Positions 1 through 44,948 of a stretch of DNA of 44,948 nt are shown here, in pieces (positions within the stretch are counted from its first letter, which is position 1; every line of letters starts with the position of its first letter). The stretch comes from Roseiflexus sp. (lineage in GTDB: Bacteria > Chloroflexota > Chloroflexia > Chloroflexales > Roseiflexaceae), in contig JAGHYV010000036.1 in NCBI GenBank assembly GCA_017743475.1, positions 1 to 44,948 on the forward strand, in the 5' to 3' direction. The translations under genes and the position numbers were made by a program. The notes beneath the pieces are model-generated. The model was not told the origin of the DNA. It saw only the letters and a list, made by a program, of their open reading frames with translations, and made no database searches.

Positions 1-270
1 CCCGATTACTGGCGTGAAGGGGAGCCGGTGAGCGGCGGGATGACGCCTCCGCCGGGTCTGTTCGAGCCGATCCGCGGGTTCGGCAAACTGTGGCGCGAGA
101 ACCAGTTCGTCCGCGAGACGCTCGGTTGGGCAGTTGAACCGGAAAGCGCCGACAAAGCTGTGGAGCAGTACTTCCGGGGCGGAGCGTTCGCCATCTATCG
201 CATGAATACTGACCGGATCTACATTATGAAGCCGGATAACACGGCAGAGGACATTCAGCGCATTCGCTGA
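1..270 (+). CDS. C-terminal end of an unrecognised protein, cut by the window edge
   Basis: The reading frame is open from base 1 to the stop at 268-270, so the true start lies before the window. A GTG at 28 is internal and has no ribosome binding site. The visible 89 residues contain a tryptophan- and glycine-rich stretch (GLFEPIRGFGKLWREN, then RETLGWA) followed by an aromatic tail. From memory, this style of module accompanies the FGYPIS repeat proteins of Chloroflexota, and the next gene carries those repeats, so a role at the cell envelope is possible. That is inference only; no catalytic motif is visible in the fragment. Confidence 0.6.
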   Translation, partial: PDYWREGEPVSGGMTPPPGLFEPIRGFGKLWRENQFVRETLGWAVEPESADKAVEQYFRGGAFAIYRMNTDRIYIMKPDNTAEDIQRIR

Positions 271-424
271 GCGGGAGTAGTCAGGAATCGGCAGGGGGTG
301 GGCGTCCGACGTGATGCTCGCCCCCTCTGTTCTCATGCAGACGGAGCGTCCATACTCGTTACGCAGTGGTAGCGGTGCATTGCGCATTCACCATACCGTA
401 ACCTCATACGCAGCCTGAAAGATG

Positions 425-430
425 TATAAT
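425..430 (+). promoter_or_regulatory. -10 element of the L,D-transpeptidase gene
   Basis: A perfect TATAAT lies 47 bases before the ATG at 477. No good -35 is visible at the usual distance. Transcription would begin near 437, after the in-frame GTG at 435, so this box argues for the ATG at 477 as the true start. Confidence 0.5.
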
Positions 431-476
431 TGAAGTGATACAACGTCCTGGCGCTAAACGAAGGGCGAAGAGCGTT

Positions 477-1700
477 ATGAACCGGCGACTGCACCACCCG
501 CACCTGATCATGACCGGCATCGCAATCCTGATCGCAACAGCCATTGCCGCGCCGATCGAACTGCGCGCGCGGCAACGTCCCGCCGTCGCCGATTTCGCCC
601 CGCCGCTCCCGGCTTCCGAGGCGCAGGCAGTCGTCGCTGCCGCGCGCGCCGCCGAACGGATGCAGCAGCAAAGCGCAGCGGAAGCAGTTCCGCTGCCGGC
701 AGTACAAAATATGTACTTCGCGTCCTCCGGCTTTCACATCAGTGATCGCACCGGTTTCCTGAGTTTCTGGCGCAGGAACGGCGGTGAACTGATCTTCGGC
801 TACCCGATCAGCGGCGAACTGATTGAAGACGGGCGGATCGTGCAGTACTTCGAGCGTGCACGCTTCGAGTACCATCCAGAAAACCTGGGAACCGAGTATC
901 AGGTGATGTTGTCGCTCCTCGGCAACGAGACCACCCAGGGGTACGATTTCCCCGACGGTCAACCGACGCAGGGGCGGCTCTACTTCCCCGAAACCCGCCA
1001 GACGCTTGGCGGGAAGTTTCTCAGGTTCTGGCAGAAACGCGGTGGTCTGCGCATCTTCGGCTACCCGATCAGCGAGCCGTTCGAGGAAATCAGCCCAATC
1101 GACGGTCAGGTGCGGATCACCCAGTATTTTGAGCGCGCCCGTTTTGAATATCATCCTGAACAGTTGCCCGCGTTCTACCGTCAGATGGAACGGGCGAACG
1201 GGATCATATTATCCGGGCTTCACGAAGTGCAGCTGGGCGATCTGGGGCGCCAGGCGATGCAGCGCCGTGGCCATACCCCGCAGGCGGTCGGTCCCATGCC
1301 CGGTGCGCCCGCCTGGTCGCCCAAACTGTTCGAGCGCCGGATCGAAGTTAATCTGACGCAACAGATGCTGACCGCTTTCGAGGGGGATGTGCCGGTCTAT
1401 CACGCTCCCGTCGCAACCGGTCGCGATGGCTTCAACACGCCGGCCGGATCGTTTGCCATTTACTACAAACTGCCGAGGCAAACGATGACCGGTTCGGCTG
1501 GCGGCGAGTCGTGGTATGTCCCTGACGTGCCATGGGTTCAGTATGTCGTTGGCGGCGTGGCGCTCCACGGCACCTACTGGCACGATGCCTGGGGCACCGG
1601 AGTGCGCATGTCGCATGGGTGTATCAATCTGAATATCGATGATGCGGAATGGCTCTATCACTGGGCGGACATTGGGACGCGCGTGGATGTCGTGTATTGA
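477..1700 (+). CDS. L,D-transpeptidase (YkuD domain) with two FGYPIS repeats
   Basis: This is a secreted cell-wall enzyme that forms 3-3 peptidoglycan cross-links or attaches proteins to stem peptides, using a catalytic cysteine. Counted from the ATG at 477 (407 aa), a hydrophobic signal or anchor lies at about residues 10-27. A proline/alanine-rich linker follows. Two tandem repeats of about 70 residues each carry FGYPIS and QYFERARFEYHPE (about 85-150 and 175-240). The YkuD domain fills the last 120 residues, with the catalytic pattern HGT at about 364 and SHGCINL around Cys382. I chose ATG 477 over an upstream GTG (435) because a GAAGGGCGAAGAG stretch precedes it and a -10 box lies at 425-430. 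The repeats resemble LGFP-type wall-binding modules common in Chloroflexota. The family call is firm; the substrate is not known. Confidence 0.88.
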   Translation: MNRRLHHPHLIMTGIAILIATAIAAPIELRARQRPAVADFAPPLPASEAQAVVAAARAAERMQQQSAAEAVPLPAVQNMYFASSGFHISDRTGFLSFWRRNGGELIFGYPISGELIEDGRIVQYFERARFEYHPENLGTEYQVMLSLLGNETTQGYDFPDGQPTQGRLYFPETRQTLGGKFLRFWQKRGGLRIFGYPISEPFEEISPIDGQVRITQYFERARFEYHPEQLPAFYRQMERANGIILSGLHEVQLGDLGRQAMQRRGHTPQAVGPMPGAPAWSPKLFERRIEVNLTQQMLTAFEGDVPVYHAPVATGRDGFNTPAGSFAIYYKLPRQTMTGSAGGESWYVPDVPWVQYVVGGVALHGTYWHDAWGTGVRMSHGCINLNIDDAEWLYHWADIGTRVDVVY

Positions 1701-1715
1701 CGCACGATCGCTGCC

Positions 1716-1744
1716 TTGACAACCCTTCTCCTTCGTGCTACTCT
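1716..1744 (+). promoter_or_regulatory. Promoter of the (p)ppGpp synthetase gene
   Basis: TTGACA (1716-1721) is followed, after 17 bases, by TACTCT (1739-1744). A TGC just before it makes an extended -10. Transcription would start near 1751 and leave a leader of about 44 bases. Confidence 0.7.
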
Positions 1745-1794
1745 GACTGCCACTATCCCGTCGGCCCTCTGCCGCCGCGTCGCAGGGCAGCACT

Positions 1795-4119
1795 ATGGAC
1801 TCACCAGCAACACTCGCGGTGAGCAGTGGCGATGTCGCCACCGACTCCTCTGTTCGTTCAACGCGCCGTACTAGTGCCGCGCTACAATCGCCACTGCGTC
1901 CGAATCCTGAGTTTACCCATAGCCCGGTTGCCGATGAGCTGGTTGCGCGCCTGAAACTCTACCAGCGCCAGCCGAACGGCGGTGCAGACCAGATAGCGCG
2001 TAGCGAAGAACTGGTGCGCAATGCGTATGCCGTCGCCTGCGAAGCGCACAGCAAACAGAAGCGCGACTCGGGTGAGCCGTATATCGATCATCCGGTTGCC
2101 GTTGCGCATATTCTGATCGACTTGCAGCTTGATGCGGCGTCAGTTGCTGCCGCGCTGCTCCACGATGTTCTGGAAGATACCCTAGTCTCCAAAGAGCAAC
2201 TGACAGCGTTGTTCGGTACCGAGATTGCCAACCTTGTCGATGGCGTCACCAAACTTTCGGCACTGGAGGCGCGCACCCGCGAAGAAGCGCAGGTCGGCAC
2301 GTATCGCAAAATGTTCATTGCAATGGCGGACGATCCGCGTGTGGTGTTGGTCAAACTGGCAGACCGCCTGCACAACATGCGCACTATTGGCTCGCTCTCC
2401 GAAGAGCGCCAGAAACGCCTGGCGCGCGAGACGCTCGAAATCTATGCCCCTCTGGCGCATCGCCTCGGCATCTGGCAGATCAAGTGGGAACTCGAAGATC
2501 GTGCCTTTGCCGTCCTCAACCCCGAAAAATATCAGGAGATCAGTCGTCAGCTGGCACTGCGGCGCGATGCACGCGAGCGCCTCGTCCATCGCGTGATCCA
2601 GCGTTTGCGTCAGGTGCTCGAAAAAGAAGGGATCAAGGCGGATATTACCGGGCGACCTAAGCACATCTATTCGATCTATCGCAAGATGGAACGCAAGGGT
2701 GTCAGCCTTGACCAGATCTACGACCAGCTCGCAGTGCGCGTGATTGTCGATACAGTTGCCGACTGTTACCGTGTGCTCGGTCTGGTGCATGCGACCTGGC
2801 CCCCCGTGCCCGGCGAGTTCGACGATTATATCGCCATGCCAAAGGAAAGCATGTATCAGTCGCTGCACACAACCGTGCTGATACCCGGCGGTCAACCCTG
2901 CGAGATCCAGATCCGCACCCACGAAATGCACGAAGTTGCCGAACGCGGTATTGCAGCACACTGGCGCTACAAAGAAGGGTTTGGACGCATCGATGCGTCG
3001 TTCGAGAGCAAACTGGCATGGTTGCGCGGCTTGATCGAATGGCGTCGCGATCTCACCGATGCCCGCGAGTTCGTCGATTCGTTCAAGACTGATGTGCTCG
3101 AAGAGCAGGTGTATGTGTTCACGCCCAAGGGCAAAATCATCGACCTGCCAGTTGGAGCGACGCCAGTTGATTTCGCCTATCGTATTCACTCCGATGTTGG
3201 GCACAGTTGCGTCGGCGCAAAGGTGAATAACCGGATTGTTCCTCTCGATTACCAGTTGCGCAACGGCGAAATCGTCCATATTATGACCTCGAAGACTCCG
3301 CGTGGTCCGAGCCGTGACTGGCTCAACTTCGTCAAGACAAGCGGTGCGCGCAACCATATTCGCCGCTACTTCAAGCGTCTCGACCGCGCCGAAAATATCG
3401 CTGCTGGGCGCGAATTGCTGGAAAAAGAACTCAAACGCCTTGGTCTGTCGGTGCCCTTCGAGGAAATTGTTGCCATCACTGGTCTCAAGTCGATCGATGA
3501 TGTGTTCGCCCAGATTGGCAGCGGCGACATCACAGCGCGTCAGGTTGCGCAAAAGATTCTGAGCCATCGCACTCCAGTCGGTGCAGACGATCTGGCAGAC
3601 ATCCCGCAGGTCGCTCCGATCTCCGAACGCCCTAATGATACTAGTATCATCCGTGTGCGCGGCATTGAGAACACGCAGGTGCCGACACGACTGGCGCGCT
3701 GCTGCAACCCGGTGGCGGGCGAGCCGATTGTCGGCTTTGTGACCCGCGGCAAAGGGATCACTGTGCATCGCGCCGACTGCCGTACCATCCTGAATGAGCG
3801 CGACCGCGCGCGTCTGGTGGAGGTAGCGTGGGGCACTGGCGTACCAAAGCAGGGATACCCGGTGCCGATTCGGATCGAAGCCTGGGATCGCGTTGGACTA
3901 TGGCGTGATGTCTCAGGCATTATCGCCGATGCAGGCATTAACATCGACGCGGTCGAGCAGGTGCCAACCCGCCGCCCCGGTCGCGCGGTGCTGACCGTCA
4001 CCCTCCGCATCCAGAGCATTGCGCAACTGACCGCCATCCTCGACAAACTCAACCGTCTCTCCGATGTGATCGAAGCGCGTCGCGAGCAAAGTACCGCCCC
4101 GACTGCTGAAACGCTCTGA
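1795..4119 (+). CDS. rel: Bifunctional (p)ppGpp synthetase/hydrolase, RelA/SpoT family
   Basis: It makes and degrades the stringent-response alarmones (p)ppGpp from GTP/GDP and ATP. At 774 aa it has the full long-RSH layout. The HD hydrolase domain spans about residues 70-220, with the His-Asp pair at 123-124 (LLHDVLEDT) and ADRLHNMRT at 189-197. The synthetase domain spans about 275-400, with GRPKHIYSIYRKM at 286-298 and MPKESMYQSLH at 348-358. A TGS domain lies at about 437-497, a conserved cysteine pair at 636-637 and a C-terminal ACT domain at about 690-760. Both catalytic halves keep their key residues, so a bifunctional Rel enzyme is expected rather than a synthetase-only RelA. It has its own promoter. 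No strong Shine-Dalgarno is visible (GGGCAG, 6 bases before ATG). Confidence 0.95.
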   Translation: MDSPATLAVSSGDVATDSSVRSTRRTSAALQSPLRPNPEFTHSPVADELVARLKLYQRQPNGGADQIARSEELVRNAYAVACEAHSKQKRDSGEPYIDHPVAVAHILIDLQLDAASVAAALLHDVLEDTLVSKEQLTALFGTEIANLVDGVTKLSALEARTREEAQVGTYRKMFIAMADDPRVVLVKLADRLHNMRTIGSLSEERQKRLARETLEIYAPLAHRLGIWQIKWELEDRAFAVLNPEKYQEISRQLALRRDARERLVHRVIQRLRQVLEKEGIKADITGRPKHIYSIYRKMERKGVSLDQIYDQLAVRVIVDTVADCYRVLGLVHATWPPVPGEFDDYIAMPKESMYQSLHTTVLIPGGQPCEIQIRTHEMHEVAERGIAAHWRYKEGFGRIDASFESKLAWLRGLIEWRRDLTDAREFVDSFKTDVLEEQVYVFTPKGKIIDLPVGATPVDFAYRIHSDVGHSCVGAKVNNRIVPLDYQLRNGEIVHIMTSKTPRGPSRDWLNFVKTSGARNHIRRYFKRLDRAENIAAGRELLEKELKRLGLSVPFEEIVAITGLKSIDDVFAQIGSGDITARQVAQKILSHRTPVGADDLADIPQVAPISERPNDTSIIRVRGIENTQVPTRLARCCNPVAGEPIVGFVTRGKGITVHRADCRTILNERDRARLVEVAWGTGVPKQGYPVPIRIEAWDRVGLWRDVSGIIADAGINIDAVEQVPTRRPGRAVLTVTLRIQSIAQLTAILDKLNRLSDVIEARREQSTAPTAETL

Positions 4120-4219
4120 AGAATTAATGTTGACGTTCGAAGTGTGAGGCGTAGTCTTGCGCGAATGTGCGTGTACGTTGTGCACCTGTCTCGGTGAAAT
4201 CGGAATAAGGAGTTTGTTC

Positions 4220-4807
4220 ATGCGTATCATCTCGTTCCAGAACGCCATTATCCTCTGTGCTTACCGCAGCAGCATGCGGCACTGCGCCAATCGTTGCACC
4301 GACGCCACTCCTCTCCGCTCCTACAGCAGCAGGAATTCATGGCGATCACGGCGGGATGACCGCGTTACAATCGTATGATGCGTTGTTCATCGACAGCATG
4401 ATCGTGCATCACGAAGGCGCGATTACGATGGAGCGTCAGGCGCTGCAATCCGCTGAACGACCGGAGATCAGGCGCGTGGCGGAGGAGATCATTGCCGCGC
4501 AACAGGCGGAAATTGAACGCATGCGCGCCTGGCGCGCCGCCTGGTATCCCGACCTGCCGCCAACCGCAGGTATGACCATGGATATGGGACCGATGGAGGT
4601 TGCACCTAGCGAGACGCCGTTCGACCGGCGGTTCCTGGAAGCGATGATCCCGCATCACGAAGGCGCAGTTGCGATGGCGCGCGACGCATTGCAGAAGGCG
4701 GAGCACTGCGAGATCGGCGAACTGGCGACTGCTACATTGCAACACAGGAAGCCGAGATTACCCAGATGCGACAATGGCTCAAAGAATGGTATGGCGTCGA
4801 ACCGTGA
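4220..4807 (+). pseudogene. DUF305 lipoprotein gene with two frame breaks
   Basis: The encoded protein would be an exported DUF305 protein with two copies of the histidine motif (SMIVHHEGAITM and AMIPHHEGAVAM), each in a helical bundle. Function is unknown, though metal binding or stress roles are often proposed. A perfect AAGGAG (4207-4212) sits 7 bases before ATG 4220. That frame starts a signal peptide but breaks between about 4232 and 4257. The lipoprotein signal continues in another frame as VLTAAAC, a plausible lipobox. The middle (4257-4735) is intact. Near 4733 the frame breaks again, and the expected ending (ATQEAEITQMRQWLKEWYG) resumes in the original frame up to TGA 4805-4807. The two breaks compensate each other. 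This is a pseudogene or a pair of sequence errors. A GTG-initiated 215-aa reading (4257-4904) is what a gene caller would give. Confidence 0.7.
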
Positions 4808-4827
4808 GCCCTTGACCGGATTGCTGG
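4791..4827 (+). repeat. 37-bp direct repeat, copy 1
   Basis: This copy is 35/37 identical to 4863-4899, with a start-to-start distance of 72 bp. It begins inside the last codons of the DUF305 gene. Confidence 0.8.
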
Positions 4828-4862
4828 GCCAAGGGAACGGAAGCAGCATCTGTTCCCCGACA

Positions 4863-4899
4863 ATGGCGTCGAACTGTGAGCCCTCGACCGGATTGCTGG
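4863..4899 (+). repeat. 37-bp direct repeat, copy 2
   Basis: This is the second copy. Its last three bases (TGG) form the TGN part of the extended -10 promoter of the phosphohexomutase gene. Confidence 0.8.
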
Positions 4900-4905
4900 T
4901 ATAAT
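4897..4905 (+). promoter_or_regulatory. Extended -10 promoter of the phosphohexomutase gene
   Basis: TGG-TATAAT is a perfect extended -10 with no clear -35. Transcription would start near 4912. AAGGAGG at 4940-4946 then serves ATG 4952. Confidence 0.65.
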
Positions 4906-4951
4906 CCCTCTGGGTCTTGCCGCGAAGCGTGCGGTTGGAAAGGAGGGAAGC

Positions 4952-6298
4952 ATGCAGATCGCGCCTGGCATTTTCAAGGCGTATGATATTCGCGGGATCT
5001 ATCCGACGGAATTGAACGAAGAGGGTGCGTATGCGATTGGTCGCGCGTTTGTGACATTCCTTCAGGCGCGCGAGGTCATTGTTGGTTACGATATGCGCCT
5101 GTCAGGACCGTCTATCTTCGACGCAGTCACGCGCGGCATCATGGATCAGGGCGCCGACGTGGTGAACATCGGGCTGGTCAGCACCGACCAGTACTATTTC
5201 GCCTGCACCAGGCTCGGCTTGCCAGGAATGATGGTCACGGCGTCACACAATCCGAAGCAGTACAATGGCTTCAAGATGGTGCGCCAGATGCCATACCTGC
5301 TCAGCGGCACCGAAGGCATCCAGGATCTGCGGCGCATTGTTGAGAACGATGCTTACGCGCCGACGACACGCACCGGCAACATGCGCGCACTCGATCTATC
5401 GGACGAGTTCGTTAAGTTTGTTCTCGGGTTGATCCAGATTGACCTTCTGGAACGCCGACGGCTCAAAATCATCGCCGATACCGGCAATGGCACTGTTGGA
5501 CCCATCCTCCAGCGCGTGTACGGGCGCCTGCCGATCGATTTTATCGGAATGTATCTGGAGCCAGATGGCAACCTGCCGAACCATGGTCTCGACCCGCTGA
5601 TGCCAGAAAATCGCGCCGAACTCGAGCGGCGTGTCGTTGAAGAGGGGGCGGATGCCGGGTTTGCCTTCGATGGCGACGGCGATCGTTTCTTTGTCATCGA
5701 CGACCGCGGGCGTTTCATTTCGGGCGACTTTCTGACCGCACTCCTAGGACGCTACCTGCTCCAACGCGCACCTGGCAGCAAGATTGTCTACGATGTGCGC
5801 GCATCGTGGGCAGTGCGCGACCTGATCAGTGCCGCTGGCGGTATACCGCTGATTGAGCGTGTCGGGCATGCGTTCATCAAGCGCCGCATGGCGAACGAGA
5901 ACGCCCTCTTTGGCGGCGAAGTATCCGGGCACTACTACTTCCGTGATTTCAATTTCGCCGATTCGGGCATTATTCCATCGTTGCTAGTCATGGAAATGCT
6001 GGCTGGCAGCAATCAGTCACTCTCGGCGATGCTGGCGCCACTGGAAGAGAAGTATTTCATTTCCGGCGAGATTAACTCGACAGTCGCCAACCCGAAGGAG
6101 CGTCTCGAAGCACTGGCAGCCGCATATGCCGATGGCGTCATCGAATGGATCGATGGCATCTCGGTCACATACCCGACGTGGCACATGAACGTGCGCGCAT
6201 CGAACACTGAGCCGCTCATTCGTCTGAATCTGGAAGCCACCACGCGCGAGGAAATGGAACGCCGCCGTGACGAGGTGCTGGCAATTATTCGGGGATGA
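4952..6298 (+). CDS. manB: Phosphomannomutase/phosphoglucomutase (alpha-D-phosphohexomutase)
   Basis: It interconverts hexose 6-phosphate and hexose 1-phosphate through a phosphoserine enzyme, supplying sugar-1-phosphates for sugar nucleotides. The 448-aa protein has all four family signatures. These are the active-site serine in TASHNP (Ser98, residues 96-101), the Mg loop DGDGDR (240-245), the sugar-specificity loop GGEVSGH (321-327) and the phosphate-binding loop RASNTEP (415-421). A strong Shine-Dalgarno lies 5 bases before the ATG. GEVSGH is the form found in PMM/PGM dual-specificity enzymes, so manB/algC-type activity is likely. glmM is less likely because GlmM normally carries a different serine loop. 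It may feed the sugar nucleotidyltransferase at 10.5 kb. Confidence 0.9.
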   Translation: MQIAPGIFKAYDIRGIYPTELNEEGAYAIGRAFVTFLQAREVIVGYDMRLSGPSIFDAVTRGIMDQGADVVNIGLVSTDQYYFACTRLGLPGMMVTASHNPKQYNGFKMVRQMPYLLSGTEGIQDLRRIVENDAYAPTTRTGNMRALDLSDEFVKFVLGLIQIDLLERRRLKIIADTGNGTVGPILQRVYGRLPIDFIGMYLEPDGNLPNHGLDPLMPENRAELERRVVEEGADAGFAFDGDGDRFFVIDDRGRFISGDFLTALLGRYLLQRAPGSKIVYDVRASWAVRDLISAAGGIPLIERVGHAFIKRRMANENALFGGEVSGHYYFRDFNFADSGIIPSLLVMEMLAGSNQSLSAMLAPLEEKYFISGEINSTVANPKERLEALAAAYADGVIEWIDGISVTYPTWHMNVRASNTEPLIRLNLEATTREEMERRRDEVLAIIRG

Positions 6299-6310
6299 CC
6301 AGGGATATTG

Positions 6311-6365
6311 AGCGTTGACGTTGAAGGTTGAAGGTTGAACGTTGAGCGTTGAAGGTCGAACGTAC
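6311..6365. repeat. Imperfect tandem repeats of a GTTGAACGTTGA-like motif
   Basis: The segment carries degenerate repeats built on TTGAACGTT/TTGAAGGTT. The same motif recurs at 6493-6513 and as a perfect inverted repeat at 11623-11662. It is a noncoding interspersed repeat. Confidence 0.6.
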
Positions 6366-6366
6366 T

Positions 6367-6487
6367 GTTCGCTTATTTTTTTACGGATGGCTTCCTGATG
6401 CGATCTGCGACTTGACAAAGAACAACCTGGCTGCGAGGACGCACCCGTTTTATGGCATCAGGAAGCCTTGCATGAAAACAAGCGAAC
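6367..6487. mobile_element. 121-bp MITE-like element with imperfect terminal inverted repeats
   Basis: The ends begin GTTCGCTT (6367-6374) and finish AAGCGAAC (6480-6487). Inside them, a perfect 13-base inverted repeat pairs 6389-6401 with 6455-6467 (GGCTTCCTGATGC and its complement), and the arms extend imperfectly over about 35 bases. No ORF lies inside. Size and symmetry suit a miniature inverted-repeat element or a large hairpin. Target-site duplications are not clear. Confidence 0.5.
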
Positions 6488-6526
6488 CGAGAGTTGAACG
6501 TTCCAACGTTCAACATTCGAATCCGG

Positions 6527-6555
6527 TTGCATTGGACGCCGATGATTGTTACAAT
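6527..6555 (+). promoter_or_regulatory. Promoter upstream of tRNA-Leu
   Basis: TTGCAT (6527-6532), a 17-base gap, then TACAAT (6550-6555) preceded by TGT give an extended -10. The palindromic element at 6565-6694 separates it from the tRNA. A second, weaker TACAAT lies at 6702-6707. Confidence 0.6.
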
Positions 6556-6564
6556 AAGTACATT

Positions 6565-6694
6565 GCAAAAAGGGTATATCACCGCAGAGACGTAGCGTTC
6601 GCAGAGACGGCTTCCGTATCACGTCACGCACCCGTATGTTGCGCTGTGCACTCACTCTCTGCGTGCTCGACGTCTCAGCGGTGAGTTCTTGCAG
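6565..6694. mobile_element. Palindromic interspersed element, copy 1 (about 130 bp)
   Basis: The left arm reads ACCGCAGAGACG and the right arm CGTCTCAGCGGT, with further matches outward to TGCAA/TTGCA and inward to CGCAGAGA/CTCTGCG. A second copy with the same ends lies at 28031-28171. No coding capacity is visible. It is MITE-like and non-autonomous. Confidence 0.6.
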
Positions 6695-6731
6695 CGAAGT
6701 CTACAATAGAAGTAGGAAAGTTTTGCTTCAT

Positions 6732-6816
6732 GGGGACGTGGCGGAACCGGCAGACGCGCAAGTCTTAGGAACTTGTGGAGCAATCCGTGAGGGTTCGAGT
6801 CCCTCCGTCCCCACCA
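6732..6816 (+). tRNA. tRNA-Leu (anticodon UAG)
   Basis: The acceptor stem pairs GGGGACG (6732-6738) with CGTCCCC (6806-6812). Discriminator A6813 and an encoded CCA (6814-6816) follow. The anticodon stem CAAGT/ACTTG encloses loop CTTAGGA with TAG at 6766-6768. The T arm contains GGTTCGAGTCC. The extra-long variable region (after 6775) fits a class II leucine tRNA, which reads CUA and related codons. Confidence 0.95.
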
Positions 6817-6924
6817 GGCTCTGTTGAGATTCGACAACTGGAGTGTATCCTCAGTTGGCGTGAATTTCGCGTTTTTCCGCATTGAAATGCGTTATATGCC
6901 GGATTCGTAGCCCAACGTTCGCGC

Positions 6925-6953
6925 TTGACTCTCTCCATTGAACTCTCTATAAT
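6925..6953 (+). promoter_or_regulatory. Strong sigma-70-type promoter
   Basis: TTGACT (6925-6930), 17 bases, then TATAAT (6948-6953) is one of the best promoters in the window. Transcription would begin near 6960. A 9-bp inverted repeat (GCTAACGAT 6955-6963 with ATCGTTAGC 6999-7007) straddles the start and could be an operator. Confidence 0.75.
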
Positions 6954-6959
6954 TGCTAA

Positions 6960-7085
6960 CGATTAAGATTGTGAAAAATGGCGCGGCGTTCGGCGAGGAT
7001 CGTTAGCCATGCGAATCAAAACGCCAGTTGAATATGAAAGCGTAAGCGGCACAGTGATGTATCACGCTGTGCCGCTTTCATTTCT
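6960..7085 (+). ncRNA. Candidate small RNA or attenuated leader upstream of the SWIM gene
   Basis: Between the promoter at 6925-6953 and the SWIM gene at 7153, the predicted transcript of about 125 nt ends in a hairpin. That hairpin is AGCGGCACAG (7045-7054) with CTGTGCCGCT (7067-7076), followed by T-rich TTTCATTTCT. A 16-codon ORF (ATG 6979, TGA at the end of its frame) lies inside but has no ribosome binding site. It could be an independent small RNA or a leader controlling the SWIM gene. It matches no RNA family I recognise. Confidence 0.4.
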
Positions 7086-7152
7086 GTAATAAATGCGGAT
7101 GCCAGGCGCTGCGGCACGGTCGCGCCTGCCTGTAATAGATGAGGAGGCAGAT

Positions 7153-7695
7153 ATGCATTCGGACTTGATTGGAAAGATCGAAAAAGCTCGGCGTTACGCG
7201 CAGGAACCGGAGCGCATCGCACTTGACGAATTGACCGTTCGTTTCCATGGCGGCAACAACGATCACATTGTTCAACTTGCGAATGGACGCTGGGCTTGCG
7301 ACTGTGATGTGTTTCGTTTGCGCGGAGTGTGCGCTCACGTTATGACCCTGCAAAAGGCGCTGGAGCCAATGCTGTCGGCTGAAGCGCGTGATCCGGGTCC
7401 CGTTATTATCCATTCTGAATTGATCAGTATGATCGAGAAGTCGCGCCGCTACCTGCACGAACTGGATCGTATCGAGATTTTGTCACTGCGTGCGCGCTTC
7501 CGTGGTAATAACAACGACCACACGTTGATGTTGACCGACACCGGATGGTCGTGCGATTGTTCAACGTTCCGTGTATGGAATACCTGTGCGCATGTTATGG
7601 CGCTTCAGCGTATTCTTGCGCCAATGCTGCCCACTGTCGCCCGTGAGGCGGGTACGATTATTGTCGAAGATCATCTGGTTAGTGCCTTGAATTGA
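7153..7695 (+). CDS. Small protein with two tandem SWIM zinc fingers
   Basis: This 180-aa protein is an internal duplication of about 90 residues. Each half starts HSDLIGKIEKARRYAQE-like, passes a GGNNDH/GNNNDH segment and ends in a SWIM finger: CDCDVFRLRGVCAHVM in the first, CDCSTFRVWNTCAHVM in the second. SWIM fingers (CxC...CxH) bind zinc and usually contact DNA or proteins, often as part of larger proteins. Here nothing else is attached. ATG 7153 was chosen because GAGGAGG (7141-7147) sits just before it; an upstream ATG at 7093 lacks a site. The function is unknown; binding nucleic acid or a partner protein is an inference from the fold. Confidence 0.8.
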   Translation: MHSDLIGKIEKARRYAQEPERIALDELTVRFHGGNNDHIVQLANGRWACDCDVFRLRGVCAHVMTLQKALEPMLSAEARDPGPVIIHSELISMIEKSRRYLHELDRIEILSLRARFRGNNNDHTLMLTDTGWSCDCSTFRVWNTCAHVMALQRILAPMLPTVAREAGTIIVEDHLVSALN

Positions 7696-7716
7696 CCACG
7701 TTGAGCCAGTGATGTC

Positions 7717-7748
7717 ATCCCCGCCCATACTTGGGCGGGGATTTTGTT
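7717..7748 (+). terminator. Rho-independent terminator after the SWIM gene
   Basis: An 11-bp perfect stem (ATCCCCGCCCA 7717-7727 with TGGGCGGGGAT 7732-7742) has a 4-base loop and is followed by TTTTGTT. Confidence 0.9.
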
Positions 7749-7763
7749 ATGAAAGGAGAACGA

Positions 7764-8486
7764 ATGACCCTGGTTATCGCTCATCGCGGCGCATCAGCCT
7801 ACGCGCCAGAGAATACACTGCGCGCATTTGAACTTGCCGTGCGTCAGGGCGCCGATATGTGCGAACTGGATGTGCAGCGAACAGCGGACGGCGTGCTAGT
7901 GGTGTTTCATGATGATACAACAGACCGTTGGGAGGCGCAGGGACGACCGGTAGCGCACTGCACCCTCGCCGATCTGCGTCGGCTCGACATTGGCGGCGAA
8001 CGTGTCGCAACTCTGGTTGAGGTGTGCGCATTCGCGCGCGAATGTGGATTACAGTTGAATGTTGAGATCAAAGGCATCGGTATTGGCGGCGAGGTGGTGC
8101 GTCTGTTACGCAACGAACGGGTGATCGACCAGGTGCTGATTTCATCATTCTGGCCCGCAGCACTGGCTGAGGTGGCTGCTGTTGCACCCGATCTGCCGCG
8201 CGCCTATCTGATGGGCATCCCCACCCTTCGCCCCGATGTGCGCCTGCGCGAAAGCTGGCCCTTCCTGGATCTCAAGAAAGCCGGGGTTGTGGCATGGCAC
8301 CCTGCGTATCAGATTCCGTTGCTTGATCACATCCTGCCGCTCGTGCGTCGTGCGGGGTACCGCGTCAATGTCTGGACGGTCAACGATCCCGATGAGATGC
8401 GGCGCTTTGTGTTGCTCGGCGCCGATGGAATCATCACCGACGCGCCTGATGTGCTGCGGCGCGTGCTGAACACACACTTGACGTAA
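7764..8486 (+). CDS. ugpQ: Glycerophosphodiester phosphodiesterase (GDPD)
   Basis: It hydrolyses glycerophosphodiesters, the deacylated phospholipid headgroups, to glycerol 3-phosphate and an alcohol. The 240-aa TIM-barrel protein starts LVIAHRGASAYAPENTLRAF (catalytic HRG and the ENT motif). It continues with CELDVQRTADGVLVVFHDD (metal-binding E and D, catalytic His), LNVEIKG and, near the end, VNVWTVNDPDEM. There is no signal peptide, so it is the short cytosolic UgpQ type rather than secreted GlpQ. AAAGGAG (7752-7758) lies 5 bases before ATG 7764; an earlier GTG-type start would sit inside the preceding terminator. Its own promoter is not obvious. Confidence 0.9.
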   Translation: MTLVIAHRGASAYAPENTLRAFELAVRQGADMCELDVQRTADGVLVVFHDDTTDRWEAQGRPVAHCTLADLRRLDIGGERVATLVEVCAFARECGLQLNVEIKGIGIGGEVVRLLRNERVIDQVLISSFWPAALAEVAAVAPDLPRAYLMGIPTLRPDVRLRESWPFLDLKKAGVVAWHPAYQIPLLDHILPLVRRAGYRVNVWTVNDPDEMRRFVLLGADGIITDAPDVLRRVLNTHLT

Positions 8487-8582
8487 TTAACGTGATCGTT
8501 TATATTCGGTAAACGGTGAGTGTACGCTCGCTCAATTGGCACATGTTTGTAACGACGTAGTAACCAATGGCGCACCATTCGT

Positions 8583-8611
8583 TTGCAATTTTTAACACCT
8601 TATGGTACACT
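8583..8611 (+). promoter_or_regulatory. Promoter of the NlpC/P60 gene
   Basis: TTGCAA (8583-8588), 17 bases, then TGG-TACACT (TACACT 8606-8611) form an extended -10 promoter. The leader would be about 110 bases. Confidence 0.65.
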
Positions 8612-8727
8612 CGCCCCGTCGTGCTATCCGTTACTGATATGCTCTGTTTTGTGCGTGGTTCAATCGGTCCTGCAGGATCAGGTTGCACCTAGCGCATGGT
8701 TCAGGGCATACCGCCAGGAGATGCTCT

Positions 8728-10326
8728 ATGATTGAGCAAAGTCATCGGGGTATGACGTCGGACCCATACAGCCTTGAGTCGCTGCAACGACGAGCCCTCG
8801 CCAGACGGCGACAACGAGCATTGTTCACCAGCATCTTTGCAACTCGATGGCAAACAGTTCGGTCTACCTTGTTCACTCATCCTACTTCCCTCCTCTCACG
8901 GATTCCATCTCGTGTTGTACTGCACGCGCTAGTTGCTCTTCTCCTTCCCGTCGCGATGCTGCTGTCGCAGCTTCGCCCTGGTGTGCTGACTCCAACAGTT
9001 TCTGTGCCCGCTGTGCCGCAGGAGGGGAGTGAGTTGACTGTGCCGCTCGCGCCAGTCGATCTTGACGCTGCGATTGGCGATCCGCCGCTTGAAGAGACTG
9101 CCGATCTCCCAGTACCGCTTTCGCTGATTTCACGCAGCGAGGCGCTGGCGCCGATTGTCGTTCCGGCAACGATTGCAGTTGAGCGCGCATTTCTACGCAA
9201 TGGTCCCGGAACCAACTACGATGCAGTCGGGCGTATTTCGGGTGCAACGCCGGTACAGGTCATCGGTCGCTACGGCGACTGGTTCCAGGTTCGCGAACGG
9301 GTTGATGGTCCAATCTACTGGATTTCGGGAGAAGTGCTCACTATCTCAGAAGCAGCGTCGTTCACGCTGTTCGAGGTGCAAGAGAGCGCCATTCCGCCGC
9401 CGCCACCGCCCAAGATCGCAACCGTGCGCGAAGACGGCTTGCAACTACGCGATGGTCCCGGAACGCATTATGTGCCGATCACAAGCCTAAAACGGAACAC
9501 GCAGGTCGAACTGTACGAAATCTATCAGGACTGGTTCCACGTTGGTGCTCCCGGTGGACTGGATGGATGGGTCAAGGCAGAGTTCCTGAATGTCGATCCA
9601 TCTGTGGTCAGGCGCCTGCTTGTTGCCGAAACAATTCCCGATCCGAATCCGGCACTGGTGGGTGTGATCGCTGAGAATAGCGTCAACCTGCGCAAAGGTC
9701 CCGACTCGCGCTATGACCGGGTTGGTCGGATCGATGCTGGCGTGCAGGTCAATCTGATCGGCAAGCATAAGGACTGGTTGCGGGTGCAATTGCCTGACGG
9801 CACGAAAGCCTGGGTATTCCGTGATCTGGTGAACACAACGGCGCATGTGCTGCGACGAGTACCGGTCAGCCGCGACTTCCCGGCGCTGCCGGTGAGTGGC
9901 AGGCGCCCTGGCGCCAGTCCGGGTCTGGCAAACATTGCCGCCAGTGGTGATGTTGCCAGTTTTGCAGTACAGTTTGTGGGAGCGCGCTACCGCTGGGGCG
10001 GCTCAAGCCCATCGACTGGCTTCGATTGCAGTGGTTTCACCAGTTATGTCTATCGTCAGTTTGGTGTCAACCTGCCGCGCAGCGCTGCTGCGCAGTTCAA
10101 CACTGCGTATGGTGCGTCGGTCGGCTCGATGGAAAATCTGGCGCCTGGTGACCTAGTGTTCTTCCGCAATACCGGCAGGCGACGTGGCATCAGTCACGTT
10201 GCCATTTACATCGGCGGCGGGCGTATAGTTCATGCTATGACACCCCGCTACGGCGTGCAGGTGTCGGGCATCTGGGGATCGTACTGGACGTCGCGCTACT
10301 ATGGCGCTATCCGGGTACGCCGGTAA
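8728..10326 (+). CDS. Secreted NlpC/P60 endopeptidase with three bacterial SH3 domains
   Basis: It probably cleaves peptide bonds in peptidoglycan stem peptides. The 532-aa protein has an N-terminal cytoplasmic stretch and a membrane anchor at about residues 62-85 (VVLHALVALLLPVAMLL). Three SH3b wall-binding modules follow, each with an L/RxGPGTxYxxVGR-like signature, at about 150-220, 230-295 and 310-375. The C-terminal NlpC/P60 domain spans about 410-532. Its catalytic Cys434 lies in GFDCSGF and His490 in SHVAIYIGGG. AGGAG at 8716-8720 supports ATG 8728. The gene is monocistronic between its own promoter and a strong terminator. Confidence 0.92.
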   Translation: MIEQSHRGMTSDPYSLESLQRRALARRRQRALFTSIFATRWQTVRSTLFTHPTSLLSRIPSRVVLHALVALLLPVAMLLSQLRPGVLTPTVSVPAVPQEGSELTVPLAPVDLDAAIGDPPLEETADLPVPLSLISRSEALAPIVVPATIAVERAFLRNGPGTNYDAVGRISGATPVQVIGRYGDWFQVRERVDGPIYWISGEVLTISEAASFTLFEVQESAIPPPPPPKIATVREDGLQLRDGPGTHYVPITSLKRNTQVELYEIYQDWFHVGAPGGLDGWVKAEFLNVDPSVVRRLLVAETIPDPNPALVGVIAENSVNLRKGPDSRYDRVGRIDAGVQVNLIGKHKDWLRVQLPDGTKAWVFRDLVNTTAHVLRRVPVSRDFPALPVSGRRPGASPGLANIAASGDVASFAVQFVGARYRWGGSSPSTGFDCSGFTSYVYRQFGVNLPRSAAAQFNTAYGASVGSMENLAPGDLVFFRNTGRRRGISHVAIYIGGGRIVHAMTPRYGVQVSGIWGSYWTSRYYGAIRVRR

Positions 10327-10352
10327 CATTCCCTATTGCGAGAGTGTAATCG

Positions 10353-10383
10353 ACGCCCGTGCAAGAGGTGCACGGGCGTTTTC
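10353..10383 (+). terminator. Rho-independent terminator after the NlpC/P60 gene
   Basis: The 11-bp perfect stem is ACGCCCGTGCA (10353-10363) with TGCACGGGCGT (10369-10379). It has a 5-base loop and is followed by TTTTC. Confidence 0.92.
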
Positions 10384-10415
10384 ACGAGCATTGTCACTCG
10401 TTGATCACATCGCTG

Positions 10416-10424
10416 TGGTACAAT
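10416..10424 (+). promoter_or_regulatory. Extended -10 promoter of the nucleotidyltransferase gene
   Basis: TGG-TACAAT follows directly after the terminator of the previous gene. No -35 is well placed (TTGTCA at 10391 is 22 bases away). Confidence 0.5.
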
Positions 10425-10550
10425 GCGTGACGGTGGCTCGCAGCACGCTGTGTGCTGCATTCGCTTGCACTCTTGTGTTGATTGTTGGGCGATGCTATGG
10501 CGATCTGGCGCACCACGCCCACATTATTCCACAAACGAGGAAATAAACGT

Positions 10551-11618
10551 ATGAAGGGATTGATACTCAGCGGCGGCAAAGGCACACGTCTGCGCCCTAT
10601 CACTTACACCAGCGCCAAGCAACTCGTTCCGGTCGCTAACAAACCAGTGCTCTTTCGGGTCATCGAGACGATCCGCGATGCTGGAGTCGAAGATATCGGC
10701 GTCGTGATCGGCAGCACCGGACCAGAAGTGCGCGCAGCCGTCGGCGATGGCAGTCGCTGGGGAGTGCGCATCACCTACATTGAACAGAACGAGCCACTGG
10801 GTCTGGCGCATGCCGTCAAAATCTCGCGCGATTTTCTGGGGGATGAACGTTTTGTCATGTTCCTGGGGGACAACTGCATTCAGGGAGGGATTGCGCCTCT
10901 ATTGGAGCAATTTGGCGCAAGCGACTTCAACGCGCAGATCGTTCTCAAACAGGTCTCTACACCCGAACAGTACGGCGTCGCTGTGCTCGACGATCGGGGG
11001 CAGATCGTGCGTCTGATCGAAAAACCGCGCCAGCCTCCCTCAGACCTGGCGCTTGTCGGTATCTATATGTTCGACAAAAGCATCTGGGAAGCGGTCGAAG
11101 CGATTCGCCCGTCGTGGCGCGGCGAACTGGAGATTACTGATGCGATCCAGTGGCTGGTGGATCATGGTCGGCGTGTCTTTCCCTACATTCATCGCGGATG
11201 GTGGATCGATACTGGTAAGAAGGATGATATGCTGGAGGCAAATCGGCTGGTGCTGGAAGAAATGCCAGTATCGATCGAAGGGTTTGTCGACCGTGATTCG
11301 CACCTGATCGGGAAGGTGATCATCGAGAAGGGGGCAGAAATCGTCAACAGCACCATTCGGGGACCAGCAATCATCGGTGAACATACGCGCATTATCAATG
11401 CGTATATCGGTCCCTTTACCTCGATCTACCACCACTGCCTGATCGAAAGCGCCGAAATTGAGCACTCGATTGTGCTGGAACACTGCATCATTCGTGATCT
11501 TCCCCACCGACTGGAAGACAGCCTGATCGGACGGTATGTCGAGATCACCCGATCGCCGCGCAAACCGAAAGCATATCGCCTGGTGCTTGGAGATCACTCG
11601 AACGTTGGAGTGCTGTAA
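10551..11618 (+). CDS. rmlA: Glucose-1-phosphate thymidylyltransferase, long form
   Basis: It transfers a nucleotide to a sugar 1-phosphate, giving for example dTDP-glucose for deoxysugar or rhamnose synthesis. The 355-aa protein starts with the nucleotide loop GLILSGGKGTRLRPIT, then the conserved SAKQLVPVANKP. It ends in a left-handed beta-helix of hexapeptide-like repeats (about residues 250-330). That combination matches the long RmlA branch common in Chloroflexota, archaea and actinobacteria. No other rml genes lie nearby, so the sugar is not certain, and a UDP- or dTDP-preferring relative cannot be excluded. The chosen ATG has CGAGGA 9 bases upstream; a GTG/ATG 69 bases earlier is unlikely because it sits in the leader. 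Confidence 0.85.
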   Translation: MKGLILSGGKGTRLRPITYTSAKQLVPVANKPVLFRVIETIRDAGVEDIGVVIGSTGPEVRAAVGDGSRWGVRITYIEQNEPLGLAHAVKISRDFLGDERFVMFLGDNCIQGGIAPLLEQFGASDFNAQIVLKQVSTPEQYGVAVLDDRGQIVRLIEKPRQPPSDLALVGIYMFDKSIWEAVEAIRPSWRGELEITDAIQWLVDHGRRVFPYIHRGWWIDTGKKDDMLEANRLVLEEMPVSIEGFVDRDSHLIGKVIIEKGAEIVNSTIRGPAIIGEHTRIINAYIGPFTSIYHHCLIESAEIEHSIVLEHCIIRDLPHRLEDSLIGRYVEITRSPRKPKAYRLVLGDHSNVGVL

Positions 11619-11622
11619 AGGG

Positions 11623-11662
11623 CTGAACGTTCAACGTTGAACATTGAACGTTGAACGTTCAG
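11623..11662. terminator. Perfect 16-bp inverted repeat between convergent genes
   Basis: CTGAACGTTCAACGTT (11623-11638) is exactly complementary to 11647-11662, with an 8-base loop. It lies between the ends of rmlA (plus strand) and glpX (minus strand), so it could end transcription both ways, although there is no T-run. It is built from the same TTGAACGTT repeat unit as at 6311-6365. Confidence 0.6.
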
Positions 11663-11669
11663 TGTGTCC

Positions 11670-12659
11670 CTAGCGGGCGTGAACATAATCGACACCGGAA
11701 ATGCGCATAAGTTTGGCCCAGTCGTGGCGTGACTCGATGAAGCGCACCGTGCCGGAGACAGCGCGCATCACAACCGAGTAGGTGCGCGCGCCGCCGCTGA
11801 AATACCGCACGCCGCGGAGAAACTCGCCGTCGGTGATTCCAGTAGCGGCAAAGAAGACATTCTCACTGCGCACCAGGTCGGATGTGCGATAGACCCGTTC
11901 GAGATCAATCCCATTGGCAGCAGCAAGTGCGCGTTCGTCGTCGTTGCGGGGCCAGAGTTTGCACTGGATCTCACCACCCAGGCATTTCATCGCGCAGGCA
12001 GTGATCACTGCCTCCGGCGCGCCGCCGATCCCCATTAGCATATCAGCGGGCGGATCTTCGATGGCAGTCATGATACCAGCGGAGACATCGCCATGGAGAA
12101 TGAGTTTGATGCGTGCACCAGTCTCGCGGATCTGGCGGATGAGTTCCTTGTGACGCGGTCGATCGAGCACAACGACAGTAATATCTTCGACTTCCTTCTT
12201 AAGCGCGCGTGCAACGTTGCGGATGTTTTCTGAGACCGGCGCGTTGATATCAATCACGCCGCGCGCCTGCGGTCCGACTGCCAGTTTGTCCATATAGGCA
12301 ATGCCCGACCAGTGATAAAGGGATCCACGCTCAGCAATAGCGACGACAGCGATTGCACCGGGCATCCCTTCGGCGAGGAGCGTCGTTCCTTCCACCGGAT
12401 CAACAGCGACATCAACCTCGGGCGGATCGCCAGTGCCAACCTTCTCGCCGACATAGAGCATCGGCGCTTCGTCCTTTTCCCCCTCGCCAATGACCACCAC
12501 ACCATCCATCGGTACGGCGTCAAGCGCAAAACGCATGGCGTCGACGGCAGCCTGATCGGCGGCGTTTTTGTCGCCGCGTCCCATGAAGCGAGCAGCGCGT
12601 AACGCCGCTGCTTCGGTGCAGCGTACCAGATCCATTCCCAAATTTCGTTCGAGACGCAT
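11670..12659 (-). CDS. glpX: Fructose-1,6-bisphosphatase class II
   Basis: It hydrolyses fructose 1,6-bisphosphate to fructose 6-phosphate in gluconeogenesis. In autotrophs the enzyme may also take sedoheptulose bisphosphate. The 329-aa protein has the class II signatures VVIGEGEKDEAPM (GEGEKDEAPM at 58-67) and AVDPVEGTT (DPVEGTT at 87-93), which hold the metal and phosphate. Length is normal for the family. The start at 12659 is supported by AAGGAGG (12672-12666) spaced 6 bases away; a start 42 bases upstream would bury that site. A TGC-TACAAT extended -10 lies upstream at 12736-12728. Confidence 0.93.
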   Translation of the reverse strand: MRLERNLGMDLVRCTEAAALRAARFMGRGDKNAADQAAVDAMRFALDAVPMDGVVVIGEGEKDEAPMLYVGEKVGTGDPPEVDVAVDPVEGTTLLAEGMPGAIAVVAIAERGSLYHWSGIAYMDKLAVGPQARGVIDINAPVSENIRNVARALKKEVEDITVVVLDRPRHKELIRQIRETGARIKLILHGDVSAGIMTAIEDPPADMLMGIGGAPEAVITACAMKCLGGEIQCKLWPRNDDERALAAANGIDLERVYRTSDLVRSENVFFAATGITDGEFLRGVRYFSGGARTYSVVMRAVSGTVRFIESRHDWAKLMRISGVDYVHAR

Positions 12660-12727
12660 CCGCAGCCTCCTTGTGCAGTGAGATCCCGGAAAACCGCGCA
12701 TTGTACGTGGAGAGGAAGTTGTCTATG

Positions 12728-12736
12728 ATTGTAGCA
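12728..12736 (-). promoter_or_regulatory. Extended -10 promoter of glpX
   Basis: On the minus strand this reads TGC-TACAAT, with only a weak -35. It leaves a leader of about 60 bases before the glpX start. Confidence 0.5.
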
Positions 12737-12800
12737 TGACTACACTACTCTGCCTAGCACTTCGGTGATGCAATACGTCTCGATTGTCTCATTATGTCTA

Positions 12801-12827
12801 CTGGCACTCTTCCCTTTTGAGTGCTAA
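12801..12827 (+). promoter_or_regulatory. Second, imperfect CIRCE operator
   Basis: The sequence is CTGGCACTC-N9-GAGTGCTAA. Only two bases of the left half differ from the consensus TTAGCACTC. It lies just upstream of the groES promoter. Confidence 0.7.
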
Positions 12828-12835
12828 AATGGGAC

Positions 12836-12864
12836 TTGACAAAAACAAACGCTTTCGGTAGTAT
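12836..12864 (+). promoter_or_regulatory. groESL promoter
   Basis: TTGACA (12836-12841) and TAGTAT (12859-12864) are 17 bases apart. An alternative TATAAA lies at 12862-12867. The promoter sits between the two CIRCE elements. Confidence 0.7.
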
Positions 12865-12873
12865 AAAAAGCGG

Positions 12874-12900
12874 TTAGCACTCTTCTGTTGAGAGTGCTAA
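12874..12900 (+). promoter_or_regulatory. Perfect CIRCE operator (HrcA binding site)
   Basis: TTAGCACTC (12874-12882), 9 bases, GAGTGCTAA (12892-12900) is the exact consensus, placed over the transcription start. HrcA repression of groESL in the absence of heat stress is the known role. Confidence 0.95.
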
Positions 12901-12948
12901 CCGCTTCAGTTATCTCACCTGATCGATATCGAAGGAGGTTGCACAGAT

Positions 12949-13254
12949 ATGGGCACGGATTTCCGCGTCCGGCCGCTCGCAGACCGTGTTGTTGTCAAGC
13001 CGGTTGAGCGCGAAGAGAAGACCAAGGGCGGCATTTATCTGCCGGATACTGCCAGCAAAGAGCGCCCAATGGAGGGTACAGTGCTGGCGGTCGGTGAGGG
13101 GCGCATCGATGACAACGGCAAGCGCATTCCAATGAATGTCAAGCCCGGTGACCGCGTGGTTTTCGCCAAGTACAGCGGCACTGAATTCAAGATCGATGAT
13201 GTTGAGTACCTCATTCTTTCGGAGAAGGACATTCTGGGCATCATTCAGGAGTAA
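12949..13254 (+). CDS. groES: GroES co-chaperonin
   Basis: This is the 10-kDa lid of the GroEL folding chamber. The 101-aa sequence has the typical [14 protein letters not shown] start, [14 protein letters not shown]-like mobile loop and [18 protein letters not shown] (12932-12939) precedes ATG 12949. It is first in the groES-groEL operon under the double CIRCE promoter; groEL starts 61 bases after its stop. Confidence 0.98.
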
Positions 13255-13315
13255 CGCTGGCTGTATCGTATAGTCGTCAGGCGATCATCAGTCTGATCAG
13301 GAGGATAGAACTCCC

Positions 13316-14953
13316 ATGCCAAAGCAGCTGTATTTCAACGAAGATGCGCGTCGCGCCCTCAAGCGGGGCGTTGATATTGTTGCCGACGCAGTCAAGACAA
13401 CCCTTGGTCCCCGTGGGCGCAATGTTTCGATCGATAAGAAGTTCGGTGCGCCGACCGTGACCCACGATGGTGTGACGGTCGCCAAGGAGATTGAACTGAA
13501 GGACCCCTTCGAGAACATGGGTGCGCGCCTGCTCGTCGAAGTCGCTACCAAGACGAACGATGTCGTTGGTGACGGTACGACGACGGCGACCGTTCTGGCG
13601 CAGTCGATTGTCAACGAGGGGTTGAAAATGGTTGCCGCTGGTGCCAACCCCATGTTGATCAAGCGTGGTCTCGATAAGGCGGTCGAAGCGGTTGTCGCCG
13701 AGTTGAAGAGCGCTGCCATCCCGGTGCGCGACCGCGCCGATATTGCGCACGTCGCTGCAATTTCGGCAGCCGATAGCGAGATTGGCGATCTGATCGCCGA
13801 GGTGATGGAGAAGGTCGGCAAGGATGGTGTGATTACGGTCGAGGAAAGCAAGGGTATTGCCTTCGAGAAGGAATACACCGAAGGTATGCAGATCGACCGT
13901 GGCTACATCTCGCCCTACTTCGTCACCAACCCAGAGCGAATGGAAGCGGAACTCGAGGACCCCTACATTTTGATCACCGATAAGAAGATCAGCAGCATCC
14001 AGGACATTCTGCCGGTGCTGGAGAAAGCGTTGCAGGTGACCAAGAACCTGGTGATCATCGCCGAGGATGTCGATGGTGAGGCGCTGGCGACCCTGGTGGT
14101 CAACAAACTGCGCGGCACACTCAATGCGCTGGCGGTGAAGGCGCCTGGCTTCGGTGATCGCCGCAAGGCAATGCTCCAGGATATTGCGATTCTGACTGGT
14201 GGCACCCTGATTTCGGAAGAGATCGGTCGCAAACTGGACAGTGCAACGGTCGAAGACCTGGGTCGTGCGCGTCGTGTGGTGTCCGATAAGGACAACACGA
14301 CAATCATTGAGGGTCGCGGCGATGAGCGCGCAATCCGTGCCCGCATCGAGCAGATCCGTGCTCAGATCGAGACAACCACCAGCGACTTCGACCGCGAGAA
14401 ACTGCAGGAGCGTCTGGCGAAACTGGCAGGTGGCGTAGCAGTGCTGAAGGTTGGCGCTGCGACCGAGCCAGAGTTGAAGGAGAAGAAACACCGCGTTGAG
14501 GATGCGCTCTCGACAGCGCGCTCGGCGGTGGAGGAAGGCATTGTGCCTGGCGGCGGCGTGGCGTTGCTCAATGCCATCCCGGCGCTTGACCGTGTTCAGG
14601 TGATGTATGATGACGAGAAGTATGGCGTGCAGATCCTGCGCCGCGCGCTCGAGGAGCCAATGCGTCAGCTGGCACGCAACGCTGGTGAGGATGGCGCGGT
14701 GATCATCGATACAGTGCGCCGCTTGCAAAAGGAAAAGAACGATAAGAATATCGGCTACAACGTGCTGACCGGTGAGTTTGGCAGCATGATCGAGATGGGC
14801 ATCATCGACCCGGTGAAGGTGACCCGCTCGGCAGTGCAGAATGCAGTGTCGATTGCTGGTCTGCTGTTGACCACCGAGGCGCTGATTGCCGATATTCCGG
14901 AGGAGAAGCCAGCGACGCCGACCCCCGGCGGCAGTAGCGGAATGGACTTCTAA
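13316..14953 (+). CDS. groEL: GroEL chaperonin
   Basis: This 60-kDa subunit of the double-ring ATP-driven folding chamber is 545 aa. It shows the nucleotide-binding [29 protein letters not shown] and the late [11 protein letters not shown]. The usual C-terminal GGM repeats are short here (GGSSGMDF). It forms the operon with groES and ends at a strong terminator, so it is a two-gene heat-shock unit. AGGAGG-like GGAGGATAG lies just before the ATG. Confidence 0.98.
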
Positions 14954-14987
14954 GAACGGTGCCGTCCGGTCATCAGGCAGTAACCTT

Positions 14988-15031
14988 GAACTGCGGAAGT
15001 TCCACATACTTCCGCAGTTCGATTTTTCTTT
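14988..15031 (+). terminator. Rho-independent terminator of groESL
   Basis: The 13-bp perfect stem is GAACTGCGGAAGT (14988-15000) with ACTTCCGCAGTTC (15008-15020). It has a 7-base loop and is followed by GATTTTTCTTT. Confidence 0.93.
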
Positions 15032-15040
15032 CCGGTACCA

Positions 15041-16231
15041 TCATCGCCACGAACTCAACCAATCGCTCAGCGACACGCGCGGCGCCAGACGCGGCGCAGC
15101 GTCACGGGACAGCGCCAGGTCGCGTACGATTCCGGCGATCTCAAACGCCGCCAGTGGATTTCCAGCGGCACGCGCAGCATCGGCTGCCGCTCGCCGGGCT
15201 TCTGGTTGTTCGATCCAGCGCTGTATTCCGGCGACGAATTGTGCTGCATCTGGTGTGTACTGCGCAGCGCCGCGGCGCACGACGTACTCCAGGTTGCCAG
15301 CTTCCTGGCCAGGTGCAGCGCCGTAGATGAGAAGGGGACGTCCTACTGCCAGCGCTTCGCTAACGCTCAAACCACCAGCTTTGGTGGCGATGATGTCGGC
15401 GGCATACATCATGTCCGCCATTGGAACGAATCCGTAGATGTGGGTTGGATTCCTCCAGGTGCGTGCGCGCAACGTTTCAGCAAGTTCGCGGTTGTGACCT
15501 GTAACGATGGCAAGCTGGAGACGCTCATTCGACTCGTCGGCAGCAATCGACAGTTCCGCCAGCGGACCCACCCCAGCGCCGCCTCCAGAGATAAGCACGG
15601 TGACCAGGTCGGTGCGCCAGCCTAGATCGCGCCGCACGTCTTCTAGCGCAGCACGTGGCGCTGCAAACCGCGGGTGGACTGGAATGCCGACGATCCGTAC
15701 CTGGTGCGGCTTAAGACCGCATCTCAATGCGCGTGTGCGCACCTGCGCATTCGGAACGATGCACAGGTCATCGACCGGCGAGAACCAGGTGTGGTGCACA
15801 TGACCCAGATCGGTCACAACCGTGATCAATCCGGGACGGCCCCGCACCCCGCGATAGGCATCGGCAACCAGTGCAGTAAAGAGCGGATACACGCTGATGA
15901 CCACATCGGGCGTGTGCCGCACAAGCAGTTGTCGCAGCGCATCGCCAATAGCCAGCCCCATTGCGCTGCGCAGGAGCGCGGCATATGCCGCTGCATTGGT
16001 GAGTGCGTGCGCGCGGTCATACCGTTCCGGCGCATGCTGGATAGTTGAAAGGTAGAATGTTTCTGCGTGCCGGAGCAGTGAGGGACTCGATGGTTCATGC
16101 AACGGATTGGCGATAGTGACCTGCATGCTCTGGCTGTAGTTGTGCAACAGTGCCGCCTCGATCGCCTGCGCGGCGCTCCGGTGTCCGCTCCCCGCGTCCG
16201 TTGTCAGTATCAGGATGCGCACATTGCGCAT
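15041..16231 (-). CDS. MGDG-synthase/MurG-like glycosyltransferase (GT28)
   Basis: It probably transfers a hexose from a nucleotide sugar to diacylglycerol or a similar lipid at the membrane. The 396-aa protein starts RILILTTDAGSGHRSAAQAI, the acceptor-domain signature of MGDG synthase-like enzymes. It ends with the GT28 donor domain (VLISGGGAGVG, then TKAGGLSVSEALAVGRPLL and GQEAGN). The start at 16231 has AGGAGGAG 8 bases upstream; the longer reading of 22 more residues lacks support. Glycolipids of this kind are typical of phototroph membranes, which would suit the organism. The acceptor and sugar are not determinable here. It follows the aminotransferase by about 95 bases on the same strand. 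Confidence 0.8.
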   Translation of the reverse strand: MRNVRILILTTDAGSGHRSAAQAIEAALLHNYSQSMQVTIANPLHEPSSPSLLRHAETFYLSTIQHAPERYDRAHALTNAAAYAALLRSAMGLAIGDALRQLLVRHTPDVVISVYPLFTALVADAYRGVRGRPGLITVVTDLGHVHHTWFSPVDDLCIVPNAQVRTRALRCGLKPHQVRIVGIPVHPRFAAPRAALEDVRRDLGWRTDLVTVLISGGGAGVGPLAELSIAADESNERLQLAIVTGHNRELAETLRARTWRNPTHIYGFVPMADMMYAADIIATKAGGLSVSEALAVGRPLLIYGAAPGQEAGNLEYVVRRGAAQYTPDAAQFVAGIQRWIEQPEARRAAADAARAAGNPLAAFEIAGIVRDLALSRDAAPRLAPRVSLSDWLSSWR

Positions 16232-16326
16232 AAACGTTTCTCCTCCTGTGTGTTCCCGGCAGTTGGTTAGACGTTGACGAAAGGTTAACTGTTTCACACG
16301 GCCATTCTACTGTCAGTACATCGATG

Positions 16327-17514
16327 TTACAGACGGGTGTGCAGCGCTGCCAGACGTTCGGCAGCAGCATCGATGGTTTCCAGACGCTTGGCGAAGCAGA
16401 AACGCGCCAGATTGGGTGCTCCCGTCGGATCACTGTAGAACGCTGAGGTAGGAATGGCTGCCACGCCAATGTCGGTCGTTAGCCACCGACAAAAGGCGCG
16501 GTCGTCGGTATATCCCAGCGCGCCGATGTCGGCAGAGAGGAAATAGGCGCCTTCAACCGGAAGTGTCGGTAATCCAGCTGACTCGAGCGCCTGCTGCAAC
16601 CGCGTGCGCCGTTCGCTATAGTCGCGCAACAGTTCGCAGTAGTATCCGTTGACCGACGCCTGTTCCAGCGCGACGGCAACTGCTTCCTGCAACGGCGACG
16701 ATGTGGCAAACGTTACCCACTGGTGCGCCTGGCGCAGCGCATGATTCAGATGCGCCGGTCCAACCGCGTAGCCGATCTTCCATCCGGTAACGCTGAAAGT
16801 TTTTCCGGCGCTGTTGATGGTGAGCGTGCGCTCCCACATGCCGGGGAGCGTCGCCAGTGGCACATGGGCGCCGCCGTCGAAAACCAGCCGGTCATACACT
16901 TCGTCGGTGATCGCAAGGGTGTTGTGATCCTGGCAGAGTTCGGCAATGAGGCACAATTCGGCGCGGGTGAAAACCTTACCGGTCGGGTTGTGTGGCGTAT
17001 TGACGAGAATGAGCGTCGGGTTGCGCTTAAACGCGGCGCGCAGTTCCGCCTCGTCAAACCACCACGTTGCGTGGGTGTGATCTGGCGGGTAGAGGCGCAC
17101 CGGCAGAGGAATGCCGCCTGCCAGGGTAATGTCGGGTACATAGGCATCATACGCCGGCTCGAAAATGATGACCGCATCGCCCGGCTCGATAAGCGCCAGC
17201 AGTGCATCGTACAACGCTTCGGTTGCGCCGCTGGTGATCGTGACTTCGCGCTGCCAGTCCACCGCGCGCCCGTAGTCGCGCTCCCACTGTGCGGCAACCG
17301 CCTGGCGCAGACGAGGCGATCCGGGCATTGGGGCATACTGGTTGATATCAGCGGCAATCGCGGCTGCCGCCGCTTCCTTGATGAATGCCGGACCTGGAAA
17401 ATCAGGGAAGCCCTGTCCCAGATTGATCGCGCCGCGCTCGAGCGCCAGCGCGCTCATTTCGGTGAAGATGGTTGTGCCGAAGCCCGCTACACGGCGGGCG
17501 AGCCTGCCAGTCAT
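16327..17514 (-). CDS. Class I/II PLP aminotransferase
   Basis: It transfers an amino group between an amino acid and a 2-oxoacid using pyridoxal phosphate. In the 395-aa sequence, NLGQGFPDF opens the family signature. HNPTGK (175-180) and TDEVYD (203-208) bind the cofactor, and Lys238 in SAGKTFS forms the Schiff base; R/K further on completes the site. The LGQGFPDF start is seen in the kynurenine/methionine aminotransferase branch (YbdL/KAT-like). Substrate assignment within this group is not safe from sequence. A GGGAGTG site precedes the ATG. Confidence 0.88.
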   Translation of the reverse strand: MTGRLARRVAGFGTTIFTEMSALALERGAINLGQGFPDFPGPAFIKEAAAAAIAADINQYAPMPGSPRLRQAVAAQWERDYGRAVDWQREVTITSGATEALYDALLALIEPGDAVIIFEPAYDAYVPDITLAGGIPLPVRLYPPDHTHATWWFDEAELRAAFKRNPTLILVNTPHNPTGKVFTRAELCLIAELCQDHNTLAITDEVYDRLVFDGGAHVPLATLPGMWERTLTINSAGKTFSVTGWKIGYAVGPAHLNHALRQAHQWVTFATSSPLQEAVAVALEQASVNGYYCELLRDYSERRTRLQQALESAGLPTLPVEGAYFLSADIGALGYTDDRAFCRWLTTDIGVAAIPTSAFYSDPTGAPNLARFCFAKRLETIDAAAERLAALHTRL

Positions 17515-17608
17515 TCGTTCACTCCCTGAGTGTCGTTTTCACGTCTTCTACTTCGCCGATACAGTATCGTACCATACCTGAAGTCGATGTGCGGAAGCGG
17601 CGCACAGA

Positions 17609-17638
17609 TTGAAACCCTTGCTTCTGTTATGGTACGAT
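17609..17638 (+). promoter_or_regulatory. Promoter of a decayed two-gene unit
   Basis: TTGAAA (17609-17614), 18 bases, then TGG-TACGAT (17633-17638) point at the broken nucleotidyltransferase. A mirror TGGTACGAT lies on the minus strand at 17574-17566, toward the aminotransferase. Confidence 0.45.
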
Positions 17639-17769
17639 TTTCACACGGCATGTGACAAGAGTTCTCCTGCTCATTCTTTTGATGGAATGTTCTATGAGCG
17701 CACCGGATAGTTTGTCGCACTGGCGGATAACATCGAACAATTGCTAAAAGAAATGCCAAGGCATACGGC

Positions 17770-18086
17770 TTGAACGATGCGACCATTGAACAGATTCGGG
17801 CAGTGCTTTCCCATTATCCGCAGGTTGAGCGCGCTGTGATCTACGGTTCGCGCGCGGAAATGCGAAGATCGGCTCGGATATCGATCTGACATTGATCGGC
17901 GGCGATGATCTGGCTCTCTCGATTCTGGGGAAGATTTTTGATGAACTCGATGATCTGCTGCTGCCGTACACGTTTGATCTGTCGCTCTTCAGCCTGATCA
18001 GCGATCCAGACGTGCGCGCGGAGATCCGGCGCACGGGCGCAGTGTTCTATGAACGCCGCGCGGATCCGTGTCTGAAAGAATCGTAA
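17770..18086 (+). pseudogene. Broken MNT-type nucleotidyltransferase
   Basis: The N-terminal part (from TTG 17770, LNDATIEQIRAVL... to YGSRA, ending near 17856) is in one frame. The rest (GNAKIGSDIDL onward to TAA 18084-18086) is in another. Joined, they give the active-site motif GSRA(x)GNxxxGSDIDL of minimal nucleotidyltransferases such as MntA, which AMPylate partner HEPN toxins. The break falls in a CGCGCGCG run and is consistent with loss of one or four bases. Just upstream, an ATG at 17694 starts a frame that stops after 17 codons. A second frame (17711-17770, LADNIEQLLKEMP) looks like the end of another eroded ORF. This was probably a two-gene antitoxin-toxin unit that decayed, but the HEPN partner is not recognisable. 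Confidence 0.6.
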
Positions 18087-18098
18087 CCACGTCCGATC

Positions 18099-18127
18099 TT
18101 GACCGGAAGCGCGGCATGACGTATGCT
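18099..18127 (+). promoter_or_regulatory. Probable glmS promoter
   Basis: TTGACC (18099-18104), 17 bases, then TATGCT (18122-18127). Transcription from here would give a leader of about 390 nt that contains the whole ribozyme. Confidence 0.5.
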
Positions 18128-18191
18128 GAGCAGCAGTGTGGGATATGCAGGGGCTACGGGAGGTGATGCGCACACGCAACGGTCAGTAGAA

Positions 18192-18375
18192 AGCGCATGG
18201 GCTGCGGGTCCTTTCCCGCAGTTGACGAGGGTGGAGGTTCCCTGTCGCGCGACAGGGCTAACGTTGGCGTCGCCGACGGAACATCGAGAGATCAGCGGAT
18301 GCCTCCCAGGCGTGCTGCCGCCTGTGAGCGCTCTGGGAAACCCATCCGGCGACGGGTGGAACAAAGCGGAGCGCA
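18192..18375 (+). ncRNA. glmS ribozyme (GlcN6P-dependent self-cleaving riboswitch)
   Basis: The leader of glmS contains the conserved core of the glmS ribozyme. It has A|GCGC at the cleavage site (between 18192 and 18193), GACGAGGGTGGAGGTT (18224-18239) and AACATCGA (18280-18287). GATCAGCGGATGCCTCCC (18290-18307) follows, and its CCTCC is complementary to GGAGG at 18233-18237. Supporting hairpins are CCCTGTC/GACAGGG (18240-18246 with 18251-18257), GTTGGC/GCCGAC (18263-18274), and CCCAG/CTGGG (18305-18309 with 18333-18337). A P4-like stem CCATCCG/CGGGTGG (18342-18348 with 18353-18359) is closed by a GCGA tetraloop. In characterised examples, glucosamine 6-phosphate acts as coenzyme for self-cleavage and the cut mRNA is degraded. 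The class is best known from Firmicutes. The 3' boundary is approximate. Confidence 0.93.
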
Positions 18376-18526
18376 GTCAGCGCCCCTTCCTGTAAGACGC
18401 ATCGAAGACTGTGGATGCCCCGCGCAGTTAGGCGTCATTCTCATGAAGCACGTGCTGGTTCGGAACCGGTTGCGCGGCGTGTAGCGCAGCGCCGCGACTC
18501 TTCGTGCGTGCAGAAAGGAAAAGCGC
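18376..18526 (+). other. Spacer between the ribozyme and glmS
   Basis: This is about 150 bases of GC-rich leader with no ORF supported by a ribosome binding site until the AAAGGAAAA just before glmS. I see no clear terminator. Confidence 0.5.
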
Positions 18527-20371
18527 ATGTGTGGCATTGTTGGCTATATTGGACCGCGTGATGCCGGTGAAGTTCTGCTCCACGGTCTGGGGCGGCTCGA
18601 ATATCGCGGGTATGACTCAGCGGGCATTGCCGTTGATGACGGGCGACAGTTGCAATTACGGCGCAGCGTTGGGAAACTTGCAAATCTGGCGGCACAGTTG
18701 CGGGAACAACCGGTCGTCGGGCGCTGCGGCATCGGGCATACTCGCTGGGCGACGCACGGCGGCGTTACCGAGGAAAATGCGCACCCGCACCGCGACGCCT
18801 CAGGCGAGATTGTCGTGATCCAGAACGGCATCGTCGAAAACTATCTCGAACTGAAGGAGCGCCTGATCGCGCACGGTCATCAGTTTGCATCGCAGACGGA
18901 TACCGAAGTCATCGCCCGTCTCCTGGGCGAATACTACGATGAAACCGGGTCGCTCGAACAGGCGATGCGACGCACGCTCGCCGAGTTGCGCGGCGGTAAT
19001 GCAGTGGTAGCAATGACGCGCCGCGAGCCGGGGCGCATCATTGCCGCGCGCCTGGGGCATGCAGGCGGAATCGTCATCGGTGTGGGCGATGATGAAATGT
19101 TCGTCGCGTCCGACGTGCCGGCGATCCTTGATTATACCCGGCGCGTCATCTTTCTAGACGACCGTGAAATCGCGGTGATCGACGCCAATGGAGCGACAAT
19201 CTCGCGCCTGGACGGAACGCCGGTCATTCGCACTCCCATAACAATCCCGTGGGATCCGGTGTCTGCCGCTAAGGGCGACTTCAAGCATTTCATGCAGAAG
19301 GAGATCTTCGAGCAACCGCGTGCGCTGACCGATGTGTTGCGCGGGCGGATCGATCTCGACCATGGCGCAGTTCTGCTCGATGAACTTGCCTTCGATGAGC
19401 AGGAACTGCGGCAGCTGGAACGGATCTACGCAGTAGGGTGCGGGACGGCATGGCACGCGGCGCTGGTGGCGAAGTTTGCCATCGAAACGCTGGCGCGATT
19501 GCGCGTCGAGGTAGATTACGGATCCGAGTTCCGGTACCGTGACCCGCTGATCGGCGAGCACGTTGCCGTGCTTGCGATCACCCAGAGTGGTGAAACTGTC
19601 GATACGCTGGCAGCGATGGAAGAAGCGCGGCGGCATCGGGCAAAGAGCATTGCCATCGTCAACGTGGTTGGCAGTCAGGCGGCACGACTGGCGGATGGCG
19701 GAGCAATCTACCTGCACGCCGGTCCTGAAATCGGCGTCGCTTCGACGAAGGCATTCACCACGATGCTGGTGGCATCCTACCTGCTGGCGCTGCGGTTGGG
19801 CGCAGTGCGGGGCGTGATCTCCAACGATGAGGTGCGTCGTTACATTCAGGCGCTGATCGAACTCCCCGGCAAGGTTGAGCGTATTCTAGAGCGCCAGGAG
19901 ATCTACAAGGAACTAGCCGAACGCTACCACAACGTGCGTGATGCGCTCTATCTCGGCAGACAGGTGAACTATCCTGTGGCGCTGGAAGGGGCGCTGAAGC
20001 TGAAGGAGATTAGTTACATTCACGCCGAGGGGTATCCAGCTGGCGAAATGAAACACGGTCCGATTGCCCTGATCGACCGCGATCTGCCGGTGGTGTGCAT
20101 TGCCATGCGCGACAGCGTCTATGAGAAAATGATCTCGAACATTGAGCAGGTTCGGGCGCGCGGTGGGCATGTGATCGCTATTGCTGCCGAGGGTGACGCC
20201 TTGATCGCATCGAAAGCGGATTATGTGATCGAAGTGCCGCAGACGTTGCCGCTGTTGACCCCGGTGCTCACCAGTGTGCCGATGCAACTGCTGGCGTACC
20301 ATATCGCCGTGCGTCGCGGTTGTGATGTGGATCAGCCGCGCAATCTGGCGAAGAGTGTGACGGTGGAATGA
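18527..20371 (+). CDS. glmS: Glutamine--fructose-6-phosphate aminotransferase (isomerising)
   Basis: It makes glucosamine 6-phosphate from fructose 6-phosphate and glutamine, the first step of UDP-GlcNAc and peptidoglycan precursor synthesis. The 614-aa protein has the mature Cys nucleophile right after Met (MCGIVGYIG), GLRRLEYRGYDSAGI-like sequence and GHTRWATHG in the glutaminase domain. Two SIS domains follow, with the TQSGETVDT and STKAFTT segments, and the family ending NLAKSVTVE. Length is typical. It is preceded by a glmS ribozyme that its product should activate, a direct feedback loop. A ferrochelatase-family gene follows 25 bases downstream, probably in the same transcript. Confidence 0.97.
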   Translation: MCGIVGYIGPRDAGEVLLHGLGRLEYRGYDSAGIAVDDGRQLQLRRSVGKLANLAAQLREQPVVGRCGIGHTRWATHGGVTEENAHPHRDASGEIVVIQNGIVENYLELKERLIAHGHQFASQTDTEVIARLLGEYYDETGSLEQAMRRTLAELRGGNAVVAMTRREPGRIIAARLGHAGGIVIGVGDDEMFVASDVPAILDYTRRVIFLDDREIAVIDANGATISRLDGTPVIRTPITIPWDPVSAAKGDFKHFMQKEIFEQPRALTDVLRGRIDLDHGAVLLDELAFDEQELRQLERIYAVGCGTAWHAALVAKFAIETLARLRVEVDYGSEFRYRDPLIGEHVAVLAITQSGETVDTLAAMEEARRHRAKSIAIVNVVGSQAARLADGGAIYLHAGPEIGVASTKAFTTMLVASYLLALRLGAVRGVISNDEVRRYIQALIELPGKVERILERQEIYKELAERYHNVRDALYLGRQVNYPVALEGALKLKEISYIHAEGYPAGEMKHGPIALIDRDLPVVCIAMRDSVYEKMISNIEQVRARGGHVIAIAAEGDALIASKADYVIEVPQTLPLLTPVLTSVPMQLLAYHIAVRRGCDVDQPRNLAKSVTVE

Positions 20372-20396
20372 TGGGGATAACGAATCGAGGTTGACA

Positions 20397-21341
20397 ATGA
20401 ACTATGAAGACATCCCGCAAACCGGCGTCCTGGTTCTGGAGTACGGCGAACCGGCAACGCTCGACGATATTGTTCCTTACCTGACAGCACACTACCACGG
20501 GCATCCGCCGTCACCAAGAGATATTGCGTATATGCGCGAACGGTGCCAGCGGGTGTGGAGCGGAACAAGCGGCGACTCTGCTGCCAGGCGACTTGCCGCC
20601 GCACTCGATGATGAACTGCGACAGCGATTCGGATCACGCTTTCAGGTCGTTCTGGGCGCCCGTCACTGGCATCCGACGGTGGCTGATGCACTGGCGCACC
20701 TTGTTCGAACTGGCATCCAATGCGTTCTTGCATTGCCCCTCAGCCCCATCGCCTCACAGATGAGCCTGCGCAGTCACCAGGAAGCGCTCGAACGCGCGCA
20801 GACCGAAGTCGCTCGTCCAGTGCGCCTGCATCTGATCCCCGACTGGCCCGATCTGCCGGGCTATTATTCGACGCTAACGATTAATGCGACTCTTGCGCTG
20901 GAGCGTCTGCCGGATCGTGATCGCAGTCGAACAGCGCTGCTTGCAATTGCTCACAGTGTTGCCGAAAGCGCACGCAAACCGGAAGCGGAATACCAGTGGC
21001 GGCTGCGGCAAACGATGCAACGCCTGGTTTCCACGCTCGGCTGCGACGCCGGATATCTGGCGTACTACGGTGCCGAGGGTCCCGGTCAGTGGCTTGGTCC
21101 CGATGTGTTGTCGGCGCTGGATGAGATTGCCCGTGCAGGGTTCCGGCACGTGCTGGCGGTTCCCATCAACACCGTCTATGACAACGTCGAAGTGTGTTAC
21201 GAACTCGATGTGCGTATGGCAGAGCGGGCCGCTGCGCTTGGATTGGGGTACGTTCGCGCTGACATCCCCAACGCCGCGCCAGCGCTCATCGCTGACCTTG
21301 CCACGCTCGTTGCGCAGATGGCTGCCGTTTTCCAGAACTGA
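20397..21341 (+). CDS. hemH: Ferrochelatase-family protein (HemH/CpfC-like)
   Basis: It is expected to insert iron into a porphyrin or coproporphyrin in haem synthesis. The 314-aa protein shows the family's architecture. The N-terminal VLVLEYGEPATLDDIVPYL opens it, followed by the region LPLSPIASQMSLRSHQEAL. The catalytic histidine context is AIAHSVAES, where S-A-H-S-x-P is usual. Near the C-terminus GPDVLSALDEI and VPINTVYDNVEVCYELDV correspond to the canonical ...DHxEVLYDLD segment. Several canonical residues are replaced (N for H near 250), so it is a divergent member. A different chelatase or a role in siroheme- or haem-like metabolism is possible. GAGG lies 6 bases before ATG 20397. Confidence 0.75.
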   Translation: MNYEDIPQTGVLVLEYGEPATLDDIVPYLTAHYHGHPPSPRDIAYMRERCQRVWSGTSGDSAARRLAAALDDELRQRFGSRFQVVLGARHWHPTVADALAHLVRTGIQCVLALPLSPIASQMSLRSHQEALERAQTEVARPVRLHLIPDWPDLPGYYSTLTINATLALERLPDRDRSRTALLAIAHSVAESARKPEAEYQWRLRQTMQRLVSTLGCDAGYLAYYGAEGPGQWLGPDVLSALDEIARAGFRHVLAVPINTVYDNVEVCYELDVRMAERAAALGLGYVRADIPNAAPALIADLATLVAQMAAVFQN

Positions 21342-21391
21342 TCCAGGCGCTATAGCAAGGCAAGGGCGCGAAACTGTTTACACCTGGGAGT

Positions 21392-21480
21392 AACACACGC
21401 GCCGGGGAGTGAAGGCGTTCCGCTCTCATCGCGTCTATGAGGGCAAGATGCCCTCGCTCCCAGAAGAAATGCGAACACTT
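21392..21480. repeat. About 89-bp interspersed repeat, copy 1
   Basis: It starts AACACAC, contains CGTCTA..AGGGCAA.AT.CCCTC and ends GAAATGCGAACACTT. It closely matches 29369-29456 in the same orientation. No ORF is supported. The rest of the 21342-21652 gap holds a promoter and a hairpin. Confidence 0.75.
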
Positions 21481-21542
21481 ATCATTATCCACTGATAGAC
21501 GCATCGTCGGTGGCACAAAGCGTCTTTCCACTTTCCCCAGGA

Positions 21543-21571
21543 TTGACAGATCATTGCAAAAGACCGACAAT
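21543..21571 (+). promoter_or_regulatory. Promoter of the HlyD-family gene
   Basis: TTGACA (21543-21548), 17 bases, GACAAT (21566-21571). The leader holds a hairpin, AACGCCG/CGGCGTT (about 21587-21604), followed by TTCAT. Confidence 0.65.
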
Positions 21572-21652
21572 TAACAAGAGGAGAACAACGCCGGTGACGG
21601 CGTTTCATATTGATTTCTATGATGTAATGCGCCGGAACTATAGAGGAAGAGA

Positions 21653-23518
21653 ATGGCTACAACCACTGCGCGTCGATGGCCCGGTCGGCGCGCTATCGTC
21701 ACTGCTGTTGGGCTGGTGCTCATCGTGGCAGCGTGCGCCGCAGGCGTATTTTTCCTTCGTGGCGGGCAACAAATGCCAGTGCGTTCCTACGGATTGGTTA
21801 ACCCGCGGTTTGACAAACTGATCGCAACGGTCAATGCCACTGGACAGATTGCCCCTGTTCAGACAGTCAATCTCAGTTTTGCGGTCACCGGAAGGGTCGC
21901 TGAGGTACTGGTGCGCCCTGGCGATACTGTGGAAAAGGGGCAACCGCTCGCCCGGCTCGATACCCGCGAACTGGAATTGCGTCTGGCGCAGGCGGAAGCG
22001 CAACTCGCCCAGGCGCAGGCAAACCTCGACCGGTTGCTTGCCGGTCCGTCGTCTGCGGAGATCGCCGCTGCCGAAGCGCAACTCGCCCAGGCTGCCGGGC
22101 AACTGCGGCAGGTCGAAGGAAGCGTGACAGTCGCAGATATGCGTGCTGCCGAGGAACAACTGCGACAGGCAGAGGCGCGTCTCAACCAGCTTCTCGCCGG
22201 TCCGCGTGAGTCGGACGTGCAGATCGCCGAAGCGCGCATCCGCGAAGCGGAATTGAACCTCGAACGTCAGCGCGCACAGCTGTCTGCTGCAAAAACCAAT
22301 GCCCAGATACAACTCGAACAGGCAGTCAATCAATTGACACAAGCGCAATCGCGCTATTCGACAGCAAAGCAGAACTGGGAGTATGTGCGTGAAACCGGCG
22401 CCGACCCAATTGTGCGCACCGTCGCCGATCCGAACCGGCCAGGGCAGACGCGCCCGAATATTCTGAACGACTCGCAGCGCCAGCAGTACTACGATGCCTT
22501 TGTCCAGGCGGAGGCAGCGTTACGCAGTGCTGAAAATGCCGTTGCTCAGGCGCAGGTGAATTATGACAATGCGCGTCTGGCGGAGGCGAACGGCGTCGAA
22601 CTGGCAGAAGGGCAACTCGCGGTTGCGCGTGCTAATCGAGATCTCCTCTTCGCTACTCCTGAGCCGGATGTGCTGGCTGCAGCGCGTGCGCAGGTTGCCG
22701 GTGCGCGGGCTGCACTCGACCGGATGCGCGGCGACCAGCGCAGCGGTCAGCTTGAAGCTGCGCGCGCCGCATTCGAAGTCGCAAGGGCGAATCTGGAACG
22801 GTTGCGCGCCGATCCACGTCCGGCAGACTTGGCTGCTGCTCGCGCTCAGGTGGATGGTGCGCGGGCAGCACGCGATCTGGCGCGACTGGCGCTCGATGAA
22901 GCAGTGCTCAAAGCGCCGTTTAACGGAGTCGTTGCCGAGGTAAACCTGAAAGTCGGCGAAGCGCCGTCGCCAGGACGACCCGCTATTGTTCTGGCAAACC
23001 TGGAGCGTTTCTACGTGGATGTGACAGTGGACGAGATTGACATTACGCGGGTGAGCGTCGGTCAACCGGTGACGCTGACGCTTGATGCGCTGCCGGAAGT
23101 GACCCTTGTGGCGACGGTCGAGACGATTAGTCCGCTGGCATTGCCTCAGGCTGCGGTAACGTCGTACCAGGTGCGGATCGGGATCCCCAACACCGATCCG
23201 CGTGTGCGCGCTGGGATGTCGGTAGGGGCGGATATCGTCGTTGCGGAGCGCGACAATGTGCTGCTCGTGCCGCGTCGCGCTGTGCGCAGCGACCGCGGGC
23301 GTTTGCTGGTTGATGTGGTGCGTGATCCTGGATTGTGTGCATTGCCGCCGGATCGACGTCCGGCGCGTCCGGATCTTGAAGCGCGTGATGTGACAGTTGG
23401 CTTGAGCAACGACCAGGTCATCGAAATCGTCAGTGGTCTCGATCCGCAAGCCTGTGTTTATATCGAAGGGGTGGATCAGCGCTTCACGTTCTTTACCGGA
23501 CCGCCGCGTACGCGCTGA
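21653..23518 (+). CDS. HlyD/MacA-type membrane fusion (adaptor) protein
   Basis: It is likely the periplasm- or exterior-facing adaptor of an ABC or other export pump. The 621-aa protein has one N-terminal membrane segment (about 14-36). A first biotinyl-lipoyl half motif ([26 protein letters not shown], about 78-103) is followed by an unusually long helical hairpin rich in ALAQAQ heptads (about 103-400). The second lipoyl half ([18 protein letters not shown], about 417-434) and beta-barrel segments complete it. GAGGAAGAG lies just before the ATG. No transporter gene is next to it in the window, so the partner is unknown. The genus has a single membrane or unusual envelope, so it may act at the cell surface. 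Confidence 0.85.
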
Positions 23519-23564
23519 CGATTATTCATTCGTTGTTGACCAGTGTGCAACTTTATTGCCCGTC

Positions 23565-23594
23565 TTGACGTACCTCTGGTTGCTGGCATACACT
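23565..23594 (+). promoter_or_regulatory. Promoter of the AIM24-family gene
   Basis: TTGACG (23565-23570), 18 bases, TACACT (23589-23594). The ATG at 23652 has AAAGGAG upstream. Confidence 0.55.
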
Positions 23595-23651
23595 ATGACA
23601 GGCAGGCATCGGCGGTCGTCGGTGTCGTATCACGAAAGGAGCGTTTCCTTC

Positions 23652-24413
23652 ATGACTTCGTATGAAAGCAACCGTTTGGACCTTCCCGACCCGGTCGTAG
23701 CAGCGCGGGGACGTGGTGTGACCGGGATGGAGTATCAGATCATCGGCACGACGATGCAGGCAGTCATCCTTGAACTTGACCCTGGCGAGACAGTCTACTC
23801 CGAGTCGGGCGCGATGTCCTGGATGTCAGGCAATATCCAGATGGCGACTAACACCCGCGGCGGCGGGCTTGGCGGGATATTCAAGCGCGCCATCTCCGGC
23901 GAGAGCCTGTTCCTCAACGAGTTCACTTCGGTCGGCGGCAAGGGCATCGTCGCCTTCGCCTCCGATTTCCCCGGCAAGATCGTGCCGGTTCCGCTCCTTG
24001 AGGGGCAGAGTATGATTGTGCAGAAGCAGGCGTTCCTCTGCGCTGAGAAGACCGTCGGGCTTGATATCCACTTCCGCAAGCGCCTGGGCGCAGGGTTCTT
24101 CGGCGGCGAGGGGTTCATCATGCAGAAGTTGACTGGTCCAGGGATAGCATTCGTCTGTCTCGATGGCGAGATCGTCGAGTATACGCTGGATGCAGGGCAG
24201 GTGCTGAAGGTGGACACCGGGCACGTGGCGATGTATGAGCCGACGGTCGATTTTGACATCGAGATGGTGAAGGGGTTCAAGAACATTCTGCTGGGCGGCG
24301 AAGGGTTGTTCCTGACGACACTGCGCGGACCGGGGCGTGTCTGGTTGCAGACGATGCCGACTGCCAACCTCGCCAAGGCGATCGCGCCATACATCGTGAC
24401 GAGTTCGTCGTAA
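23652..24413 (+). CDS. AIM24 family (TIGR00266) protein of unknown function
   Basis: The 253-aa protein belongs to the AIM24/TIGR00266 family, a beta-rich fold found in many bacteria and in mitochondria. Its biochemical role is not settled. Family marks are the opening [35 protein letters not shown]-like segment (about 25-60), [22 protein letters not shown] and [10 protein letters not shown] near the end. The start at 23652 is set by AAAGGAG and by the promoter at 23565-23594; a longer reading upstream would cross that promoter. It is monocistronic, with a strong terminator directly after it. Confidence 0.88.
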
Positions 24414-24440
24414 ACGTTAGGAGCGCAGGGTTAAGAGTCG

Positions 24441-24478
24441 GGTGACGCTTCTGGCGCCAGAAGCGTCACCTTTGTGCT
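24441..24478 (+). terminator. Perfect palindromic terminator
   Basis: Bases 24441-24470 form a perfect 30-bp palindrome (15-bp arms, GGTGACGCTTCTGGC and its complement) followed by TTTGTGCTT. It would end transcription of the AIM24 gene. Confidence 0.88.
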
Positions 24479-24486
24479 TAACCCAG

Positions 24487-24582
24487 TCAATCTTCGTTGA
24501 CCACGTGGACGGTTTGATCGCTTCCCAGTTCAAACAGGATGTAAAGAAAGAGTAGTCCTGCCGCGATAATGAGCGCAATCAT
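24487..24582 (-). CDS. Candidate 31-aa membrane micropeptide
   Basis: ATG at 24582 starts a reading of 31 codons with a hydrophobic helix (IALIIAAGLLFLYILFELG), then a polar tail SDQTVHVVNED. In the same frame, hydrophobic sequence also extends upstream of the ATG back to a TGA near 24668, so it could instead be the end of a longer decayed gene. No good ribosome binding site is visible. There is no recognisable family. Confidence 0.35.
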   Translation of the reverse strand: MIALIIAAGLLFLYILFELGSDQTVHVVNED

Positions 24583-24683
24583 CCTGAAGAATGCGAGAAG
24601 CGCAGCAACTCTGATCTGTACCAGCGTTATAAGTATGGCGTAGAACAGGTTGGTTCTCCAGATGGTGTATCACGAAGGTGATC

Positions 24684-24862
24684 CTACCTAATCATTATCA
24701 AAATCAGCCTGTTCGACATATCTCCGCCCCCCGCTTTTAGCTGCCTCATCGCACCAGTATGATCCACCGACAAGACAAAAAGTAGAAAGGTTGCCAGCAT
24801 AACAAGAGAGGTTCTGAAAAAGTGATAGTAAGATATTTCATCCAGGTAAGCGGCGAACTTCA
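24684..24862 (-). CDS. Candidate small membrane protein, second of an overlapping pair
   Basis: A GTG overlapping the stop of the upstream 24-aa ORF (GTGA overlap) opens 59 codons with one membrane helix (TSLVMLATFLLFVLSV). Translational coupling is possible. Equally, the two pieces could be one membrane protein broken by a frameshift near 24860. Its lower GC than the neighbours suggests foreign or relaxed sequence. Confidence 0.35.
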
Positions 24863-24934
24863 CAATAGGGAACACGGAATTGCGATGAAAAAAAGAATAC
24901 ATACAATAACGCCGAAAATCGACAGTATCAGCAT
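24860..24934 (-). CDS. Candidate 24-aa hydrophobic peptide
   Basis: The ATG at 24934 has a strong AAAGGAG 7-8 bases upstream on the minus strand. The peptide is almost all membrane-spanning (LILSIFGVIVCILFFIAI). It either stands alone or is the first half of a frameshifted membrane protein with 24684-24862. Confidence 0.4.
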   Translation of the reverse strand: MLILSIFGVIVCILFFIAIPCSLL

Positions 24935-25138
24935 TGTCGTACTCCTTTGAGAACAAGAATGCTTTCCGGCGCGTTAGATATATCGTTACACGCTAGGTGC
25001 AGTGCGCCGACATCATAGTGCTAACCGCGCACTGCAGTGAAGTGTCTACAGTCACCGGTGAATAAACAGGAGGATCCGCCCATCACGTAGCCGATTCTTA
25101 GGATGGAATGCTCCCAAGATCAAGGTGAGTGTGAGCTG
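24935..25138. other. Intergenic stretch without a recognisable gene
   Basis: No ORF with a ribosome binding site and no tRNA is seen here. It leads into the interspersed repeat at 25139. Confidence 0.5.
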
Positions 25139-25380
25139 ATGAAGATTGGAGGATTAAGTTCAGTGTAGCGAATTGACCGTCGAGCTCGTGGAGATTGAGG
25201 ACTTAATCCAGTATGCGCCTCTCGCCGTCGGGATAAAGCCCTCCGCTATCTAAAGCGAAGCCCGCCTGCGCGGGCTAGACCGGATTATTTATTCAAAGAC
25301 CATAAGCCCTCGGCTCTTCAAGGCGAAGCCCGCCTGCCAGGCGAGAGCGGAGTAATTGCTCAACAACTACGAGCCTGCTT
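25139..25380 (+). repeat. Composite interspersed repeat (AGCCCGCCTGCGCGGGCT family), locus 1
   Basis: The locus has two units of GGAGATTGAGGA.TTAATCC / AAGCCCTC.GCT / AAGCCCGCCTGCGCGGGCTAGA.CGGATTATTTA.TCAAAGACCATAAG type. The hairpin core lies at 25259-25276. The same family occurs inverted at 28420-28555 and again at 44322-44575. Confidence 0.75.
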
Positions 25381-25478
25381 GAGGCGCGCTGTCCTGACGA
25401 ATTTCTGAAAACTTATCGGCTTCATGGAAGCCACGACAGTTGCACCGTGCGTAACCATCAGCAGATAGCGAGCCTCTG

Positions 25479-25487
25479 TGCTATACT
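25479..25487 (+). promoter_or_regulatory. Extended -10 promoter of clpC
   Basis: TGC-TATACT lies 51 bases before ATG 25538. It excludes the upstream TTG at 25478 as the start. No clear -35 is present. Confidence 0.55.
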
Positions 25488-25537
25488 TAACACGCAATGG
25501 CATTAGCCAGAGGAAGCTTTCCCCGAGGACAGAGCAC

Positions 25538-28018
25538 ATGAGACTCGAACGGTTTACCGAGAAGGCGCAGGAAGCGTTTCAGGATGCGCAGGAAATCATG
25601 CACGACCAGCATCACACCCAGCTGGACGTCGAGCATATTTTCCTGGCGATGTTGCGGCAGCGCGACGGGCTGACCGCTCGTGCAATTGCGCGTCTTGGTG
25701 TGGATGCCGAAATGGTCGCGCGGCGCGTAGAGCACGAGCTTGAAAAATCGCCCAAAGTGTACGGTCAGTACGGCTATGGCAATCAGGTATACATTACTCC
25801 GCGCACGCAACGCCTGGTCAAGCGTGCCGAGGAAGAAGCCAATCGCCTGAATGACCAGTACGTCGGCATTGAACATCTGTTGATTGCGATCAGCGGCGAG
25901 CGCGAAGGAGCCTCATCACGCATTCTGAACAGTTTCGGTATCGATCAAGAGCGCATCTATCAGGCACTGATGGATATTCGCGGGCATCAGCGTGCCGATA
26001 ATCCCAGCGCCGAAGCACGCTACGAGGCGCTTTCGAAATACTCCATCGACCTGACCGACCTTGCGGCGCAGGGGAAACTCGACCCGGTGATTGGGCGCGA
26101 CGCCGAAATCACACGCGTTATCCGCATTCTCTGCCGTCGCACGAAGAATAATCCTGTCCTCATCGGCGAAACCGGCGTTGGCAAAACGGCAATTGCCGAA
26201 GGTCTGGCGCAGCGTATCGCCAGTGGCGATGTGCCGCCGCCACTGAAGAATCGCAGGTTGCTGGCGCTCGATCTGGCAGGAATGGTTGCTGGCTCAAAGT
26301 TCCGCGGCGAGTTCGAGGAGCGCCTCAAGGCAGTGATGGACGAGGTGCGCAGCAGTGAGGGACAGATCATCCTATTCATCGATGAACTGCACACGGTAGT
26401 TGGCGCTGGCGCTGCGGTTGGGTCGATCGATGCCTCGAATATGCTGAAGCCAGCGCTCTCGCGCGGCGAAGTTCAGGTGATCGGCGCAACTACTGTCGAA
26501 GAGTACCGCAAGCATGTTGAAAAGGACGCAGCGCTTGAACGGCGCTTCAGCCCGGTGTTTGTGGAGGAGCCCGACGTTGAAACAACCGTCGAGATGCTGC
26601 GCGGTCTGCGCAAACGCTACGAAGAGCACCATCAACTGACGATCAGTGATGAGGCGTTAAAGGCTGCGGCGCGCCTGTCAAGTCGCTACATTACTGATCG
26701 TTTCCTGCCCGATAAGGCGATTGACCTAATCGATGAAGCGTCTGCCAAACTGCGCATTGACATTTATTCAATGCCTAAGGCGTTGCGCGAGCAGGAAGCC
26801 GAACTAAACCGCCTGCGTCGTGAAGAAGAGGAAGCAGGCGCGCGCCGTGAGTATGAACGTGCTGCCATGTTGCGGGCACGCTATTTGCAACTTGAAGCCG
26901 AGTTCGAGCGTGCGCGTAGCGAATGGCTCAAGAGTTCGAACCTCGATGAGGTGGTCGATGAGGAAGATGTCGCTGCCATCGTCTCGAATTGGACAGGTAT
27001 TCCAGTCAGCCGCATGCTGGAAACCGAGCGTGAGAAATTGATCGATATGGAGGCGCGCCTCCACGAACGCGTGATCGGTCAGCATGAAGCGATTGTTGCA
27101 CTTTCCGATGCGATTCGGCGCGCTCGTAGCGGTCTGAAAGACCCGCGTCGCCCGATCGGTAGTTTCATCTTTGTCGGTCCAACCGGCGTCGGTAAGACGG
27201 AACTCGCCAAAGCGCTTGCCGAGTTTCTCTTCGATAGCGAAGATGCGATGACGCGCGTCGATATGTCGGAGTTCCAGGAACGGCATACAGTGTCGCGTCT
27301 GATCGGCGCGCCGCCCGGTTATGTGGGGTATGAAGAGGCGGGTCAGTTGACTGAAAGCATCCGCCGCCGCCCCTATCAGGTGGTGCTGTTCGACGAGATT
27401 GAAAAAGCGCATCCCGATGTGTTCAATACGTTGCTGCAATTGCTCGACGATGGTCGCCTGACTGACGCGCAGGGTCATACGGTTGATTTCCGCAATACGG
27501 TGATCATCATGACCTCGAATGTCGGTACGGAGCACGTGCGTCAACAGAGCCTCGGTCTGGTGCGCACCCACGACCGAAATGCTGAGGAGGCAGCGCGCGA
27601 GCGGGTGCTTGAAGCACTTCGTCAGGCGTTCCGTCCTGAGTTCCTCAACCGTATTGATGAGATTATTGTCTTCCACGCTCTCACCGAACAGGAACTGATG
27701 CAGATTGTCGATCTGTTGGTGCGCGAGGTCGATGAGCGTCTGCGTGAGCAGGGGTTGACACTCGAACTGACTCCGGCAGCAAAGAAATTGCTGGTGCGCG
27801 AAGGGTACAACCCGGCTTACGGCGCGCGTCCGCTCCGTCGCACAGTGCAACGTCTGGTCGAAACGCCGCTGTCGCGCAACCTGCTGCGCGGTTTGTTCAA
27901 GCCTGGCGATACCATCCTCGTTGATGTTGATCCGCAGACCGATACTTTGACCTTCACGCGGCGCGAGACGCTCGATCTGGAGGTGAAGAAGCCAGTCGAA
28001 CCGGTGGCAGGTAAATAA
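25538..28018 (+). CDS. clpC: ATP-dependent Clp unfoldase, ClpC type (HSP100)
   Basis: It unfolds proteins and feeds them to ClpP or disaggregates them. The 826-aa protein has a Clp N-domain repeat (about 1-145). The first AAA+ module has Walker A GETGVGKT at 210-217 and the second has GPTGVGKT at 547-554 with the Walker [12 protein letters not shown]. The middle region is short and UVR-like ([21 protein letters not shown], about 430-455), as in ClpC, and lacks the long coiled M-domain of ClpB; length also fits ClpC. GAGGA lies 8 bases before the ATG. A ClpB reading is the alternative, since annotation pipelines often mix them. No ClpP gene lies in the window. Confidence 0.9.
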
Positions 28019-28030
28019 TAAATGACTTCA

Positions 28031-28171
28031 CTGCAAAAACGTACCGCTGAGACGCCGAGGGCGCAGAGAACTTCAAAAATGAAATGTATGTGCGGTGAAG
28101 CATACGTTTGAGCGACTCGCTATGGCATTTTCCTCTGCGAACGCTGCGCCTCAGCGGTAACATATTTGCAG
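28031..28171. mobile_element. Palindromic interspersed element, copy 2 (about 141 bp)
   Basis: The ends read CTGCAAA and TTTGCAG, with inner arms ACCGCTGAGACGC and GCGCCTCAGCGGT. It has the same organisation as 6565-6694. It lies directly after clpC and has no coding capacity. Confidence 0.65.
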
Positions 28172-28242
28172 CGGACTCATAAATAGTTTTGCATCGTGTG
28201 GCGAGCTGGTCGGTGGTATTAGTGAGTTGTTCACTATGCCAA

Positions 28243-28251
28243 TGCTATACT
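28243..28251 (+). promoter_or_regulatory. Orphan extended -10 promoter
   Basis: TGC-TATACT with TTGTTC 13 bases upstream. It points into a short stretch with only tiny ORFs, including MRKILIVMLIVFE (28393-28434), which looks like a gene start cut by the repeat beginning near 28420. A short palindrome ACCGAAAT/ATTTCGGT lies at 28305-28322. Confidence 0.4.
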
Positions 28252-28419
28252 ATTTTGAACATTCCACCGATAACTGCAACCACGATCGTGTGCCGCGCGC
28301 GGTGACCGAAATGAATTTCGGTCTACACTCCGCTGGAAGCGAATGTCTCGTGCGACACAACAGAGGTGAACGATGGTCCACGTATCTGAGAAATGCGGAA
28401 AATCCTGATCGTCATGCTT

Positions 28420-28555
28420 ATAGTCTTTGAATAAATAATTCCGTATAGCCCGCACAGACGGGCTTCGCCCTGGAGAGCCGAGGGCTTCAGCCTCACGGCT
28501 CGTTCGGTATAGCGGATTTAATGCTCCATCTCTATCAGCAGCACCCTCGCCTGTA
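28420..28555 (-). repeat. Composite interspersed repeat, locus 2 (inverted)
   Basis: Read on the minus strand it matches the family at 25139-25380 and 44322-44575: GATAGAGATGGAGCATTAAATCCGCTATA, then the AGCCC..GGGCT hairpin (28447-28464), then GGAATTATTTATTCAAAGAC. Confidence 0.7.
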
Positions 28556-28564
28556 ACCTGACCT

Positions 28565-29302
28565 ATGGTGCGATATATCCTCACCGGAAAGCGTCTGATC
28601 GCCACTTTCCTCGTCCTGATTGGTGCAGTGGTGTTGTGTGGACTGGGGATGTGGCAGCTTGACCGTCACTATCAGCGTGCTGCATTGAATGCGCGCATCG
28701 CCGAAGGGCTGGCGCAATCGCCAGTGGCGCTAGAAACGGTGGGCGATCTCCAGTCGCTCGACTATCGCCCCGTTACTGCGCGTGGCGAGTTCGACCCGAC
28801 GCACGAAGTGCTGCTGCGAAACCGTTCGTTCAACGGGGTGACTGGCTATCACGTGATTACGCCACTGCGCCTGAGCGGTCGAAATGAGGCAGTGCTCGTT
28901 GATCGCGGATGGATCCCGTTGACCGAGGCGTCTCCAGACGCGCGGCGCAAATTTAATCCCCCCACTGGCGAGATAGTCGTGACTGGCATTGCTAGACAGC
29001 CCGAAACGTATGTCGGTGGACCGAAGGATCCGCCGTTGAGTCCAGAACGACCACGTCTTGATGCCTGGTTTCGCGTCGATGTGGCGCGGATTCAGGAACA
29101 GACGCCCTATCCGCTGCTGCCGCTGTTCATCGAGGTGCAGCCTATCCCCGGCGCAGAACCGATACTGCCGCAACCGGTTGCGCTGCCCGAACTTGACCAG
29201 GGACCGCACCTGGGATATGCCATTCAGTGGTTTGCATTCGCTGGCATTCTAGTGGTCGGCTATGTTGTGTTGCAGTGGAATACGTTACGGGGCGAAGGAT
29301 GA
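28565..29302 (+). CDS. surf1: SURF1 family cytochrome oxidase assembly protein
   Basis: It helps insert haem into, or assemble, haem-copper cytochrome c oxidase in the membrane. The 245-aa protein has the family layout. An N-terminal helix with GLGMWQLDR (about 12-36) is followed by a large external domain containing EVLLRNRSFNGVTGYHVITPL and VDRGWIPL. The C-terminal helix after GPHLGYAIQWFAFA ends in LGWN-like LQWNTLRGEG. No oxidase genes lie next to it in the window. Start ATG 28565 has no strong ribosome binding site. Confidence 0.9.
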   Translation: MVRYILTGKRLIATFLVLIGAVVLCGLGMWQLDRHYQRAALNARIAEGLAQSPVALETVGDLQSLDYRPVTARGEFDPTHEVLLRNRSFNGVTGYHVITPLRLSGRNEAVLVDRGWIPLTEASPDARRKFNPPTGEIVVTGIARQPETYVGGPKDPPLSPERPRLDAWFRVDVARIQEQTPYPLLPLFIEVQPIPGAEPILPQPVALPELDQGPHLGYAIQWFAFAGILVVGYVVLQWNTLRGEG

Positions 29303-29368
29303 ACGCTGCGCGTTGGATATCAGCACAGGCTCCCGACAGGTGTGGAAGTAATTGCTCCCACGTCGGGC

Positions 29369-29456
29369 AACACACACCTCGGAAGTGATGGCGCCCTGCC
29401 ATCGTTGCGTCTACAAGGGCAAAATACCCTCACTCCCAGGAGAAATGCGAACACTT
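29369..29456. repeat. About 88-bp interspersed repeat, copy 2
   Basis: It matches 21392-21480. It lies exactly where the 5' part of the alpha/beta hydrolase should be, so its insertion likely removed that part. Confidence 0.75.
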
Positions 29457-30089
29457 GGTCGTCCAATCCCGCGCTCGATGGCTATTATCTTGACCTGCTC
29501 GCCACCGATCTGACTGCGCTGGTTGAAGCTCTCAGGTTGACGCGGCTGGCAGTCATTGGGCATTCAATGGGCGCATCGACGGCGGCGATTGCCGCAGCAA
29601 CCCATCCCAGTATGTTTCGCTGCGTCATTCTGGAAGATCTGCCCTGGTGCAGCACACTGCCTGCCAATATGCTGGACGTGGCAACAACACGCACCTTATG
29701 GCGGGAAGACCTGCTGGCGATGCAAACGATGGATAACGCGGCGCTGCTGTCGCAGTGTCGCGCTGAATCTCCGGGATGGAGTGACGAAGATTATGCACTG
29801 TGGGTAGAGTCGAAGAAAGCCGTTAATCCCGACGCGCTCGACATTCTTCCATCATTTGTGCGTTTGTGGCCCGAAGATGTGCGCTGGATCGACTGTCCGC
29901 TTCTTATCCCGACCAGTGAGCCAGAACGAGGGGCGCTTTTCGACGCCAGCGCTGAGCAGATCGTCCAGCGGATGCGTCCTGACGTGCAGGTCGTGCGCAT
30001 CCCCGGTGCGATGCATCAGGTGCGCCGGGAAGGGTTTGTCGCGTATCTTAACTGTGCGACGTTTTTTGAAGGATGCTGTGTCAGATTAG
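29457..30089 (+). pseudogene. Alpha/beta hydrolase, 5'-truncated and frameshifted
   Basis: The remaining part reads from DGYYLDLLATDLTALVEAL through the nucleophile elbow GHSMGAS to the histidine region GAMHQVRREGFVAYL. It resembles esterase/haloperoxidase-like hydrolases. The N-terminal strands and the oxyanion motif are missing and replaced by the repeat at 29369-29456. Near 30045-30060 the natural ending (VRRFLKDAVSD, TAG 30087-30089) is in another frame, while the long reading runs on into the convergent HAD gene. Both ends are therefore damaged. Confidence 0.7.
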
Positions 30090-30841
30090 CGCGGCGGAAG
30101 TTGACCAGAGGCTTCCAGCAGCGACACGATTTCGCCGGGATTTTCGATAATAGCATCAGGACGAATGTCTGGCGGGAGCGGAAATTCAGGACTGCGCACC
30201 CAAATGGCGCGCATACCCGCCTGTTGTGCGCCACGGATGTCTTCTTTGGGGTTATCGCCAACGAAGATGGCTTCTGTCGGGCTAACGCCGAAATGTTCAA
30301 GGACGTGGAAGAAAATCTGGGGGCGGGGCTTCCAAATGCCCAGGTCGCCTGAAAAAACAGCATACTCAATGTACGACCACAACCCCAGTGCCATCAGGTC
30401 TTCACGGTGCAGGTCACCAGGCCAGATGGTGTTGGAGATCATACCGGTATGAATACCGCGCGCGCGCAACTCTGCTAGCGCCGTTGCTGCTCCAGGCATA
30501 GCGGAGACGCCATCGCGTAAGGGGCGGGCATAGTGGTGGACTGCCTCAATCAGCGTGCTCTCCGGAAGATCCAGGTCATGATCTGCTGCTCCAGCTGCAA
30601 TCCAGTCAACCGCGCGCAGGTTGATATGTCCGCCGGTCGCCTGTTCCCATCCCTGCGCCAGGCGCTCGAACATACGTTCCACAAACGCTTCTTCCCCGTC
30701 GGCGATCGGATGTCCCTGCTCTACCAGGTAGCGGTACAGTCCGCGAATGCCGCGTTCCTCGAACTCGCGCCAGGCGCCGTTTCCGAGGCGCGGGTATCGC
30801 AGCAGTGTTCCACCCATATCAAAAATGACCGCCCGTATCAT
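30086..30841 (-). CDS. HAD-superfamily hydrolase (phosphatase-like)
   Basis: The 251-aa protein has HAD motif I as VIFDMGGTLL (nucleophile Asp8; the usual second acidic residue is Gly). Motif II is MISNT, motif III is the K in WKPRPQIF and motif IV is FVGDNPKED. This places it with small HAD phosphatases of the FDMGGTL/FDxGGT subgroup; substrate unknown. A start at 30841 is set by GGGAGGAAG and by ATGA overlap with the stop of the 89-aa gene upstream. It is the last gene of the minus-strand operon and overlaps the broken hydrolase end by 4 bases. Confidence 0.85.
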   Translation of the reverse strand: MIRAVIFDMGGTLLRYPRLGNGAWREFEERGIRGLYRYLVEQGHPIADGEEAFVERMFERLAQGWEQATGGHINLRAVDWIAAGAADHDLDLPESTLIEAVHHYARPLRDGVSAMPGAATALAELRARGIHTGMISNTIWPGDLHREDLMALGLWSYIEYAVFSGDLGIWKPRPQIFFHVLEHFGVSPTEAIFVGDNPKEDIRGAQQAGMRAIWVRSPEFPLPPDIRPDAIIENPGEIVSLLEASGQLPPR

Positions 30842-31107
30842 GGCTTCCTCCCTGCTGCCTCGATGATCTGACGCAACCAATCCTGCCATGCGCGCCGGTT
30901 CTCGATAACGATCTGCCGTACCCGTTCCAGGTCACCGTCAATCGCTGCCTGGTGTGAGCGTGCCAGCGACTCCTGAAACGCACGCGCCATATCGGCAACG
31001 GCGCGACGCATCTCAGCGTTCAGGGCGCGCTGTCGTTCCAGTTCGGATTGCAGATAGGCGATCAAACGGCGCGCCTCATCGAGTGTCAGGTTCTCGTCCA
31101 GTTCCAT
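30838..31107 (-). CDS. 89-aa coiled-coil protein of unknown function
   Basis: The reading starts MELDENLTLDEARRLIAYL and is almost entirely helical and charged, predicting one long coiled coil (about residues 10-80) with a WQDWLRQIIEAAG end. There is no known domain. It lies between the FemAB gene (stop 5 bases before) and the HAD gene (ATGA overlap), so it is translated as part of that operon. A longer ORF upstream on the same frame, 222 aa, is mostly a shadow of the FemAB gene. Confidence 0.65.
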   Translation of the reverse strand: MELDENLTLDEARRLIAYLQSELERQRALNAEMRRAVADMARAFQESLARSHQAAIDGDLERVRQIVIENRRAWQDWLRQIIEAAGRKP

Positions 31108-31112
31108 CGTCC

Positions 31113-32201
31113 TTACCCTATGACGCGCTGTCGCCAGAGCGCGTAAAGCAGCGGCATGCCTATCTGATCGTATGCTGGCAGATAGCGGATTGTGATGCCG
31201 CCAAATCCCTTTTTGAAGCGATACACGCCGTACAATGGGTCGTGCTGCGCTGCTGCTTCGAGGCACGCACGCGCGGCTGGATCTGCAGTTCCAGCAGCCT
31301 GCCCGATGGCGTCGGGGATGCCCCAGAAATCGTACCATGCGGCACCGCGCGCGCGCGCCCACTGGATCGCGCGCCACTGAATGGCATGCTGGGCACCGCA
31401 TTGTAATCCATCGGTCGTTGAACCGCTGTACAGGTAGATTGCCATCGTGCCCCATACTGCCGTTATCGCAGTCGCTACCGGCGCGCCTCGATATTCCGCC
31501 AGCCATAAACGCACTGCATCGCCAAAGAGTTCCAGGACGCTAGCATAGTAGGTGAGCGAGTGAATGGCAAACCCTGCGCGCCCGCTCGTTGCCTGCATGA
31601 TGGCATAGAACGCATCAAGATCGGCGGGTGTGCCGCCTTCGCGCACCTCGACCCCTTCGCGCAGTGCGCGTTTGATATCAGCGCGATGACCTTTGCTCAT
31701 TGCTGCTAGGAGGCGCTCAGGTTCTGGCGTCAGGTCGAGATGGATAGTGCTGCGCGGCTGAATGGGGGGCATCGGTCGCAGCGCGTGGGTCATCAGGAGG
31801 GAATGCAGCGCGGTGGCGCGCGGATCGTGTTCCGTGATGTTTGGCTCGACGCGCACAAAGACTGCGCGGCGACGCCGTCCCAACTGGATCAGATCGTCCA
31901 GCAGCAGGGTATCGATGAGCGGGTCGCCACTAAAGAGCGGACCGCGCGGGACATACAATGCACTCAACGCGAGCCGCTGTTTTTCCAGCACCAGCGCGCC
32001 AGCCTGAATAGTTTCGCCAGCAACGACTGCGCGCAGGTGTGGTTTCCAGCCGAACCGTCCCTTGAGTGCTCCCCATTGCGACGATTGCAGCAGATGACCG
32101 TCGGGATGCGCCTCCACGAATGCATCCCAGGCTGCCGGATCAGGAGTGACAACCGTCATCGCAACGGTTGGGGATACACATTCTGGATGTCGCTCGATCA
32201 T
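31113..32201 (-). CDS. FemAB/FemX-type peptidyltransferase (GNAT-like)
   Basis: It may add amino acids to peptidoglycan precursors from aminoacyl-tRNA, or be a lipid-linked acyltransferase. The protein (362 aa from ATG 32201) has the FemAB order. Near the start comes AHPDGHLLQSSQWGALKGRFGW and VPRGPLF. Later come KGHRADIKRALREGVEV and, near the end, LYSGSTTDGLQCGAQHAIQWRAIQWARARGAAWYDFWGI, the fold's acceptor-side signature, then YRFKKGFGG. ATG 32201 overlaps the PIG-L stop (ATGA). An earlier in-frame ATG at 32213 is possible. Substrate is unknown; amino-acid addition is a family inference. Confidence 0.85.
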   Translation of the reverse strand: MIERHPECVSPTVAMTVVTPDPAAWDAFVEAHPDGHLLQSSQWGALKGRFGWKPHLRAVVAGETIQAGALVLEKQRLALSALYVPRGPLFSGDPLIDTLLLDDLIQLGRRRRAVFVRVEPNITEHDPRATALHSLLMTHALRPMPPIQPRSTIHLDLTPEPERLLAAMSKGHRADIKRALREGVEVREGGTPADLDAFYAIMQATSGRAGFAIHSLTYYASVLELFGDAVRLWLAEYRGAPVATAITAVWGTMAIYLYSGSTTDGLQCGAQHAIQWRAIQWARARGAAWYDFWGIPDAIGQAAGTADPAARACLEAAAQHDPLYGVYRFKKGFGGITIRYLPAYDQIGMPLLYALWRQRVIG

Positions 32202-32989
32202 GCAATCCGCCATATGCGTTCAGCATATCCGTCGCGTTCCTGCGCCAGTGTCGCATGATATGCAGCGATTGCTGCTTCCATTGCCGCGGTTCCTCCAAAC
32301 AGTGCCTCCATCTGGCTGCGATAGGCAGCGATTGCCGCAATTTTCTTCCGTAATGAGGATGCACCAAACGTCAGGTATTCGGCGACAAGGGTCTGTCCAA
32401 TCTCCGCCAACCGCTGTTCAACAGCCCCAGTTGCCAGCGCGTAGTTGATATCTTCGTAGAACGCAAGGCGATCAGATGGACAGGCGACCGCGCTCTCAAA
32501 GACCGCCAGGTGGTCAACGTGATGACCGACGCCGAGCGGCACGTAGATTGTCGCCTGTGGTGCATGCGCGATCAGCGTGGCAAGCAGGTCGCGCACATGC
32601 AGCAGCAACGGGTCGTCGGGCACCGGACGGTGATAGAGGGTAGCGCGACTGTGGTACGTCTCGGGCATACGGTAGATAGCGTCGAGCCAGTTGGCATAGA
32701 CATAATCGACGCCAAGAATGGTCATTGCTTCAGCATCCTCCGCCCGTCGAACGCGCAGCACCTCATTGGGCGCCAGCCCCCACTCAGCATGAAACTCGAC
32801 CGCTATCGCATTGAAGTTCGTTTCAGAGGGGGACGCCGTGCACAGCGTGATGACCAGCGCCTGGTCCGGCGACGCAGCAATCGTTCCACCGCACGAGAGC
32901 GCCGCATCATCGAGGTGCGGCGAGAGATACACCCGCGCATAGCGTGCCAGATTGACGCGGTTCACAAGATCGGTTGGACGGGTGTTCAT
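32198..32989 (-). CDS. PIG-L family zinc deacetylase
   Basis: It is a Zn-dependent hydrolase of the LmbE/PIG-L family that removes acetyl groups from N-acetylglucosaminyl compounds such as glycolipids, BshB- or MshB-type thiol precursors. The 263-aa protein has the metal motif YLSPHLDDAALSCGG (P-H-L-D-D) and the third ligand in GVGHHVDHLAV. The substrate is not evident; there are no bacillithiol or mycothiol genes beside it. It precedes the FemAB gene with overlap and follows the HEAT gene by 6 bases, so it belongs to a tight operon. Confidence 0.88.
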   Translation of the reverse strand: MNTRPTDLVNRVNLARYARVYLSPHLDDAALSCGGTIAASPDQALVITLCTASPSETNFNAIAVEFHAEWGLAPNEVLRVRRAEDAEAMTILGVDYVYANWLDAIYRMPETYHSRATLYHRPVPDDPLLLHVRDLLATLIAHAPQATIYVPLGVGHHVDHLAVFESAVACPSDRLAFYEDINYALATGAVEQRLAEIGQTLVAEYLTFGASSLRKKIAAIAAYRSQMEALFGGTAAMEAAIAAYHATLAQERDGYAERIWRIA

Positions 32990-32995
32990 CTGGTT

Positions 32996-33925
32996 CTAGT
33001 TGTTCCGCCAATTGCTATCGGGGAAGCCCTCTTCAAGCGTAAGTTCGTTGAGCGCCTCGGCAGCTGCCTGACTGCGCGCTTCGTCTTCGCTGCTGCTGAT
33101 GTGTTGCAGGGTGCGCCGCGCTGTCTCGCCGCCAATCTGACCGAGCGCCCAGATCGCTGCCAGGGCCACTTCAGTATCGGCATCGCTGCACAGGCGCACA
33201 ACACGCGCCACCAGCGAGCGCGCAACGTCTGCCATCTCGCCAGCTGCGCGCGCCGCTTCGTAGCGAAGCGCAGGGGACGGACTCTCGAGTTCACGGCTGA
33301 CAATAGGCAGCCAGCGTGGCAACATCGAGCGCCCCATGGCTACCAGTGCACTTTCGCGCATCAACTGATCACTACTGGCATATGCCAGTTCAATCTGTTG
33401 TTGCACATCATTGCTAGCAGCAAAATAGCCAGCGCTCTCGATAGCGCGACGGCGTACTTCTGTCGGTTGCGACGTATCGTGAATAAGCGTCAGCAACGCA
33501 TCGTGCACCTGTCGCCCATATTCCTCATCGAGTTCATCGATCTCCGCCATATAGGCGAAGCGACCAAGCGCCATGGCTGCGGCAGCACGCACCTGATCGG
33601 CGGGATCATGCAGGAGCGCCAGCAACCGCCGCATGACCGGCAAGTCTGTGCACTCCCACAATCCTTCTATGGCGCTGGCGCGAACCTCTGGGTCGGCATC
33701 GTCGAGCAACCACCAAAACATCGTCGTAAAATCGAGGTCGATATTGTCTTCAGCAAGTTCGACCATCGCGTGCGCAATTTCGGTGCGTCGCCTGACAGGG
33801 ATGCGTTGCCATGTTTCCCACAGTGCATCGCGGTCCTCAGGATTAAGCCCGGAGAACGGGCGTAATTCACGCATCGAAAGATGCTCGCGCGCCGCGAGGG
33901 CGCGCAGGTGAGCAGCAAGATCCAT
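32996..33925 (-). CDS. HEAT-repeat protein
   Basis: The 309-aa protein is built of about six to seven HEAT repeats with the DPADQVRAAAAMALGRF / DADTEVALAAIWALGQIG type of helix pair (about residues 60-290). These repeats form a curved scaffold for binding other proteins. It has no catalytic domain. It likely supports the upstream acidic-tailed protein or another member of this operon. GGAGTGAGAG precedes the ATG. Confidence 0.82.
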   Translation of the reverse strand: MDLAAHLRALAAREHLSMRELRPFSGLNPEDRDALWETWQRIPVRRRTEIAHAMVELAEDNIDLDFTTMFWWLLDDADPEVRASAIEGLWECTDLPVMRRLLALLHDPADQVRAAAAMALGRFAYMAEIDELDEEYGRQVHDALLTLIHDTSQPTEVRRRAIESAGYFAASNDVQQQIELAYASSDQLMRESALVAMGRSMLPRWLPIVSRELESPSPALRYEAARAAGEMADVARSLVARVVRLCSDADTEVALAAIWALGQIGGETARRTLQHISSSEDEARSQAAAEALNELTLEEGFPDSNWRNN

Positions 33926-33937
33926 CGTTGTCGTCTC

Positions 33938-35803
33938 TCACTCCTCGTCGTCGAAATCTTCTTCGTCCATTTTGTCGTCCTCTTCTTCCTCCGTCAACGA
34001 CGGCGGCGGCGTGTAGCGCCACCATCCTGGATGGCCCTCATCAGGGGTGAAGTTATCGCCGTCGATCAGGAGGTGGGTCAGATACTCGCGCGATACCGGG
34101 CGCAGGACATTCATCGCAACAAACAGGGCATTGAAGGGCGCTGCATACTGTGGCTCGGTGCGTGTGCCGACCGGCGTGCCGATAACCTCAAAGACATGTT
34201 CGAGCATAAGGTCGGCTTTTCGTCGTTCATTCATCGAGAAGACCTTGAGATTGCGCAGTCGCCCGTACTGCTGCTGGTTCACCAGCATATCGGTATCGAC
34301 GACACAGGCGAACGAGATATTGGCGAAGGTGAATTTCGGCGTCTTCTTGGTTTCGTCGAGCACCAGCAGGCGATCCTGCGTTTCCGCCTGTTCTTCGTAG
34401 GTAATGGCGAACGTGCGCGGATCATCAGTGCGCATCAACGTGATAAGCGCGCCGGGAACCAGGTAATCGTGGAATAGCGTCTCAAGCCCCTGCAACCATC
34501 CGCCGCGGTTCCCTGTCGGATAGCGCAGTTCGACCAGCGCACTAATATAGTGCTGCGGCATCTCAAAGCGCAACACGGCGCTGCGTTGATCGGCGAGCAG
34601 CGGTTGCGGCAGAAGCGCCGACAGCGCGCGAGTCAGCGGCAGGATGCCATATTCCCATTCAAAGAATGTCAAGACGTGGCTAACCTGCCCGGTCTTACGG
34701 ATTGCCTCGACGCTCTGTTCCGCCAGGCTATCATCGAACCCTTCTTCGATATACCCGGCGAGTTGCCCCATTTCGCTTGCCTTGACACGCCTGGTGCCTA
34801 TAGATGGCAGGTTCCGCACCGACCAGAGGCGCGCACCTTCCACACCGACGAACTCGAAATCCTTTTCGCGGCTCAGGCGATAGTTGAGCGCAAAGCGGAA
34901 GATTTCGTAATCGCTCTGGCGCGGATTGTGGTAGAAGATGTCGGCGATGATCTGCGTATCGAGGAGCGGCTCGCCTACTTCCTTAATATAGTCACTGATC
35001 CGCCGCAAGTCATTTTTGCCGAAACTCACTAGTGCTGCTTCGGGGAAGGCCTGATTACCGAACAGCACCAACCGGCGCAGCGGATCATTCTCAATTGCTA
35101 TGCGCAATTGCGACATAAGCGTCTGACCATGTTGCGCCATCAACTCTTCGACTGGACGGCGCAGATCGATCTGCAGACCATTGGGCAACGCGATCACGGT
35201 GTTGATCTGTGCAGGCTCGCTTGGCGGAGCAGCTGGCGGAGCAGTAACTTGCTCTTCTTCGACGACCGGGGCTGCTGCGACCGATTCTCCTACCTGCGGT
35301 GTCTCTTCGACGGCTGTAGCCGGAGTTTCGGCCGGCGCCTCGACAGTCACCGGGATCAACCCGGCTTGTTGCTGCCAGTATTCAGAGATGAACACTGGCT
35401 CGACTGTCGTCAACGCAGGGCGAGTCGTCGTCACCACGACGCTGAGATCGTCCACAGGAAGCGGATTCTCAGGCTCGTGCAGGCGTTGCTTGAACGTATG
35501 AACGGTATCGATCTGGGGCGGAATGTATCGTCCGCGCCGCGACGTTATGAAAATGACATCGCCGTTGTTTTCCTCGCGTGTAAACACCTGACTGTTCACG
35601 CGCAACGCCTCGTCGATCAGGCGCGCTGCCTCCTCAGGGTCGATCTGACGCTGTCGAGCATAAAAATCCGCCAAGTTGCGCAATGTCTGACGAATAGGCG
35701 TATCGAGCGCGAACAATCGCCCCTGCGCCGTCATCAGGTGAAAGATCTCTTCTGCCAGCGCTCGCTGCTCTTCGTTACCGGTAAACGTCGGACGCTCGAT
35801 CAT
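33938..35803 (-). CDS. 621-aa protein with a strongly acidic tail, function unknown
   Basis: I do not recognise this protein. An N-terminal helical region (EEIFHLMTAQGRLFALDTPIRQTLRNLADFYARQRQ, about 15-50) leads to a winged-helix-looking segment (DEALRVNSQVFTREENNGDVIFITSRRGRYIPP). A Pro/Ala/Glu linker spans about 160-215. A second conserved block follows (SDYEIFRFALNYRLSREKDFEFVGVEGARLWSV, about 310-345), then the region with ADLMLEHVFEVIG. It ends in an Asp/Glu-only tail (EEEEDDKMDEEDFDDEE). The layout recalls RNA polymerase delta (HARE-type helix domain plus acidic tail), but that is a weak analogy. It starts at 35803; an upstream in-frame reading (35845) is unlikely. It overlaps the 59-aa gene by 29 bases. 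Confidence 0.6.
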   Translation of the reverse strand: MIERPTFTGNEEQRALAEEIFHLMTAQGRLFALDTPIRQTLRNLADFYARQRQIDPEEAARLIDEALRVNSQVFTREENNGDVIFITSRRGRYIPPQIDTVHTFKQRLHEPENPLPVDDLSVVVTTTRPALTTVEPVFISEYWQQQAGLIPVTVEAPAETPATAVEETPQVGESVAAAPVVEEEQVTAPPAAPPSEPAQINTVIALPNGLQIDLRRPVEELMAQHGQTLMSQLRIAIENDPLRRLVLFGNQAFPEAALVSFGKNDLRRISDYIKEVGEPLLDTQIIADIFYHNPRQSDYEIFRFALNYRLSREKDFEFVGVEGARLWSVRNLPSIGTRRVKASEMGQLAGYIEEGFDDSLAEQSVEAIRKTGQVSHVLTFFEWEYGILPLTRALSALLPQPLLADQRSAVLRFEMPQHYISALVELRYPTGNRGGWLQGLETLFHDYLVPGALITLMRTDDPRTFAITYEEQAETQDRLLVLDETKKTPKFTFANISFACVVDTDMLVNQQQYGRLRNLKVFSMNERRKADLMLEHVFEVIGTPVGTRTEPQYAAPFNALFVAMNVLRPVSREYLTHLLIDGDNFTPDEGHPGWWRYTPPPSLTEEEEDDKMDEEDFDDEE

Positions 35804-35954
35804 CCTCTTGTTCTCCTGCGAGCACCAGCTCGCGCAGAATCTCAAGATAACGTTCCGTCAGGCTTTGCAGGTCTTGCGGTTGCCCGGTGGCGCGCACCTG
35901 CTGCGCCAGTTTATCCATCGCGGTTTCCCCGTAGATGATGTTCTTGCCATCCAT
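35775..35954 (-). CDS. 59-aa protein, first gene of the minus-strand operon
   Basis: The ATG at 35954 opens MDGKNIIYGETAMDKLAQQV and ends in a helix and acidic tail (LRELVLAGEQEDDRASDVYR). No known family is recognised. AGGA lies 8 bases upstream, and the -10 at 36033-36025 rules out the longer 83-aa reading starting at 36026. Overlap with the next gene suggests translational coupling. Confidence 0.6.
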   Translation of the reverse strand: MDGKNIIYGETAMDKLAQQVRATGQPQDLQSLTERYLEILRELVLAGEQEDDRASDVYR

Positions 35955-36024
35955 CCGTCGATCCTGACTGTTGAAACACGCAATGCGCAGCCCGACATAA
36001 GCGCCGATGCTGCGCTGAATGAAC

Positions 36025-36033
36025 ATTATACCA
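36025..36033 (-). promoter_or_regulatory. Extended -10 promoter of the minus-strand operon
   Basis: On the minus strand this reads TGG-TATAAT, a perfect extended -10. Transcription would begin near 36018 and could cover all seven genes down to 30086. Confidence 0.7.
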
Positions 36034-36091
36034 CAATCACGCGCGGTGCATCGCGCGAAAGAGAAGGGTGAAAAGTATGGTTTGGTACGGT

Positions 36092-36120
36092 TTGACTTTT
36101 ACAGTTGTTTGTGCGACAAT
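36092..36120 (+). promoter_or_regulatory. Promoter of the chlI/chlD gene
   Basis: TTGACT (36092-36097), 17 bases, GACAAT (36115-36120). The leader is about 125 bases before ATG 36254. Confidence 0.55.
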
Positions 36121-36253
36121 GACCACGTCCGGTACACGAACAGATCGTTACTTACTACTGGTCGTGCGCTCGTTAGAAGAACCAACGCAAGCATCGCGCT
36201 TCGGTCGATAGCGACCATGGGTGCTTGTGTTGCGCAAGTGATACGCATATCAA

Positions 36254-37345
36254 ATGCCATCAGAACGTCCAATCTACCCGTTCAGTGCGCTGGTCGGTCA
36301 GGAACGTCTCAAACGCGCGCTTATCTTGAATGCGATTAACCCGCGTATCGGCGGTGTTCTAATCCGCGGTGAAAAGGGCACTGCGAAATCTACCGCTGTG
36401 CGAGGGCTTGCTCGCCTCCTGCCGCACATTACCGTTGTCGCCGACTGCCCGTACAGTTGTCCGCCGGATCGCCCGGCAATGATGTGTGAGACGTGTAGTG
36501 CGCGGTTGCGCCGTGGTGAGGAGTTGCCGGTTGAGGAACGCCCAACGCGCCTGGTTGAGTTGCCGGTCGCTGCATCAGAAGATCGCGTTGTTGGTTCGCT
36601 TGACCTTGAGCATGCGATAACGGAAGGGCAGCGCCGTTTTGAACCGGGATTGCTTGCGCAGGCGAATCGCGGGTTGCTGTATGTGGATGAGGTGAATCTG
36701 CTCGATGATCACCTGGTCGATGTGTTGCTCGATGCTGCTGCGATGGGGGTCAATACGGTCGAGCGCGAGGGCATCAGCGTCTCGCATCCGGCACGCTTTA
36801 TTCTGGTTGGCACGATGAACCCCGAAGAGGGGGAATTGCGTCCGCAGTTGCTCGACCGTTTTGGACTGGTGGTCGAAATCAGCGGTCTGACCGACATTGC
36901 CGGGCGAGTGGAAGTCATCGAACGTCGTCTGGCATATGAGAGCGATCCCGACGCCTTTGTAGCGCAGTGGCGGCATGAAGAAGAGGATCTGGCGCAGCGT
37001 ATTATTGCGGCGCGTGCCCTGCTTCCAGCAGTCACGATTTCGCGTGGCGATATGGCAGCTGTGGCAGCGCTGGCGCTCGAACTGGGCGTCGATGGGCATC
37101 GCGCCGATCTTGCGATCCTTGAAACGGCGCGCACGCACGCTGCCTGGTCGGGGCGTACCCGTCTGACAGTCGAGGATATTCGGTTGGCAGCGGAACTGGC
37201 GCTGCCCCACCGGATGCGGCGGCAGCCGTTTACGGAAGTCCGGCTCGACGAAGCGCGCATCGGGCAGATTCTGGAGCGCGTGAAAGGCGAGATGGGCGAC
37301 GAGGCGCCATCCGCTGGGAACGTAAAAAAAAAGTTGACAGCCTGA
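36254..37345 (+). CDS. Chelatase small-subunit-like AAA+ ATPase (ChlI/BchI type), 5' part of a frameshift chlD
   Basis: Read alone, the frame gives a 363-aa AAA+ motor that would power Mg or Co insertion into a tetrapyrrole with a large subunit (BchH or CobN). Walker A GEKGTAKS is at 39-46 and Walker [11 protein letters not shown] at 141-150. The arginine-finger region [17 protein letters not shown] lies at 189-205. Four cysteines (C65, C69, C78, C81) form a CxxxC...CxxC pattern that may bind metal. The frame ends right after nine A residues (37324-37332) with VKKKLTA. In the -1 frame the sequence runs straight into the VWA ORF that follows. This is the dual-product chlD arrangement proposed for many cobalamin producers. 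Whether it serves Mg (bacteriochlorophyll) or Co (B12) is not decided. Confidence 0.85.
37324..37333 (+). promoter_or_regulatory. A AAA AAG slippery site for -1 frameshifting
   Basis: In the ATPase frame the codons read GTA AAA AAA AAG. The heptamer A AAA AAG (37327-37333) is the classic dnaX-type -1 site and stands at the only place where the two frames can join. A GTTGAC/GTCAAC stem (37333-37338 with 37352-37357) starts at the last base of the site and could help. After a -1 slip, the frame stays open to 38328. Confidence 0.7.
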
Positions 37346-38328
37346 ACAACGGTCAACCGGATGGCGAGCAGCGGTCTGGCAAGGAGAGCAATGCACCGCC
37401 TGCGATGCATGCATCGACCAACACCGATGCTGCTTCCAGTAGTGGCGGCAGGGGACAGGGCGGCAAAACATTCGCAAACGACCCGACGTTCCAGCCACGC
37501 AGGATCGAAGGCTCGCGCGACCGGTTGCAGCGCCGGTCGCCTGGCAGACGTACACGCACCCGTACGACACGCAAGCAGGGACGCTACATCACCAATCGTC
37601 CGGCGGATCGCATTACCGACCTGGCACTGGACGCAACCCTGCGTCAGGCGGCGCCGCATCAACGTCGTCGGCAGGAGGAACGCATCGCTACAGAGCGCAA
37701 ACGACGTATCATTATCCATCGAAGTGATCTGCGCCAGAAGGTGCGGGTGCGGAAGACGCGCAACGCAGTTTGTTTCGTGGTCGATGCCAGCTGGAGCATG
37801 GCGGCGGAAGAGCGGATGCGCGCAACGAAAGCGGCAATCCTGTCATTGTTGCGCGATGCCTATCAGCGGCGCGACCGAGTTGGTCTGGTCTCGTTCCAGC
37901 GTGATTATGCCACGCTGCTGCTGCCGCTGACGAATAGTGTCGAACTGGCGCAGCGCCGGTTGCAGCAGATGCCGACCGGCGGCAAAACGCCGCTCTCGCG
38001 CGGTCTGTTGATGGGGTACGAAGTGCTGGAGCGTGCGCGCCGTCGGGATCCGGAAGTGATGCCGCTACTAGTGTTGCTGACCGATGGGCAGGCAAATGTA
38101 TCGATGGGCGATCTGCCGCCGCAGGTGGAAAGTTACGCACTCGCCGATTTTATTGCAGCGCAGTCGATACCGGCGGTCGTGATCGATACTGAGCATCCAA
38201 TCTTCGAGCGCGGGCTGGCGCGCCAGCTAGCGTATCACCTGAAGGGCAAGTACTACCGGCTCGAAGATGTGCAGGAACGCGGTCTCGCCGATCTGGTTCG
38301 AGCGGAGTTACGTGACCACGCACGGTAG
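37333..38328 (+). CDS. VWA (von Willebrand A) half of ChlD/CobT-like chelatase subunit
   Basis: The medium subunit bridges the ATPase ring and the large subunit, and its VWA domain holds Mg at a MIDAS site. Fused by -1 slip to the ATPase, the product is about 691 aa, the usual ChlD size. The join is followed by a basic, Arg-rich linker. The MIDAS pattern DxSxS lies in VVDASWSM (D511, S513, S515 of the fusion), with the [11 protein letters not shown] and LLTDGQANV motifs after it. Internal ATG 37405 is the first in-frame ATG, but it has no well-placed ribosome binding site (AAGGAG at 37381 is 18 bases off and fits an out-of-frame ATG at 37391). That supports synthesis by frameshift rather than independent initiation. 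A plain two-gene reading (37405-38328, 307 aa) remains possible. Confidence 0.8.
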
Positions 38329-38382
38329 TGTGTGGTTGAGATAAGGTAAGTACAGGCAACTAAACCAGGAGGACGGTTGGTC

Positions 38383-39885
38383 ATGACCAATCAGGAGCGC
38401 CCCGTCGAAGAGCGGAACAAACTGCTGGGGGATCTGCCGACTACCGCACCGGGCGTGGCAGTGATTGAGGCAGAAGTGCCTCCTCAGCAGCAAGTAATAG
38501 AATCGCCGTCGCCCCCAACTGCCGAAATGACAGATGACGTCGGGGCGCGCGCAGCGGACGGAGGTGATGCGCCATCGCCCCAAACAGCAGGTGACACCGG
38601 GGTGCGCGCAGTGGATGAAGGCGTCGCATCGTCTGATGGCAGCGGAGGAGAAGAGGCGGCTCGTGCCGACGCCTCGTCGGTGACGGAGGACGTCGGGTCT
38701 GCGAGCGTGGCAACATCTCCCGCCGAGGAAGCGAGTTATCAGGCACCAGCTGAGGAGGCTCCAGGGCGACCGCGACGGGTGAAAGACCTGGCACCGGGCA
38801 TGGAACTGGAAGGACGGGTGACGTCTATTGCATTGTATGGCATTTTTGTGGATATTGGCGTCGGGCGAGACGGTCTGGTGCATATTTCAGAAATGAGCGA
38901 TACGCGGATCGAGTCACCCAGCGACCTGGTCAAGATCGGCGATACGGTCAAAGTGCGGGTCAAAAGTGTTGAACCCGACGGGCGCCGTATCAGTCTGACG
39001 ATGCGCACGAAAGAGCGTGGCGCTGAACCACGCGGCAGTCGCGGCAAGAAGAAGCCGGAAGTCGACTACGAGAAGCTTGCTGCGCTGCGCGTTGGTGACA
39101 ATATCGAGGGAACTGTGACCGGGATAGCGCCGTTTGGCGTGTTCGTCGATATCGGTGTCGGCAAAGATGGTCTGGTGCATGTCTCGGAGCTAGCGGAAGG
39201 ACGTGTCGAAAAAGCGGAAGATGTGGTTCAAGTCGGGCAGACCTATACCTTCAAGGTGCTGGAAGTCGATGCGGCGGGCGCGCGGATCAGCCTGAGCCTG
39301 CGGCGGGCGCAGCGTGGGCAGAAACTCCAGCAACTGGAGAAGGGGCAGATTCTGGAAGGAACAATCAGTGGTCTGGCACCGTTCGGTGCGTTCGTTGATA
39401 TCGGCGTCGGGCGTGACGGTCTGGTGCACATTTCCGAACTGTCGAACACGCATGTGGAGCGAGTGGAGGATGTCGTCAAGGTTGGCGACAAAGTGCAGGT
39501 ACGGGTGCTTGACGTCGATCTGCAGAGCAAGCGTATCAGTCTGAGTCTGCGTCTGGAGGATACGCCACGTGAGCCGCCGCCCCGCGAGGAGCGCCCTCGT
39601 GAGGAGCGTTCACGCGGGGAGCGTCTGCGGGGAGAAGGGCGTTCGCCGCGTGAGGAACGCCAGTCGCGGCGAGCGAGCGAACGCGCGACCGAAACATACC
39701 GCTCAGTTGATCAGGAAGATGATTTCAGCGGGAACGCAACCATCGAGGATTTGATGTCGAAGTTTGGCGGACCGCGTCGCAACGAACGCCGCCGTCGCCA
39801 AGACGACGACGATATGGAAGATCGTTATCTCCGCCGCCAGCGCGACGCCATTCGGCGCACGTTGCAGCAACTTGATGAAGATTAA
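38383..39885 (+). CDS. S1 RNA-binding protein (three S1 domains), RpsA-like
   Basis: It binds RNA or ribosomes. The 500-aa protein has an acidic, Pro/Glu-rich N-terminal region (about 1-125) and three S1 domains (about 135-208, 234-305, 317-392), each with GxFVDIGVGxDGLVH(I/V)SE. The basic/Arg-rich tail ends in ...RRTLQQLDED. It is not a complete six-domain RpsA of proteobacteria; such three-domain, charged-tail forms are typical of Chloroflexota and other phyla. AGGAGGA (38367-38373) sits 9 bases before ATG 38383. It follows the VWA gene by 54 bases and may be cotranscribed. Confidence 0.85.
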   Translation: MTNQERPVEERNKLLGDLPTTAPGVAVIEAEVPPQQQVIESPSPPTAEMTDDVGARAADGGDAPSPQTAGDTGVRAVDEGVASSDGSGGEEAARADASSVTEDVGSASVATSPAEEASYQAPAEEAPGRPRRVKDLAPGMELEGRVTSIALYGIFVDIGVGRDGLVHISEMSDTRIESPSDLVKIGDTVKVRVKSVEPDGRRISLTMRTKERGAEPRGSRGKKKPEVDYEKLAALRVGDNIEGTVTGIAPFGVFVDIGVGKDGLVHVSELAEGRVEKAEDVVQVGQTYTFKVLEVDAAGARISLSLRRAQRGQKLQQLEKGQILEGTISGLAPFGAFVDIGVGRDGLVHISELSNTHVERVEDVVKVGDKVQVRVLDVDLQSKRISLSLRLEDTPREPPPREERPREERSRGERLRGEGRSPREERQSRRASERATETYRSVDQEDDFSGNATIEDLMSKFGGPRRNERRRRQDDDDMEDRYLRRQRDAIRRTLQQLDED

Positions 39886-39890
39886 GATTC

Positions 39891-39920
39891 TTGACATTCT
39901 GTTTCCGGAGCGAGTATAAT
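39891..39920 (+). promoter_or_regulatory. rpmH promoter
   Basis: TTGACA (39891-39896), 18 bases, TATAAT (39915-39920). It is near consensus and lies right after the S1 gene. Transcription would begin at about 39927. Confidence 0.85.
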
Positions 39921-39926
39921 TGCGGG

Positions 39927-40027
39927 GACCGGCGCGGCATTGCCGCGCCGGTCAAGTGTTGCGCTGTACATAGCGCGGCAGTATCATATGATAGTACATG
40001 CGGTATGCCTGATCGATGTGCATACCG
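39927..40027 (+). promoter_or_regulatory. Structured 5' leader of rpmH
   Basis: The transcript would begin with a 13-bp perfect hairpin (39927-39939 with 39941-39953, GACCGGCGCGGCA arm). It continues with GCGCT/AGCGC (39961-39976) and CGGTATGC/GCATACCG (40001-40008 with 40020-40027). The first hairpin may double as a terminator for the S1 gene, though it lacks a T run. Confidence 0.55.
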
Positions 40028-40054
40028 GTGATGTATTGTGTGAGGTTAGTACCG

Positions 40055-40228
40055 ATGCCCAAGCGAACATGGCAGCCCAAACGCATTCCGCGCCGCCGAA
40101 AGCACGGCTTTCTGGCGCGCATGGCAACCAAAGATGGTCGTGCAGTGATCCGCCGCCGCCGATTGCGGGGGCGCTACCGCTTGACTGTCAGCGATGAGCG
40201 TCGTCAGATCCGTCGCGGGCATCGGTAG
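40055..40228 (+). CDS. rpmH: 50S ribosomal protein L34
   Basis: This small basic ribosomal protein starts [22 protein letters not shown] and carries GRAVIRRRR. At 57 aa it is longer than the usual 44-47 because of a basic tail ([11 protein letters not shown]). GAGGT (40042-40046) lies 8 bases before the ATG. It heads the conserved rpmH-rnpA-yidC-jag cluster near the origin in many bacteria. Confidence 0.95.
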
Positions 40229-40292
40229 TCCCGTTGATCTGTGGGCAGCGGGTATGATCCCGTCTCTCCAAATCACTCGCCCACAGCCTGCG

Positions 40293-40661
40293 ATGAAACG
40301 TGCCTATCGCCTTCGCACGCCGGAACAGTACCAGCGGGTACGCCGCGACGGTTGCACGTGGGACACTGGGATGCTGATGCTCAATGCTGCCCCAAACCGG
40401 CGCCGCCTGTCACGCTGCGGTTTCGTGACGCCAAAACGACTAGGGAGCGCAGTGACACGCAACCGGATCCGTCGTCGTGTGCGTGAAGCAGTGCGCCTCC
40501 TGTATCCGCAGATTGTTCCGGGCTGGGATATTGTCTTCATTGCACGCTCACCTGCACTTGCAGAGATAGCCTTTCCGCAACTCCAGGCGCTGGTACGGCA
40601 GGCGCTTCAGCGCGCAGGCATATTGCAGGTGTCAGATGGTGGTCAGTCCAACACGGGATAA
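40293..40661 (+). CDS. rnpA: Ribonuclease P protein component
   Basis: It is the protein cofactor of RNase P in tRNA 5' maturation. The 122-aa reading starts MKRAYRLRTPEQYQRVRRDG and carries the family core SRCGFVTPKRLGSAVTRNRIRRRVRE (about 45-70), the RNA-binding RNR motif. I chose ATG 40293 by homology of the start to RnpA N-termini, although no ribosome binding site is clear. ATG 40254 and ATG 40194 (which overlaps rpmH) are longer in-frame options. Confidence 0.92.
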   Translation: MKRAYRLRTPEQYQRVRRDGCTWDTGMLMLNAAPNRRRLSRCGFVTPKRLGSAVTRNRIRRRVREAVRLLYPQIVPGWDIVFIARSPALAEIAFPQLQALVRQALQRAGILQVSDGGQSNTG

Positions 40662-40676
40662 CATGCGCGCCCAATA

Positions 40677-40705
40677 CTGACAGACCTTCAAAAATGCGCT
40701 AGAAT
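40677..40705 (+). promoter_or_regulatory. yidC promoter
   Basis: CTGACA (40677-40682), 17 bases, TAGAAT (40700-40705). It suggests yidC-khpB has its own transcript in addition to any read-through. Confidence 0.55.
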
Positions 40706-40747
40706 ACACACGTCACGTGCAGTTGCGTGTGGTAAGGATATGTTGCC

Positions 40748-41740
40748 ATGCCAATCTGGCTTGCATTCGTCGAATTACTCGAGCAGGTGCTGCTAACCTT
40801 CTACCGATGGACAGGCAGCGCTGGATTTGCCATCATTCTATTTACTATCGTTGCGCGCATCGTCATTCTGCCGCTAACGATTAAGTCGCTCCAGTCGTCG
40901 CGCAAAATGCAGGAACTGCAGCCGCATATGAAGGAGCTGCAGCGTAAGTATGGCAAAGATCCCCAGAAACTCCAGGAAGAGACGATGCGTCTCTACCGCG
41001 AGTATAAGGTCAACCCGGTCGGCGGATGTTTGCCGATGCTTCTTCAGTTGCCTATCTTCCTGGGTGTCTATCAGGCAGTTATCAACCTGACGCGCGTCTC
41101 GCCCGCCGAGTATGCTGGTAGTGCAATGCTGCGGGTGCTCAATGAGCAGGGTATTGCAGTGAGTGTCGCAGATGCAACCCTTGGTCAACCGCAACTGGCA
41201 GGCAGTTTCCTCTGGTTGCCCGACCTGGGGAAGACCGATCCGTACTATATCCTGCCAATCCTGTCAGTCATCTTTCAACTCGTTGTGCAGTTGATGGCAA
41301 CACCGCGGGTGCAGGATCCTCAGCAGAAGGCAATAATGCAGTCGATGCTGATCCTGCCAATTGTGTTCGGGTATATTGGGTTTATCTTCCCAAGTGGTGC
41401 GGTGCTCTACTGGGTGGTCGGCAGTATCCTGTCGATCATTCAGCAGTACATTATTTCGGGCTGGGGGTCGCTCGCGAATTATCTCAAGTTCCTGCCGACC
41501 GACGGCGGTCTCTTTCCGCCTGTTCCGCCTCCGTCAGTGCAGGCAGCGGCGTCCTCAACCGGCAGTGGAAGTGCATCTGCGACAGACGAGCCAGCGCGAA
41601 AGGTCGACTTTTGGGAAGTTCTCCGCCCGCTGACCGAGCCGCGCAGCGGGTCTGATGAATCACCAAAGCAAGCGACTGAAAGCGCCGCGCCATCGGAGGT
41701 GCGACAGGCGGCGCCGCGACGCCGGAGGGTGCGCAAATAG
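40748..41740 (+). CDS. yidC: YidC/Oxa1 membrane insertase
   Basis: It inserts and folds membrane proteins, alone or with SecYEG. The 330-aa protein has the five-helix core of the Gram-positive-like short YidC (Oxa1/SpoIIIJ form). Helices lie at about 1-27 and 27-47, with a hairpin and cytosolic coil LKELQRKYGKDPQKLQEE. GGCLPMLLQLPIFLGVYQ is helix 3 with the conserved groove, and further helices lie at about 165-235. A Ser/Pro-rich, then basic, tail (PRRRRVRK) may touch ribosomes. AAGGATATG precedes ATG 40748. It lies between rnpA and khpB as in most bacteria. Confidence 0.95.
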   Translation: MPIWLAFVELLEQVLLTFYRWTGSAGFAIILFTIVARIVILPLTIKSLQSSRKMQELQPHMKELQRKYGKDPQKLQEETMRLYREYKVNPVGGCLPMLLQLPIFLGVYQAVINLTRVSPAEYAGSAMLRVLNEQGIAVSVADATLGQPQLAGSFLWLPDLGKTDPYYILPILSVIFQLVVQLMATPRVQDPQQKAIMQSMLILPIVFGYIGFIFPSGAVLYWVVGSILSIIQQYIISGWGSLANYLKFLPTDGGLFPPVPPPSVQAAASSTGSGSASATDEPARKVDFWEVLRPLTEPRSGSDESPKQATESAAPSEVRQAAPRRRRVRK

Positions 41741-41797
41741 TATTCGATCTGTGGGATCGCATTGGTGCGCGGATGCCATACTCCAACCGAGGGTTCC

Positions 41798-42487
41798 ATG
41801 AAACGTATCGAGATTAGTGCACGCACAGTAGCGGAAGCAATTCGACTTGCTCTGGCGCAACTTGGCAAAGATCGCGATGAGGTGGCTATCGAGGTGCTTG
41901 AACCAGGCGGCAATGGCGATGAGGCACTTGTACGCGTAACTGTCGTCGAGGATGAGGCTGACGAGGCGCCAGCAGCACCGCGGGTAGCGTCAACCGGTCC
42001 GGTTGATCAGATCGCCCGCCAGATTCTGGAAGACATTCTTGAACGCATGGACATCCATGCCTACGTTACGGCGGTCGTCAGCACTGTTCCCGATCAGCAC
42101 GGTGAACCGGAAGAAACGATTACGCTCCACATCGAGGGCGCTGATGAGGAGGCGACGAGTCTGCTCATCGGGCGGCGTGGCGAGACGCTGCGGTCACTGC
42201 AATTCATGGTCAACCTCCTGGTCAGTCGTCGGGTGCAAAAATGGCCGCAAATTGTTGTTGATGTCGGGAATTACCGTCAGCGTCGCCAGGAGTCGCTCGA
42301 AGGGCTGGCACGGCGTATGGCGGAACGAGTGCGGCAGAGTGGGCGTCCGTTGATGTTGGAGCCGATGGCAGCCTACGAGCGACGTATTGTTCATCTTGCG
42401 TTACGTTCCGACCCGACGGTGTATACAGAGAGCAGCGGCGAGGGGGAGAACCGCAAGGTTGTGATCTATCCGGCAAAACGGTCGTGA
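41798..42487 (+). CDS. khpB: KhpB/Jag RNA-binding protein
   Basis: It is a KH-R3H RNA-binding protein of the Jag family, linked in other bacteria to cell-wall synthesis and division control through RNA binding. The 229-aa protein has a Jag_N domain (MKRIEISARTVAEAIRLAL). A KH domain follows (GRRGETLRSLQFMVNLL, about 130-150), then the C-terminal R3H domain (RRMAERVRQSGRPLMLEPMAAYERRIVHLAL). It starts at ATG 41798, with GAGGGTT upstream. It follows yidC by 57 bases. A terminator-like hairpin lies 22 bases after it. Confidence 0.93.
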   Translation: MKRIEISARTVAEAIRLALAQLGKDRDEVAIEVLEPGGNGDEALVRVTVVEDEADEAPAAPRVASTGPVDQIARQILEDILERMDIHAYVTAVVSTVPDQHGEPEETITLHIEGADEEATSLLIGRRGETLRSLQFMVNLLVSRRVQKWPQIVVDVGNYRQRRQESLEGLARRMAERVRQSGRPLMLEPMAAYERRIVHLALRSDPTVYTESSGEGENRKVVIYPAKRS

Positions 42488-42508
42488 CATTGGTGACACG
42501 GTAGCGAG

Positions 42509-42566
42509 GAGCGGGAGCGAGCGCCAGTTTCAGCGCTAGTTGTATTCTCCCGCTCTTTTTCTTTCT
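42509..42566 (+). terminator. Branched terminator after yidC-khpB
   Basis: GAGCGGGAG (42509-42517) pairs with CTCCCGCTC (42547-42555). An inner AGCGC/GCGCT stem (42520-42524 with 42533-42537) is present, and CTTTTTCTTTC follows. The next gene starts at 42567. Confidence 0.8.
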
Positions 42567-43385
42567 ATGCAAACGCCAGACTATCTCCTGATCGGTCATA
42601 TGACCCGCGACCTGCTGTCTGATGGCGCGTTTGCGCCGGGTGGCACCGCGCTCTACGCCGCCCTCACAGCGCATCGGTTGGGGCGGCGGGTGGGTGTCGT
42701 GTCGGCGCAGGCGACAATCCCCATCGATTGGGATGCCGGTATCGAGGTGGCGTTCGTTCCGACGATGGAAACGCCGGTGTTCGAGAATCGCTACACCCCG
42801 CAGGGAAGGGTGCAGACGCTGCATACTGTCTCCGGTGTGCTGACGCTCGACCATGTGCCGCCTGCCTGGCGTTCGGCGCGTATTGTGCATCTTGCTCCAA
42901 TTCTGGCGGAGACCCCCGAATCGCTGGTGGATGCGTTCCCCGGCGCGCTCCTGGGTATGACGCCGCAGGGCATGATGCGCGCCTGGCATGCGCCGCTTCC
43001 GGCGCGCATTACGTACCGACCCTGGACGCCGTCGCCGCGTCTGCTCGAGCGGATCGATGCGCTGATTATGAGCATCGAAGATCTCCAATTCGACGAGGAA
43101 CGCGCGCGCTCTTATGCGCGCCACTGCCCGCTCGTGGCGCTGACCCGCGGCGCGGCAGGGGCGACGCTGTTTCTCAATGGTCAGCCGCACCACATCGAGG
43201 CGTGTCCGGCGGTTGAGCGCGATCCGACCGGCGCCGGTGATGTGTTTGCCGCTGCGCTGCTGGTGCGCCTGGATGAAACCGGCGATCCGCTCGAAGCGGC
43301 GCATTCCGCCGCATGCATCGCAGCACGGAGTGTCGAAGGGATCGGACCGGGCGCTATCCCCTGGCGGGAGGAGATTGACCGGTGA
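42567..43385 (+). CDS. PfkB-family carbohydrate kinase (ribokinase-like)
   Basis: It phosphorylates a sugar or nucleoside with ATP. The 272-aa protein is short for the family. It shows GGTALYAALTAHRLGRRVGVVSA near the start and the PfkB signature DPTGAGDVFAAALLVRL (about 220-236), with the catalytic base Asp in GAGD. The two GG near the N-terminus fit PfkB signature 1. The start ATG 42567 has no ribosome binding site and lies just after the T-tract of the terminator. It is either translated from a leaderless or own promoter, or its start is further inside. Substrate unknown. Confidence 0.82.
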   Translation: MQTPDYLLIGHMTRDLLSDGAFAPGGTALYAALTAHRLGRRVGVVSAQATIPIDWDAGIEVAFVPTMETPVFENRYTPQGRVQTLHTVSGVLTLDHVPPAWRSARIVHLAPILAETPESLVDAFPGALLGMTPQGMMRAWHAPLPARITYRPWTPSPRLLERIDALIMSIEDLQFDEERARSYARHCPLVALTRGAAGATLFLNGQPHHIEACPAVERDPTGAGDVFAAALLVRLDETGDPLEAAHSAACIAARSVEGIGPGAIPWREEIDR

Positions 43386-43534
43386 GGGGTGTTGCAGGCG
43401 CCGTGCAGGCGACGGGTCCACTGGTGCGCGAGGTTCTCACCACCACCGCGAACGCGACGACGTGGACGGGTGGGTTGATCCGGTGTCGATCCACAGTGAG
43501 CGGCGTGGGGTTTGTCCAGGTTTGGGCGCCGTCG
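43386..43534. other. Noncoding stretch between the PfkB gene and the toxin-antitoxin unit
   Basis: I see nothing but GC-rich sequence with direct short repeats (GCGAGGTTCTCACCACCACCGCG). A promoter for the next genes begins at 43512. Confidence 0.4.
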
Positions 43535-43543
43535 TGCTACAAT
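43512..43543 (+). promoter_or_regulatory. Promoter of the toxin-antitoxin unit
   Basis: TTGTCC (43512-43517) precedes TGC-TACAAT (43535-43543). The spacing of 20 is long, but the extended -10 can compensate. Confidence 0.5.
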
Positions 43544-43676
43544 GGAATGCAGTAGTATTGCGAGATGCAAAAAGGGCGTGTTGTGGGCAAGGGTGTTTTG
43601 GATTGATTGGTCGTTGTGTCCAACAAGCGCTTGCAGTCTGACCACCCTGAGCGCAGGTGGGCAAAGGAGTAGAAAT

Positions 43677-43982
43677 ATGGAAACAAAGATACGACAGACC
43701 CATGCAGATTTGATCAAGGCTATCGCGGAGATCGCTGCAACCATGCCGCTGGCCCGCACAGTGCAACTTTATCACTTCGCGCTCTTTCTCAAGACCCATC
43801 CATTGCCTGCCGAAGAAACCTTTGAAGAAATTGCAGCGGACGAAGCGCGATGGGATACGCAATTTGCGTCAACCGACGATAGTAAGCTGGCAGCACTGGT
43901 GGCAGCAGTCGAAGTCGAGATCAATGAGGGTAAAGTAGTGCCAATGTTCGACGAACAGGGGAACTTCATCGAACATTCATGA
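43677..43982 (+). CDS. Putative antitoxin of a RelE-type pair
   Basis: The 101-aa protein starts METKIRQTHADLIKAIAEIAATMPLARTVQLYHFALFLKTHP. It is helical in its first half, with an acidic middle, and ends VPMFDEQGNFIEHS. AAAGGAG (43663-43669) lies 7 bases before ATG 43677. Its last codons overlap the toxin start (ATGA). No DNA-binding domain is obvious, so its fold is not assigned. The role as antitoxin is inferred from position. Confidence 0.6.
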   Translation: METKIRQTHADLIKAIAEIAATMPLARTVQLYHFALFLKTHPLPAEETFEEIAADEARWDTQFASTDDSKLAALVAAVEVEINEGKVVPMFDEQGNFIEHS

Positions 43983-44242
43983 AATCGCAAACCACCCTCT
44001 CATTCTGGCAACATTACCGGGCTTTACCGCCAGAAATCCGCCAGCGGGCACGGCAGGCCTACAAATTGTGGCGAGATAATCCAGCCCATCCGGGTCTTTT
44101 CTTCAAGCGAGTGAAAGAAAGCCAGCCAGTTTACTCTGTGCGCATTGGTGTGGGGTACAGAGCGCTTGGATTGCTGAAAGGTGATACGGTAACGTGGTTT
44201 TGGATTGGTACGCACGACGAGTATGAACGGCTCCTCAAGTGA
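43979..44242 (+). CDS. RelE/ParE-superfamily toxin
   Basis: The 87-aa basic protein starts MKSQTTLSFWQHYRALPPEIRQRARQAYKLWRDNP. It carries HPGLFFKRVKESQPVYSVRIGVGYRALGLLKGD, and its C-terminus is VTWFWIGTHDEYERLLK, the family's typical end. Such toxins cut mRNA at the ribosome (RelE) or poison gyrase (ParE). The KRV..VYSVRIG..YRALG pattern fits the RelE-type fold best. It overlaps the upstream antitoxin by 4 bases. Confidence 0.8.
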   Translation: MKSQTTLSFWQHYRALPPEIRQRARQAYKLWRDNPAHPGLFFKRVKESQPVYSVRIGVGYRALGLLKGDTVTWFWIGTHDEYERLLK

Positions 44243-44321
44243 CAATCAGCAGATTTTTGCCACGTTGCCCAACATATGCTGCGCTGGCTTGCGGTTGCTG
44301 AAGCGGGGCTGAAGAGTGCGG

Positions 44322-44575
44322 GCTGATGGAGATTGAGCATTTATTCCGCTCTACGGCGCTAGCCGTGGGGCTGATGGAGATTGAGAAATAAATCCGCTAT
44401 ACGCCTCTTGCCGTGGGGCTAAAGCCCTCGGCTATGGAATGCAAAGCCCGCCTGCGCGGGCTATGATGGATTATTTACTCAAAGACCATAAGCCCTCGGC
44501 TATGGAATGCAAAGCCCGCCTGCGCGGGCTAGAGCGGAATAATTACTCAAAGGCCATAAGCCCTCGGCTAGACCC
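44322..44575 (+). repeat. Composite interspersed repeat (AGCCCGCCTGCGCGGGCT family), locus 3
   Basis: The locus has several units: GGGCTGATGGAGATTGAGAAATAAATCCGCT, then AAGCCCTCGGCTATGGAATGCAAAGCCCGCCTGCGCGGGCT with TATTTACTCAAAGACCATAAG. Hairpin cores lie at 44445-44462 and 44513-44530, and the units are tandem. It is the most complete copy of the family also seen at 25139-25380 and 28420-28555. Confidence 0.8.
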
Positions 44576-44593
44576 CCCGCCCCCCTGCGTGCG

Positions 44594-44743
44594 CTCTCAA
44601 GGGTAGCGTTCTTGGGCGCGATGCGCGGTTTGCTGCATTCCCGCGCCTTTTGCCCCTCATCCCCCTGCTCTCAAGGGTAGAGTTTTTGGGAGAGATGAGC
44701 GATGTTCTGCATTCCCGTGCGCCTTTACCCCTCATCCCCCCTG
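44594..44743. repeat. Adjacent direct duplication of about 75 bp
   Basis: Copies 44594-44667 and 44668-44743 abut exactly. Both begin CTCTCAAGGGTAG and share GATG/GAGATGAGCG, CTGCATTCCCG and CCCCTCATCCCCC. No coding capacity is visible. Confidence 0.75.
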
Positions 44744-44772
44744 CCCCCTTCTCCCACACGGGGAGAAGGGGG
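44744..44772. repeat. 12-bp perfect hairpin
   Basis: CCCCCTTCTCCC (44744-44755), a 5-base loop ACACG, GGGAGAAGGGGG (44761-44772). It belongs to the repeat-filled end of the window. Confidence 0.7.
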
Positions 44773-44893
44773 AGGTTGGGCGTCCTGATGCCTGAAACGG
44801 AGAATGGCAGGCAGGGGCTTCCCCAAAAACCTCCCCCTGTAAGCCTGCGTGCGTCTGATGCAAAGCCCGCCTGCGCGGAACGCGAACTCCGAC

Positions 44894-44948
44894 TCGGCTC
44901 TCGGCTCTCGGCTCTCGGCTATCGACTATCGACTATCGGCTCTCGGCT
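44894..44948 (+). repeat. 7-bp tandem repeat (TCGGCTC) at the window edge
   Basis: About eight copies of the 7-mer TCGGCTC/TCGGCTA/TCGACTA run to the edge and may continue beyond it. Confidence 0.85.

Follow-up and report, generated by a model that had tools for sequence, protein, structure and literature searches.

An insert-type glmS ribozyme in the glmS leader of Roseiflexus and its relatives in Chloroflexota

The glmS locus and the core of the leader RNA

The window, a stretch of 44,948 nucleotides from Roseiflexus sp. (contig JAGHYV010000036.1), carries glmS on its forward strand, followed by a gene for a HemH-like protein and preceded by a leader that matches the glmS ribozyme family of Rfam (RF00234). 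The match spans 18181-18384 on the forward strand and covers the model completely (positions 1-167), and scores 78.1 bits, where the gathering threshold is 37 bits (E 2.2e-16; cmscan, Rfam 15). It is the single RF00234 copy in the 4.97 Mb genome and ends about 150 bases 5' of glmS; in one set of relatives examined with their flanks, nearly all are likewise located 5' of this gene. Since the score lies above the gathering threshold and the downstream gene is glmS by TIGR01135, the claim of the first-pass annotation that a glmS-class ribozyme occupies the glmS leader holds under the covariance-model check that it had proposed, and the family assignment is secure. The features of the locus are given below; ribozyme positions are counted from the cleavage site (G1 = 18193), and the numbering of P2.2 follows PMC7125110.

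18099..18127, forward: weak sigma-70-like promoter candidate 5' of the ribozyme, TTGACC-17-TATGCT (consensus scan alone, 9/12)
18192..18193, forward: predicted cleavage site, A(-1)/G(+1) (RF00234 alignment; A at -1 in 36/37 parsed glnA-linked and 26/26 parsed glmS-linked relatives)
18194..18197, forward: P2.2 5' strand; C2 (18194), G3 (18195) and C4 (18196) pair with G18297, C18296 and G18295 (first two pairs invariant in 31 sequences)
18200..18223, forward: P1 hairpin, 18200-18208 with 18215-18223 (RF00234 alignment; centroid fold; 7/7 counted pairs with compensatory changes)
18226..18228, forward: P2.1 5' strand CGA; C18226, G18227 and A18228 pair with G18286, C18285 and U18284 (invariant in 31 sequences)
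18233..18237, forward: P2 5' strand, pairing with 18302-18306 (100% paired; 3/5 pairs with compensatory changes)
18284..18286, forward: P2.1 3' strand UCG (invariant in alignment A1)
18294..18307, forward: P2.2 3' strand (AGCG) and P2 3' strand (RF00234 alignment, 31-sequence alignment)
18307..18324, forward: P3, 18307-18312 with 18319-18324 (RF00234 alignment, centroid fold)
18328..18374, forward: outer helix of the P4 arm, 18328-18335 with 18367-18374 (RF00234 alignment, centroid fold)
18338..18359, forward: interior of the P4 arm, with internal loop AAA 18338-18340, P4 18342-18348 with 18353-18359, and GCGA loop 18349-18352 (RF00234 alignment, centroid fold)
18527..20371, forward: glmS, glutamine--fructose-6-phosphate transaminase (TIGR01135 787.7 bits, cut-off 418)
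20397..21341, forward: HemH-like ferrochelatase paralogue (PF00762 164.7 bits)

The cleavage site A|GCGC and the core letters ACGAGG, UCGA and GCGGAUG are all present. The motifs that had been read from the sequence at first pass lie where they were placed (A18192|GCGC, GACGAGG at 18224-18230, GGAGGTT at 18233-18239, AACATCGA at 18280-18287 and GCGGATGCCTCCC at 18295-18307); both halves of the core were rightly quoted, but the variant insert between them went unmentioned. The GCGA tetraloop reported to close a stem is found at 18349-18352, where it caps P4. The P3/P4 arm is present in the RF00234 alignment and in the centroid fold, with an adenine internal loop and a GNRA tetraloop; solved structures (PMC11602151) show the tetraloop and the adenine loop of the P4 arm docked against P1 and the core. 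The suggested folding of the region gave a mixed result: P1, P3 and the P4 arm are seen in the centroid fold, but the whole element has an unexceptional z of -1.65, which is uninformative as evidence because such a value is expected for a GC-rich pseudoknotted RNA.

The strands of the predicted P2.1/P2.2 double pseudoknot are complementary and almost invariant, and for this reason they show no covariation. In the window P2.2 has three of its four pairs, the fourth position being a mismatch of A5 (A18197) with A18294. By homology with the known structures, P2.1 and P2.2 would build the active site, with the UCG strand in the cofactor pocket and G18227 as the putative general base (PMC11602151, PMC7125110). 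A single change at the P2.2 pair 5/53 costs the T. tengcongensis core about 1000-fold (PMC7125110); this pair is poorly conserved in nature, and A/A occupies it in 14 of the 26 parsed glmS-linked relatives.

The HemH-like reading frame starts with the ATG at 20397, 25 bases past the glmS stop, as had been noted. Its product can be aligned with ferrochelatases along its length and retains the His and Glu motifs that are catalytic in these enzymes; in the comparison with the ferrochelatase 1ak1, the motifs IAHSVAE and DNVEVCYE are matched. It scores 114.6 against TIGR00109, below the cut-off of 124.6, and a stronger ferrochelatase (276 bits) is encoded on another contig of the genome. The gene follows glmS directly in the four relatives of the same genus that were fetched with flank, and in no other Chloroflexales locus within the fetched flank. 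It is probably co-transcribed with glmS, and ribozyme cleavage would probably lower the mRNA of both genes. The co-control suggested at first pass is plausible at the level of the transcript, with the adjacency confined to the genus; the haem-amino-sugar link drawn from it is weak, and a regulon of that kind was rejected given the genus-limited gene order and the better ferrochelatase elsewhere.

Elsewhere in the window, Rfam matches to CRISPR-DR28 at 25254-25277, 44440-44463 and 44508-44531 belong to a hairpin repeat that is dispersed through the genome in 48 exact copies; their identification as CRISPR was rejected, since the repeat is dispersed and no array was seen within the window.

The two-hairpin insert in J2/2.1

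P2 and P2.1 are separated by two hairpins, which come from an insertion of 40 bases (18240-18279); at this place the Rfam model has a short loop and cmscan counts 48 inserted bases. From P2 to P2.1 the joint reads UU, hairpin I of seven pairs, CUAA, hairpin II of seven pairs, and GAAC.

18240..18257, forward: extra hairpin I, 18240-18246 with 18251-18257 (7/7 pairs with compensatory changes; 94.8% paired)
18258..18261, forward: CUAA spacer separating the hairpins (A69 and A70 invariant, T68 nearly invariant in alignment A1)
18262..18278, forward: extra hairpin II, 18262-18268 with 18272-18278 (6/6 counted pairs with compensatory changes; 92.9% paired)

When folded alone, the insert forms exactly these two hairpins, with a joint z of -3.1. 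Covariation was assessed with 31 sequences from Chloroflexales and other families of Chloroflexota. P1, P2 and both extra hairpins together have 23 pairs with compensatory changes, a count reached by none of 500 shuffles. In MAFFT alignment A1 hairpin I of the glnA-linked copies is one base out of register (corrected in a separate alignment, A2), which slightly reduces the counts for that hairpin; shifting the pairing partners along the 31-sequence alignment abolishes the signal. From these comparisons, the window ribozyme is a member of a covariation-supported insert subtype of Chloroflexota. The extra hairpins most likely form a module for docking or stabilisation; the loop of hairpin I is usually GNRA-like among the aligned relatives, and we speculate that it may dock.

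The window ribozyme shares with the canonical form (RF00234; Bacillus, Thermoanaerobacter) the cleavage site, P1, P2, P3 and the putative P2.1 and P2.2, as well as the P4 arm with its adenine internal loop and GNRA tetraloop and the position 5' of glmS. It differs in J2/2.1, which has four bases in the canonical ribozyme and two hairpins here, and in the fourth pair of P2.2, which is A/A in the window. Copies with canonical architecture also occur in other Chloroflexota (e.g., L002-L010 and L151-L161); these agree with the window in phylum, gene and outer architecture, but they lack the two-hairpin insert and, where a tree position was obtained, belong to more distant GlmS branches. McCown and co-workers in 2011 reportedly described variants from Deinococcus-Thermus that carry additional stems within the catalytic core; no Deinococcus glmS leaders for comparison were found among the plasmid-record matches listed.

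Distribution in Chloroflexota and alternative readings

A match to RF00234 (E <= 0.001) was detected in 125 of 400 sampled Chloroflexota genomes from many families, 111 of them passing the Rfam cut-off; among 14 control genomes, Deinobacterium chartae also carries one. The insert recurs in Chloroflexales and Anaerolineae, and insert-free canonical copies are present in other families of the phylum. A model built from the 31-sequence insert-type set (R1) matches 48 of the 82 genomes of Chloroflexales, the order of the window. Applied to 80 named GlmS loci outside the training set, it gave 33 matches, almost all just 5' of glmS, in records named Chloroflexota and in one MAG with a Spirochaetaceae label, which the GlmS tree places among Anaerolineales. 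Three of the 33 (L096, L112 and L082) are without the insert and L098 has a single hairpin. In L082 and L096 J2/2.1 is canonical and the linker from P2.1 to P2.2 carries an additional hairpin; in L112 the joint is canonical and the strand on the cleavage side is altered. In family f3, five copies (L038, L039, L042, L044 and L045) are diverged and possibly degenerate; their second hairpin is long, and P2.1 has GCG instead of UCG.

Mapped onto a tree built from 110 GlmS proteins, the insert label requires 6 changes, against 35 when shuffled, the rows labelled insert-not-found having been searched with R1 alone; the window falls, with strong support, within a clade of Chloroflexales that bear the insert. 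The tree was obtained by a quick method without a mixture model, so that its deep joins are uncertain. The pattern is that of an old trait with some losses and is unlike recent transfer.

We give a probability of about 93% to the reading that 18181-18384 is an insert-subtype glmS ribozyme that exerts feedback control of glmS. It builds on the family match, the core letters, the covarying stems and the place before glmS, all of which are observed; cleavage, cofactor, decay route and hairpin role are the steps that we infer. When glucosamine-6-phosphate (GlcN6P) is abundant, the leader would fold into the P2/P2.1/P2.2 double pseudoknot, bind GlcN6P as a cofactor and cut itself at A18192|G18193. 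The downstream fragment with a 5'-OH, including glmS and probably also the ferrochelatase-like gene, would then be degraded as in Bacillus. RNase J degrades the cleaved glmS mRNA in B. subtilis, and the genome encodes an RNase J homologue (603.9 bits).

The element could instead be a slow or inactive relic that has kept its fold, with glmS controlled by other means. The A5/A53 mismatch in P2.2, at a helix where mismatches are penalised in vitro (PMC7125110), and the big insertion near the active site speak for this, and the diverged f3 copies may be such cases. Relics should decay, whereas here the core letters are invariant over Chloroflexales and Anaerolineae and the stems are maintained by compensatory change; moreover, most of the natural insert-type copies that were parsed have A/A. 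The relic reading has only a small chance of being correct. That the hairpins are an unrelated insertion sitting in the leader, for instance a repeat element, might be suggested by the many dispersed hairpin repeats of this genome, one with 48 exact copies; this idea is refuted by the covariation, the position, spacer and covariation being shared by dozens of species from several families, and the hairpin sequence differs from that of the 48-copy repeat.

Given that the class is generally best known from Firmicutes, the first-pass annotation had regarded the copy as a range extension or a sign of transfer. Acquisition from Firmicutes by horizontal transfer is very improbable: the two fetched Firmicutes loci have the canonical form and lack the insert type, the ribozyme occurs in many families of Chloroflexota and the window is nested in the Chloroflexales GlmS clade. 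The earlier proposal fails in both its forms, as 125 of 400 genomes carry the ribozyme and its type follows the GlmS tree. Transfer into the lineage of the window is thereby disfavoured; an old transfer into the phylum may have taken place, Firmicutes and Deinococcota being hardly sampled. Simply as a Chloroflexota glmS ribozyme, the window copy is ordinary, and Chloroflexales copies of this sort were presumably within reach of earlier surveys.

Variant copies upstream of glnA and other genes

The insert-type ribozyme is present in 85 of 101 genomes of Anaerolineaceae (family f45), most of which carry two copies. The family was identified through genome G311, whose GlmS is almost the same as that of a record with this name. 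The second copies (L055, L057, L059, L061, L063 and L211-L250) are located directly 5' of glnA, encoding a type I glutamine synthetase, in 40 of the 44 examined. L215, L226, L228 and L245 are variant second copies with no glnA within the following 1.1-1.6 kb, where the forward reading frames looked spurious. In family f13, 12 second copies (L261-L268, L270, L271, L273 and L274) precede an Ada-like gene (AraC-HTH plus O6-methylguanine methyltransferase), and one precedes glnA. The Ada-like gene is followed by an EamA exporter wherever the locus sequence is long enough (L261 and L274 end early), and at L273 and L274 the 5' strand of the ribozyme is unrecognised. A further insert-type copy (L168, genome G011) lies 5' of genes for a DegT-type aminotransferase, a Gfo/Idh-type oxidoreductase and a murF-like protein, instead of glmS.

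Taken separately, the glnA-linked copies also have covarying stems (alignment A2; compensatory changes at 22 of 35 pairs). P2.2 position 4, which is C in 26/26 parsed glmS-linked copies, is replaced by G or A in nearly all the glnA- or Ada-linked variants; in the 37 parsed glnA-linked copies, position 4 is always G or A, position 5 always C and position 53 always A. This is most simply explained by a shifted P2.2, with position 4 bulged out and C5 probably paired with G54; work on mutants of the T. tengcongensis core led to the proposal of such a rearrangement (PMC7125110). The letters of the pocket, UCG and GCGG, have hardly changed, which makes GlcN6P the likely cofactor of the glnA-linked copies; that the variants next to glnA and the Ada-like gene, which they may control, use another cofactor is doubtful. 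The relatives show that the insert type has duplicated; the second copies may form a variant subclass in two families, and there is a good chance that those linked to glnA are functional ribozymes of a new regulon.

Only 6 of the 18 glnA-linked loci scanned reach the Rfam threshold, and with about a third of those tested passing, such copies are easy to overlook. A literature search for glmS ribozymes associated with glnA returned nothing relevant, which is weak evidence of novelty as few subscription papers were covered; as far as the literature searched shows, what is new are the insert subtype and its glnA-linked relatives.

The solved glmS structures have a short J2/2.1; here, evolution has set two stems beside the cofactor pocket, and both are kept across much of Chloroflexota. 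The glnA-linked copies offer a natural series of P2.2 mutants for testing the contribution of that helix. If their proposed role is true, glutamine synthesis, which provides the nitrogen source for GlmS, would be a second target of ribozyme control, and through glnA the supply of glutamine would be coupled to the demand for amino sugars.

Follow-up and report, generated by a model that had tools for sequence, protein, structure and literature searches.

A seven-gene cluster headed by a previously unclassified gene pair

The window analysed here, a stretch of 44,948 nt from a Roseiflexus genome of 4.97 Mb, contains seven tightly packed genes on its minus strand. All seven frames are open and are either spaced 5–12 nt apart or overlapping, in agreement with the operon proposed by a first-pass annotation of this DNA. 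The first gene, which we designate S59 (35775..35954, minus strand), codes for 59 amino acids and overlaps by 29 nt a 621-aa gene designated L621 (33938..35803, minus strand), whose product ends in the stretch rich in D and E that the same annotation had pointed out. After a gap of 12 nt follows a HEAT-repeat protein (32996..33925, minus strand; PF13646, E 1.4e-25), then, 6 nt further on, a PIG-L family deacetylase-like protein (32198..32989, minus strand; PF02585, 46.4 bits against a Pfam cut-off of 28.2), in which what we take to be the HxDD motif reads SPHLDDA. A FemAB family aminoacyltransferase-like gene (31113..32201, minus strand; PF02388, 162 bits, cut-off 24) overlaps PIG-L by 4 nt.

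The last two genes are restricted to part of the lineage. One, 5 nt after FemAB, encodes an 89-aa predicted coil protein (30838..31107, minus strand) that has no Pfam family above cut-off. The other, overlapping it by 4 nt, is a HAD-family hydrolase (30086..30841, minus strand; PF00702, 91.1 bits, cut-off 26.4). The HAD protein begins FDMGGTLL, with Gly at what is presumably the second Asp position of the usual DxD motif, so whether it carries out ordinary phosphatase chemistry is uncertain.

Searches of L621 and its relatives against Pfam, NCBIfam, PDB sequences, PADLOC and PHROGs returned no family, and we found no paper on the S59-L621 family in the open-licence literature.

Distribution of L621 within and beyond the class

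L621 was detected in 57 of the 60 relatives searched and in 116 of 120 genomes of the class; counting only good genomes, defined by a completeness of 90% or more and a contamination of no more than 5%, the figures are 47 of 47 and 86 of 86. Each genome has a single L621 locus, barring pieces split by contig ends or by a poorly aligned linker. A protein shared by all good genomes of a bacterial class yet lacking a family name represents a gap in the biology of the phylum. Its universality would suit a housekeeping role as well as that of a local regulator.

Across the phylum, the L621 profile matched 49 of 301 genomes, with nine weak matches (E 5e-8 to 1e-3) among them, and these led to a divergent form of 523–527 aa outside the class. 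A profile of this shorter form matched 66 of the 301 genomes, 36 strongly (E below 1e-40), and it recovers the L621 of the window at E 4.6e-13. The two forms align in hhalign over L621 profile columns 231–612 with a probability of 99.6% (E 5.1e-25). The records behind 66 loci recovered from named genomes are titled Chloroflexota or untitled bacteria, bar one Thermoflexus and three with the titles of other taxa (two contigs of Gracilibacteria and one Singulisphaera), and record titles can mislead. The genomes outside the class may be Anaerolineae. In two of them (G215 and G250) only about the first half of the homologue is present, profile positions 5–261.

The neighbours of the homologue outside the class differ from those within it. 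In 30 of 30 such loci (L106–L135; L105:10032-10466 is another instance of the gene), the homologue is followed, at gaps of −19 to 50 nt, by a protein of 138–153 aa that has no family above cut-off. Since this partner is a different protein, any link to the cell wall may be specific to the class. S59 could conceivably be a detached N-terminal piece of the homologue outside the class, and the profile comparison is suggestive only: all forms of S59 together align with that protein at E 1.8e-4 (hhalign probability 48%), the order forms alone at E 0.039 (1.3%), and the control comparison of S59 with the Chloroflexia L621 gives E 0.0081.

Conservation of the S59-L621 pair and its neighbourhood

The constant element of the locus is the gene pair at its head. 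Wherever at least 250 bases upstream were available, S59 precedes L621: this holds for all 92 distinct relatives, 75 loci of the window's order and 17 of other orders. Two of the 75 (L194 and L196) have a truncated L621 frame, with S59 some 0.9–1.1 kb upstream of the part retained. The overlap between the two genes is 4 nt in 62 of the 75 order loci, compared with 29 nt in the window; in other orders S59 ends 4–147 nt ahead of L621, so the overlap is not a class-wide trait.

Downstream of the pair, HEAT, PIG-L and FemAB are the usual genes. Among 20 order loci, S59 and L621 were always kept, HEAT 18 times, PIG-L and FemAB 17 times each, the 89-aa gene eight times and HAD seven times. A wider count, with one locus per distinct protein and denominators limited to loci with enough flanking sequence, gives HEAT in 57/62 order loci and 10/14 loci of other orders, PIG-L in 42/49 and 1/14, FemAB in 39/46 and 5/13, the 89-aa gene in 11/46 and 0/13, and HAD in 5/44 and 0/13. 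Because the 89-aa and HAD genes are this sparse, and were found in none of the 13 loci of other orders, the seven genes do not form a single conserved set: of the gene order that the first-pass annotation proposed to check in other Chloroflexota, the head of the operon is kept and the full complement is not.

That the cluster could be one envelope or stress pathway, as the first-pass annotation suggested, is not supported for the seven genes as a unit, and a link to the envelope gains from what surrounds the pair in relatives. There, MurE is often the next gene after the cluster (10/19 order loci and 8/12 of other orders in the wider count) and a ROK sugar kinase often precedes it. We confirmed MurE in two relative loci (TIGR01085, 484 and 496 bits against an NCBIfam cut-off of 257) and the ROK kinase likewise in two. 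Herpetosiphon loci carry S59-L621 without HEAT or FemAB as neighbours; two of them (L073 and L075) gave weak partial MurE matches (E 9e-11 and 1.2e-10), which were left uncounted, and two others (L045 and L167) gave none.

The pair, previously unclassified, is kept together throughout a bacterial class beside cell-wall enzymes. Known cell-wall clusters with MurE and FemAB-type peptidyltransferases are among its nearest likenesses, since FemAB, and in relatives MurE, likewise adjoin S59-L621; unlike those clusters, this one is headed by a regulator-like pair and a HEAT protein, and the window itself is without MurE. If instead there were no special unit here, the locus would be an ordinary envelope operon that includes one conserved hypothetical protein, as the close packing of the genes would allow. 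The genes flanking the cluster in the window (BchI-like, VWA, S1), however, are kept in just 3 of 20 order loci against 92 of 92 for S59-L621, and with synteny so set against it we regard this explanation as highly improbable.

In two loci (L015 and L162), L621 and HEAT are read as one 942-aa frame, which may reflect sequencing error or a real fusion. We considered it as proof of a partnership between the two proteins and gave it no weight because at the join the acidic tail seems to be translated in a shifted frame, with basic, methionine-rich residues where relatives have D and E.

Predicted fold of L621

Structure prediction of L621, which the first-pass annotation had proposed to model with the 59-aa and HEAT proteins, yielded a confident model in which winged helices are arranged around a B3-type pseudobarrel. 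A first AF2 model from 21 sequences had a mean pLDDT of 70; a second, of residues 200–605 from 51 sequences, reached pLDDT 93.4 and pTM 0.86. Winged helix 1 (residues 9–94; 35522..35779, minus strand) is predicted in the first model with block pLDDT mostly 77–94 and aligns to winged helices with VIA-align Z 7–8. Winged helix 2 (residues 260–330; 34814..35026, minus strand), in the second model, superposes on the TFIIE chain 5fyw_X over 59 residues at 1.7 Å, with Z 7.7. Winged helix 3 (residues 523–600; 34004..34237, minus strand) is matched by VIA-align at Z 7–8.3 to cullin WH, FoxP, Fur-type and MecI domains.

Between the second and third of these lies the predicted pseudobarrel (residues 370–472; 34388..34696, minus strand), which appears in both models although they were made from different alignments. 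Its VIA-align matches reach Z 10.4 and 10.2 to ARF1 in the two models, 9.9–10.1 to VAL1/FUS3 and 8.9–9.4 to the HpLlaJI N-domain, at 2.3–3.4 Å rmsd over 91–102 residues, values that place the predicted barrel among B3-type pseudobarrels. For the second model the first 17 rows are all B3 domains or the HpLlaJI N-domain on the same roughly 100 residues, and the rows after them score 8.3 and cover another part of L621. Foldseek gave best E-values of 0.0039 and 0.007, both at probability 1.00 and none under 0.001. Membership of the B3 family is not supported by sequence: no B3 family in Pfam was found with 44 domain sequences at E up to 10, and the region's only matches to PDB sequences at E up to 10 were myosin light chains (E 0.7 and 1.1). 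A profile of the region recovered no B3 protein.

If these models are right, residues 370–472 share their fold with the B3 domains of ARF1, VAL1 and FUS3 and with those of BfiI, NgoAVII, UbaLAI and the HpLlaJI N-domain, but the L621 barrel differs from them in being net acidic, in being set among winged helices and in having no sequence match to them. In restriction enzymes the B3 domain binds the target site (PMC4267653). Unlike those enzymes, L621 is universal in a bacterial class, and no nuclease family was found in it. Several winged helices on one chain also recall TFIIE, RPC6/C34 and ESCRT-II, from which L621 is set apart by its barrel; its matches to them are to single domains only and of middling Z.

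Net charge and the case for a scaffold

Every folded domain of L621 is net negative: the barrel carries −3 in the window and −5.4 on average in the order, and the winged helices −2 to −3. Such acidity is unusual in proteins that bind DNA; no other evidence speaks as strongly against L621 being one of them, although it does not settle the matter. It also makes a serious rival of the idea that L621 is an interaction scaffold, whose winged helices and barrel would dock partners such as HEAT and S59 in an envelope or chromosome complex. Winged helices act as docking modules in ESCRT-II, cullins and condensin-like complexes, and the winged-helix matches of L621 include ESCRT-II, Wadjet JetA and cullin; HEAT, moreover, is the most constant downstream neighbour. 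Set against the scaffold are the B3 barrels matched, which are DNA-binding domains, and the basic residues, at least 90% conserved, on the helix by which winged helix 2 is predicted to recognise DNA (R303, R309 and R312, with K314 just after). Weighing these, we judge a scaffold unlikely while still allowing it substantial weight.

The acidic tail and the likeness to RNA polymerase delta

The acidic C-terminal tail of L621 spans 19 residues in the window (603–621; 33941..33997, minus strand). Its mean charge is −9.8 in 50 members of the order against −0.1 in 17 members of other orders, and at least eight D or E among the last 20 residues occur in 27 of those 50 and 1 of the 17, and the tail hardly occurs beyond the window's order, being missing in 16 of 17 relatives from elsewhere. 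The first-pass annotation had likened the layout of L621 to RNA polymerase delta. Membership of the delta family is not supported, both for this reason and since HARE-HTH (PF05066) had no match in 21 L621 members at E up to 1; PF05066 had no match in the window's own genome either.

What survives of the comparison is a faint likeness of winged helix 2 to HARE-HTH. Against a profile of up to 17 HARE-HTH domains from other Chloroflexota, winged helix 2 scores E 0.0012 in hhalign (probability 20%), and the corresponding segment of the form outside the class E 1.4e-4 (52%), while values of 0.1 or worse come from winged helix 3, the pseudobarrel and unrelated controls, and winged helix 1 scores 0.099. 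Because the middle segment 200–262 (E 0.0033) and S59 (4.2e-4) score as well, with the full-length class profile at only 0.025, the signal from winged helix 2 is suggestive and no specific proof. L621 does pair a winged helix with an acidic tail as delta (RpoE) does; unlike RpoE, it has 621 aa, its similar winged helix is internal, its tail is nearly limited to one order and PF05066 is missing.

Another possibility is that L621 acts generally in Chloroflexota, as a factor of transcription or of the nucleoid that resembles delta or TFIIE in role and not in descent, and that its cell-wall neighbours reflect growth-linked expression only. One locus per genome, universal in the class and kept in other Chloroflexota, is what such a factor would predict, and the TFIIE superposition and HARE-HTH likeness of winged helix 2, together with the tail in the window's order, point the same way. 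No HARE-HTH family match was obtained, however, the tail is missing in 16 of 17 relatives outside the order and a Z of 7.7 may reflect a common arrangement, and we consider a general factor decidedly improbable.

Promoter and leader repeat

The extended −10 element TGG-TATAAT that the first-pass annotation had read as the promoter of the operon is present at 36025..36033 on the minus strand, and in an alignment it is kept by all six Roseiflexus upstream sequences as well as by one close relative. A simple −35/−10 scan missed it because it has no good −35. In most members of the order TGn followed by TATAAT, TACAAT or TATACT precedes S59. At nine loci the TGn element was not found in the stretch scanned; one of these, L172, has it just beyond that stretch, and most of the others carry TATAAT without TG. 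Within the operon region there are six promoter-like sites, compared with 3.1 (sd 1.7) in shuffles and none with more than 9/12 matches, so that internal promoters are neither shown nor excluded by the sites found.

The stretch from the promoter to S59 contains an inverted repeat, GCGCAGC-N17-GCTGCGC (35985..36015, minus strand), which is also found in 5 of 5 other Roseiflexus upstream regions and in L033. In many members of the order the leader repeat takes the form AGCAGGGAGG-loop-CCTCTCTGCT. An exact pattern search matched only 1 of 6 genomes because Chloroflexus members have CTCTCTGTTT, and a covariance model was used in its place; it was built on 23 of 56 leaders (alignment A6), two rows of alignment A5 (L040 and L160) that did not align to the stem having been left out. 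At E 1.1e-5 or better this model places the AGCAGGGAGG...CCTCTCTGCT element in 21 genomes, several of which themselves supplied sequences to it. The element adjoins the L621 coordinates in those 21 genomes, upstream of S59-L621, and no second copy was found at that threshold among 70 genomes. Repeats upstream of S59 vary by family and were not seen in one Roseiflexaceae lineage. A search for a universal operator upstream of S59 gave inverted repeats that differ among families. At five loci (L041, L043, L046, L048 and L169) the leader upstream of S59 holds a long near-perfect hairpin of the type AGAGCGCAAAGAAGAGCAGC...GCTGTTGTCCTTTGCGCTTT.

The repeat could be read as an RNA element, a riboregulator or attenuator that would control the operon and on which L621 does not act, a reading compatible with any account of L621 itself. 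Among 22 distinct rows, 98.6% of stem cells are paired against 49–66% when the stem is slid, substitutions mostly preserve pairing, and at one stem position a G.U pair predominates (21 of 22 rows). Family groups were set by hand, with loci placed nowhere else put in the group called Chloroflexaceae; in that group fold z averages −2.21 over 30 leaders and falls below −2 in 20 of them, against 1 of 30 controls. In five leaders of another family the mean is −4.07 and all five fall below −2; the window's family has 6 such leaders out of 20, and a fourth group has 1 out of 6. The window leader, however, has z of only −1.16 and no Rfam match, and both arms of the repeat are conserved in sequence, as expected of a DNA operator. 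Double-sided change is confined to a single pair, a level that 425 of 500 shuffles reach too; since such changes are no commoner than in shuffles, an RNA structure in the leader is unproved. We find an RNA element rather unlikely.

A possible regulator tied to peptidoglycan synthesis

The reading we prefer, at slightly less than an even chance, is that S59-L621 is an autoregulated DNA-binding regulator of Chloroflexota tied to peptidoglycan synthesis. S59 and L621 would then act as one functional unit, with S59 translationally coupled and presumably in contact with L621. In L621, a disordered acidic linker is predicted to sit after winged helix 1, and DNA would most likely be bound by L621, with winged helix 2 and the B3 barrel as the best candidates. 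Together with S59 it could control transcription, that of its own promoter included, whose early transcribed region bears the inverted repeat. Since the pair appears to head an operon of envelope enzymes (FemAB and PIG-L, joined in relatives by MurE and, upstream, by a ROK sugar kinase), its likely job would be to tie transcription to the supply of peptidoglycan precursors, and we infer that some signal from peptidoglycan synthesis reaches it. In its favour count the conservation of L621 and of the pair, the predicted folds, the neighbouring genes, the leader element and the basic residues of winged helix 2; against it, besides the acidic domains, stand the missing B3 sequence match, the Foldseek E-values, the universality of L621, the differing surroundings in Herpetosiphon and outside the class, the S59-L621 overlap that other orders do not share and the variable repeat. 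If L621 does bind DNA, the pair may provide a first handle on how envelope synthesis is regulated in these bacteria.

A more far-reaching version, which seems to us quite unlikely, would make S59-L621 an ancient transcription or chromatin factor of Chloroflexota that combines a B3-type barrel outside restriction-modification, autoregulation through the leader repeat and coupling to the cell wall. If true, it would amount to a non-restriction bacterial branch of the B3 fold and would be relevant to the source of the plant B3 domain; B3-type proteins in bacteria outside the restriction enzymes have a bearing on how this major plant transcription-factor fold arose.

Other features of the window

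Rfam CRISPR-DR28 matches at 25254-25277, 44440-44463 and 44508-44531 are palindromic interspersed repeats (gcccgcctgcgcgggc and flanks), and no array of them was seen. A glmS ribozyme match (18181-18384, plus strand; 78.1 bits, gathering 37) lies upstream of a 614-aa frame at 18527. The divergent neighbours of the operon, 36254-37345 and 37405-38328 on the plus strand, match the front (1-325) and back (374-641) parts of one profile, the putative cobaltochelatase TIGR02442, and judging by these matches they appear to be a chelatase-like AAA/VWA protein encoded as two genes.
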